NCBI GenBank assembly: GCA_009903825.1
Contig: WYEN01000045.1
Span: 1 to 43,925, forward strand
Direction: 5' to 3'
Origin: Desulfurococcales archaeon
Lineage (GTDB): Archaea; Thermoproteota; Thermoprotei_A; Sulfolobales; AG1
Length of the DNA: 43,925 nt
Position 1 is the first letter of the stretch, and each line of letters starts with the position of its first letter. Shown here in pieces: positions 1 to 43,925 of this stretch. The notes beneath the pieces are model-generated. The model was not told the DNA's origin, made no database searches, and saw only the letters and a list, made by a program, of their open reading frames with translations. Both the position numbers and the translations under genes were made by a program.

Positions 1-185
1 TGTAGCAGGAGTATTCTAGGTCTGAAGCTCTCTACTTCTATTCTTCTAATGTTAGAGGCCACCCATCCCCAGCTTTTGTTATCACTATTCATAAGATCAT
101 GATGATTAGCTGATACACATGCCACTATACATGCTCCACATCCTACACATCTACTTGCATCCCAGAGATGAGCATATCTTGTCAT
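1..185 (-). CDS. 4Fe-4S electron-transfer subunit of a molybdopterin oxidoreductase (partial)
   Basis: Only the first 61 codons lie in the window; the gene runs off the left edge. The protein starts MTRYAHLWDASRC and carries one CxxCxxCxxxC cluster motif (C13, C16, C19, C23), as in PsrB/NrfC/DmsB-like ferredoxin subunits. Its ATG overlaps the stop codon of the catalytic subunit as ATGA (185-182), so the two are translationally coupled. From the family, it should pass electrons between the catalytic subunit and a membrane anchor, which would be encoded beyond the window (inference). Confidence 0.85.
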   Translation of the reverse strand, partial: MTRYAHLWDASRCVGCGACIVACVSANHHDLMNSDNKSWGWVASNIRRIEVESFRPRILLL

Positions 186-2713
186 AATTTTCTCACCCTA
201 ACAGAAGAATTTGTGGCAGCCGCACCTACTATAGGAGATATATATCCTTTTGCAAACATATTAGGATTCACGCCCTCTCTGACGAAGCCGTATGATCCTG
301 TTATCAGCTTTGAGAATCTGCCTCCCATGTAAGAGTATGTGAATAAAACTCCTTTTCTGACTTTATTAGTCACTTTAACTCTAGCAACAGCTTTATAACC
401 AGTGTCGATCCCTTCGAGCTCTATAAGATCTCCATCTCTAACGCCTAGTCTCTCTGCATCCTCAGGATTCATCCAGACAGATCTGTCGGCCACATATCTC
501 ATGGGATAAGCAAACGCCACGTGAGCAGACACTAGAGGACCTTTGCCATTTACAAGATAAAACTCGTTAGAAGCCTTTGGAAGAGTATATGCTGGAGGCG
601 GATAGTAATCTGGGAGAGGATCTAGATTATATTTGAGAACTGATAGCCTATATATCTCGACTCTGCCGCTAGGAGTTGCAAGAGGAGTTTTATAAGGTCT
701 GGTCTCATAAGACTTTCTTTTTAACATTATAAAACCTTTGTTCATAAGCTCTCTCTTTATATCATCCGGAGACATATTCCAGTTTTTAGCTAGAGCCTCA
801 ATCAGCTTATCTTTTATCATCTCTTCAAACTCATGGAATCTTGTGTAATCAGCATACTCCTCTGTATAACCTATCAAGGCTGCTCTATCAGGATAAATTC
901 TTCTAAGTATCTCCATAAAGATCCATAGCTCATCTCTTGCATCAACACCTGGAGGAGGCTCTACATGACCTGTGGACATCTCGACTGCTGCATGAAGAGT
1001 CCATGTGACGGCTTTAAGCTCCTCCTTCTCTAAATATATTCTCGTTGGAAGAACATAATCAGCATAATCAATGATGTCCTGAGGCATGAAATCCATAAAG
1101 ACTATAAGATCAAGCTTCTCAAGAGCCTTCTTAATCTTCTCAATATTAACATCTCGAGTAAATATAGATGTTCCTAATACTATTAATGCCTTGACAGGAT
1201 AAGGTTTCTCAGTTAATATGGCGTCTAACACGGCGTCAAATGTTGAGACAGTCTCAGGATAATAGACTTTGTCAATTCTCTTCTCTTTAAGAGCCTCTGA
1301 ATCAAATTTTGTACCTAGAATAGTATATACATATCCTTCCTGAACCCAACATACCTCAGGAAACTTAGGAGACTCAGCAAAACATAGACCTCCTCTCTTA
1401 TCAATATTTCCTACCAATGCATTCAAAATTAATATTAGGCTGACAACATCAGTCTCTACGCCGTTTTTAGCAGCATACCACGTGTCATCAGCAACTCCTT
1501 TCGCCAACGCAAATTCTCTGGCTATTCTTGTTATAGTCTCAGCAGATATTCCAGTGATCTTCTCAGCCTCAGAAGGAGCATATTTAGATGCTCTCTCTGC
1601 TAATAACAGAAATGCTGTCTTCACCTGAATTTTAGATCCGTCTTTCAAGACGATCTCGCCGCTGTACATAAGATCTGGGTCTACACCTTTCTCGTTATAT
1701 TTCTTGAGAGAGCCAGTATTTTTATCATAAACTATGTATGCATTAGGATCTCCACCATCCTTAATGTCTGCCTCAGTGAGAAGTTTTTTATCAGGCTTGA
1801 TCAGAAATGGCGCATTAGTATAATTCTTGACGAAAAACTCATCATATAGCTTCTCAGATATTATCACATGTATCATTGATAATAAGAAGGCTGCGTCTGT
1901 CCCAGGTATTATAGGTATCCACTCTACATTTGCATATGCTATCTCAGGCATTCTAGGGTCTACAACAACGATCTTAGACCCAAGCTCTCTGCTTTTCATA
2001 GTTCTGTTGAGAGCTCCCATAGAGGCTGTCGCAGGAGTTCTTCCTATAAACAATAGATATCTAGCATTTTCATAATCAGGATCTACAGTTGGAGGTCCTC
2101 CAGCACCTAAAACCCATTTTCTAGCGGCTGTGCCAGCATCATGACATGTAGACTCGTGTCCTATATCAAAATTAGGAGTTCCCAGAAGATATCCGAACAG
2201 AGGATTCCATCTTATATCATGTCTAGTTATAACAACAGATCTCGCCCCATATCTACTTATGATCTCTTTCAGCTTAGAAGCAACCTCGTCAAGAGCCTGA
2301 CTCCAGTCGATCTCGACGAACCTGCCTTCTCCTCTAGAGCCTGCTCTCTTCATAGGCTTCTTAATTCTCAAAGGATGATTCCAGAGCCAGAGACCTGCCA
2401 CGCCTCTGCCACATATACCTCTTTGAGGATGATTAGGGTTCGCAGTTATATAAATAGGTCTCCCGCTTTCATCCACGCCTATCTTTATCCCACAACCAGC
2501 TCCACAGGCACCACATATCCCGTAGAACTCTTTAGCCTTGCCAAATGGCTGCAACATTATTTCTTTCTGAACAGATTTTTCAAATAATCTCTCTCTAGAC
2601 AAAACTATTGATCCTATGAGACTTGTCGTGACCCCTATTGCTATAGATGTTTTAATAAAATCTCTTCTAGACTTATCCACTAGATCTTTGTTAAAATTAG
2701 ACACCTCTTTCAT
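182..2713 (-). CDS. Molybdopterin oxidoreductase catalytic subunit, Tat-exported (polysulfide/thiosulfate/tetrathionate reductase-like)
   Basis: 843 residues, DMSO-reductase superfamily. A twin-arginine motif (SRRDFIK, residues 15-21) and a hydrophobic stretch (about 22-38) predict export of the folded enzyme. A CxxCxxxC...C motif (C67, C70, C74, C101) should bind the proximal 4Fe-4S cluster. C190 in STCHDAG sits where the molybdenum ligand is expected, which favours the Cys-ligated group (PsrA/PhsA/TtrA/ArrA, formate or nitrate reductases). The C-terminal part is the usual dinucleotide-binding fold (PSGRVEIY through NPEDAERLGVRDGD). The iron-sulfur subunit follows with an ATGA overlap. A sulfur-compound reductase is most likely in a thermophilic crenarchaeon, but the substrate cannot be read from sequence. 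Confidence 0.9.
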   Translation of the reverse strand: MKEVSNFNKDLVDKSRRDFIKTSIAIGVTTSLIGSIVLSRERLFEKSVQKEIMLQPFGKAKEFYGICGACGAGCGIKIGVDESGRPIYITANPNHPQRGICGRGVAGLWLWNHPLRIKKPMKRAGSRGEGRFVEIDWSQALDEVASKLKEIISRYGARSVVITRHDIRWNPLFGYLLGTPNFDIGHESTCHDAGTAARKWVLGAGGPPTVDPDYENARYLLFIGRTPATASMGALNRTMKSRELGSKIVVVDPRMPEIAYANVEWIPIIPGTDAAFLLSMIHVIISEKLYDEFFVKNYTNAPFLIKPDKKLLTEADIKDGGDPNAYIVYDKNTGSLKKYNEKGVDPDLMYSGEIVLKDGSKIQVKTAFLLLAERASKYAPSEAEKITGISAETITRIAREFALAKGVADDTWYAAKNGVETDVVSLILILNALVGNIDKRGGLCFAESPKFPEVCWVQEGYVYTILGTKFDSEALKEKRIDKVYYPETVSTFDAVLDAILTEKPYPVKALIVLGTSIFTRDVNIEKIKKALEKLDLIVFMDFMPQDIIDYADYVLPTRIYLEKEELKAVTWTLHAAVEMSTGHVEPPPGVDARDELWIFMEILRRIYPDRAALIGYTEEYADYTRFHEFEEMIKDKLIEALAKNWNMSPDDIKRELMNKGFIMLKRKSYETRPYKTPLATPSGRVEIYRLSVLKYNLDPLPDYYPPPAYTLPKASNEFYLVNGKGPLVSAHVAFAYPMRYVADRSVWMNPEDAERLGVRDGDLIELEGIDTGYKAVARVKVTNKVRKGVLFTYSYMGGRFSKLITGSYGFVREGVNPNMFAKGYISPIVGAAATNSSVRVRKL

Positions 2714-2866
2714 AAATATATTTAAATAAAAAACCTTATATATTTATTTTTCAATTGTTATATTAAAAACGTTAAAATGTAATATAATACAAAGATCGAA
2801 GATTTAATATATGTCTAAAAAGATAAAAGTTATTATCATATAAAGCCTTTTGATATTTGATAGAGT
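2714..2866. promoter_or_regulatory. Divergent promoter region
   Basis: 153 bases between divergent genes, almost pure A/T, with several TATA-like runs (for example TTATATATTTATTT near 2738-2751 and AATATATG near 2807-2814). It should hold the promoters of the oxidoreductase (minus) and of the ABC ATPase (plus). No other gene or structured element is visible. Confidence 0.4.
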
Positions 2867-3586
2867 TTGCAAGAGATAGTAAGACTAGAGAAGATAACAA
2901 AAATCTATAGACTTGGACAGATAAATTTCAAAGCATTAGATAATATAGATCTTATGATCTATAGAGGTGATATTATAGCTTTGATGGGTCCTTCAGGCTC
3001 TGGAAAAACTTCTCTTCTAAACATCATAGGACTTCTTGACAGACCCAGTTCTGGGAAGATATTTCTCGATGGTAAAGATGTCTCTGAGCTTAGTGATAAA
3101 GAGATTGCTTATATAAGAAATCAGAAGATAGGTTTTGTATTTCAATTTTTCAATCTAATCAATAGATTGACAGTTTATGAGAATATAGAGCTTCCACTGA
3201 TCCCTAGGGGTGTTCCTAGAGATTTGAGACGTAAAATGATTATCGAGGCTTTAGAGAAGGTCTCTGGAGATATATCGTGGCTGTATAAGAAGCCTACACA
3301 GCTGAGCGGCGGACAACAACAGAGAGTTGCTATTGCAAGAGCAATAGTTGGAAGACCAGAGATCATATTAGCTGACGAGCCCACTGGCAATCTTGATAGA
3401 GCATCTGCAAAAACTGTGATCTCAACATTTCTTGATCTTAACAAGCTTGGTCACACCATAATTATCGTCACTCATGATCCTGAGGTGGCCAACTGTACAA
3501 ATCTAATATATGAGATGAGAGATGGAAAAATAATCTCTACAAAAGATCCTCAGAGAGATAATTGTCTGATCTATAAAAAGATCTGA
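2867..3586 (+). CDS. ABC transporter ATP-binding protein, MacB/LolD/FtsE type
   Basis: 239 residues with a complete nucleotide-binding domain: Walker A GPSGSGKT (41-48), Q-loop Q93, signature LSGGQ (146-150), Walker B IILADEP (166-172) and switch His (VTHD, H203). The ADEPTGNLD motif is typical of the MacB/LolD group, which works with FtsX-like permeases in lipoprotein or peptide export. It starts at TTG; no Shine-Dalgarno site is visible, so it may be leaderless. No permease gene is next to it; the neighbour downstream is dCTP deaminase. The partner must be elsewhere or lost. Confidence 0.9.
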
Positions 3587-3646
3587 GTCTTTTTCATATT
3601 AAACTATTTAATGTCTAAGACACATTTTTCTAAATGAGGACTAGAA

Positions 3647-4180
3647 ATGATCTTGTCAGATTTTGATTTGAAAGCATATCTATCATCTAAAAGATTAAAA
3701 ATAGAACCTCTCGACCCATTGATCATAAGAGAGAACGGTCTAGATCTTAGGCTTGGAGAACAATATTGCGAGTTAAGATCTACTGATGAGATATTAGATC
3801 CATACATCGAGTGGGACCCTGAGAAATTCTATAGATGTGAGAAGGCTAATGAATATGTTCTTATGCCAGGCAGAAAATATCTTTTACATACTCTAGAGTA
3901 TATAGCTCTTCCGCCTGAGCTTGTGGGAATAGTAGAGCTCAGATCTACTCTGGCGAGACTCGGTCTCTTGATACCTCCCACAGTTGTTGACGGAGGCTTT
4001 GAGGGTCAGCTTACTATAGAGGTACATTCATCATCATTTCCTGTGAAATTAAAAGCTGGGACAAGATTTCTTCATCTGATCCTTATGAAGACTACGACAC
4101 CTATTGAGAGACCATATGAAGGTCGTTATCAACGTCAGAGAGATGTTATGCTTCCTAAGAGACCTCTAGAATATCCATAG
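3647..4180 (+). CDS. dcd: dCTP deaminase
   Basis: 177 residues, dCTP deaminase/dUTPase trimeric family. It carries the family motifs RSTLARLG (99-106) and VVDGGFEGQLTIEV (113-126, with the likely catalytic Glu at 125), and the C-terminal YEGRYQRQRD that closes over the nucleotide. It makes dUTP from dCTP for thymidylate synthesis. Some archaeal members also hydrolyse dUTP to dUMP, and sequence alone does not settle which type this is. Length is normal and the start is an ATG. Confidence 0.92.
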   Translation: MILSDFDLKAYLSSKRLKIEPLDPLIIRENGLDLRLGEQYCELRSTDEILDPYIEWDPEKFYRCEKANEYVLMPGRKYLLHTLEYIALPPELVGIVELRSTLARLGLLIPPTVVDGGFEGQLTIEVHSSSFPVKLKAGTRFLHLILMKTTTPIERPYEGRYQRQRDVMLPKRPLEYP

Positions 4181-4196
4181 ACCGAGATGAAGATTT

Positions 4197-5042
4197 TTGG
4201 ATCTAATAAATATATTTTCTGTTTTGATTGTCGCATTATTCTCAGGAGTTTTAGGAAGTCTAACAGGTCTCGGCGGAGCATCTATCATGACGCCTATATT
4301 AGTAGCTCTAGGTCTGCCCCTCAAACATTCTATAGCTAATGCAGTGATATCTATAATAGCAACATCAGCAGGATCTTCCGCTGCATATGTTAGAGATAGA
4401 ATAACTAATATCAAAGCCGCCATGTATATGGAGATTTTCACAATAACTGGAGGCATCGTAGGAGCTTATCTGACATTGATGCTCCCAGCCGTGGTCTTAT
4501 ACTTCTTCTTCGCATCTTTTCTGATCTTGGTGTTGTTTTTATCGAGAGAAAAAGGATCTTTAAATGATGTTTCGAGAGACAGAAAGATCGATAGATTCTC
4601 TAGATGGCTTAATATCAGAGGCGAATATTATGATCCTGGAGATAAAATATATATAAGTTATATAGTGAGAAGAGCTCATATAGGAGGTCCGATGATGATG
4701 ATCGCAGGAGTTGCCGCAGGATCTTTAGGTATAGGTGCCGGAGCATTTAAAACAGCTATTCAAGAAGGTATCATGGGGCTTCCTCCGAAGGTTGCCACAA
4801 CAACATCTAATTTTATAATAGGAATGACAGGTCTTGCAGCAGCCTCAGTATATATATCCTCTGGATATGTAGATCCTGTCTTGGCAGCCTCAATGACGCT
4901 TGGCACCGCAGTAGGCAGCATAATAGGCTCGAAAATACTTCCGATCATAAGAGGCAGAACTGTGAGAATATTATCAATGATAATAACAGTATATCTTATT
5001 ATTCAGATGATCTATAAGGGAGTGTCTCAGCTATGGATCTAG
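4197..5042 (+). CDS. TauE/SafE (TSUP) family anion permease
   Basis: 281 residues, strongly hydrophobic with about eight membrane segments in two similar halves. Each half has a Gly-rich signature (GSLTGLGGASIMTP near 20-33; AGSLGIGAGAFKTA near 180-193), typical of the TauE/SafE sulfite-exporter family. It starts at TTG 16 nt after dcd. The next gene, a DUF1634 protein, overlaps it by 10 nt, a common pairing for this family. Substrates known for the family include sulfite and sulfonates; here the substrate is unknown. Confidence 0.88.
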   Translation: MDLINIFSVLIVALFSGVLGSLTGLGGASIMTPILVALGLPLKHSIANAVISIIATSAGSSAAYVRDRITNIKAAMYMEIFTITGGIVGAYLTLMLPAVVLYFFFASFLILVLFLSREKGSLNDVSRDRKIDRFSRWLNIRGEYYDPGDKIYISYIVRRAHIGGPMMMIAGVAAGSLGIGAGAFKTAIQEGIMGLPPKVATTTSNFIIGMTGLAAASVYISSGYVDPVLAASMTLGTAVGSIIGSKILPIIRGRTVRILSMIITVYLIIQMIYKGVSQLWI

Positions 5043-5389
5043 AGGCTCTGCTAGGTTTTATTCTTGTAATAGGAGTTTTCATAGGATTAATAATGTTATC
5101 AATAGGCTTAGGAGCTTACATATATTTCCATGGCATAGAAATAGATCTTTCTAAAACAATTAGATTCAAAGATCTTTCAACATGGGTAATGAGCCTCAGA
5201 TATCAAGATGATGTTATCATGAAGATGCTATCTATAGGCCTGATAATAATTATTCTGATACCATATACACGTGTCATAGCATCATTAATATGGTTTATAT
5301 ATCATAAAGATCTTAAGTTCATATTATTTACATTATTTGTTGCAACGGTACTTACATTATCAATCATAGGTTTACTAAGATCTTTCTAA
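5033..5389 (+). CDS. DUF1634 membrane protein, partner of TauE/SafE permease
   Basis: 118 residues with three predicted membrane helices (about 6-30, 64-88 and 93-115). The core IPYTRVIASLIWF pattern matches DUF1634. The ATG lies inside the end of the permease gene (10-nt overlap), so the two are likely co-translated and act together. No biochemical function is known for the family. The 3' end touches the convergent Rio1 gene by a few bases. Confidence 0.8.
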   Translation: MDLEALLGFILVIGVFIGLIMLSIGLGAYIYFHGIEIDLSKTIRFKDLSTWVMSLRYQDDVIMKMLSIGLIIIILIPYTRVIASLIWFIYHKDLKFILFTLFVATVLTLSIIGLLRSF

Positions 5390-6192
5390 ACTCTCTTTAT
5401 AGAATACTCATTAAATACCTCAAATATTTTATTATAAAGATCTTTAAAATATTCTATGTCGACCCCTGCTTCAGCAAAAAATCTGTTTATAGTATCAAGA
5501 TCATGTCTCAGAAAATCTATTGCATTAACATGATCTATTGACACAGCCTGAGAAACATCAATTATATAAGGCGTGGATCCTTTGACCATAATATTATATT
5601 CGCTAAGATCTGCATGAATAAGTCTGGCTTTCTCAATCATTATAATAATCTGATTAAGAACATCTTGATATATAAACTCAAGATCTTTTTTTGTCAACAT
5701 ATTATTTTCATAAGCCTCTTTTAACAATGGATATCTCTCACCATTTTCTCCTAGAAACTGCATCACAAGAATATTATTTTTTCTACAATAAGGCTCTGGA
5801 ACTCTGACGCCTGCCTTAATCATTCTCTTAAGATTGCTATATTCTTTACCGGCCCACACATAGATCAGTCTTCTTCTATCAAGTCCTCTCAGATCCTCAT
5901 ATCTAGGATCTCCAGAAAGATATTTCCATATAGATCTTCTGAACTCAGCTGTTAAAGTATAATATATCTTAATAGCGATCTCTCTATCCTCATAATCAGT
6001 TCCCCAGTATACTCTGGCCTCTTTCCCAGTAGAGATCACGCCTTTAATCTCTTTTATACATCTGCTTCTCATAAGATCAAATAAAGTGAGTATTGTCTGT
6101 CTATCAAAAACCTCCTCAACAGTCTCGAGAAGATCTGTGTCAAAATATCTTTTCTCGGACTTCCTCTTTTTCTCAAAAAGATCGTCTTTCAA
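5386..6192 (-). CDS. rio1: Serine protein kinase Rio1
   Basis: 268 residues, RIO-family atypical kinase. The motifs are STGKEA (54-59), replacing the glycine-rich loop, the invariant Lys in AIKIYY (K75), the catalytic loop HADLSEYN (193-200) and metal-binding IDVSQ (211-215). The 12-residue insertion around SGDPRYEDLRGL is the Rio1-type flexible loop. Rio1 acts in late maturation of the small ribosomal subunit. It lies 8 nt after an uncharacterised membrane-protein gene on the same strand. Confidence 0.93.
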   Translation of the reverse strand: MKDDLFEKKRKSEKRYFDTDLLETVEEVFDRQTILTLFDLMRSRCIKEIKGVISTGKEARVYWGTDYEDREIAIKIYYTLTAEFRRSIWKYLSGDPRYEDLRGLDRRRLIYVWAGKEYSNLKRMIKAGVRVPEPYCRKNNILVMQFLGENGERYPLLKEAYENNMLTKKDLEFIYQDVLNQIIIMIEKARLIHADLSEYNIMVKGSTPYIIDVSQAVSIDHVNAIDFLRHDLDTINRFFAEAGVDIEYFKDLYNKIFEVFNEYSIKRV

Positions 6193-6200
6193 AAAATCAC

Positions 6201-6914
6201 CTATTCACATTGAAGAGAGATATTATTCGTCTTACTCATGATCTCAATCACTCGCTGAAGATCTTGTTCAGACATATACATTCTATATACAGTAACACTT
6301 CTCATATTTGTTAAAGCCTGGATCTGTGGCTTAGTCTTTATATCTATAAACCTTCTCTTTTTATTACATATGATCTTGTAGTCTGAGGTGTTAAACGGAA
6401 ATTTTAATAGAAATCCTGATGCCAAGACGCCTTTTGTTGTGACCATGTAATCTCTCAACAGCTGAATAATCTCGATCTCTCTACCAGACATTATCACTCT
6501 ATTAAGTATCCAAGGGAGTAAGAAAAGGATCTCAAATAATATCAGATAGCCTATGAATAAATATGTTGTTCCATTCAAAGCGAAATAATGTATGACATAC
6601 CCTAGATATAGATAGTATATTCCGAAGACTATAGGAAGATTGATTAATGATACTGACATCATCTTCATCTGAGGCTTCATGTCATCAATAAGCTTCTCAT
6701 CTTTATTGATAAAATCAATTATTTTCGAAGGATTCGCCTTAACAATGACTCTCCCACTTTTTATATAATCAACGTCTTCGCCTGATCTGCTCGCTCTAAT
6801 TCTTCTATAGCTTGTGAATATCGAGTATCCTAAGAAAGTAAACATGATCAAAAGAATTACTACGAAGAAAAGACCTGGGAACAAAGTCAACACTATGGAA
6901 TATATGACGACCAT
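6201..6914 (-). CDS. Uncharacterised crenarchaeal membrane protein (possibly DUF2208)
   Basis: 237 residues. Membrane segments are visible at about 8-32, 90-110 and 118-142. They are followed by a soluble C-terminal part (SGREIEIIQLLRDYMVTTKG onward) with alternating beta-rich and charged sequence, which resembles a cytoplasmic PH-like or immunity-type fold. I think it belongs to the archaeal DUF2208 membrane family, but this is from memory of the pattern and not secure. It lies just upstream of rio1 on the same strand, with an 8-nt gap. No catalytic motif is evident. Confidence 0.65.
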   Translation of the reverse strand: MVVIYSIVLTLFPGLFFVVILLIMFTFLGYSIFTSYRRIRASRSGEDVDYIKSGRVIVKANPSKIIDFINKDEKLIDDMKPQMKMMSVSLINLPIVFGIYYLYLGYVIHYFALNGTTYLFIGYLILFEILFLLPWILNRVIMSGREIEIIQLLRDYMVTTKGVLASGFLLKFPFNTSDYKIICNKKRRFIDIKTKPQIQALTNMRSVTVYRMYMSEQDLQRVIEIMSKTNNISLQCE

Positions 6915-7024
6915 TGCCTGTGTATATAATAGATTTTTCAGAACAGCCTTTAAAATGTTTATCAGCCCAATATAGATTATGATGAGAGATATAAAAGGAA
7001 AAAATAATTAGATGAATTTTTTTA

Positions 7025-7405
7025 TCAACCTTTTGTTCTAAGCTCGTTATATGTTTTAACAAGCTCATTCAAAAGATCTTTTGCTGCACCAGGATCTATT
7101 ACGGCCACTGAGGAGGCGGCTACCTGTATCCCAGCCGCCTGTCCCAGTCTTGCTTTGCTAGGAACATATAGATAAGGAACCTTCTTCTCTTCACATAGAT
7201 ATGGAAGATGCAAAACTACCTCAGGAGGATTCACATCTTCAGCTATCACAACAAACTTAGCCTCTCCTCTCTCAACAGCTTTTGTAGTCTCATTAACTCC
7301 TTTCTTAATCTTTCCACCGGTGGTTCTGGCTTTATTAACCAGCTCATAAGCTTTCTCAGCTATCTCAGGAGGTGTTGTAAATCTTACATGTATTGGTCTG
7401 CTCAT
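7025..7405 (-). CDS. rpl7ae: Ribosomal protein L7Ae (kink-turn RNA-binding protein)
   Basis: 126 residues from the preferred start. The core [18 protein letters not shown] and [10 protein letters not shown]-like segment ([15 protein letters not shown]) are diagnostic. L7Ae binds kink-turns in 23S rRNA, RNase P RNA and box C/D and H/ACA guide RNAs. There are two in-frame ATGs, at 7411 and 7405. The purine-rich GGTGG abuts the first but sits at a normal distance from the second, giving the usual N-terminus MSRPIHVRF, so 7405 is preferred. A TATA-like CTTATAAG lies about 40 nt upstream on the minus strand (7447-7454). Confidence 0.94.
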
Positions 7406-7444
7406 CCTCATCCACCACTCGTCACTAGATATTAATTTATGAGA

Positions 7445-7490
7445 CGCTTATAAGCTGAGTTGAATAGATTTGTATATATATATATTTTAA
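7445..7490. promoter_or_regulatory. Back-to-back promoters for L7Ae (minus) and the FAD dehydrogenase (plus)
   Basis: A minus-strand TATA-like box CTTATAAG (7447-7454) would start L7Ae transcripts near 7420, leaving a short leader with the GGTGG site. A plus-strand run of TATATATATATATTTTAA (7473-7490) ends about 23 bases before the ATG at 7513, so the dehydrogenase transcript is probably leaderless. The assignment rests on archaeal promoter spacing only. Confidence 0.5.
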
Positions 7491-7512
7491 TTAAAATAGT
7501 TCTATAAAATGG

Positions 7513-8979
7513 ATGAATATGAATATCAACGAGATACAGAGAAGACTTGTGAAGATCCTTGGCGAAGATAAGGTATCTACAGATCCTGTCACTTTAAGTC
7601 TATATGCCTCTGATCCTGTGTCTTTTCCAATGATCCCAGAGGATCTTTCGAAGAAATTTGTTGTTGTAATGCCTTCTAATATTGAGGAGATTACCGAAGT
7701 GGTTAAATTAGCTTCCAGAGAGAATGTGCCTATAATACCTCAGGGAGCTTCAACAAGTCTCGCCCTTGGATCTTCTGTTATAAGTCTCTCAGCTCTTAAT
7801 CAGCTGGAGACTTTAAAATACGGCATTATAATGTTCACAGGATCTATGAGAAGAATATTAGAGTTCTCAAAAACAGATCGATATATAAAGACTGAGGCTG
7901 GCGTGAGAATTGATGAGCTTAATGATTATCTAGATAACAATGATACAGGACTATTCTTCCCAGTTGATCCTGCGTCATCAAGAGCCGCAACTGTGGGAGG
8001 AGCTGTGGCTAGTGGAGCAGGAGGATTGAGAGGAGCTAGATACGGGACTATGAGAGAATGGGTTCTAGGCCTGGAGTTTGTAGATGGATTAGGAAGAATC
8101 CATAGAGTAGGCTGTAGAACTGTCAAATGTAGACAAGGATATGATCTGACCAGACTATTAGTAGGATCTGAAGGAACCTTAGGAGTGATATATTCGGCGA
8201 TATTAAAGCTCTGGCCAAAGCCTCATCATATTCTCAGAACATTATTCTACTCAGAGAGATTTATCGAGGGCTTCAAAACTTTTCTAGATATAAGAGAGAG
8301 ATTTGGTGTGCCGTTGATAGCAGAGTATCTGTCAAACAGATTGGTAGAAAAGATCCGTGAGACGACTGGAATATGGTTTGGTGATGGTCATGCGATAATA
8401 ACAGATATAGAGATTGAGGATCTCTCTCTTGTAGACAAATTTTCTAAAGAGATCGAGAGTATCTTGGCTAGAAACAATATCAAAAGCTATGTGATAGCCT
8501 CAAACAGAGATCCTGATTTTGAGAAGATATATTTTCTTAGAAAATCAATGTATCCATCAGCTTTGAAAACTAGAAAAATGAAGTATATAATAACTGAGGA
8601 TATAGTAGTTCCAATAACAAAGATCCCTGAGTATGTAGAGTTCGTCGAGACCTTGAGAAGAAAATATGAGAGAGATATTGAGGTGGGAGGTCATTTAGGT
8701 GATGGAAATCTTCATCCGAAGCTTGAGGGAGATCTTGATGATCCAAGGGATAGAGATCTTGTGATGAAAATCGGGAGAGAGATAGCTTTAAAAGCTGTCG
8801 AGTTAGGAGGAAGCGTGAGTGCTGAACATGGCATAGGCACTATGAAAATAGATCTTTTGATCGAGGAGTTTAGATACAGAGGCTCTGAGGCATCTATAGA
8901 TCTTATGAGAGAGATTAAGAAAACATTTGATCCAAAGAATATTCTAAATCCTGGTAGAGTGATCCCTATTGAAAGATGA
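7513..8979 (+). CDS. FAD-binding 2-hydroxyacid dehydrogenase (GlcD / D-lactate dehydrogenase family)
   Basis: 488 residues, full length for the FAD_binding_4 / FAD-oxidase C-terminal family. The PQGASTSLALGSS segment and PVDPASSRAATVGGAVASGAGG (about 153-174) form the FAD pyrophosphate site; GHLGDGNLHPKL (about 396-407) and SAEHGIGTMK (about 436-445) are the C-terminal substrate/flavin signatures. It should oxidise D-lactate, glycolate or a related hydroxyacid. The ferredoxin gene overlaps its 3' end, and LutA/LutB-like genes face it, so electrons likely pass to iron-sulfur partners and the quinone pool. Confidence 0.9.
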   Translation: MNMNINEIQRRLVKILGEDKVSTDPVTLSLYASDPVSFPMIPEDLSKKFVVVMPSNIEEITEVVKLASRENVPIIPQGASTSLALGSSVISLSALNQLETLKYGIIMFTGSMRRILEFSKTDRYIKTEAGVRIDELNDYLDNNDTGLFFPVDPASSRAATVGGAVASGAGGLRGARYGTMREWVLGLEFVDGLGRIHRVGCRTVKCRQGYDLTRLLVGSEGTLGVIYSAILKLWPKPHHILRTLFYSERFIEGFKTFLDIRERFGVPLIAEYLSNRLVEKIRETTGIWFGDGHAIITDIEIEDLSLVDKFSKEIESILARNNIKSYVIASNRDPDFEKIYFLRKSMYPSALKTRKMKYIITEDIVVPITKIPEYVEFVETLRRKYERDIEVGGHLGDGNLHPKLEGDLDDPRDRDLVMKIGREIALKAVELGGSVSAEHGIGTMKIDLLIEEFRYRGSEASIDLMREIKKTFDPKNILNPGRVIPIER

Positions 8980-9268
8980 TCCTTTGGATTTCATAAGAAG
9001 AGAAGTGTCTAAATGTGTCTTCTGCGGCTTCTGTGAATACGATTGTCCTACTCTTAATATAAAAAATGACAGAGGCTACGGTCCCAGGGGGAGAGTTAGA
9101 GTTGCCAAGATTTTTATAGAGAAAGACATTTTTAGTGAAAAAAGTCTTGAGTATATATACACATGTGTATTATGTTCAGCATGTGTTCTCTCATGTCCTG
9201 CTAAAGTTGATGTTCCAGGGATCGTTGTTGCTATGAGAAGATTTATTCATAAAAAGATTATTGACTGA
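8969..9268 (+). CDS. Small 2[4Fe-4S] ferredoxin-type subunit of the hydroxyacid dehydrogenase
   Basis: 99 residues with two CxxCxxCxxxCP motifs (CVFCGFCEYDCP and CVLCSACVLSCP). This matches the N-terminal iron-sulfur half of GlcF-type proteins but lacks the CCG half. It starts at TTG, overlapping the FAD dehydrogenase by 11 nt, so it is very probably the direct electron acceptor. The missing CCG half may be supplied by the LutA-like protein encoded on the opposite strand. Its 3' end overlaps the end of the lutB-like gene by 11 nt (convergent). Confidence 0.88.
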   Translation: MKDDPLDFIRREVSKCVFCGFCEYDCPTLNIKNDRGYGPRGRVRVAKIFIEKDIFSEKSLEYIYTCVLCSACVLSCPAKVDVPGIVVAMRRFIHKKIID

Positions 9269-10475
9269 ACTCTTTCTCTCCAACAATTTTTCTAACATAT
9301 TCTTTTTTTATCTCGAGAATTAGTTTAGGAAGATCGATCTTTACTGGACATGCCATGCCACAGTTTCCCGCTTGTGCACATAACATGCTTAGATATCCTG
9401 CAGCATCTCTATGCCCAAGAATATAAAGCCACACAACTCCCATAGGACCGTTAAATCCTTCATATCCATATCCAGGGCCTATAGTCTCATACACTGGACA
9501 CTCAAATAGACATCTGCCACATCTCACACATCTCAACATCTGTGAGAACACAGGATCTCTAGAAGCTCTTAATCTTCCATTGTCTAAAAGAATTATATGA
9601 AGTTCTCTAGGCCCTTGTGCTCCGTATACCCTCACATGTTCTATATCAGCTGTAGAGCTGGGGCCTGTTATAATGTTTATATAAGTGGGAGGATAGAGAC
9701 CATCATATGTCGCCTGCACTATGGCGACTTTTATGGCGTCCTCAAGAGTAGGAACAATCTTGTCTATAGGCACTAAAGCTATATGTTTTTTAGGTATCGA
9801 GGTAACTAATCTTATGTTGCTCTCATTCTCTACTAAAACTATAGATCCTGTGTCAGCAGCAAGAGCGTTTGCTCCTGAGATCCCTACGTCTGCAGAGAAA
9901 ATCTTTTTTCTAAGAAACTCTCTGACGCTCCAAGCAATCTCTTCAGCTGATGACGTCTCAGAGATCTTTATACCAATTTTTCTGAGACCTTTAGCAATCT
10001 CTTTTCTAGTGATATGGATCGCCGGCGCAACAGGATGAGAAGGTTCTTCCTCTAGAACCTGAATAAGAAACATACCAAGATCTGTCTCCCAAACCTCTTT
10101 ACCAAGTCTTCTTAAATACTCGTTCAGCTTGATCTCTTCAGTAGCCATGCTCTTAGCCTTGATCACGACTTTGTCTGAGCCTATTATATCAGAGATTATT
10201 TTTCTAGCTTCTTCAGCGTCTCTAGCAAAATAAGCTTTAGAACCATTTTTCTCAATATTTCTCATGGCAGTCTTAATAAGATCCTCTAGATGAGATATAG
10301 AATAATCTTTTATTTTAACAATCTCATCAGCATATCTCTTTATATGAGGATATTCATTTAAAAGGATCCATATCTTCTCAGAGGAGCTTTGAACTATTCT
10401 ATTAATCTGTTTTCTAACATCTTCATCACTGAGTATTCTATTGATCTTCTCAATGACCTCTTTCATAAAAATCAT
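9258..10475 (-). CDS. lutB: LutB/LldF-like iron-sulfur protein with LUD domain
   Basis: 405 residues. The LUD domain spans about 60-290 (KAKSMATEEI, GANALAADTGSIVLVENE, GPSSTADIE), followed by a ferredoxin region: CVRCGRCLFECP (C306, C309, C312, C316) and a second, irregular set C356, C362, C366 (MLCAQAGNCGMACP), the same spacing oddity seen in LutB. With LutA and LutC, LutB oxidises L-lactate in bacteria; no lutC is visible here. It overlaps the upstream lutA-like gene as ATGA. Confidence 0.88.
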   Translation of the reverse strand: MIFMKEVIEKINRILSDEDVRKQINRIVQSSSEKIWILLNEYPHIKRYADEIVKIKDYSISHLEDLIKTAMRNIEKNGSKAYFARDAEEARKIISDIIGSDKVVIKAKSMATEEIKLNEYLRRLGKEVWETDLGMFLIQVLEEEPSHPVAPAIHITRKEIAKGLRKIGIKISETSSAEEIAWSVREFLRKKIFSADVGISGANALAADTGSIVLVENESNIRLVTSIPKKHIALVPIDKIVPTLEDAIKVAIVQATYDGLYPPTYINIITGPSSTADIEHVRVYGAQGPRELHIILLDNGRLRASRDPVFSQMLRCVRCGRCLFECPVYETIGPGYGYEGFNGPMGVVWLYILGHRDAAGYLSMLCAQAGNCGMACPVKIDLPKLILEIKKEYVRKIVGEKEFSQ

Positions 10476-11422
10476 CTCAAAAGTTCAGCCAGATCTTTTA
10501 TCTCAACATTATATTCATCGGCATATCTCGATAAAGATATAAAACATATAGGACACATGACAAGGATCTTTCTAGAATATCTAGACAGCTCTTCTAATCT
10601 AATTTTAGCCATAGATCCTGAGAGAGATGGAGATATAGACTCTATAGGTCCTCCACAACATCTCGTTCTCTCACGACTTCGAGAAGGCTCGCGGATCTTG
10701 ATCCCGATTTTCTCTAAAACTTTTCTAGGCTGATCAATTATATTTAAATATCTAGCTAATAGACATGGATCATGGATCACATATTCATCTGAGACTCGTA
10801 TTTCTGTCAAAAGATCTGTCCTCTCACTAAGGATCTCTATGTAATGTGTAACTTCAAAATTAAAATTGTCAACATATTTAGGATATACATCTTTCAAAAC
10901 ATGATGTGTATGAGGATCTATTGTAATGATCTTTTTCACACCATGTTTTCTAAAGATCTCTACAACTTTTTTCGCATGATTTATGAAATATTCTTCGAGA
11001 CCTAGCTCATATAATAACGCGCCGCTGTAAGGCTCCTCCTCATATAGATAAGCAATATTTGCATCATATTTCAACAATATTTTAACTATATTCATTAAGA
11101 TCTCTGAAGATCTTTTTCTCTCATTTTCTGAGACCCCCATTATACTTGTGACATCTATCACTCTAGAAAGTACTCCACCAAGTTTGAGAGCCACTCCAGA
11201 GAGACCGTGTCTCTCAGTTTTAGCTAATTGTTCGACCAGCCTCTTTATATAAGGAGCCATCTGATACATACATGATGTATAAAGAATCTTCTCACCACTT
11301 CTTGGCATAGAAATGTTCTCAGCCCACTCCACACATCTTTTCATATCTATGCCGACAGGATTTCCAGTTCTCTTATGATTAGATATGATCAGTCTCAGAA
11401 CATCTTCAAGCGGAAGAGTCAT
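10472..11422 (-). CDS. LutA/HdrB-like CCG-domain protein
   Basis: 316 residues with two cysteine-rich (CCG) regions: TSCMYQ near C51, and IHDPCLLARY, TRCCGG and MCPICF in the second half. These motifs bind non-cubane or 4Fe-4S clusters in heterodisulfide reductase B, GlcF and LutA. It lies directly upstream of lutB with a 4-nt overlap, so the two act together. It could also complete the GlcF-like role for the convergent dehydrogenase-ferredoxin pair. The first CCG motif is reduced compared with typical HdrB. Confidence 0.82.
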   Translation of the reverse strand: MTLPLEDVLRLIISNHKRTGNPVGIDMKRCVEWAENISMPRSGEKILYTSCMYQMAPYIKRLVEQLAKTERHGLSGVALKLGGVLSRVIDVTSIMGVSENERKRSSEILMNIVKILLKYDANIAYLYEEEPYSGALLYELGLEEYFINHAKKVVEIFRKHGVKKIITIDPHTHHVLKDVYPKYVDNFNFEVTHYIEILSERTDLLTEIRVSDEYVIHDPCLLARYLNIIDQPRKVLEKIGIKIREPSRSRERTRCCGGPIESISPSLSGSMAKIRLEELSRYSRKILVMCPICFISLSRYADEYNVEIKDLAELLR

Positions 11423-11517
11423 TTTAACACCCGAGACAATTACCTATCCCAATGATTAGATATATACATGACATATAAAGCTCTATGAAAAGTTAAAAAA
11501 GAATCTTTTTAAACAAT

Positions 11518-12375
11518 TTATCTCTCGATCTCTTCGACTTCTCTATACCAAGGTTTAGAGGTTCCTATCTTAGATCTTTTTATCCATTCTTTGCTTTTAG
11601 GCTTCTCATCAATTTTTTTATTCAAAAGATCTATTTTTTTAAGAATTTTATCGACATACTCAGGCATCTTCTGAGAAAGCTCTGCGACAACTATATATCT
11701 AAGTTTGTTAAGATTAGTTGTTGCATCATACCAGAAGCCCCAGTCTTTTGAGAGAACATCAGATATATATTCGTCATCTATACAATCTCTATCTACTCTG
11801 CCTATCTCTGAGCACAGCTCATGACCGTGAAAGAGAACAGAAAGATCTATAAGATCTTTTCTATTAATCTCATGAATCTGAAGCTTCTCTAAGACAAGAT
11901 CTGCAAGTGATATTGTTGGAAAGTCCAGCTCTAATCTTCCTCTCCCAGGTCGGTCTCCAAAGAAGATATCATGACTAAACTCAAGTTTGTCAAAAAATAT
12001 GTCTATATGAAAATAATCGTTAGGATGATAATACACTAGTCTTCTTGCACCAAATAATGCTTTAACGTAAGGATCATATTTATATTTAAGTTCTTTCTCA
12101 AAATAATCTATGATCTCTTTTCTCTGTCTGCTATATCCGATTAAATCAAGATCTGTGAATAAATTCTCTTCATCTTTAAATCTCTTCATTACATCATATA
12201 TTCTCAAACTCTCTCTCTTATCTAGAGAATGAATATATATTGCGACAGCTCCCATAACTCTTAAAATAATATTTCTCTTCTGAGCTCTCTCTATTATCTC
12301 TCTCACTATATTTATAAACTCTTCAGGGCTTAACGAGACTTTCTTTCCTAGACCACTCATTTTCTCAACCTTCAA
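11518..12375 (-). CDS. Nucleotidyltransferase-fold protein (AbiEii-like)
   Basis: 285 residues. The N-terminal half has the nucleotidyltransferase pattern: RVMGAVAIY (39-47), paired metal ligands in TDLDLIG (D75, D77) and a third acidic residue in FHIDIFF (D125). A later LADLVLEKLQIHEINRKDLIDL segment is like the helical part of AbiEii-type proteins. The listed start is TTG inside the phosphoesterase gene; an ATG at 12360, just after that gene's stop and preceded by AAGGTTGAG, is an attractive alternative. The substrate (tRNA, protein or small molecule) is unknown. Confidence 0.7.
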   Translation of the reverse strand: MKVEKMSGLGKKVSLSPEEFINIVREIIERAQKRNIILRVMGAVAIYIHSLDKRESLRIYDVMKRFKDEENLFTDLDLIGYSRQRKEIIDYFEKELKYKYDPYVKALFGARRLVYYHPNDYFHIDIFFDKLEFSHDIFFGDRPGRGRLELDFPTISLADLVLEKLQIHEINRKDLIDLSVLFHGHELCSEIGRVDRDCIDDEYISDVLSKDWGFWYDATTNLNKLRYIVVAELSQKMPEYVDKILKKIDLLNKKIDEKPKSKEWIKRSKIGTSKPWYREVEEIER

Positions 12376-13315
12376 CTTTCCAATAATTAATTAACCTGCC
12401 TTGATCTATTTCAATCACATATCCTTTTAAAACTCCCTCACTATACTCGCTTCCCGGGTTGACAACAATTGTTTTACCAATCTTATCCATGCCGCCTGAC
12501 TCATGAATGTGGCCATGTAATCCTATTATAGGCTGATATTTCTCAATAACTTTTCTCACAGCTTTACTGCCCACATGCTCATATTGTACTGCGCCAGCGA
12601 TAACCACAGGCTTAAGATCTTTTGTCAATTTAGGGGCAAGATCTAGATGAGTATTATATGGTGGAGCATGAAAGTTGAATATTGATTTAGAAGGATCTTT
12701 CAGCCTAGAGATCTGTCTCTCAAGATATTTCTCAAGATCATTCTCTTTCATCTCTCGAGGAGTATTCCAAGGAGTAGGATTCACATATGGTGAAGATATT
12801 ATCTCTATATTCTCTATAGATACCACCTTATCAATAGGATAGATCACGCCTCTATCTTCATATTCTCTGATCACATCATCAATGACATACTCATCATCAT
12901 TGCCCGGCATCACTATAGTGTTTATCTTTCTAGTATCTATCTTTTCAACCAACATGTTCATCCAAGATCTTATTCTCTCAATCATTTTCTCAATAATCAA
13001 TCTATTGACTTTATCAGGAGAATTCTTAAGCTCCTCCAGCTCCTTCTCATCTACACGAATGAAATAAGCTCCTGCACCTTCTAATCTCTCTTCAAATCTT
13101 CTAACCTCATCTTCGCCTTTAAGCTCCCATACTCTGCCGAAATATCTTGCTGTATAAAATCCTTCTCTTCTTTTTATTATTGGCACAAGAACTTTGCCCG
13201 TGAGATCTCCGGCTAAAATCAATGTGTTAACATTATATATCTCCACGGCCTTGAGCCATTTCCTCCATACAAGTGTTGATCCGTGGACATCTACTGAGAA
13301 AAAAATTTTTATCAT
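12365..13315 (-). CDS. Calcineurin-like metallophosphoesterase
   Basis: 316 residues with all the metal-binding blocks of the superfamily in order: DVHG (9-12), GDLTG (about 36-40), GNDDE (about 163-167), NFHAPPYNTHLD (about 223-234), GHIHESGG (about 274-281) and a terminal NPGSEY. There is an insertion of about 80 residues between the second and third blocks. The gene ends 11 nt inside, or just before, the nucleotidyltransferase-fold gene, suggesting one functional unit. Phosphodiesterase or phosphatase activity is expected; the substrate is unknown. Confidence 0.85.
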   Translation of the reverse strand: MIKIFFSVDVHGSTLVWRKWLKAVEIYNVNTLILAGDLTGKVLVPIIKRREGFYTARYFGRVWELKGEDEVRRFEERLEGAGAYFIRVDEKELEELKNSPDKVNRLIIEKMIERIRSWMNMLVEKIDTRKINTIVMPGNDDEYVIDDVIREYEDRGVIYPIDKVVSIENIEIISSPYVNPTPWNTPREMKENDLEKYLERQISRLKDPSKSIFNFHAPPYNTHLDLAPKLTKDLKPVVIAGAVQYEHVGSKAVRKVIEKYQPIIGLHGHIHESGGMDKIGKTIVVNPGSEYSEGVLKGYVIEIDQGRLINYWKVEG

Positions 13316-13332
13316 TTCTCTACTTCCCCTAT

Positions 13333-14973
13333 TTATGCTGGAGGTATCTGAGAATATATTTTCGAAGGATCTATGCCTCTGGCTCTGTTTCTAGCAGACA
13401 TATAGGTGAATATCGATAATCCTAGTACGCCTACTATAATATTGATCAATACAATCATAGGATCTGTATATGATGTCAGTATCATGAAGAACCATCCCAG
13501 ACCGAATATTATTGCCCCTACTATTGATGCTAACAATTTTGATGGAAACACCATTCTCTCAAAAAGATCAGGTCTCCACCACGGGGCCAGCATTAATGCA
13601 AGTCCAGTCGGCCATACAAATAGAAAGACGCTGAAATCTAAGAAAGATATCAACGCTTCTGCTGCTGAAAAGCCCATGTTCTCTAATAAAGTCATTAAAG
13701 CTCCGAAAGCAGCTAATATAGCTGTTACATGATTAGCCCATGTAGGTGCTGCAAATCTTGGAGACACCTCTGAAAGCTTCTCAGGAAGTATTCTGTCAAA
13801 AGCCATTGAGAAGAAGCCTCTCACTCCGCCGACCCATATAGGGATCACAGTATTAAAATACCACAGGAAGTAGGCTAATCCTATCGTCACAGCGATCACA
13901 GGATTTGGAAATGCTAACGAGGCAAAGAAGGGTACTGAGGCGTCTGGAGCAGGCTTTCCTCCTAATATGCTCTTTAGAACATCCTCATGTTCATACTTCA
14001 GATATGAGTATGATGCTAGAAAATCATAATTAAATATCCACGGCATGATCAATGCGTTAGCTAGATAAAGGATCATTACAAGAATAAATCCTATTGCATA
14101 GCCTCTTAAATAGCTTCTCGAAGGATCTTTTACTTCGCTACCTACAAAAGTTACTATCTCAAGACCTGTCCAAGCCCATAAAGTCCATAGAAGCATTCCA
14201 TAAGTTCCTGTCAAAAGATCATTTGGCGTGAGAGGTGATATTCCGGCGGATTTAGCCACAGTCTCATTCAATGCTGTCTCCATGATCTTTTGTGAGACTC
14301 CTGCTCCATATATGTTATCGAAACTGGCAACCCCGCCGCCTGCTCCCAGCGTTAAGAGAGCTATGAGAACTATTACTGTGACTGCCAATGGTATTATTGT
14401 TAGGATCCTCATGACCCATTTGATCACTTTCATGCCAGTATAATTTATAGCCCAGATCACTATGATCAGGATCAAAGCTATATAAAGCTGATTCATAGGA
14501 TCTGTTAATGCAGATGCCATATCAATAAATCCTTTATTTCCTGTTGAAAGACCTGCAACAACCAGAGGACCGCTGAGAGCTTTGATACCGATGAACAATA
14601 GAAATCCTGAGGCGATGGCGGCTCCGCCGCCTATTATGAAATACCAGAATGGCAAAAAGCCTAACACAGGATGAAGAGTTCTGGAGACAAATACATATAA
14701 ACTTCCAGACCTGGGGTAAGAGGCTACTATCAATGCAAAACCTATTACAAGAGGAAGAAACATTAAGCCTGCTATAAAGAATGCCAGCGCAATATTGCCT
14801 CCGTATGCGCTTGGATCTCCAAGGATCTTTACTGCGTAATAAGTCATTCCAGATGCCGCAGGCGTTGCCAAAGCCCATATAGCTATGTCAAACCATCCTA
14901 ATTCTCTTACTAATCCTGAGGCTCTTCTAACAAAAACTATTTCTTCACCCAAAATTTCACCTTCAAATATCAT
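13333..14973 (-). CDS. APC-superfamily amino-acid permease
   Basis: 546 residues with about 12-14 hydrophobic segments. The first helix region carries LGWFDIAIWALATPAASGM, and the region near TWANHVTAILAAFGAL also fits the amino acid-polyamine-organocation superfamily. TLWAWTGLEIVTFVGSEVKDPSRSYLRGY is a clear APC motif. It is a secondary transporter, probably importing amino acids or related amines; the substrate is not predictable. It ends 17 nt before the phosphoesterase gene on the same strand. Confidence 0.87.
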   Translation of the reverse strand: MIFEGEILGEEIVFVRRASGLVRELGWFDIAIWALATPAASGMTYYAVKILGDPSAYGGNIALAFFIAGLMFLPLVIGFALIVASYPRSGSLYVFVSRTLHPVLGFLPFWYFIIGGGAAIASGFLLFIGIKALSGPLVVAGLSTGNKGFIDMASALTDPMNQLYIALILIIVIWAINYTGMKVIKWVMRILTIIPLAVTVIVLIALLTLGAGGGVASFDNIYGAGVSQKIMETALNETVAKSAGISPLTPNDLLTGTYGMLLWTLWAWTGLEIVTFVGSEVKDPSRSYLRGYAIGFILVMILYLANALIMPWIFNYDFLASYSYLKYEHEDVLKSILGGKPAPDASVPFFASLAFPNPVIAVTIGLAYFLWYFNTVIPIWVGGVRGFFSMAFDRILPEKLSEVSPRFAAPTWANHVTAILAAFGALMTLLENMGFSAAEALISFLDFSVFLFVWPTGLALMLAPWWRPDLFERMVFPSKLLASIVGAIIFGLGWFFMILTSYTDPMIVLINIIVGVLGLSIFTYMSARNRARGIDPSKIYSQIPPA

Positions 14974-15072
14974 TTAAAAAATACGAATATATAAATATCA
15001 AGTATTTGTTTTTTGATCACTATGTATAATTTTATAAGCTAGCAATCTCAAACTCTAAAAATGCTCTCATTA

Positions 15073-15702
15073 TTATGATGTTATTAGATTTATAATTTCT
15101 TTAAATCCATTGTATAAGAGAAGTAGTGAAAATGTTATAAGAACTATTATAGAAAAGATCTTTATAACATATATGGTGGTTCTCTTATTCACTCTATATC
15201 CTGCTCTGATCATGAGAGGAAATATTATGATCCATGTGAGAATAGCTGTTAACAATCCTATCACAACACTTAATCCTAATATAGCTATCAGAGAGAGACC
15301 TGCTGTTGCCCACCAAAGTATCTGATAAGGATTTGTTATTCCGAGAAGAAGAGAAGTTAAATATGTCTTCACAAGATTACTTGAGCTTCGTCTCTTCTCA
15401 GGATCTATATTGATATCATTGTGCCAACCTCTGATCATTTCTATCACTAAAAACATCATATATCCTCCTCCAATAAAAAATATGAGAGGAGTCGCCGCAG
15501 AATTCTTCATCAATTCATAGAAAAATATCGTAAGGATCATGAAAATGACATCTGCACTTAACGCTCCTAAGCCTGTGAGAAAGCCTGCCCTGAAGGAATA
15601 TAAAGATCTGTCTGCTATCAAAGCATTCATAGGGCCAGGAGGCATTGCAAGACTTAGACCATAGACATATCCATATATAAAATTGATCAACTCTCTAAAC
15701 AA
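15073..15702 (-). CDS. LysE/RhtB family amino-acid exporter
   Basis: 209 residues with six predicted membrane helices. The N-terminal LAMPPGPMNALI motif matches the LysE signature (PGPxxxxx), as does GLGALSADVIFM; TSLLLGITNPYQILWW matches the second conserved block with its NP pair. It likely exports an amino acid or related small molecule. A 5-nt gap separates it from the small upstream gene on the same strand. Confidence 0.88.
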   Translation of the reverse strand: MFRELINFIYGYVYGLSLAMPPGPMNALIADRSLYSFRAGFLTGLGALSADVIFMILTIFFYELMKNSAATPLIFFIGGGYMMFLVIEMIRGWHNDINIDPEKRRSSSNLVKTYLTSLLLGITNPYQILWWATAGLSLIAILGLSVVIGLLTAILTWIIIFPLMIRAGYRVNKRTTIYVIKIFSIIVLITFSLLLLYNGFKEIINLITS

Positions 15703-15707
15703 TCTCT

Positions 15708-15953
15708 CTACCCAAGATCTTTATTAACATCTTTTTCTGAATCTTTCTTACATATTTTAATTAATATATACTCCGCAAGATCCTCTAGATAAGTATTAAA
15801 AAGATATGTAATAAGATCTATGTCAAAAGATCTTCCATGCAAACTTCTCAATATAAGATCTCTGATCATGCTCTCTCTAGACATCTCGTCGCCAGATAGC
15901 CATTTCTCCCAAAATTCTTCTTTATAATTAATATGTCTACTCATTTGTATCAT
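15708..15953 (-). CDS. Small uncharacterised protein (81 aa)
   Basis: I do not recognise this protein. It is charged, predicted mostly helical, without Cys pairs or membrane segments in the first half. The C-terminal EDLAEYILIKICKKDSEKDVNKDLG is a basic/acidic tail. It starts at ATG (MIQMSRH), with a second ATG three codons on. It lies 5 nt upstream of the LysE exporter, suggesting co-transcription, and is divergent from homoserine kinase. It could be a small regulator, but nothing in the sequence proves that. Confidence 0.55.
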   Translation of the reverse strand: MIQMSRHINYKEEFWEKWLSGDEMSRESMIRDLILRSLHGRSFDIDLITYLFNTYLEDLAEYILIKICKKDSEKDVNKDLG

Positions 15954-16020
15954 CTTTAAATATTAATTTAATAAGATTTATAATCTCTCTCACAATTTTT
16001 GTCTAAAGAGGTGTCTAATA

Positions 16021-17025
16021 ATGATCAGAAGATTTCTAGATAGCAATATGATAAAAGATTTTCTAAATATCAAATGTTCTTATTCAAAAAGGAAAAACAG
16101 GATCAGATTAAAAGTCTCAGCTCCAGCATCAATAGCTAATTTAGGACCTGGCTTTGATGTTCTTGCCGTGGCGATATCTGATCTAAAAGATATCTTAGAG
16201 ATATCTTATGACCCTCATGGATCAGATTTAGATCTAGAGGTACAAGGCATTGATATACCTAAGGAAGAGAATATAGTATATAGAATAGCATCTATATTTC
16301 AAGAATCATGCGAAGGAAGTCTTTATCTCAAACTTTTTAAAGGAATTCCTATATCAAAAGGCTTAGGAAGCTCTGGAGCATCTTCAGTTGCTGCTGTGGT
16401 AGGCCTCTCTAAGACGTACGGCATAGATCTATCAGATGAAGAGATCATATCTATCGCTGGATATGGAGAGTCTATTGTTGCTGGAGAACCTCATTATGAT
16501 AACGTCTCAGCATCTTATTTAGGAGGATTTGTTCTCATAGATCATGAGATGAATCGTTTTATTAAACTAGATATTAAGAAAGATATATGGTTCACAATAT
16601 TGATCCCTGAGATACCTGTTCCAGAGAATAAGACTCTTTACGCAAGATCTTTACTACCAAATAATTTAGATAGAAGAGATGTGATAAAACAAATGTCAAA
16701 TATAGCTAAATTACTCATAGGAATTTATAAAGAAGATCTGAAGATGATGGGAGAGGCTTTATCAAAAGATTATATAGCTGAGCCATATAGATCGAAGATG
16801 ATACCTTATTACTACGATCTTAAGAAGATCGCTTTGGAGAATGAAGCGTTGGGATTTAACATATCAGGCGCAGGTCCTTCAGTATTTGCATTAACAAAAG
16901 ATTCTTTTGATGCAGAGAGAGTTGGAAGGATCCTTTCAAAATATCTTTCTGAGAAAGGAGTAGAGAACAGATATTTCACAGCTAAGATAAACAATTTCGG
17001 AGCCGTCGTGGAGGTGATCATGTGA
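16021..17025 (+). CDS. thrB: Homoserine kinase (GHMP family)
   Basis: 334 residues. GHMP signatures are present: SAPASIANLGPGFDVL (about 34-49), the ATP-binding KGLGSSGASSVAA (about 117-129) and a C-terminal GAGPSVFAL (about 285-293). It makes O-phosphohomoserine for threonine synthesis. The N-terminus is about 30 residues longer than usual, but GAGGTG at 16008-16013 lies 7 nt before the ATG and supports this start. It overlaps the following PLP enzyme as GTGA. Confidence 0.92.
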   Translation: MIRRFLDSNMIKDFLNIKCSYSKRKNRIRLKVSAPASIANLGPGFDVLAVAISDLKDILEISYDPHGSDLDLEVQGIDIPKEENIVYRIASIFQESCEGSLYLKLFKGIPISKGLGSSGASSVAAVVGLSKTYGIDLSDEEIISIAGYGESIVAGEPHYDNVSASYLGGFVLIDHEMNRFIKLDIKKDIWFTILIPEIPVPENKTLYARSLLPNNLDRRDVIKQMSNIAKLLIGIYKEDLKMMGEALSKDYIAEPYRSKMIPYYYDLKKIALENEALGFNISGAGPSVFALTKDSFDAERVGRILSKYLSEKGVENRYFTAKINNFGAVVEVIM

Positions 17026-18185
17026 GAGAAGAGACTTTATCAGTTCATGGACATGAATATTTTGATGAAGAATATGGAGTTTTTATACCACCTATATATC
17101 TCTCAGCAATATTTGAACAGAAGATCCCGACGAGACAGAGCAGGAGAGGAACAGAACTTAAATATTCTAGAGAAGAGAATCCTACTGTATATTCTTTTGA
17201 GAAGATTATTGCTAAACTAGAGAAAGGTTTTGATGCTCTTGCATTTAACAGCGGGATGAGTAGTATATCAGCAACATTAATAGCGTTAACAAAGTCTGGG
17301 TCAAAAATTCTTGTTCCTTACGAGATGTATGGAACAACGATCCAATTAATAGATCTTTTGCAACAAAAGTTTGATGTTAAAAAAATATCTGTGTATCCAG
17401 ATACTAAGGATATTATTGAAGAGATCAAAAGATCAGGTCCTGACATAGTTTTTATAGAGACCATCACAAATCCCACGTTAAGAATATTTGATGTTCCTGA
17501 GATAGCCAAGACATGTAATGATCTTGGATGTTCATTAATAGTTGACAACACTTTTGCTACACCTATCTTATATAACCCTATTGAACATGATGCTAGAATC
17601 GTGATTCATAGCGTGACCAAATATATTGCGGGACACAATGACATAATAGGCGGAGTAGTGGTCGTAAAAAATCAAGAGGATCTTAATCTTTTATGGGATT
17701 GGAGAAGGATCTTAGGAGGGATCATGCAGCCTTTTGAAGCTTATATGGCTATTCGAGGAGTAAAGACTCTTAAGATAAGATTTGAGAAAACGTCTAACTC
17801 AGCAAAAGCTATAGCGGAGTTTCTCAAAGATCATTCTGCGGTGAAAGAGGTTTATTATCCAGGACTTGATGAAAGTCCTTATAAACCAGTGGCTGATAAA
17901 ATGTTTAAACAAAAGATCTATGGAGGGGTAGTCTCATTTGAAGTAAGAGGAGGAGCATCATCAGTAGATAAGATCTTGAGAAAAGTTAAGATTATAAAAC
18001 CTTCGCCAAGTCTAGGAGGGTCAGAATCTCTCCTCACTTATCCTATAATAAGTGCCTCAAAATACATACCTGAGGAGATTAGAAAGAGATTAGGAATAAC
18101 AGATGGTTTGTTAAGACTTTCTGTAGGACTTGAAGACACAGAAGATCTTATAGAAGATCTTTCGCAGGCTCTCTCTACGATATAG
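17022..18185 (+). CDS. Cystathionine gamma-synthase/gamma-lyase family PLP enzyme
   Basis: 387 residues, Cys/Met metabolism PLP-dependent family. The PLP lysine is K200 in SVTKYIAGHNDIIGG; ETITNPTLRIFDV (about 146-158) and SLIVDNTFATP (about 171-181, Asp for the pyridine N) are family blocks; SLGGSESLLTYP near the end binds the substrate carboxylate. The GTG start overlaps the thrB stop by 4 nt. Being coupled to homoserine kinase, it may use O-phosphohomoserine to make cystathionine or homocysteine, as plant CGS does (inference). Gamma-lyase activity cannot be excluded. Confidence 0.88.
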   Translation: MREETLSVHGHEYFDEEYGVFIPPIYLSAIFEQKIPTRQSRRGTELKYSREENPTVYSFEKIIAKLEKGFDALAFNSGMSSISATLIALTKSGSKILVPYEMYGTTIQLIDLLQQKFDVKKISVYPDTKDIIEEIKRSGPDIVFIETITNPTLRIFDVPEIAKTCNDLGCSLIVDNTFATPILYNPIEHDARIVIHSVTKYIAGHNDIIGGVVVVKNQEDLNLLWDWRRILGGIMQPFEAYMAIRGVKTLKIRFEKTSNSAKAIAEFLKDHSAVKEVYYPGLDESPYKPVADKMFKQKIYGGVVSFEVRGGASSVDKILRKVKIIKPSPSLGGSESLLTYPIISASKYIPEEIRKRLGITDGLLRLSVGLEDTEDLIEDLSQALSTI

Positions 18186-18798
18186 AGCCACTCTCTTTTT
18201 TCACAATGATTTTTCTTTCAATATCTTCTCTAAAGATTTTTAACACAATCTCTTTACTCATGATCTCTGTTAACACCTCATGTTCTGTAGATAATGAGAT
18301 CCTTATAATATTATCTATATATATGCCCGCAGGCTCTGTGACTCCGTGAAAAACAATCATTTTTCTAAAGATCTTATATGGATCAAAGATTTTCTTCTCC
18401 CAAAATCTCTCGTCAGTTGCCATAGATCTTTCTATAAATCTCAGCTCTATAAAATCATGTTCTTCATCTTCATATGTAGAGATCTGATCGTAATACTGTT
18501 CTCTAGATATTTTGATGTATGTCTCATCAGCTAAAGATCTTATGAGTTTTTTCGTCCAACAGATCTCGATATAATATTTTCTCTTCAGTAGATTATAGAT
18601 CGTGTAGTCATCATATGATGATGGAATTACAAGGATCTTTTCATGAAATTTTTTGAAAAATTCTTCATATAGATCATAGTTTATCAAAAGATCTTTTGAT
18701 AGAGGACCTAGAATTATCAGTAGATCTATGCGAGGCTCATTTCTTAATAATTCTCTGAGATATCTAGATCCTCTTAATATCAAGATCTTTGTGATCAA
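18175..18798 (-). CDS. Uncharacterised protein (207 aa), possible degenerate phosphoesterase-like fold
   Basis: No family is recognised with confidence. The order of segments (ITKILILRGS, then IDLLIILGPLSKDLL, then ILVIPSSYDDYTIYNLL, and a late IIVFHGVTEP) mimics the beta-strand order of calcineurin-like phosphoesterases, but the expected Asp/His metal ligands are absent. The gene overlaps the upstream MscS gene as ATGA, so it belongs to the same operon and is translated with it. Its 3' end runs 11 nt into the end of the convergent PLP-enzyme gene. Confidence 0.6.
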   Translation of the reverse strand: MITKILILRGSRYLRELLRNEPRIDLLIILGPLSKDLLINYDLYEEFFKKFHEKILVIPSSYDDYTIYNLLKRKYYIEICWTKKLIRSLADETYIKISREQYYDQISTYEDEEHDFIELRFIERSMATDERFWEKKIFDPYKIFRKMIVFHGVTEPAGIYIDNIIRISLSTEHEVLTEIMSKEIVLKIFREDIERKIIVKKESGSIS

Positions 18799-19610
18799 AT
18801 TCTTACTCTCGCATTAGGCCATATCTCTCTTACTCTTTTATTGAGAAACTCTATTATATCTTCAATCTTTCTTATGTTAAGAAGAACTAGTCTGATCTCA
18901 AAGACTGATTTTCCATCGAAAACTCCTAGATAACTTATTTTAGGCTCATCAACTAATTCTCCTCTTATCTCTCCAAGAATTTTAGCTAAAACCTCTGATG
19001 CGTAAATCTCGTCGACATCAGAACTCATCTCCGCTCTTAATCTAAATATTGTCCCGTAAGGAGTAGTTCTGTTGACAACAATCTCTCTCGCTATAACACT
19101 GTTAGGCACATAAACTCTCTCTCTATCTATAGTCTCTATCAAGACTCCTAAAGAATCTGTCTTGACAACTCTACCATTTTTGCCAAGGATCTCTATCCAG
19201 TCTCCTATATGAAAAGGTTTTACAGCTCTTATATAAAGTTCTGAGCCCCAGTTTCTTAATATATCGCTTAATGATACTATCACTGCAAGACCTACGATAA
19301 GTATAAGAATCGAGAATGTGAAAGGCTCAGGAGATAATATTGCTATAGCTATTAAAATACCTACTGCATAAATGAGATATCTACTTATATCAATGATCCT
19401 ATTCCTAAGATCTTCTTCAACTCGTGTTAAAAATCTGCTTAATAGATGACTTATATATCTACCGATTAAATATGTCGCTATAAGAATAATAGAAGCGATA
19501 ATTATTTTAAATAATATCGAAAGGATCATCGATGTTGTTATAGTCTCACTAATGATCTGCCCGATCTCATAGATCATTAGTTTGATGATGTTTAATAATA
19601 AAGTCGTCAT
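18795..19610 (-). CDS. MscS-family mechanosensitive channel
   Basis: 271 residues. Three hydrophobic helices (about 25-60, 70-90, 93-118) precede the MscS beta domain, seen as VKPFHIGDWIEILGKNGRVVKTDSLG and YVPNSVIAREIVVN. The third helix continues into SDILRNWGSELYIRAVKPF, the pore-to-beta-domain link. MscS channels release solutes on osmotic downshock. The gene sits in a tight run with a TrkA-like protein, a HAD phosphatase and a glycosyltransferase, and overlaps the next gene by 4 nt. Confidence 0.88.
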   Translation of the reverse strand: MTTLLLNIIKLMIYEIGQIISETITTSMILSILFKIIIASIILIATYLIGRYISHLLSRFLTRVEEDLRNRIIDISRYLIYAVGILIAIAILSPEPFTFSILILIVGLAVIVSLSDILRNWGSELYIRAVKPFHIGDWIEILGKNGRVVKTDSLGVLIETIDRERVYVPNSVIAREIVVNRTTPYGTIFRLRAEMSSDVDEIYASEVLAKILGEIRGELVDEPKISYLGVFDGKSVFEIRLVLLNIRKIEDIIEFLNKRVREIWPNARVRI

Positions 19611-19627
19611 GAAATCACCATCAAAAA

Positions 19628-20332
19628 TTATGATTTCTCTTTAATAAATCTCATGATCGACTCTAGATCAGAAAAATCTTCTATAACAAGATCAGCGTTT
19701 AAACTTACTATATATCTGTTAGAAGGAGATTTGACAACTATAGATCTATCGGATTCTAAGAACATACAGGCATCCGGTCTTGCATCACCTATCGACACGA
19801 CTTTGCCCATCCTGAATTTTTTTACAATAAATCTTTTGCATAGACTACATTCTATACAGAAAGGAGTTTTAAGTCTTTGATTAGACACGTCAAAGACCAG
19901 TCTTCCTGTGACTACGTTATCAAGATCTGTCTCTAGAATAGGCGCGTAAATTTTTATTGACGAAAGATCTTTGTCTAAAACCTCAGAGATTTTTAATAAA
20001 ACCATCTCAGCAATCTGTTTATAGGTTAATGTCACTATGTTTATACTATATCCTTCATTAATTAATTCAGAGATGAATCTATCTACACCTTTCTTAAGAA
20101 CTGTGTTTTCATAAACAATTTTTTTAATAAGATCTATTTTCAGCCCTTTTAATAGTCTAGCTATCTCGACAGATTTTATATACTCAGGCTTCTCAGATTC
20201 TAATATTCTTATGATCTCTCTATCAAGACCTAATTTCGCTCCTACCAGAACGATACTTCTCTCCTCAGTCAATGTATAGTCAAGGTCTAGAAAAACAGAT
20301 CCTTTATAATCTTGTGACCCCAGCGTCAACAC
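19628..20332 (-). CDS. HAD-superfamily phosphatase (phosphoserine-phosphatase-like)
   Basis: 234 residues with HAD motif I DLDYTLT (16-22; nucleophile D16, acid D18), motif II near NIVTLTY, a Lys before motif III (IVKKFRMGK) and motif III/IV SIGDARPDACM. A CxxC in FCIECSLCKRF within the cap/core region is unusual. The GTG start lies 29 nt inside the trkA-like gene; an alternative shorter start is hard to place. From its neighbours it could be the phosphatase that finishes glucosyl- or mannosylglycerate synthesis (inference). Confidence 0.8.
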   Translation of the reverse strand: MLTLGSQDYKGSVFLDLDYTLTEERSIVLVGAKLGLDREIIRILESEKPEYIKSVEIARLLKGLKIDLIKKIVYENTVLKKGVDRFISELINEGYSINIVTLTYKQIAEMVLLKISEVLDKDLSSIKIYAPILETDLDNVVTGRLVFDVSNQRLKTPFCIECSLCKRFIVKKFRMGKVVSIGDARPDACMFLESDRSIVVKSPSNRYIVSLNADLVIEDFSDLESIMRFIKEKS

Positions 20333-21032
20333 CTGTCTTAAGTATCTTAAGTCTTTCTATGGCATTAACTATCCTCTGGATCGCCTCTTCACCTAATCCT
20401 TTTGGCGTGACTATCATGACAGTGTCTCCCTCAATAAGCTCATACATAGGATCTTTTATTATGTTTCCATCTCTTCCTATTACAATGATCATAACATCAC
20501 TCCCAAGATCTTTTACAGCATTTTTTAGAAAAGACAATGTTATTCCAAACACTACATCTTTCACAAATCTGTTCATATAAACATCTATGCCGAAAAGCTC
20601 TGGAGTTGAAGACTTGATCCATCTGTCGCTACTTATAGAAGCTTTTATAAAAGTCTCGACAGTATAAAATGGATTAATAATATGATCAGCTCCAGACTTT
20701 TTGTATTCATTTAAGTTCATAGGATTGTTTACTACTCCAATCACTTTAGGAACTCCAAAAACTTTCTTCATAAGCTCTATCAATCTAATGTTTAAAGCAT
20801 CTGAGTCAGAAGCTGCTATAAAAACATCTGTTTTTCTAATATCTATCTTCTCGTAGGTGCCTGGGTCAAGAAGATTCCCTGAATGAGATGCTACACCAAA
20901 TTCTGAGGCCAAAACCTTAGCCACTTCGCTGGATCTCTCTACTAAAGTTATTATTCCCTTAGGATCTGTCTCTTTAATAGCTTTGAGAATATAATAGAGA
21001 TAATGTGATGAACCTACTATCACATATCTCAT
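20304..21032 (-). CDS. TrkA-like RCK protein (potassium transport regulator)
   Basis: 242 residues: an N-terminal TrkA-N Rossmann domain (VERSSEVAKVLASEFG, GVASHSGNLLDPGTYEK, DVFIAASDSDALNI) and a C-terminal TrkA-C domain (DVMIIVIGRDGNIIKDPMYELIEGDTVMIV). It should sense nucleotides and gate a Trk/Ktr-type K+ channel. The expected GxGxxG loop is replaced by GSSHYL (7-12), so classical NAD(H) binding is doubtful. No K+ channel subunit is in the window. It lies 4 nt after the glycosyltransferase gene. Confidence 0.85.
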   Translation of the reverse strand: MRYVIVGSSHYLYYILKAIKETDPKGIITLVERSSEVAKVLASEFGVASHSGNLLDPGTYEKIDIRKTDVFIAASDSDALNIRLIELMKKVFGVPKVIGVVNNPMNLNEYKKSGADHIINPFYTVETFIKASISSDRWIKSSTPELFGIDVYMNRFVKDVVFGITLSFLKNAVKDLGSDVMIIVIGRDGNIIKDPMYELIEGDTVMIVTPKGLGEEAIQRIVNAIERLKILKTGVDAGVTRL

Positions 21033-21036
21033 ATAA

Positions 21037-21756
21037 TCACTCTCTAATCTCAGAATACTGTTTAAGTAAAGTCTTCATCTCCTCAGAAGTTATTTTGCCA
21101 TCTCTCACAGCTCTCCTCAAGATCGTCTCAGCAACTTCATAAGCCATCTCTGTCAAAAGCTCCAGAGGCTTCATATCATGATCTTTGAATCCAAGGTCTT
21201 TCTCAATTACTCTAAGACCAGCTCTATATACATCGATAAGAATTCCTATATCAACTCCCCAGCCAGGCTCCCATTCGACGATCTCAAAAGCTTTTCTAAG
21301 ACCAGCAATCTCTCCACTGAGCGGCTGAGAATATTTTGAAAGCTCTGGATAAAACATTCTTAAGAGAGGTTTTGCAACAAGCTCTGTCACTCTACCAGCT
21401 TTTCTGCCGAAAGAACCTTTTACAAAATCAGCTTCTCCATCTAAAATAGGCTGATAGAGTCCTTTTATGAAATCTGACGATATATTTTTTATATCAGCAT
21501 CGAAAAATGTTATGATCTCTCCAGTTGAATAATAAAAGCCGTCTCTCATAGCAATACCTTTCCCAGGATATCTTAATATACTTTGATAAATTACTTTAGC
21601 TCCTAATCTTCTAGCGATCTCAGGGGTCTTATCAATACTTCCTCCATCAACAACAATGACCTCTTTGACTTCTCTCAGCCTCTTAGCTGCTTTGATCGCT
21701 CTTGAGATGAATCTAGCTTCATTTCTGGCTGGAATTACTACAGATACATTAGAAAT
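21037..21756 (-). CDS. Family-2-type glycosyltransferase, glucosyl-3-phosphoglycerate synthase-like; no standard start codon
   Basis: About 239 residues. The first ATG in frame (21549) would cut off the nucleotide-binding half. Translation upstream gives the full GT-A start: VSVVIPARNEA, then VIVVDGGSIDKTPEIA, YPGKGIAMRDG and the metal-binding FFDAD. The C-terminal part, QPLSGEIAGLRKAFE through GWGVDIGILIDV and a late DHDMKPLELLTEMA, resembles GpgS (GT81). Between an in-frame TAG (21768-21766) and the first beta-strand there is no ATG, GTG or TTG. ATT at 21756, 6 nt after GGGG, or ATA at 21762, are the candidates. It heads a run with TrkA, HAD phosphatase and MscS. Confidence 0.75.
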   Translation of the reverse strand: MSNVSVVIPARNEARFISRAIKAAKRLREVKEVIVVDGGSIDKTPEIARRLGAKVIYQSILRYPGKGIAMRDGFYYSTGEIITFFDADIKNISSDFIKGLYQPILDGEADFVKGSFGRKAGRVTELVAKPLLRMFYPELSKYSQPLSGEIAGLRKAFEIVEWEPGWGVDIGILIDVYRAGLRVIEKDLGFKDHDMKPLELLTEMAYEVAETILRRAVRDGKITSEEMKTLLKQYSEIRE

Positions 21757-21852
21757 CGCTATCCCCTAGAAATTATTTAATTAAAAACAAATAAATTATT
21801 CAATAAATTTATTCTGTAGATCTGATTTTTCTATGAAAAGAGAAAACTAGGA

Positions 21853-22893
21853 TCATAATCTTTTGTTGTTAATATTCTCAACAGTTATAAGATGATTCAT
21901 TACTCTCTTCAGAGCAGCAATAGTCTGACCTTGGATACATAATGCCCACATAGCGTTTAACATTCCAAAATGAGCTGTTAATGAAGCGTATAAGAGACCT
22001 GAGAGTGTGGCAATACCTAATGAATTCTCACTGATCTCTCTCTCAGCTAATAGAGAGATTCCTGTCATAGATATTAAAGCTGTGCCTAAACTCAGAGACC
22101 AATAGATCCTATCAAGCCACAAGACTTGATCTATAGAGTTGTTCCATTCTCTGAGAGTTTTATAAAGATCTCCATTGACTCTCTCGCCGAAGACAAGATT
22201 CTTTATATAAACAATGCTCTGTGAATAAGTTTTTCTCTCTAGAGTTCTATAGACCTCAACTTTTCTACTATAATATTCTGCATATAATATGTACGGCAAC
22301 ATAGTGATAGATATGAAGATGCCTATAGAATGACTAAAACTATATACAGTTGTCAAAGCTGTTATTGTTGTGAAAAGATTAGGCATTAATGTTGTTAACA
22401 CGCCATTGACATTCCAGACAATAAAATCTACGTCATTAGCGATCTTTCCCACAAGATCCTCTGGATCCTCTCTATCATCTCTTTTTCTCAGAATCTTCTC
22501 AATAATATTATGTTTCATCACCACTATTCCTCTGGTAAGTTTTTTGAAATATATCATGAGCATAAGCTCTGTCACAGCAAATAATAGACCTGAGACTCCA
22601 AATAGAGTTAATCCCCATAGAAATAATGATCTTTTTTCAGAATTCTTAAGCCCGTCAACAACATATGTTATAGAATAAGGTATGAGAGTTCCATTAACAA
22701 TTCCACGAATAACAAATGCTATAACTAATATTGAGATGCCTATCTTTATAAAGTTATAGATCATTCTATCCAAACTTTTTATCACAAAGATCATTTGAAT
22801 AGTATCTGTATACAATTTGCTGCCGAAACTGTTCTTGTTAAAAAAGATCTTTCTCAAGTTCTCTCTCAACGAATCTTCTAATGATTTTCTCAT
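21853..22893 (-). CDS. ABC exporter transmembrane domain without ATPase domain
   Basis: 346 residues with six membrane helices of the type-1 ABC exporter fold. The EDLVGKIANDVDFIVWNVNG segment matches the intracellular loop consensus around helix 2-3, and the sequence ends at the usual linker (GQTIAALKRVMNHLI) followed by a dozen residues and a stop. Normal exporters continue here with a roughly 230-residue nucleotide-binding domain. None is found in the 97 bases downstream, whose next gene is a glycosyltransferase. It is either a half that works with an ATPase encoded elsewhere or a decaying transporter. Confidence 0.75.
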   Translation of the reverse strand: MRKSLEDSLRENLRKIFFNKNSFGSKLYTDTIQMIFVIKSLDRMIYNFIKIGISILVIAFVIRGIVNGTLIPYSITYVVDGLKNSEKRSLFLWGLTLFGVSGLLFAVTELMLMIYFKKLTRGIVVMKHNIIEKILRKRDDREDPEDLVGKIANDVDFIVWNVNGVLTTLMPNLFTTITALTTVYSFSHSIGIFISITMLPYILYAEYYSRKVEVYRTLERKTYSQSIVYIKNLVFGERVNGDLYKTLREWNNSIDQVLWLDRIYWSLSLGTALISMTGISLLAEREISENSLGIATLSGLLYASLTAHFGMLNAMWALCIQGQTIAALKRVMNHLITVENINNKRL

Positions 22894-23006
22894 TTAATAG
22901 TCTCCTCTACTCTATCATAGTTATTAAATAAAGATGTCTTATAAAGATATCTACAGTTTTAACTCGTAAGATCTGAGTATATTGCATTGAAGTTATTTTA
23001 AAAAAA

Positions 23007-23420
23007 TTATAATTTGAGTATTATGAGATCTGGAATATCATCTTTTAACATAACAATTATTCTAGCAGGAAGCTCAGAAAGCTCTGTGCTTACAGCATCA
23101 AGATCTTTTCTCATGGACGCCAGTTTATTAATTTTCTGATTAAGATCTTCTATATACCTCTCATAGTATCTAAGCTCATATTCTGCAGAAGGATTAAAAG
23201 CTATTTTAACAGACTTCAGATCTATCTCTACTGCCTGAGTGACAAGTCTTGCTTCAGCACCTAGCTTCGTTAATATGCTCGAGATCTTTTTTTGAGCCTC
23301 AGCTTTTCTTCTAAGTTCCTCCACATATCTTATCACTTCTCCAAACTCTTTCCTAAGATCCATTAGCTTGCTGTCTATATACCCGATCAAATCTTTAACA
23401 TTAGAGAATTCTCTGATCAT
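23007..23420 (-). CDS. Uncharacterised coiled-coil protein (137 aa)
   Basis: Not recognised. Two long helical stretches with heptad-like spacing (about 12-48 and 80-115) flank a short beta-prone part (VEIDLKSVKIAFNPSAEY), and the protein ends in a hydrophobic MLKDDIPDLIILKL. This looks like a helical-hairpin or coiled-coil adaptor. It stands alone: AT-rich gaps of 113 and 146 bases separate it from both neighbours. The ATG start (MIREFSN) is preceded by a GGAGATTAAC-like site. Confidence 0.6.
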   Translation of the reverse strand: MIREFSNVKDLIGYIDSKLMDLRKEFGEVIRYVEELRRKAEAQKKISSILTKLGAEARLVTQAVEIDLKSVKIAFNPSAEYELRYYERYIEDLNQKINKLASMRKDLDAVSTELSELPARIIVMLKDDIPDLIILKL

Positions 23421-23578
23421 GTTAATCTCCGATAATTATAGTATTATTTGCCCTAATAAATATATGAGACATAAATACATGAGATCAGTCGAAAAATTGA
23501 AAATTATGTCTATGTCTAGATATTTTGTTTTCAAGAGTTTTATCCTCAGATTGATAAAGATAATTTTTGGAGCAACAG

Positions 23579-24667
23579 ATGTATACAAAAATATGGAAGA
23601 TAGATCCTTTTAATATAGATCTGACGTTAATAAGAGAGGCAGCTGAGATCATTCGAAGAGGAGGGCTTGTGGCATTTCCTACTGAGACTGTATATGGATT
23701 AGGAGCTGACGTCTTTAACTCTGCTGCTTGTAGAAAAATTTTTGAAGTTAAGAAGAGACCTATGGATAATCCTCTTATAATTCATATAAAAGATTTTGAA
23801 CAGCTTGATCTAGTTTCTAGAGAGGTTCCTGAGAAGATTTTCAAAGTCATAAAAAGACTTTGGCCAGGTCCTTTGACAGTGATACTTAAGAAATCTCTTG
23901 AGATCCCTAGAGAAGCAACTGGAGGTTTAGATACTGTGGCCGTTAGATCTCCCGCTCATCCAATAGCATTAAAACTTATAGAATTATCTGACACTCCTAT
24001 TGCGGCTCCCAGCGCAAATATATCTGGAAAACCCAGTCCTACAAAAGCTGAACATGTTATTGAAGATTTTCTCGGGATAATAGATGGAATAATAGATGGT
24101 GGAGAGACTATTTTCGGGATAGAGTCTACGATAATCAATTTTCTAACAGATCCTCCCACGCTCCTGAGGCCTGGCGCCTATCCTGTGGAGATAATTGAAG
24201 AGATCATTGGTGAGAAGATATATATACCAGATTTCGCCAGAGGTCTTGGAGAAGCTGAGAGAGCTCTTGCTCCAGGAATGAAATATAGACATTATGCACC
24301 TGATATACCTATGTTTTTAGTTGAAAGCTCTTCATATGATGATTATAAACTTAGCCTGTTAACAGATAAGATATTAAAGCTTGCTAAAGATCTGAGCAGA
24401 AGTTATAAGATAGTGACTATAGCAGCTACGAGAGAGACTATAGATATTTATGAGAGAGAGTTTAGAGACAATCCTTATATAAAAATAATTGACATAGGAT
24501 CTAGAAAAAATCTTTATGAAATAGCTAAAAATATTTTTGATGTTCTGAGGAAAGCTGATAAAACAAAAGATAGCGTATTAATCGTTGAAGGAGTTGAAGA
24601 AAAAAGTCTTGGTCTGGCAATCATGAATCGTCTTAGAAAAGCTTCTTCAAAAAGAATAGTCATCTAA
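23579..24667 (+). CDS. sua5: L-threonylcarbamoyladenylate synthase (Sua5/TsaC)
   Basis: 362 residues. The YrdC domain fills the first 200 residues: GGLVAFPTETVYGLGAD, KKRPMDNPLIIHI, WPGPLTVIL and AAPSANISGKPSPT are all present, and a C-terminal Sua5 domain follows (MKYRHYAPDIPMFL and onward). It makes threonylcarbamoyl-AMP from Thr, bicarbonate and ATP for the t6A37 modification of ANN-decoding tRNAs. An upstream in-frame TTG (23567) is possible, but GGAG lies 6 nt before the ATG at 23579, giving MYTKIWKIDP, the usual Sua5 N-terminus. Confidence 0.93.
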   Translation: MYTKIWKIDPFNIDLTLIREAAEIIRRGGLVAFPTETVYGLGADVFNSAACRKIFEVKKRPMDNPLIIHIKDFEQLDLVSREVPEKIFKVIKRLWPGPLTVILKKSLEIPREATGGLDTVAVRSPAHPIALKLIELSDTPIAAPSANISGKPSPTKAEHVIEDFLGIIDGIIDGGETIFGIESTIINFLTDPPTLLRPGAYPVEIIEEIIGEKIYIPDFARGLGEAERALAPGMKYRHYAPDIPMFLVESSSYDDYKLSLLTDKILKLAKDLSRSYKIVTIAATRETIDIYEREFRDNPYIKIIDIGSRKNLYEIAKNIFDVLRKADKTKDSVLIVEGVEEKSLGLAIMNRLRKASSKRIVI

Positions 24668-24671
24668 TGAA

Positions 24672-26156
24672 TCATCTGAGAGTTTTGCCAAGCCATTCTG
24701 CCACAGGATCTATATCAACGCCTGATATCTTCTCTGTCACATGATCTATTCTTACGATAGCAGGCACTCTAGTCCACTGACCAACTATAATGGCCTCGCC
24801 AACGTTAAGACTGGGAAGCTGTGATACAAGTTCTTCTGTCATATATTCTGATACTCTTGATATAAACATCTGATCTTCGGGCTGAATAATTCTCATAATG
24901 GCCCACGAGCCTATTTGACTCATTATGTCAGGATCTAATCCTCTGGGTCTCTGAGATACTACTCCAAGCCCTACGCCAAATTTTCTTCCTTCTCTAACTA
25001 TAAGCTCAGCTCTATATCTACTTAAAGTATCTCTGTTAGTTGAAAGATATATATGAGCCTCTTCGAGAAAGATCATGACTGGATGAACAAGTCCTTTGTA
25101 ATTAATTCCTGAACTTTTAACAGCCCATACAGCTTTCTTACGTTCTTCAAGGATCTTGTGAAGCCAGTGAGAGACTATGGCGTCTATTTGTGCAAATGTG
25201 AGACCTGTTAGATCTACTATATTAATCTTTGAAAGAACGATCTGTTCTATAACATCTTTAACATTATCATCTAACAGATTTTTGAAAAAGAATCTATTTG
25301 CCTCAACAAGATCTAAGACCGCCTGGGCAGCATCTCTCATTTCACTTCTTGAAGTCTTGAGAGCTTCTGTCTTGATACATTGTGTAAAAACATCTAGAAA
25401 AGATCTTTCTTTCGTCTCGTCAGCTTTAGATTTACATATTCTCACAATAAGCTCTTGATTTTTCGCTCCAGCTCTCACACCAAGGATCCTGCTAAGCTCG
25501 CTCCAAGTAAGATTTCGAGGATTGATCTTAGGCTCTATAATATTAGGAGCTTCATTATCAACTTTAAGCTCTCTATACTCCCCGTGATAATCGAATATTA
25601 TCACAGTTCCTCTTCTCCTGCCGATCTCTTTGCTTAACAGTGCAACTAGATTGCTCTTTCCCATGCCCGTCATAGCTATGATCGCTAGATGTCTCTGAAC
25701 AATTTTATTAAGATCTATTCTGACCTCAACATCAGGATTTCGAATTAAAGTGCCAATTCTACACCATTGAGATCCTTCTGGTGAGAATACTCTACTCAAA
25801 GTCTCTGAATCAGCTTTATAAACTTCAGTCCCTGGTGGAGGAGGCATCGGTGGTATTCTCAGATTCTCCACCTCACCAAGGATCCTGAAATATCCTTTGT
25901 AATATATTGATCTATTGTCAATTTTCAAAAGATCTATTATTTTGCCGATATCACTCGCGGGCATTTTCTCATCAAGAATTATTGAGCCTGATATACTACT
26001 TTGAACAAGACCTATGACATGATATTTATCATATCTGAGCTCTATATACTCACCTAATAAAGGAGGTTTTATAGCTAGAAAAACTCCTTCATGAGGTTTA
26101 GACTCGCCTATTACATAACCAAGTAGTCTATCATTAGATCTTTTCTTCATATTCAT
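24672..26156 (-). CDS. herA: HerA DNA-translocating ATPase
   Basis: 494 residues. An N-terminal HAS-barrel domain precedes the RecA-like core: Walker A TGMGKSN (163-169), FDYHGEY after strand 2 and Walker B VMIFLEEAHIYL. The core ends with a sensor/arginine-finger region (GLGVVSQRPRGLDPDIMSQ). HerA hexamers work with NurA in end resection with Mre11-Rad50. NurA lies 13 nt upstream in the same operon; mre11 and rad50 are not in the window. Confidence 0.93.
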   Translation of the reverse strand: MNMKKRSNDRLLGYVIGESKPHEGVFLAIKPPLLGEYIELRYDKYHVIGLVQSSISGSIILDEKMPASDIGKIIDLLKIDNRSIYYKGYFRILGEVENLRIPPMPPPPGTEVYKADSETLSRVFSPEGSQWCRIGTLIRNPDVEVRIDLNKIVQRHLAIIAMTGMGKSNLVALLSKEIGRRRGTVIIFDYHGEYRELKVDNEAPNIIEPKINPRNLTWSELSRILGVRAGAKNQELIVRICKSKADETKERSFLDVFTQCIKTEALKTSRSEMRDAAQAVLDLVEANRFFFKNLLDDNVKDVIEQIVLSKINIVDLTGLTFAQIDAIVSHWLHKILEERKKAVWAVKSSGINYKGLVHPVMIFLEEAHIYLSTNRDTLSRYRAELIVREGRKFGVGLGVVSQRPRGLDPDIMSQIGSWAIMRIIQPEDQMFISRVSEYMTEELVSQLPSLNVGEAIIVGQWTRVPAIVRIDHVTEKISGVDIDPVAEWLGKTLR

Positions 26157-26169
26157 ACATGCCCCCAGA

Positions 26170-27069
26170 TCATCTTTTTCTTTTTTCTGAAGCTATTATC
26201 TTAGCGATCTTCTCAATATCATTACTACTGATACGAACTCTCTCATCTACTAAAGATAATATTGCTGGAAAACCTTTCACACTGATCTTATTCATGGCAT
26301 CTATTATTCTTTTTATAAAACTCATGTTCTCATCCTCCATAAAATATTCTACTCTTAAAACAGGTCCTCCAACATCGATTCTTATATACGAGATCCATAC
26401 GATATATTCTGTGTCCAATATTCTGAGAATCTTCTTTTGAGGATATGAGAAGCCTATCTCATAAGTATATTCTTCAAGCAGATATACATCAGGAATTTTC
26501 AGAGACTCAGACCTTAGCTCTTTCAAAAGATCTTGCGCGCCACTGTTTTTAGATATAAATATGATGTTCTCTTTATTTTTCTCTGAAAAAATTTTCTTGT
26601 AAAGATCCAGGATCTCTACGCCAGTTAATTTGTGCACGCCCATGTTTATATAATCAGCTGTTGAAAAGATCTTTTTTACAAATGATCCGTCTACAATTAT
26701 CAATGTATCTTTATTCTCGTTTAAGGATGACAACAAGATCTCTGTCTCAAGCTTTATAGACATTAGATCTAGAAAATCCTTAGGATCTACAGACAGATCT
26801 TCTATTCCTACCACAGCCGTCTCTTTCTCTCTTGAACAACTGTCTATGTATCCTGCATCAACCGCATATATAAAAAAGCCTCTGATCTCATAATAATTAT
26901 ATCCGCTGTCTATCGCACCTATACAATTAAATACATCTACATCTCTAGGTCTATATCTTATCCACATGTCCTGGATCTTTTCAAGATAATCTATCGGAGG
27001 AATCTCTTCTAATCTTCTCTTTATATTATCAAGAGATTTGTATAACACATCTAATGTTACTGGAAGCAA
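26170..27069 (-). CDS. nurA: NurA 5'-3' nuclease
   Basis: 299 residues. The NurA domain is shown by GAIDSGYNYYEIRGFFIYAVDAGYI (metal ligand D54 in AIDSG), the second Asp in LIIVDGSF (D127) and the late ILSLVDERVRIS segment. NurA digests DNA 5'-3' as a dimer docked on the HerA ring. It lies directly upstream of herA. Its start faces the S19 gene across a 141-base divergent promoter region. Confidence 0.9.
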   Translation of the reverse strand: MLPVTLDVLYKSLDNIKRRLEEIPPIDYLEKIQDMWIRYRPRDVDVFNCIGAIDSGYNYYEIRGFFIYAVDAGYIDSCSREKETAVVGIEDLSVDPKDFLDLMSIKLETEILLSSLNENKDTLIIVDGSFVKKIFSTADYINMGVHKLTGVEILDLYKKIFSEKNKENIIFISKNSGAQDLLKELRSESLKIPDVYLLEEYTYEIGFSYPQKKILRILDTEYIVWISYIRIDVGGPVLRVEYFMEDENMSFIKRIIDAMNKISVKGFPAILSLVDERVRISSNDIEKIAKIIASEKRKR

Positions 27070-27210
27070 TTTTTCACTCTATAAAAATATATTGATACAA
27101 AAGATATATGATAAATCTACTGATGAATTGAGATCCTTAGATACTCTAAGGATCTTAAGAATGTTTTTGCTTAAATATCTCTCTGAAATATTTATCTAGG
27201 AGAGAAGTAT

Positions 27211-27645
27211 ATGGAGAAAATATTTGAGTATATGCCTCCAGAATGGCTAAAGATCAAATATAGAGGAAAGACTATACAAGAACTGTTAGAGATGCCTATG
27301 GACGAGATTGTGAAACTTCTTCCTGCAAGGGCTAGAAGAAGTCTTAAAAGAGGCTTATCTGAAGAGAAGAAGAAGCTTTTAGAAAAAGTTTTAGAAGCTA
27401 GAAAAGCTCTGGAAGAGGGCAAAAAGATCGTTATAAAAACTCATATAAGAGACATGATCATTCTTCCAATGATGGTCGGATTAACATTCTCAGTATATAA
27501 CGGCAAAGAATATGTTACTTTCACAGTATCTCCAGAGATGATAGGTCATTATCTAGGCGAATATTCTATAACAACTAAGAAAGTTGAACATGGAGAGCCA
27601 GGTCTGAAAGCTACACGTAGTAGTCTGTTTGTGGCAATGAAATAA
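27211..27645 (+). CDS. rps19: 30S ribosomal protein S19
   Basis: 144 residues, archaeal S19/eukaryotic S15 type. The N-terminal [33 protein letters not shown] block and the C-terminal [42 protein letters not shown] and ATRSSLF are diagnostic. GGAG lies about 12 nt before the ATG (27198). In most archaea S19 lies between L2 and L22 in the large ribosomal cluster; here it stands alone between nurA and a DUF429 gene. An IS-like end hairpin follows it. Confidence 0.94.
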
Positions 27646-27660
27646 ATAAGATCTTTACAA

Positions 27661-27700
27661 TCGAAAGCCTCACCCTTTAGGGTGGAGAGGAGGTCAGTAG
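27661..27700 (+). mobile_element. Solo IS200/IS605-type right-end hairpin (relic)
   Basis: The stretch GAAAGCCTCACCCTTTAGGG (27663-27682) continues as TGGAGAGGAGGTCAG. It forms a hairpin with arms 27668-27675 and 27680-27687 around a TTTA loop. It matches, base for base over most of its length, the end hairpin before rpoD at 32187-32219 (GAAACCTCGCCCTTAAAGGC then GGGGAGGGGTCA). No transposase gene lies beside it, so it looks like a solo end. It sits between two convergent genes and could also act as a transcription terminator. Confidence 0.5.
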
Positions 27701-27705
27701 TTGCA

Positions 27706-28278
27706 TCAACATCTGAATCTCTCTATAATAATCTTTTTATTAACAAATTGATTCAACAGTGAAAATGCCTGATCTGATAGAATATGTATTTCTCCATCTT
27801 CAGCTTTAAACATCTTTGATATTCTTTTTTTAAAAGCTATTGCAGTTAAAGCACATAAGAATGCGTCTGCTTCATCTCTAGACAGAGGATGATTAATTAC
27901 TCTCATTATCATCTCTCTATCAATTTTTGAAGCCTTCTCACTACTTCTAGGATGTGTCTCAACTATAGATCCTTTGAAACCTTTTTCTTTCAAAAGATCT
28001 AGGAGATTAAGATTTTTCTTCACAAGATCTTTTATAAAATTAGGTGGAAATACTCGAAAACCTTCTTTAATCATCTCTTTATCAACAGATCTATATCCTA
28101 TAGATAGTGAGAAAGGAGAGTCTATAGCTAAAACATCACAATCCATAATCTCATTCACAAGCTTGATAAGATCTTTACATTCAAATATTTTTATTATCTT
28201 ATGATACAAGTTTACATCTATTATCTTAACAAGAACATCCTCTTTTTTAACAGCAAGATCTAGGCCGCAGAAAATCAT
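27706..28278 (-). CDS. DUF429 protein, predicted RNase H-fold nuclease
   Basis: 190 residues. MIFCGLDLAVKK with D7, VLAIDSPFSLSIG (second Asp) and SRDEADAFLCALTA (late acidic motif) match DUF429, a predicted RNase H-like nuclease family. The R...D...E pattern around YRSVDKEMIKEGFRVFPP is also typical. Function is not established for the family. It lies 4 nt after the LOG-like gene on the same strand, suggesting one operon. Confidence 0.75.
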   Translation of the reverse strand: MIFCGLDLAVKKEDVLVKIIDVNLYHKIIKIFECKDLIKLVNEIMDCDVLAIDSPFSLSIGYRSVDKEMIKEGFRVFPPNFIKDLVKKNLNLLDLLKEKGFKGSIVETHPRSSEKASKIDREMIMRVINHPLSRDEADAFLCALTAIAFKKRISKMFKAEDGEIHILSDQAFSLLNQFVNKKIIIERFRC

Positions 28279-28282
28279 TTTA

Positions 28283-28849
28283 TCACTTCTTTCTCATAAG
28301 ATCTTCTGCCACCTCTGTGGCCAGTCTAATGGGATCTTTATAATAATATTTTATACGAGCATTTCTCCTAGGATCCACATATGGTGAAAAAATTTTCTCC
28401 AAAAGATCGCTGGGCATTGAATATCCTGTTAACACATAAGAATCTCTGTTATTTGAATAAGCAATTAATATTTCTATTATTGTCCCAGCGTATCCTCCGA
28501 CAGCTATCAACACGTCGCCTGACAAAACTAATATCTCAGATCTTTCTCTCATCTCCATTCCAGTGTTCACAGGTATAAAACATTTTTTACGAGGAACATG
28601 TGTTGCTGAGTAAGGCATTATAAAAACTGATGAGATACCACGTTTACACGCCTCATCAGCTATAGATTTCATAGTCCCATAATAACCTCCTAAATAAAAG
28701 ATCATGTTGTCTCCTAATAATTCATATAACTTGTCTACAAGCTGTATTATTGCGTCGTAAAGCTCTTTTGAGGGAGGCTCGCTATGTGCTGCAAAAGATA
28801 TCCTGAATATATTTTCATCTCTCTCTGTCTGACTCTTCATAGACTTCAC
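28283..28849 (-). CDS. LOG-like (TIGR00725-type) Rossmann protein
   Basis: 188 residues. Two glycine motifs, GGYYGTMKSIADEACKRG and VGGYAGTIIEILIAY, correspond to the GGxxGxMxxxxxxA and GGxGTxxE motifs of the LOG/DprA-like Rossmann family. In LOG phosphoribohydrolases the second motif is PGGxGTxxE; here the Pro is Val and an extra residue is present, so cytokinin-type activity is not certain. Its role is unknown. It is co-directional with the DUF429 gene. Confidence 0.7.
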   Translation of the reverse strand: MKSMKSQTERDENIFRISFAAHSEPPSKELYDAIIQLVDKLYELLGDNMIFYLGGYYGTMKSIADEACKRGISSVFIMPYSATHVPRKKCFIPVNTGMEMRERSEILVLSGDVLIAVGGYAGTIIEILIAYSNNRDSYVLTGYSMPSDLLEKIFSPYVDPRRNARIKYYYKDPIRLATEVAEDLMRKK

Positions 28850-28882
28850 ATTGTTTAGAGTATTTTTGTGAGATAAAAATGA

Positions 28883-29326
28883 TTATGAGATTATCAATGG
28901 TATGATTCCTATGTAAGGAATTTTAAAAACCTCATCTTTATTTAAACTCAAGACTTTTCCAACTACAGAGTCGAAATCTATGCCGGGCTCTCCAGGTCTA
29001 TTAGGAGGATCAGGGATAAAATTGTTGTCTCCCTTGGTGACATAATAGTATCTGCCATCTATCTGTTTTATATCAATCACTCTATGAATAATAAGCTCTC
29101 CAGAAGGTCTTTTAAAAACTATTACATCTCCAACAGATATCTCACGAGGATCTTTAACAGGTATTATAAAGACTATATCTCCAGTATTTAGAGAAGGCTC
29201 CATACTATGTCCCTCAACTACTGCTATAAAATGAAATCCTGTGAATCTTGTGTATATAGTCAGAATAAGAAGAATAAAAACTATTATTATAAGAAAAAGA
29301 TCTTTTCTAGACTTCATCAAGCTCAC
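28883..29326 (-). CDS. Signal peptidase I (archaeal/ER type, S26B)
   Basis: 147 residues: one N-terminal membrane anchor (about 9-27) and a small catalytic domain. The catalytic Ser is S41 in EGHSMEPSL; His H81 in IIHRVI replaces the bacterial Lys, and D100 in TKGDNN completes the site, as in Sec11-type enzymes. A second hydrophobic stretch ends the protein (IPYIGIIPLIIS). It cleaves signal peptides of Sec substrates outside the membrane. The gene overlaps the upstream zinc-ribbon gene by 20 nt. Confidence 0.9.
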   Translation of the reverse strand: MSLMKSRKDLFLIIIVFILLILTIYTRFTGFHFIAVVEGHSMEPSLNTGDIVFIIPVKDPREISVGDVIVFKRPSGELIIHRVIDIKQIDGRYYYVTKGDNNFIPDPPNRPGEPGIDFDSVVGKVLSLNKDEVFKIPYIGIIPLIIS

Positions 29327-29603
29327 TTAAATCTATCTCTATAATCTTCCCCTCTCGAGGCTTCTCCTCAGTTTTCTCAGACTCTCTTCCTTCAAATTCT
29401 ATATCTTCGCCTGCTTTGATCTTAGATATAGTCGTCCTCCATTTATATCCACATTTAGGACATATATATACTCCCATTATAGTTATCGTGACCCTCCCCC
29501 TTGAATCAGGTATCGGAGACATTATATGCCATGTCTTCTCAGGCTTCTCAACTTCATATCCGCATCTAGGGCATATATTAGGTTTCTTGCTTTGTCTTCT
29601 CAT
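29307..29603 (-). CDS. Zinc-ribbon protein
   Basis: 98 residues. C11/C14 (CPRCGY) and C48/C51 (CPKCGY) should bind one zinc between beta strands in a rubredoxin-like ribbon. The acidic C-terminal tail (SEKTEEKPREGKIIEIDLSELDEV) resembles protein-docking tails. It is probably a nucleic-acid or transcription-related crenarchaeal protein, but the partner is unknown. It overlaps the signal peptidase gene by 20 nt, so the two are co-transcribed. Confidence 0.75.
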   Translation of the reverse strand: MRRQSKKPNICPRCGYEVEKPEKTWHIMSPIPDSRGRVTITIMGVYICPKCGYKWRTTISKIKAGEDIEFEGRESEKTEEKPREGKIIEIDLSELDEV

Positions 29604-29686
29604 TAAATCACTATATTGATTATGAGTGTTAATATGGTTATAAAGATTTTCATGATCAATATAGATGAGAGATCTTTGTATAAAGT

Positions 29687-30025
29687 TTATGTAGAGATCC
29701 CGCTGACCTCTTTTACTCTCACGATCATTAGATTAGTTCTTGCTGGAGCAGGCTTCTGTGAACATACAAGATTTCCATTATCATCTATATAGAAATATCT
29801 ACAGTTTCTCTCTTTATCTGGAGTTGGAGAATGTATGTATACATAAGATCCTTCTCCAAGAGGTATTATAGTAAAACAGCTGTTTTGATCGCATAACACA
29901 GTTATTAAAGTTGTGATTCCTGTAGCTCTAGAGATCATGTAATAAGCTATGTCATCAAAACTTTCTAAAGATATTCTTATGACATCAATTTTTCTTGAAC
30001 TACTCAAATTTTTTAACACCTTCAT
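29687..30025 (-). CDS. Uncharacterised protein (112 aa)
   Basis: Not recognised. It is mostly beta-prone with four Cys (CDQNSC, then NCRYFYIDDNGNLVC) spaced so that two disulfides or a metal site are possible. There is no signal peptide or membrane segment. It lies 11 nt after the next unknown gene on the same strand, so the two form an operon divergent from the ribosomal gene string. Confidence 0.6.
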   Translation of the reverse strand: MKVLKNLSSSRKIDVIRISLESFDDIAYYMISRATGITTLITVLCDQNSCFTIIPLGEGSYVYIHSPTPDKERNCRYFYIDDNGNLVCSQKPAPARTNLMIVRVKEVSGIST

Positions 30026-30036
30026 ATAATTCTCAG

Positions 30037-30453
30037 TTAATACAAATAAATTATTTTTCTACATCTCAAGCCTTTTCTTATAATCTCTTCCGCAAGATCT
30101 TTTCTTACACTTATTAACAACCGATCCTTTTCACACAACTCAGGAATCATATTAATTACTTCACTGATGTTTTTATACTCATAGATCTGTATAGATACAT
30201 CTATATTATCAGCTAGAAAATCTCTAAGTCTACGAGTCCATTCAGAGACTTTTCCATTAACAAATATAAATAGTCTTCTCCCAGCAAGTCTTGATAGGCT
30301 GAAAATTGTTTTAATCTTCTGAGTATTCTGATCTAAATATTCTAATGTGGAGACGAATATTACGCCTTTAAGACTTCTTAAGAAATCCAGATCCTTATAA
30401 AGATCTTTTAATAAATCTTCTTCAGACATTTTATCCGAAGAGAATTTATTCAT
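30037..30453 (-). CDS. Uncharacterised alpha/beta protein (138 aa)
   Basis: Not recognised. Alternating hydrophobic strands and helices (LKGVIFVSTLEYLD, GRRLFIFVNGK, NIDVSIQIYEY, DRLLISVRKDLAEEII, CRKIIYLY) suggest a small Rossmann-like or Toprim-like alpha/beta sandwich without clear catalytic residues. It starts at ATG (MNKFSSDKMSEED), with a second ATG eight codons on. It diverges from rps13, with a 50-base intergenic region between them. Confidence 0.58.
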   Translation of the reverse strand: MNKFSSDKMSEEDLLKDLYKDLDFLRSLKGVIFVSTLEYLDQNTQKIKTIFSLSRLAGRRLFIFVNGKVSEWTRRLRDFLADNIDVSIQIYEYKNISEVINMIPELCEKDRLLISVRKDLAEEIIRKGLRCRKIIYLY

Positions 30454-30503
30454 AGAATTAAAAAGCTTATATTTGGTCTTGTCTAGAGATATATTAGCTG
30501 AGG

Positions 30504-30986
30504 ATGTCGGAGGTAAGAGGTGTGGCTGGAGAAGGATTTAAACATATTGTAAGGATCGCAGCTACGGATCTAGACGGCTCTCTGCCTGTGCCCTATGCTC
30601 TATCAAAGATCAAAGGTGTGGGATATAATTTTGCTCTGGCTATATGTAAAATTCTTAAAATAGATCCTTGGATCAGACTAGGTTATCTTGATGAAGAGAC
30701 CTTAAAAACTATAGAGAACATCATTTACAACCCTCAGGATTATAAGATCCCTCCCTGGTATTTTAATAGAAGAAAAGATCTTGATACAGGATTAGACAAA
30801 CATCTAGTAGGCTCAGAGCTCATATATTACGTGAGAAGTGATATAGAGAGAATGATGAGAACAAAAAGTTGGAAAGGCATTAGACATGCTTTAGGACTTA
30901 AAGTGAGAGGTCAGAGAACAGCAACCACTGGCAGAACAGGTGTGACTGTCGGAGTGAGAAAGAAGAAAGAGGCTCAGAAACAATGA
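30504..30986 (+). CDS. rps13: 30S ribosomal protein S13
   Basis: 160 residues, archaeal length. KHIVRIAATDLDGSLPVPYALSKIKGVGYNFALAI is the conserved N-terminal helix-hairpin region, and the C-terminal RGIRHALGLKVRGQRTATTGRTG contacts 16S rRNA. A TATA-like CTTATATTT near 30466-30474 lies about 30-38 nt before the ATG, so the transcript is nearly leaderless and this is the first gene of the operon. S4 follows after the stop with only a Shine-Dalgarno site between. Confidence 0.95.
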   Translation: MSEVRGVAGEGFKHIVRIAATDLDGSLPVPYALSKIKGVGYNFALAICKILKIDPWIRLGYLDEETLKTIENIIYNPQDYKIPPWYFNRRKDLDTGLDKHLVGSELIYYVRSDIERMMRTKSWKGIRHALGLKVRGQRTATTGRTGVTVGVRKKKEAQKQ

Positions 30987-30991
30987 GGTGA

Positions 30992-31507
30992 GTGATAATA
31001 GGAGATCCTAGGAAGTCTAGAAAGAAGTGGGAGAGACCTGGCCATCCATGGATAAAAGCTAGACTTGAGGAGGAGATGAGACTCTTAGGAGCATATGGAT
31101 TAAGAAATAAACGTGAGCTGTGGATTGCACAGACATATCTTAGAAGAATAAGAGGAAGAGCTAGAGCCCTTTTATCTCTGCCGCCAGATAAGAGAGCAGC
31201 TGAAGAGAAAAGATTAATCGAGAGACTTTATAACCTAGGCGTTTTAAAATCTCCCTCAGCAACTTTAGATGATATCTTAGGACTTACTATAAGCGACATA
31301 TTAGAGAGAAGACTACAGACTGTAGTCTATAGAAAAGGTCTGGCCAAAACTATTCATCAGGCCAGACAATTAATTGTTCATGGACACATAGCTGTTGGAG
31401 GTAGAAGAGTGACTTCTCCAGGATATCTGGTTTCTAGAGAAGAGGAGAATATGATAGGCTTCTATCCTACATCGCCATATTATGAGAAGACTGTTCAGAT
31501 GAGGTGA
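30992..31507 (+). CDS. rps4: 30S ribosomal protein S4
   Basis: 171 residues. [17 protein letters not shown] is the archaeal S4 N-terminus, and the S4 RNA-binding domain follows ([35 protein letters not shown]). The only usual start is GTG at 30992, but GAGGTGA (30985-30991) directly abuts it. Archaeal S4 normally begins MGDP, which would align with ATA at 30998, 6 nt downstream of that site. The true start may therefore be the ATA codon. Confidence 0.93.
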
Positions 31508-31511
31508 GTAT

Positions 31512-31913
31512 ATGTCTCTACAATCTAGAGAGCTTAGATGGGGGATTGCCCATATATATGCTTCTTATAACAATACGCATGTTCATATAACAGATCTTAC
31601 AGGCGCAGAAACAATTGCCAGAAGCTCTGGAGGCAGAGTTGTTAAAGCAGATAGAGAAAAGCCTTCTCCATATGCCGCCATGATGGTCGCATATAATGTT
31701 GCTCAAGAGGCAATGGAGAAAGGGATCTCAGCTATTCATATAAAAGTGAGAGCTCCAGGAGGTCATGGACCGAAGATCCCTGGTCCAGGAGCTCAGCCAG
31801 CTATAAGAGCTTTAGCCAGAGTAGGCTTTATAATAGGTCGTATAGAGGATGTCACACCTATACCACATGACACTACTAGAAGACCTGGCGGCAGAAGAGG
31901 AAGAAGAGTCTGA
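31512..31913 (+). CDS. rps11: 30S ribosomal protein S11
   Basis: 133 residues. [41 protein letters not shown] and [26 protein letters not shown] are S11 signatures, and the basic [11 protein letters not shown] tail is complete. GAGGTGA at 31501-31507 lies 4 nt before the ATG. In other archaea rpoD follows closely; here 311 bases with an IS-like relic intervene. Confidence 0.95.
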
Positions 31914-31934
31914 TCAATGTTCCCAGAGATGACA

Positions 31935-32222
31935 ACGTAAGGGCACTCCTCGTCCTTCAGGGCGGGGTAACATTTATATTTATAAGCCTTTCAAGAAAAT
32001 GTCTGTGGTCGTGATGAGATGTATAATATTTTGAGGGCCTGGAGGCTAATGTCTCGGATGGGTGCTCCATTAGAGCGCCTCGATGACCCTAGGGGGGAGG
32101 CCCCGATGTTTGCCTCCAGCCCGATGATCATTAAAATGAAAAAATTAATCCCTCACCAGAGGGCTAACACCCGAGACCCAGAGATTCGAAACCTCGCCCT
32201 TAAAGGCGGGGAGGGGTCATTA
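31935..32222 (+). mobile_element. Relic of an IS200/IS605-type element with TnpB tail and end hairpins
   Basis: A G+C-rich island in AT-rich DNA fills the 311-base gap between S11 and RpoD. On the left is a hairpin with arms CCTCGTCC (31948-31955) and GGGCGGGG (31960-31967); on the right is the matching hairpin CCTCGCC (32192-32198) and GGCGGGG (32205-32211). Between them, one frame (open from 31986) reads FQENVCGRDEMYNILRAW, resembling the last zinc-finger/RuvC segment of TnpB (CG...DRD...YNILRA), then a tail with NTRDPE just before the right hairpin, as in archaeal TnpB. Transposase TnpA and most of tnpB are absent. The right part is where a TnpB guide RNA (omega RNA) would be encoded. Confidence 0.65.
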
Positions 32223-32228
32223 GGATGA
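31986..32228 (+). pseudogene. tnpB 3' remnant
   Basis: 80 codons open from just after a TAA (31983-31985); the only ATG that could start it is at 32019. The sequence NVCGRDEMYNILRA keeps the spacing of the TnpB C-terminus, but the first DRD aspartate and three of the four zinc cysteines are gone, so it cannot encode a nuclease. The 3' end lies inside the right-end hairpin (NLALKGGEGS), and its TGA overlaps the rpoD ATG as ATGA. I infer decay of an inserted element; retention as an RNA or as a leader for rpoD is possible. Confidence 0.55.
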
Positions 32229-33136
32229 ACGAGGCCTATAATGTTGCTCAGAAGATCGATGTTGAGATTCGTAAACTAACTGACATATATATAGAATTGA
32301 TCTTTAAAAATGTTCCTCTCCCAATATTAAACGCCTTGAGAAGAATTATTCAGCTGGAGGTTCCTGTCATGGCCATTGACGAGGTGATCTTCTATGAGAA
32401 TTCTACTGTATTATATGACGAGATAATAGCTCATAGATTAGGTCTGATACCGCTAAGATCTGAAGAGGCTTTAGATAAATATGGGCCTCCAGAGAAATGT
32501 ATAAAATGTATGGAGAGTTATTATGCAGAAGCTTCTGAAGAAGCTGTTGAGAGACCTTCTTCAAAAGATTGTGAGAACTGTTTCATCTATATAAGAGGTT
32601 CTGTTGAGAATCTTGATGAGGAGGAGTTGAAGACTTTCTACTCAGGAGATCTTTTGTCAGATGATCCTGATGTAGTGCCGGTTTATAAAGAGATTCCTAT
32701 AGTGATCTTAGGACCTCATCAGAGGCTTTCATTTGATGCAAAAGCTAGGCTGGGCAGAGGTATTGAGCATAGTAAGTTTAGTCCTGTGTCTGTGGCAGGA
32801 GTAAGATATGTTGCTGAGATATCTACAAATAGTCTAGATGATACTAATCTGAAAGATGCTGAGAAATGTCTCGAGTATTGTCCTGTAAAGATCTTAGAGA
32901 TCTCTTATGAGGATAAAAAGATCTTAGTTAAAGATCCTTATGAATGTATACTATGTATGCAATGCGTCAAAAGATGTCCTGAGAATAGCATCAAAATATC
33001 TTATAGAAAAGATCAGTATATACTGTTTTTTGAGAGCGTAGGTCAGCTAAGCATAAGAAAGATCCTTTTGACAGCGATAGACATATTTATTAACAAAATA
33101 GATTATTTACTTCAACAGATTAAAGAGATGAGATGA
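32225..33136 (+). CDS. rpoD: DNA-directed RNA polymerase subunit D (RpoD/Rpo3) with iron-sulfur motif
   Basis: 303 residues; it partners RpoL in RNA polymerase assembly. The alpha-like motif FKNVPLPILNALRRIIQLEVPVMAIDEV (about 27-54) and LYDEIIAHRLGLIPL are present. Domain 3 has a ferredoxin-like cluster site (C241, C244, C247, C251) and a partial second one (C215, C219), as in Sulfolobus RpoD. An extra pair of CxxC motifs (C92/C95 and C116/C119), separated by about 20 residues, may bind zinc. The ATG directly follows the IS-like right end; no other start exists nearby. Confidence 0.95.
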   Translation: MNEAYNVAQKIDVEIRKLTDIYIELIFKNVPLPILNALRRIIQLEVPVMAIDEVIFYENSTVLYDEIIAHRLGLIPLRSEEALDKYGPPEKCIKCMESYYAEASEEAVERPSSKDCENCFIYIRGSVENLDEEELKTFYSGDLLSDDPDVVPVYKEIPIVILGPHQRLSFDAKARLGRGIEHSKFSPVSVAGVRYVAEISTNSLDDTNLKDAEKCLEYCPVKILEISYEDKKILVKDPYECILCMQCVKRCPENSIKISYRKDQYILFFESVGQLSIRKILLTAIDIFINKIDYLLQQIKEMR

Positions 33137-33140
33137 TCAT

Positions 33141-33503
33141 ATGAGGAGGACAGGTCCTACAAATATTGTTCTCAGAAAGATTATTAGAGAACTTAGAGTA
33201 TATGCTAACAGATATAAAGCTCCTATATGGGATGCCGTGGCTGATTATCTTATGAGAAGCTCTCGAAAAAGAGTTGTTGTGAATCTCTCTAAAATATCTA
33301 GATATGCTAGAGATGGAGATGTGATCGTTGTGCCTGGGAAGGTATTAGGAGGAGGAGATCTTAAGAAGAAAGTTGTTATCGCAGCATTCTCATTTTCAAA
33401 AACAGCTCTTGAAAAGATCAGGATCTCTGGCAGTAAACCTATGACCATTAAAGATCTTTTGAGAGAAAATCCTGAGGGGAGAGGTGTTAGAATATTCGCG
33501 TGA
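33141..33503 (+). CDS. rpl18e: 50S ribosomal protein L18e
   Basis: 120 residues, L18e/L15 family. The block RTGPTNIVLRKIIRELRVYANRYKAPIWDAVADYL and VVNLSKISRYARDGDVIVVPGKVLGGGDL are typical, as is the final NPEGRGVRIFA. It lies 4 nt after rpoD and its stop overlaps the GTG of L13. Confidence 0.94.
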   Translation: MRRTGPTNIVLRKIIRELRVYANRYKAPIWDAVADYLMRSSRKRVVVNLSKISRYARDGDVIVVPGKVLGGGDLKKKVVIAAFSFSKTALEKIRISGSKPMTIKDLLRENPEGRGVRIFA

Positions 33504-33982
33504 AAATTAAAGACATCATCGAGGTTATAAGAAGAGAGTTTTCAGACAGAGATTTGATTATTATTGATGCTGAGAACAGCATCTTAGGCAGATTATCAAC
33601 TATCATTGCCAAGCTACTTTTAGAAGGATACAAAATCTATGTAGTCAACGCTGAGAAAGCAGTAATATCGGGCGAGAGAAACAGAGTTATCAATGGTTAT
33701 AAACTTCTTCTTGAAGTAAAGACTCATAAGAATCCTTATAAAGGTCCTAAGAGACCTAGAAGTCCTGTGTCAATTTTTAAAAGAACTGTGAGAGGAATGC
33801 TTCCTAAAGAGAGTAGCAAAGGTTTTGAGGCGTATAAGAGGCTGAGAGTATTTATTGGAGTGCCTGAGGAGTTGAGAAACAGACCCAAAATAAAGATTCC
33901 TTCAGCAGATGCGTCATTATTAAAAGGAGAATATGTATATGTATATGAGGTGGCCAAAGCTTTAGGATGGAAAGGTGAGTAG
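33500..33982 (+). CDS. rpl13: 50S ribosomal protein L13
   Basis: 160 residues. IIIDAENSILGRLSTIIAKLLLEG and VVNAEKAVISGERNRV are the conserved L13 blocks, followed by GPKRPRSPVSIFKRTVRGMLP. The GTG start overlaps the L18e stop and gives an N-terminal extension of about 18 residues relative to typical L13. A TTG at 33554 would give the standard length but has no Shine-Dalgarno site, so the overlapping GTG is preferred. Confidence 0.94.
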   Translation: MKIKDIIEVIRREFSDRDLIIIDAENSILGRLSTIIAKLLLEGYKIYVVNAEKAVISGERNRVINGYKLLLEVKTHKNPYKGPKRPRSPVSIFKRTVRGMLPKESSKGFEAYKRLRVFIGVPEELRNRPKIKIPSADASLLKGEYVYVYEVAKALGWKGE

Positions 33983-33984
33983 CT

Positions 33985-34410
33985 GTGAGCAAAGAGGACT
34001 CTGAGATCAAGATAGTTATTGCATCAGGATCTAGAAAAACTTCTGTTGCTAAAGCAGTGATCAAGAGAGGTTCTGGTAGATACAGAGTTAACGGTGTTCC
34101 GATAGAGTTATGGCCTAACGAGATGACTAAGACAATTATGATGGAGCCTGTCGCATTATTAGGTGAAAAGATCAGGTCTCTGATAGATATCGAGGTCTCT
34201 GTATCTGGAGGAGGATACGTGTCTCAAGCCAAGGCTGTTAGAACAGCTGTGGCAAGAGGCATATTAAGATTCTTCGATGACAATCCTATAATAAAAAGAT
34301 TGTTTGTAGAGTATGACAGAACTATGTTGGCAGGAGATCCTAGGCAGACAGAGCCTGAGAAATGGATGAGATATTCTGCAAGAAGATTTAGACAGAAATC
34401 TTACAGGTGA
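33985..34410 (+). CDS. rps9: 30S ribosomal protein S9
   Basis: 141 residues. [28 protein letters not shown] and [21 protein letters not shown] are S9 signatures. The protein ends KKSYR-like ([11 protein letters not shown]), the universally conserved C-terminus that reaches the P-site tRNA. The start is GTG with AGGTGAG spaced 5-6 nt upstream. Confidence 0.95.
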
Positions 34411-34414
34411 GATC

Positions 34415-34615
34415 ATGATCATACCTGTGAGATGCTACACATGTGGATATCCTATAGGCAGACACTGGGAGGAGTTTAAGAAAAGAATTGAGAAAGGAGA
34501 AGATCCTAAGAAGGTTTTAGACGATCTTGGAATAAAAAGATATTGTTGTAGAAGAATTCTTCTTTCACACGTCCCATTAATATACGAAGTGGCTTATTAT
34601 AAAAGAAAAGTATGA
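34415..34615 (+). CDS. rpoN: DNA-directed RNA polymerase subunit N (RpoN/Rpo10)
   Basis: 66 residues. The zinc-bundle motif CYTCGYPIG plus YCCRR (C7, C10, C44, C45) is diagnostic of RpoN/Rpb10. It bridges the RpoB and RpoD subunits. The ATG is preceded by AGGTGA at the end of S9. In many archaea RpoK follows; here S2 follows directly. Confidence 0.95.
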
Positions 34616-34625
34616 GGTGAGAGAT

Positions 34626-35303
34626 GTGTCGTCTTATGATTATGAAGGCTCTGAAGAAGTGAAACAAGAGTCTTCGATGATTGCTAAATATGCTGCAGTA
34701 GAGCTTCTCGTGCCCATAGATATGTATCTATCAGCTGGAGTTCATATAGGAACATACTCATCTAATAAATATATTGAGAAATATGTTTTCAGAGTAAGAA
34801 ATGATGGTCTATATATTCTTGATGTGAGAAAAATTGATGAGAGAATTAGAGTAGCGGCTAGGTTCATAGCAAGATATGAGCCTCAGAAAGTTGTTGCAGT
34901 AGGCGGGAAGCCGTACAGCTTCAGGCCTGTTGAGATGTTCGCAAGATTCACAGGTGCCAAAGCTGTTTTAGGAAGATTTATCCCAGGAACTTTTACAAAT
35001 CCTTATCTCACTACTTATGTTGAGCCTGAGATAGTTATAATCTCAGATCCTAGAGTAGACACTCAGGCACTTACAGAAGCTATTGAGATGGGGATTCCTA
35101 CAGTAGCTTTTGTAAGTACTGACACAAAGCCTAGTGGAATAGATCTTATTATCCCTGGGAATAACAAAGGAAGAAAATCATTAGCATTATTATATTATCT
35201 CTTGACAAGACAGGTTCTTAGAGAGAGAGGACTTTTAGCTCCTAATCAAGATCTTGGAGTATCTGTAGAAGAGTTTGAGACAAAGCTGACTACAGTAGTC
35301 TGA
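34626..35303 (+). CDS. rps2: 30S ribosomal protein S2
   Basis: 225 residues from the preferred start. LLVPIDMYLSAGVHIGTYSSNKYIEKYVFRVRNDGLYILDVRKIDERIR and GRFIPGTFTNPYLTTYVEPEIVIISDPRVDTQAL are the archaeal S2 blocks. An in-frame GTG at 34617 is part of the Shine-Dalgarno sequence GAGGTGA (34614-34620); the GTG at 34626 sits 5 nt after it and is chosen. The acidic N-terminal extension (SSYDYEGSEEVKQ) is not conserved in S2. Confidence 0.95.
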   Translation: MSSYDYEGSEEVKQESSMIAKYAAVELLVPIDMYLSAGVHIGTYSSNKYIEKYVFRVRNDGLYILDVRKIDERIRVAARFIARYEPQKVVAVGGKPYSFRPVEMFARFTGAKAVLGRFIPGTFTNPYLTTYVEPEIVIISDPRVDTQALTEAIEMGIPTVAFVSTDTKPSGIDLIIPGNNKGRKSLALLYYLLTRQVLRERGLLAPNQDLGVSVEEFETKLTTVV

Positions 35304-35363
35304 ATCATTGCTTATTGATTATTAATATATTTTTAAACATATAATGTCTCAGAGGAGGATAAA

Positions 35364-36785
35364 GTGGCTGATATACTAGGTTTTCTAGCGAAGATAGGCG
35401 AACGTCTGCCAGGTGTTGAGAGACCTAAGAGAAGACCTTCTCTAGGTATGAGACTAGTTTATACAGGAATAGCATTAGTATTATATCTCTTCATGGCCTC
35501 AGTACCTTTATATGGCATTAAACATGCTCCAAGACTATTTGGAGAGCTTCCACAGATAGTACAGATAGTGTTTGCAATGGCTGGAGGAACATTGGCTCAG
35601 CTTGGAATAGGCCCTATAGTAACTGCAGGCCTGATCATGCAGATTCTAGTGGGCTCAAAACTTCTGAAGCTAGATCTCTCTAAATCTGAAGAGAGAAGAA
35701 AATTTACGTTAGCACAGAAGACGTTAGCTCTAATCATAGCAGGAGTCGAAGCTGGAGGATACGTTATTGCAGGACCACAATTTTGGGATCTAACAGGTCC
35801 GAATCCTGTTTTTGATGTAGACGCCAGTGCCTGGATAAGATTTCTAGTCTGGCTACAGCTTGTTGCAGCAACTTATCTCATAATGTTATTAGACGAGTCT
35901 TTACAGATGGGATGGGGTATTGGAAGCGGGATATCTCTCTTCATACTTGCCGGTGTTGCTAGAGATGTTTTCAACAGAATGTTTTCTCCACTACCTGTCT
36001 CATCAACTAATCCACAGCCTTTTGGATTTATACCATATCTCGTGTGGAGTCTTAGAGACGGCTCTGTGTCTATAGAGAATATCATGATAAGATCTTCTCA
36101 GACTATGTATCTTCCAAGTCTAATGGGTCTGATAGCGCTTTTCATAGTTATGATAACATTAATATATCTTCAGAGGATGAAAGTCTATATTCCTGTGACA
36201 ACTCAGAGACTTAGAGGAATAAGAACAAGAGTTCCTCTACAGTTTCTATATGTAACCAACTTACCAGTGCTTTTAGTCTCGATCTTGTACAGCGATCTTT
36301 ACATATTCTATACTTTATCATCATATAATCCTACTATTGCACAAATGTTTGGCTGGGCAATATATTATATGAGACCTATATCAGGCTTTTATGAATTGTT
36401 TAGTAATCCTGGGAGAGTGTTTATACATATAATAATATATACTTTGTTAGCGCTTGCCTTTGGCCTCATGTGGATAGAGGTTGCAGGTCTGAATCCTTCT
36501 GGTCAGGCAGAGAGACTTATACAATCAGGTCTAGAGATCCCTGGTCTCAGAAGAAATCCAAAGGTTCTTGAGATGATCCTTGGCAAATATATTTATCCAC
36601 TGACAATATTAAGCACTTTAATAGTAGTTGCAATAGTCATTGTAGCTGACATATTTATGACTTACGGAACCGGAACCGGGATACTTCTCGCCGTAGGTAT
36701 CGTAGAACAGTTCTACACATTAATAGTTTATGAGAGAGCTTTAGAAGCTTATCCGATCCTGAAGAGAATACTCGGCGAAGCATGA
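35364..36785 (+). CDS. secY: Preprotein translocase subunit SecY
   Basis: 473 residues with ten membrane helices. The plug/helix 2 region (YGIKHAPRLFGELPQIVQIVFAMAGGTLAQLGIGPIVTAGLIMQIL) and the archaeal/eukaryotic Sec61-alpha pattern are clear, and cytoplasmic loop TTQRLRGIRTRVPLQFLYVTNLP carries the ribosome-contacting Arg residues. GAGGAGG (35352-35358) lies 5 nt before the GTG start. It forms the secretion channel with SecE and SecG/Sec61-beta, neither of which is in the window. It follows S2 after 60 bases and may have its own promoter. Confidence 0.95.
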   Translation: MADILGFLAKIGERLPGVERPKRRPSLGMRLVYTGIALVLYLFMASVPLYGIKHAPRLFGELPQIVQIVFAMAGGTLAQLGIGPIVTAGLIMQILVGSKLLKLDLSKSEERRKFTLAQKTLALIIAGVEAGGYVIAGPQFWDLTGPNPVFDVDASAWIRFLVWLQLVAATYLIMLLDESLQMGWGIGSGISLFILAGVARDVFNRMFSPLPVSSTNPQPFGFIPYLVWSLRDGSVSIENIMIRSSQTMYLPSLMGLIALFIVMITLIYLQRMKVYIPVTTQRLRGIRTRVPLQFLYVTNLPVLLVSILYSDLYIFYTLSSYNPTIAQMFGWAIYYMRPISGFYELFSNPGRVFIHIIIYTLLALAFGLMWIEVAGLNPSGQAERLIQSGLEIPGLRRNPKVLEMILGKYIYPLTILSTLIVVAIVIVADIFMTYGTGTGILLAVGIVEQFYTLIVYERALEAYPILKRILGEA

Positions 36786-36803
36786 TCAGGAGCTTGTCAT
36801 CAT

Positions 36804-37922
36804 ATGATCATTGAGAAAAATAGATGTAAAGATCAAAAACCACTGATCTCTATAGTGATCCCTACATATAACGAGGCTGAGGTGATCTCAGAGACTCTAC
36901 GTAGAGTCAAAGATTCATTGAAAGATCTAGACAGATGTTTCGAGATAATTGTCGTAGATGATGATTCTCCTGACGGCACCTGGAGAATCGCTTCAGAAGT
37001 TTTTGATAAAGAAGATATTAATGGAAAGATCATTGTTAGAGAGAATGTCAGAGGCCTGGGCACAGCTATAATAGATGGGATCAGAAGTTCTGAAGGAGAA
37101 TATGTATGTGTTATTGACGCTGATTTGCAACATCCTCCAGAAGAGATCTTGAGAATGTTAAAGAAAGCATTAGAGGAAGACTATGATCTTGTCATAGCAT
37201 CCAGATATGTGAAAGGTGGCGACGTAGAAGGCTGGAGACTTCATAGAAGAATTATATCAAAAACAGCTGTTTTCATTGCCAGATTATTAATTCCTCATAT
37301 AAGAGGTATAAAAGATCCTATGTCAGGCTACTTTCTTTTTAGAAAAGATCGTGTGAGAATAGATAGACTTAAAGGAGATGGAATGAAGATTCTTCTCGAG
37401 ATAATAGTCACAGGAGATATAAAAAAGATATATGAACATCCATATATATTTCATAGAAGAGTACGTGGAAAAAGTAAACTTGGGGTCAAAGAGATCATTG
37501 ATTTCATAAAACAGATACTAAGACTTAGCGATTATAAGATCGTAAAATTCGGGCTTGTAGGCTTGTCAGGTATAGGAGTAAACTGGGGAATATTGATTCC
37601 TTTACGTGATATAATCGGACTTCCTCTCCCAATCTCATATCTCATCTCACTAGAGATCTCAACAATCTCAAATTTTATATTCAATGATCTATGGACATTC
37701 TCAAAAAATAGATGTGAAAAAAGTTGGCTCAGAAGATTGATAGAGTATCATTCAACATTATTTGTGGGATTAGCAATAAATTATGTAGCGACAAATCTTC
37801 TTGCTTTTACAACTTATTATTTGATAGCTAGTTTAATAGGAATTCTATTGGGGTTTATAGCAAATTATATTATAAGCTCTGAATTTGTTTGGGGTTTAAG
37901 GAGCTCTAGAAAATCTTATTAA
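36804..37922 (+). CDS. Polyprenyl-phosphate mannosyltransferase (DPM1-like) with GtrA domain
   Basis: 372 residues in two parts. Residues about 14-245 are a family-2 glycosyltransferase (ISIVIPTYNEAEVISETL, IVVDDDSPDGTW, CVIDADLQHPPEE with the DxD, MSGYFLFRK). Residues about 250-365 hold four membrane helices of the GtrA type (KFGLVGLSGIGVNW, EISTISNFIFNDLWTF). This layout is common in archaea for synthesis of dolichol-phosphate mannose or glucose used in N-glycosylation. It starts 18 nt after secY. Confidence 0.88.
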   Translation: MIIEKNRCKDQKPLISIVIPTYNEAEVISETLRRVKDSLKDLDRCFEIIVVDDDSPDGTWRIASEVFDKEDINGKIIVRENVRGLGTAIIDGIRSSEGEYVCVIDADLQHPPEEILRMLKKALEEDYDLVIASRYVKGGDVEGWRLHRRIISKTAVFIARLLIPHIRGIKDPMSGYFLFRKDRVRIDRLKGDGMKILLEIIVTGDIKKIYEHPYIFHRRVRGKSKLGVKEIIDFIKQILRLSDYKIVKFGLVGLSGIGVNWGILIPLRDIIGLPLPISYLISLEISTISNFIFNDLWTFSKNRCEKSWLRRLIEYHSTLFVGLAINYVATNLLAFTTYYLIASLIGILLGFIANYIISSEFVWGLRSSRKSY

Positions 37923-38159
37923 TAGCTCTTTATAAATCAATAGATCTTGTTTCAAACATATTTTATAAATTAAAAACATCTATCAATTGATTTAATGATA
38001 TGATCGGCATATTTATATATAAAATACTGATCTTTTAATAACTGTAAACGATTTTAAAAACATCTCACTACATAATGATCTTTAAGGCTCAATATATAAT
38101 TCTGATGATAAAAGTTATTATCTTTTTAACAAAATTTATAACTCGAAAGGTGAGAATTT
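37923..38159. other. AT-rich intergenic region upstream of citrate synthase
   Basis: 237 bases, nearly all A/T. No open reading frame or structured RNA is evident. AATATATAATT near 38090-38100 and TTTTTAACAAAATTTATAA just upstream of the start may be promoter elements for citrate synthase; AAGGTGAG at 38147-38154 is its Shine-Dalgarno site. Confidence 0.4.
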
Positions 38160-39329
38160 TTGGCTTCACAAGCTGAAAAACCTAAGGTGTATAAAGGTTT
38201 AGAAGGGATATATGTAACTGAGACAAGGCTGAGCTATATCGATGGTCTACATTCAAAACTGTACTACGTCGGCTATCCTATTGAGGCTCTTGCTAAAAAC
38301 TCTACATATGAAGAGGTTGCATTTCTTCTCTATTTCCTGAGACTGCCTAGAAAAGATGAGCTGGATCTTTTTAAAGCTCTGATGGCTGAGGCTAGAGAGC
38401 TTCCTGAGGATGTCTTGAATGTTGTTAAAAAGATGGCGTCTTTAAAAGCTCATCCAATGGATATAGTGAGGACGGCTGTATCATATTTGGCAGCTTATGA
38501 TCCTGAGGTTGGGGTGAACACTCCAGAGTCTAACTTAAGAAAGTCTCTAAGAATCTTGTCAAAAGCTCCTTCAATAATTGCTGCGATGTACAGGTTCAGT
38601 AGAAATCTTGATTATATACCTCCAAGAAAAGATCTGAGTCATGTCGAGAACTTCTTATATATGTTGCATGGTAAGAGACCTACAGAATTTGAGACAAAAG
38701 TTATGGACGTGATATTCATCTTACATGCTGAACATGGTATGAACGCGTCAGCATTTGCCTCTTTAGTCACAATATCAACTTTATCAGATATCTACTCTGC
38801 AGTGGTAAGCGGTATAGCCACTTTAAAAGGCCCGTTGCATGGCGGAGCTGCTGAGGCGGCATATCATCAGTTTAAAGAGATAGGGTCTCCAGATAAAGTT
38901 GAAGAGTGGGTTCAAAAAGCTCTTGCCTCAAAAAGAAGGGTCATGGGCATGGGTCATAGAGTTTATAAGAGTTATGATCCAAGGGCCAAGTTCATGAGAG
39001 AGCTTGATGGAGAGATCGCGAAAATATATGGTGGCGAGCCTAAACTTCTTTATGAGATAGCCATTAAACTAGAAGAGGTTGCTTTAAAAGAATTTGCTGA
39101 GAAAGGTAGAATGGATATACAGCCTAACATAGATTATTACACGCCTATAGCTTATACAGCTCTTGGGATCCCGCCAGAATATTTCACAACTATATTTACT
39201 GCATCAAGAATTGTAGGCTGGACAGCAAAAGCTATGGAGTATCTCAAAGATCCTAGGCTTATAAGACCTCTAGATCTATACGTTGGCGAGCTAGATAAAG
39301 AATATGTGCCTATTGATAAAAGAGGCTGA
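38160..39329 (+). CDS. gltA: Citrate synthase
   Basis: 389 residues, single-domain archaeal type. Catalytic residues sit in HAEHGMNASAFASL (His), LHGGAAEA (His) and MGMGHRVYKSYDPRA; the final Asp region is NIDYYTPIAYTALGIPPEYFTTIFTASRI. It condenses acetyl-CoA and oxaloacetate. The TTG start has AAGGTGAG about 5 nt upstream. A 2-methylcitrate synthase side activity, known in some archaeal enzymes, cannot be excluded. No other TCA-cycle gene is close by. Confidence 0.93.
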   Translation: MASQAEKPKVYKGLEGIYVTETRLSYIDGLHSKLYYVGYPIEALAKNSTYEEVAFLLYFLRLPRKDELDLFKALMAEARELPEDVLNVVKKMASLKAHPMDIVRTAVSYLAAYDPEVGVNTPESNLRKSLRILSKAPSIIAAMYRFSRNLDYIPPRKDLSHVENFLYMLHGKRPTEFETKVMDVIFILHAEHGMNASAFASLVTISTLSDIYSAVVSGIATLKGPLHGGAAEAAYHQFKEIGSPDKVEEWVQKALASKRRVMGMGHRVYKSYDPRAKFMRELDGEIAKIYGGEPKLLYEIAIKLEEVALKEFAEKGRMDIQPNIDYYTPIAYTALGIPPEYFTTIFTASRIVGWTAKAMEYLKDPRLIRPLDLYVGELDKEYVPIDKRG

Positions 39330-39350
39330 TTAAATATTTTTAATTTTTTA

Positions 39351-40544
39351 TTAAATCTCTTTTTCAATCTCTTCTCCAGGCTCAATAATTTTTCCTGAGA
39401 CAACTCTTGCTCCAGCATATATTACGGCGCCTAACTTGCTATATTCTCTGCCTCGACGAATGATTCTATAAGCCTCTTCTCTGGCTTGTTGAACAAGTGT
39501 TTTTGTAGCCACATTAGGCTCTATAACTGAGCCTACTCCTGTGATTGAGAAGCCTATGTAACTATTTCTGCCTATCGTAGATCTGGGCATTAAGAAAGAT
39601 CTGTTGATCTCTGAATATGATGATATAAAGACCTCCTCTTCTAATGATGAGTAGTTTCTTATAAAAGAGTGGGCTCCTATAAAAACTTTTCTACCAATAT
39701 ATACAGGCCCTCTTATTATTGTGAAATGATCTATTTCAGCTCCATCCTCTATTATCACCGGACCTTCTATCGTCACGTTGTCAGAGATCTTTGCATTAAA
39801 GCTTATTCTACTTACTCTAAGCTCATTAAGCATGGCATATACTGCATGAAGAAGATCCCATGGAGATCCTATGTCAACCCAGTAGTGTCCCCAGTGCAAT
39901 AATTTAACTCTCCATCTTTTTACATATGTGTTAAACACCTCATGAACCTCCTCTTTAGTCAAGGCGTATTCAATAAAATCTTTTTTCACAAAATATATGC
40001 CTCCTGCTATATAACCTTCTCTCTCAACGGTCTTCGGCATGACGCTTCTTATGATCCCATGTTCATCACTCTCTATAAGCCAGTGATGTTTTCTAGGCTC
40101 CTCCGCAACTCCTAAGAATACTCCTCCAAAATCTTCTTTATCAAGATCTTCCTCAGCTGAGGATATAATAGATCTATATGCTGAGCTATTCACTATAATG
40201 TCACCATATATTATAAGGATCTTATCATCTCTCTCATCAAGATATTTATATATGCTTCTGAAAGCACCTAATATACCAGGCTCTTTTTGCTCTGCTATTG
40301 TAATATTTTTAATATCAATAAGGTCGTTTAAAGCTGCTTTGGCATATTCTATTCTGTCTGACACAATAATAATATTCTCAGGATTAAGCTCAGACACGCC
40401 GTCTAGAATATGTCTTATCAATGGTCTGCCTAGTATAGGTATATATGATTTTGGGATCCCATTACTTAACATCTCAATCTTAGGTGAGGAGCCTCCTGTC
40501 AATATAACAATGTTATATCTCATATCTCGTATTTTTCTCACCAT
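39351..40544 (-). CDS. Sugar-phosphate nucleotidylyltransferase with left-handed beta-helix (GlmU/ST0452-like)
   Basis: 397 residues: nucleotidyltransferase domain (about 8-230) and hexapeptide-repeat domain (about 240-395; IEGPVIIEDGAEIDHFTIIRGPVYIGRKVFIGA). PKSYIPILGRPLIRHI and IIYGDIIVN match the family, but the glycine-rich LxxGxGxRL loop is replaced by LTGGSSPKIEML, lacking the usual Arg. A later ATG (40523, MRYNIVILTGG) is the more typical start. It probably belongs to the archaeal bifunctional sugar-1-phosphate nucleotidylyltransferase/acetyltransferase group. Confidence 0.82.
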   Translation of the reverse strand: MVRKIRDMRYNIVILTGGSSPKIEMLSNGIPKSYIPILGRPLIRHILDGVSELNPENIIIVSDRIEYAKAALNDLIDIKNITIAEQKEPGILGAFRSIYKYLDERDDKILIIYGDIIVNSSAYRSIISSAEEDLDKEDFGGVFLGVAEEPRKHHWLIESDEHGIIRSVMPKTVEREGYIAGGIYFVKKDFIEYALTKEEVHEVFNTYVKRWRVKLLHWGHYWVDIGSPWDLLHAVYAMLNELRVSRISFNAKISDNVTIEGPVIIEDGAEIDHFTIIRGPVYIGRKVFIGAHSFIRNYSSLEEEVFISSYSEINRSFLMPRSTIGRNSYIGFSITGVGSVIEPNVATKTLVQQAREEAYRIIRRGREYSKLGAVIYAGARVVSGKIIEPGEEIEKEI

Positions 40545-40622
40545 AGAAATTTTCTTTAAGAAAAATATATCGTGACAGCATCTTATAAAATTTTTATCAT
40601 AAAATTATTTTGGTGAAGACAG

Positions 40623-41945
40623 ACGAAACAATATTTTACAAAAGATCTTATAGAGAGAGGAGTTGATGGAGAAGAGTATGAAGTGTATGGATGGGTGTCT
40701 AGGATCAGAGATCTTGGGAGAGTAAAATTTGTGATTATAAGAGATAGAGAAGGTTATATTCAGACAGTTGCTAAAAAAAATGATACTCCAGATGAAGCTC
40801 TCGAGACTATAGAGAGATTAGATAGAGAAGACGTGGTCAGAGTAAAAGGTGTTTTAAAAAGAAATCCTCAGGCGCCTGGAGGCGCAGAGATCCTTGTTAA
40901 AGAGATCGAGATCTTATCAAAAACTGTTGAGCCGGCTCCTATTGAGGTTGAAAACAGCTTATCATCTGATTTATCAACTAGATTAAGATGGAGATGGCTT
41001 GACACAAGAAATCCTAAAGTCAATCTTATTTTTAAAATAGAGGCTGAGGTCGCCAGATTATTTCGTGAATATTTTATATCAAAAGGTTTCACAGAGATTT
41101 TCACGCCGAAAATTGTGGGAGGAGCAACTGAGGGAGGTGCAGAAGTTTTTCCAATAGTGTATTTTGATAAGCCAGCTTTTCTAGCACAGTCTCCACAGTT
41201 TTATAAGCAGATGGCTGTGATAGCAGGTTTTGAGAGAGTATTTGAGATAGGACCTGTCTTCAGAGCTGAGAAACATCATACTATTAGACATTTAACAGAA
41301 TATCATTCTATAGATTATGAGATTGGATTTATAAAAGATTATCATGACGTGATGGATATAGCTGAAGAGGCTTTCAAATACGTTGTTGAAAAAATTTTTG
41401 AATCACATCTTGGAAAAACAGCTTTGAGAGAATTCAATATTGAGAAGCCTATGATACCTAAGAGATTTCCGAGAGTATCTCTTAAAAATCTTTATAACAT
41501 ATTAGAAGAGTATGGAAAAAAGATTCCTGTGGGTGAAGATCTAGATCCTGATGGAGAGAAGCTGGCGTGGAGATACGCCTTAGATAAATACGGCTCAGAC
41601 TTCATATTTGTGACAGATTATCCATGGAAGTATAGACCTTTCTATACAATGAGAAGAGAAGATGATCCTGAGTACACATACGGTTTCGATCTTTTGTTTA
41701 GAGGTCTTGAAGTAGCCACTGGAAGTCAGAGAGAACATAGATATGAGATACTTCTACAACAGACAAGAGAGAAAGGACTTAACCCAGACAACTTCTGGTT
41801 TTATCTAGAATTCTTTAAATATGGAGCACCACCACATGGAGGAGCTGGAATAGGTCTGGAGAGAGTTGTGATGCAACTATTAAAATTAGATAACATAAGA
41901 GAGGCAAGACTGCTTCCAAGAGATCCTGAGAGACTTTTCCCATAG
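40623..41945 (+). CDS. aspS: Aspartyl-tRNA synthetase; N-terminus upstream of any standard start
   Basis: About 440 residues, archaeal class IIb. Present: the anticodon-binding OB fold (GWVSRIRDLGRVKFVIIRDREG), motif 1 near FREYFISKGFTEIFTPKI, motif 2 FRAEKHHTIRHLTEYHSID and motif 3 GIGLERVVMQLL. The first usual start is GTG at 40683, which would remove the first strand and helix. The frame stays open upstream to a TGA at 40614, and translates to a proper N-terminus (YFTKDLIERGVDGEEYEVYGWV). No ATG/GTG/TTG lies there. ACG at 40623 is 6 nt after GGTGA; alternatively a T-run (40634-40637) hides a one-base shift from GTG at 40613. Confidence 0.88.
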   Translation, partial: TKQYFTKDLIERGVDGEEYEVYGWVSRIRDLGRVKFVIIRDREGYIQTVAKKNDTPDEALETIERLDREDVVRVKGVLKRNPQAPGGAEILVKEIEILSKTVEPAPIEVENSLSSDLSTRLRWRWLDTRNPKVNLIFKIEAEVARLFREYFISKGFTEIFTPKIVGGATEGGAEVFPIVYFDKPAFLAQSPQFYKQMAVIAGFERVFEIGPVFRAEKHHTIRHLTEYHSIDYEIGFIKDYHDVMDIAEEAFKYVVEKIFESHLGKTALREFNIEKPMIPKRFPRVSLKNLYNILEEYGKKIPVGEDLDPDGEKLAWRYALDKYGSDFIFVTDYPWKYRPFYTMRREDDPEYTYGFDLLFRGLEVATGSQREHRYEILLQQTREKGLNPDNFWFYLEFFKYGAPPHGGAGIGLERVVMQLLKLDNIREARLLPRDPERLFP

Positions 41946-41996
41946 CATATTGATATTCGCAATATATAAATATTCTAAAAAACTGAAGCTGATCTT

Positions 41997-42302
41997 CTAA
42001 GACTTCTCAGGATTTTCTAAACCACATTCTTTTTTCAAGATCCTTTCTACAAGCTCTATGACATCTCTGATCCTGACATCATATGTTACTGGTATCAACG
42101 ACTCAAGCATCCTATAGATCTTTTCATATAATCTTATTGAATCTCTGATAACATCACTTCGAGTAGGATATCCAAGTCTCTCTCTAAGAAACTCTATTTT
42201 CTCAAGAAGATCTGGAGACATTTTTATAGTCACTATCTTAGAATTACGATCTTTTTTTGTAAGAAATACTCTCTGAAGAAACTCCTCTCTCTTCTGATCC
42301 AA
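41997..42302 (-). CDS. Ribbon-helix-helix transcriptional regulator
   Basis: 101 residues. The region IVTIKMSPDLLEKIEFLRERLGYPTRSDVIRDSIRLYEKI (about 22-62) is a MetJ/Arc (CopG) ribbon-helix-helix DNA-binding domain, with the strand VTIKM and the G-Y-x-T/S-R-S turn. A C-terminal helical part (RDVIELVERILKKECG) may dimerise or bind an effector. It starts at TTG. The target is unknown; there is no linked toxin or obvious operon partner. Confidence 0.82.
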   Translation of the reverse strand: MDQKREEFLQRVFLTKKDRNSKIVTIKMSPDLLEKIEFLRERLGYPTRSDVIRDSIRLYEKIYRMLESLIPVTYDVRIRDVIELVERILKKECGLENPEKS

Positions 42303-42640
42303 CTAAGATACCATTAAAATAGTTCTCTTAATCAGATTATAAATAAAGAAGAAAAATTTTTCATAGAAAACTAGAGACATTATCATAAATTCATATATAG
42401 ATCTATTTAAAATCTGAGCATTATTCTTAAGCAAGACATGATGAAAACATATATTATCTCACATATATATAGAGACGGGATGATGAGGGCCTGGCGCTTG
42501 GCTATTTATGGCCGAATATATTTTGCTGACTACGTCTTCACATTTTTATAACAATATTTCCGAAAGACATAGATCTTTTGAGGAGATTTTTAAGAGCTCC
42601 ATAATAATTATAAGCTTATTTATATATCTATCTTTTGGCA
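42303..42640. other. Non-coding stretch upstream of tRNA-Lys
   Basis: 338 bases without a protein gene. It contains a G+C-richer patch at about 42473-42537 (listed separately as a possible C/D-box RNA) and a TATA-like CTTATTTATA at 42615-42624, placed correctly to drive the tRNA. The rest is AT-rich and featureless. Confidence 0.5.
42473..42537 (+). ncRNA. Candidate box C/D-like guide RNA
   Basis: A C-box consensus ATGATGA (42480-42486) and a D-box CTGA (42526-42529) are enclosed by complementary ends AGACG (42473-42477) and CGTCT (42533-42537), the arrangement needed for a kink-turn that L7Ae binds. The interior of 39 nt is normal length, but internal D' and C' boxes are not convincing, and a GGCC/GGCC hairpin is possible inside. 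A TATA-like ACATATATATAG sits just upstream. The guide target was not identified. Confidence 0.4.
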
Positions 42641-42736
<96 letters not shown>

Positions 42737-42793
42737 CATGATATTTCTCAACGTCATTCTTTAATTCTTTTTAAACTATTTTTAATAACGTGA

Positions 42794-43018
42794 GTGGAGA
42801 TGAGTAGTAAACATGGGAAATACGTATATATAGCTATTGATAAAGATCTTTATGCTAAAGTGAGAGTCTTTAAAAAGAAAGATCCTAAGTCAGCAGATGC
42901 ATACGCGTTCTACGGAGTATTTGTTAAAAAACCTCCTAGAAAAGCTGTAGTTTTATCATCATCAGATCTTCCTGAAGAAGTTTTGAACAAGATCAAGAGT
43001 TATCTAAGTTCTATATAA
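42794..43018 (+). CDS. Small uncharacterised crenarchaeal protein (74 aa)
   Basis: A short basic protein (HGKYVYIAIDKDLYAKVRVFKKKDPKSADAY, then FVKKPPRKAVVLSSSDLPEEVLNKIKSYL). It looks like a small beta-rich fold followed by a helix. The pattern recalls a crenarchaeal-only family, I think DUF5622, with no known function; this is a weak memory-based call. Candidate starts are GTG 42794 or ATG 42800, the latter giving MSSKHGKY. It follows the tRNA by 57 bases. Confidence 0.65.
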   Translation: MEMSSKHGKYVYIAIDKDLYAKVRVFKKKDPKSADAYAFYGVFVKKPPRKAVVLSSSDLPEEVLNKIKSYLSSI

Positions 43019-43050
43019 ATTCTTTTAATATAATATTTTTAGATGGCATC

Positions 43051-43839
43051 ATGACTAGACTAATAAACATATATAAGCATTTATATATCATCTCAGGATA
43101 TCCATATGTATATCATGAGAAGATGAAGATGTTGTTACTAGCAGATCTTCATTTAGGCTATGAAGAAGCTATGGCTGAAGAGGGGGTCTATCTTCCTAAG
43201 GCTCAGCTGACATATTTTAAAAAAGAGTTTGATGAGATCTATGAGAAAATTAATATAGAAAAACTTGTTATAATAGGAGATCTGAAACATAGATTTGATA
43301 AATTAAGTAGACAAGAGAGAAGCGAGATCTCTGAGACAATTGATCATCTGAAGAAAAAAGGGATCTCTGAGATCATTCTTGTGAGAGGTAATCATGACAA
43401 TTATGTCTCTCCTTTATTAAAAAAATATGATGTGAAAATAATTGATTATATGATCATCGATGACATGCTTCTCATACATGGACACGTGGATCCTCTCACA
43501 TACTCAGATCCATCTTTAGACAATATCAACATGATCATATATGGTCATGAACATCCATCTATAGTCTTAAGAGATAGACTTGGTAAAATAGCTAAGCTTC
43601 CAGTATTTCTAGACATACCTCTTAAAATAGATAAAAAGATTATTAGAGGAGTTATTCTGCCGGCGGCAGGCTATTATCAGCTGGGATCCTCTATAACAAC
43701 AGATCCAGAGAAATATCTATCTCCTATAACAAAAAAATATGGCGATATAAACATGATGAGACCATACGCGGTCTTAAGAGGAGAAGGATTATTAGAGATG
43801 CCTCCTATATATATGATGCTCGACTTCATAGAGATCTAA
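43051..43839 (+). CDS. SbcD/Mre11-related archaeal metallophosphoesterase
   Basis: 262 residues. Calcineurin-like blocks are present: LLADLHLGYE (D32, H34), IIGDLKHRF, LVRGNHDNY, LLIHGHVDP and IYGHEHPS. The length and the GVYLPKAQ and VILPAAGYYQLGSS segments fit the archaeal SbcD-related phosphoesterase family (TIGR00024), which is distinct from Mre11 itself. Substrate unknown; no linked helicase or ligase gene is in the window. The stop codon lies in the stem of the hairpin that follows. Confidence 0.85.
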   Translation: MTRLINIYKHLYIISGYPYVYHEKMKMLLLADLHLGYEEAMAEEGVYLPKAQLTYFKKEFDEIYEKINIEKLVIIGDLKHRFDKLSRQERSEISETIDHLKKKGISEIILVRGNHDNYVSPLLKKYDVKIIDYMIIDDMLLIHGHVDPLTYSDPSLDNINMIIYGHEHPSIVLRDRLGKIAKLPVFLDIPLKIDKKIIRGVILPAAGYYQLGSSITTDPEKYLSPITKKYGDINMMRPYAVLRGEGLLEMPPIYMMLDFIEI

Positions 43840-43860
43840 CCTTCTACACGCTGAAGGTTA
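43837..43860 (+). terminator. Hairpin overlapping the stop codon of the phosphoesterase gene
   Basis: TAACCTTC (43837-43844) and GAAGGTTA (43853-43860) form a perfect 8-bp stem with an 8-nt loop. It is not followed at once by a T-run, so it may act as an mRNA 3'-end structure, or belong to the structured sequence that follows to the window edge. Confidence 0.35.
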
Positions 43861-43925
43861 AGACTCTCAGTTGCAACATTCATTATGACCTAAAAGTCTT
43901 GCTTTTTAATGACAACTGAGCAAAC
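43861..43925. repeat. Nested inverted repeats at the window edge
   Basis: CTCAGTTG (43866-43873) is repeated in reverse as CAACTGAG (43913-43920), and AAGACT (43860-43865) as AGTCTT (43895-43900). TCAGTTGCA-ACAT also resembles TCAG-TTGCA-AACAT next to the solo IS-like end at 27694-27713. It may be the start of a mobile element or another structured locus, but the window ends here. Confidence 0.35.

Follow-up and report, generated by a model that had tools for sequence, protein, structure and literature searches.

TnpB recognises the site from which its own element has been excised, and this recognition favours retention of that element. IS200/IS605 elements and MITEs carry subterminal hairpins, adjoin a short target motif on their left but not on their right, lack long terminal inverted repeats, and occur in families whose full-length partners share the same ends. 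All of this is true of the locus described here, which lies between rps11 and rpoD in a 43,925-nt stretch of archaeal DNA (the window, meaning the whole stretch analysed). Unlike those elements, however, it has a 5' RNA domain and a promoter-like box of its own, and it sits in a genome in which no Y1 transposase was found. Two further described systems bear on its sister copies. Blombach et al. reported that in Sulfolobales Cbp1 occupies a motif resembling the CRISPR repeat, which lies in the 3' flank of transposons of the IS110 type (ISC1229; PMC10883916). In CreTA, ectopic CRISPR repeats outside arrays yield crRNA-like RNAs (PMC9458426).

Insertion at the start of rpoD

The original prediction placed a G+C-rich island between rps11 and rpoD and held that an element splits the two genes, and both statements are confirmed. 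In 150-base windows the G+C content of the island is 0.45-0.52, above that of rpoD (0.30-0.41), and that of the adjoining rps genes is about 0.36-0.49. The gap between the genes is 312 nt here as against an estimated -29 to +51 nt in 29 of 29 relatives, so that the site is empty in every genome compared; this comparison rests on synteny in the relatives with both genes placed, none of them a strain of the same species. By S11 the nearest named genome is Desulfurococcaceae archaeon AG1, at 90% identity.

Copy boundaries define the insertion as 287 bp (Table 1). Once the flanks are joined at 31933|32221, the S11 stop lies 3 nt from the ATG and an open frame, MFPEMTRMNEAYN..., runs on into RpoD. 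The fact that S11 and RpoD abut in relatives and that the flanks can be joined indicates that the insertion is private to this lineage and lies at the start of rpoD, and on this sequence comparison the element entered after the ATGAC found there. Because rpoD retains its ATG 4 nt beyond the right end, just after the purine-rich GGGGAGGGG, the interruption of the operon was probably tolerated.

Table 1. Coordinates of the element, its parts and its neighbours in the window, with the CRISPR-ended sister copies in the last two lines
Feature	Position	Strand	Basis or remark
rps11 (S11)	31512..31913	+	ORF; 91.8% identity to same-genus G001
Target-side motif ATGAC	31929..31933	+	left flanks of mini-elements and full-length copies; predicted TnpB TAM
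Mini-element, IS200/IS605-type	31934..32220	+	boundaries among copies; missing from rps11-rpoD in 29 relatives; joined flanks in frame
Left-end hairpin CCTCGTCCTTCAGGGCGGGG	31948..31967	+	common to full-length copies
TATA-like box TTTATATTTATAAG	31973..31986	+	copy alignment; inferred promoter
RNA core	32009..32175	+	covariance model R1 match, 192.5 bits; model built with this sequence included
Covarying helix, 5' arm GGGCCTGGAGGC	32035..32046	+	93% of cells paired
Covarying helix, 3' arm GCCTCCAGCCC	32112..32122	+	12-bp counterpart in G074
tnpB 3'-end remnant (IPHQRANTRDPEIRNLALKGGEGS)	32136..32219	+	overlaps right-end scaffold; matches full-length copies
Right-end hairpin CCTCGCCCTTAAAGGCGGGG	32192..32211	+	enclosed by GACCC (32175-32179) and GGGTC (32214-32218)
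Predicted guide position	32221..32240	+	directly 3' of right end GGGGTCAT; reads into rpoD start
rpoD (RNA polymerase subunit D)	32225..33136	+	ORF; RpoD homologs in relatives
CRISPR-ended copies			L126, L117, L124, L125, L122, L123, L121, L118, L120, L119, L114, L115, L116
Their own contigs, respectively			C112, C81, C103, C27, C42, C25, C11, C118, C17, C123, C87, C94, C44

A family of copies with full-length TnpB partners

The feature has 38 matches in its own genome, the best other copy at E 1e-103. Dispersed copies of about 170-290 bp, some with internal deletions, share the same ends within unrelated flanks, and query positions 1-61 and 213-296 recur as the ends of full-length elements measuring about 1.5 kb; in at least seven full-length copies that share both ends, the TnpB frame is intact. 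Pfam scans of two resident TnpBs gave OrfB_IS605 and the Cas12f1-like TNB domain in each; an NCBIfam scan of one of them reached guided_TnpB at 99.7 bits, just below the cut-off of 100. With full-length relatives bearing the same hairpins thus present in the genome, the identification of the locus as a miniature non-autonomous IS200/IS605-type element, one of the options raised originally, is well supported by these sequence relationships. Most copies, miniature and full-length alike, have the consensus NTGAC on their left; no duplicated flank was seen by eye at the copies, and insertion occurs 3' of a short fixed motif. The end hairpins do match, as had been proposed (85% identity), and the hairpin-type copies terminate in GGGGTCAT.

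Neither tnpA nor the body of tnpB is present at the locus, again as had been noted. A Y1 (HUH) TnpA was not found anywhere in the genome (94.9% complete), which makes present mobility doubtful; a Y1 transposase is present in 7 of the 59 genomes of the relatives search. The feature has no plasmid match, the exact core pattern does not occur in GTDB contigs, and the exact repeat and right-end patterns do not occur in viral contigs. When array spacers were compared with the miniature and TnpB copies, a single spacer gave two short matches (20 nt at 95% and 15 nt at 100%), neither of them convincing.

What the element owes to tnpB is less than had been thought. In tblastn searches with its reading frame, similarity to TnpB is confined to residues 46-73, which contain IPHQRANTRDPEIRNLALKGGEGS, and residues 1-45 match only other mini-elements, several of them with stops or frame changes. 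The last ~28 residues of the frame, IPHQRANTRDPEIRNxALKGGEGS, are common to intact TnpBs, and the final ~84 nt are 88-95% identical in DNA to the full-length copies. Of the TnpB C-terminal pattern originally proposed, these last ~28 codons therefore stand. The CGRDE-YNILRA part does not: the intact TnpBs of this genome end ...CGEIHKNGRIYRGLYICRKTNKKINADINAALNIARKIGYK...SLIPHQRANTRDPEIRNPALKGGEGS, and comparison with them led us to reject this segment, which falls in the RNA domain, as a TnpB zinc ribbon. Dissimilarity to TnpB C-termini, which would have spoken against the proposal, is thus true only of the first ~45 residues of frame 31986-32222, and frame 31986-32225 has no match in Pfam or NCBIfam. 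The view that only the 3' end of tnpB remains was wrong: the element has its left end and a promoter-like box besides, and also a 5' RNA domain, which is absent from the 3' region of the full-length elements.

In the full-length copies L012, L014, L016, L017, L018, L020 and L022 the tnpB 5' leader forms a highly stable stem (z = -5.8 for the leader of one of them), and a comparable leader is found in a full-length copy of G074 (L282). A second mini-element family, distinguished by its RNA domain, occurs at L117:1740-2060, with matches on C36, C79, C81, C47 and C15.

The RNA domain and competing explanations

The interior of the element comprises the TATA-like box, a GTGATGAGATGTATAATATTTTGAGGG block that is strongly conserved, and a helix of 11 bp; from the TATA-like box to the RNA core the spacing is near-constant in most copies. 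Aligned on 15 copies, 93% of the helix cells pair and 5 of the 11 pairs show double-sided changes; only 3 of 500 shuffles reach the observed level, and controls slid along the alignment fall to 30-55%. Because the copies are related and the helix was chosen from the same sequences, this covariation is support rather than proof. The region 32000-32222 folds with an MFE z of -3.3 against shuffles, though one CRISPR-ended copy folds only 1.2 sd below them. A BLAST search with the core in 40 relatives gave no match outside the own genome, and the covariance model of the core later found, besides 13 places in the own genome, two in G074, which belongs to another family of the same order. The G074 result is independent, since the model was built from own-genome copies. 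The element there, found by the RNA model and by BLAST, has a 12-bp version of the helix and the predicted enclosing GACCC/GGGTC pairing, and in all further G074 copies seen the right end is either canonical or somewhat decayed. In G004, mini-elements with a length of about 140 bp (L283-L286) retain no more than the two end hairpins, the TATA-like box and the scaffold of the right end; that box and scaffold have outlasted so strong a reduction suggests some importance of the RNA. Rfam returned no match in the window at the gathering threshold other than tRNA, which speaks neither for nor against an omega-RNA, as a lineage-specific one is compatible with such a miss. A tRNA-Lys (CTT) of 96 nt lies at 42641-42736 of the window, its length suggesting an intron.

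These features lead us to consider it probable that the non-autonomous TnpB-family element is a stand-alone omega-RNA-like gene, moved in trans and with a predicted guide at the start of rpoD. It would have been moved by a TnpA since lost or not assembled. Its own TATA box would drive an omega-RNA-like transcript of about 215 nt, whose 3' end would be the right-end scaffold and whose guide would be the first ~16-20 nt of the flank. With this RNA, TnpB from an intact copy could then recognise TGAC|TAGGATGAACGAGG, the excised site, and so favour retention of the mini-element, much as TnpB does for its own elements; we infer this role from that known behaviour. At this locus the predicted target is TGAC followed by the rpoD-start sequence TAGGATGAACGAGGCCTAT. 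As to location, the proposal that the guide position falls on rpoD holds, the right end lying directly before it; that it acts as a guide is a prediction. Counting against the omega-RNA reading, the 5' RNA domain differs from the classical scaffold at the tnpB 3' end, and, taken alone, the retention of the ends could be owed to past transposition and not to any function of the RNA. If correct, the reading describes TnpB elements of which a promoter-like box and a guide-like RNA are left, beside intact TnpB copies in one genome.

Whether the element has any function at present may be asked, as a genome without a detectable tnpA, a frame broken in other copies and internal deletions in several of them are what would be expected of an internally deleted element stuck between rps11 and rpoD. 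We regard such neutral debris as unlikely, since the helix is maintained by double-sided changes among divergent copies and in another family, the ~140-bp mini-elements still have the TATA-like box and right-end scaffold, and in the CRISPR-ended copies core and repeat are more conserved than the left end. The TATA-like box is oriented as rpoD and the rpoD ATG follows the right end so closely that the element might instead have been co-opted as a regulatory leader or promoter of rpoD, supplying the ribosome-binding-like GGGGAGGGG and persisting in that role. This seems improbable for a feature private to this lineage, whose same-design copies elsewhere lie mostly next to convergent genes or at a distance from the starts of genes. 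A small protein is a far-fetched explanation: the 69-aa ORF at 32019-32228, which overlaps the rpoD start as ATGA, is open here, but it is interrupted or shifted in several other copies and matches neither Pfam nor NCBIfam, and on these grounds it was rejected.

CRISPR-repeat-ended copies and known systems

The copy in the window is of the unconverted type, with a hairpin right end. In 13 sister copies (Table 1) a single CRISPR repeat, GATGATCTAYTATAGAATTGAAAG, takes the place of that hairpin, and 7 of them fit it exactly; read backwards, the pattern has no match in the own genome. The last 8 nt of the repeat are AUUGAAAG. The repeat is identical over 24/24 positions to those of long arrays in G002 and G004, from a sister genus, where it is spaced about 66 nt apart. 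The own-genome arrays, two of which share a contig with type I-A genes (Csa2, Csa5, Csa3 and Cas3 parts), differ from the terminal repeat, having GAAGATCT... variants. No stretch of the alignment of ten copies is better conserved than the repeat: its mean pairwise identity is 0.93, as compared with 0.87 for the best other 26-column window and 0.54 for the left-end block. In 11 of the 13 the repeat (GAAAG or a near-variant) forms the exact limit of the element; what follows is unrelated, except that two of these eleven have a partial duplication of the repeat past the terminus; the C112 and C27 copies run on into GGGGAGGGGTCAT. No full second repeat was found downstream of the CRISPR-ended copies, and, the repeat itself aside, the mini-elements share only short, chance-like matches with the own-genome CRISPR leaders. 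Comparison of the sequence beyond the repeat, where a spacer would lie, covered loci of the own genome. By mechanical ORF calls a convergent ORF lies downstream of at least 10 of the 13, a placement that may only reflect tolerated sites, because some hairpin-type mini-elements likewise face convergent ORFs. The C87 copy (L114) joins the 5' part of the second family to a CRISPR-ended 3' part, and the C27 copy (L125) lies inside an ORF resembling a hemerythrin-type gene, named by eye.

We tentatively suggest, from sequence, that exchange of the right end for a CRISPR repeat may have turned these copies into crRNA-like genes with a single repeat each, dispersed and possibly mobile, whose RNA either the host Cas6 would process or a repeat-binding protein (Cbp1, for instance) would bind. 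Each copy would then consist of a promoter, a structured RNA, one repeat and the adjoining chromosomal sequence. If transcribed and used, such copies would naturally connect CRISPR RNAs with the guide RNAs that transposons encode, and one could test on them directly whether dispersed mini-elements are acted on by TnpB retention or by the Cas6/Cbp1 machinery.

Compared with described TnpB omega-RNAs, the window candidate is alike in that the transposon right end is the predicted 3' end of the RNA, the guide position falls in the flank, and the scaffold overlaps the tnpB 3' end, as it does in the intact tnpB copies; it is unlike them in being free of a tnpB gene and in having an extra 5' domain with a covarying helix of 11-12 bp. 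The CRISPR-ended copies resemble CreTA (PMC9458426) in carrying ectopic repeats outside arrays, a likeness drawn without regard to the toxin gene, and differ from it in being dispersed, each with a different flank. The nearest precedent for them among the open-licence PMC papers found is the set of Cbp1 sites at ISC1229 (PMC10883916), where repeat-like sequence is likewise found in a transposon 3' flank. There, a motif of 21 bp within an IS110 element agrees with the repeat consensus, whereas the sister copies have the whole 24-nt repeat, which in them follows a structured RNA and forms the end of an IS605-type mini-element.
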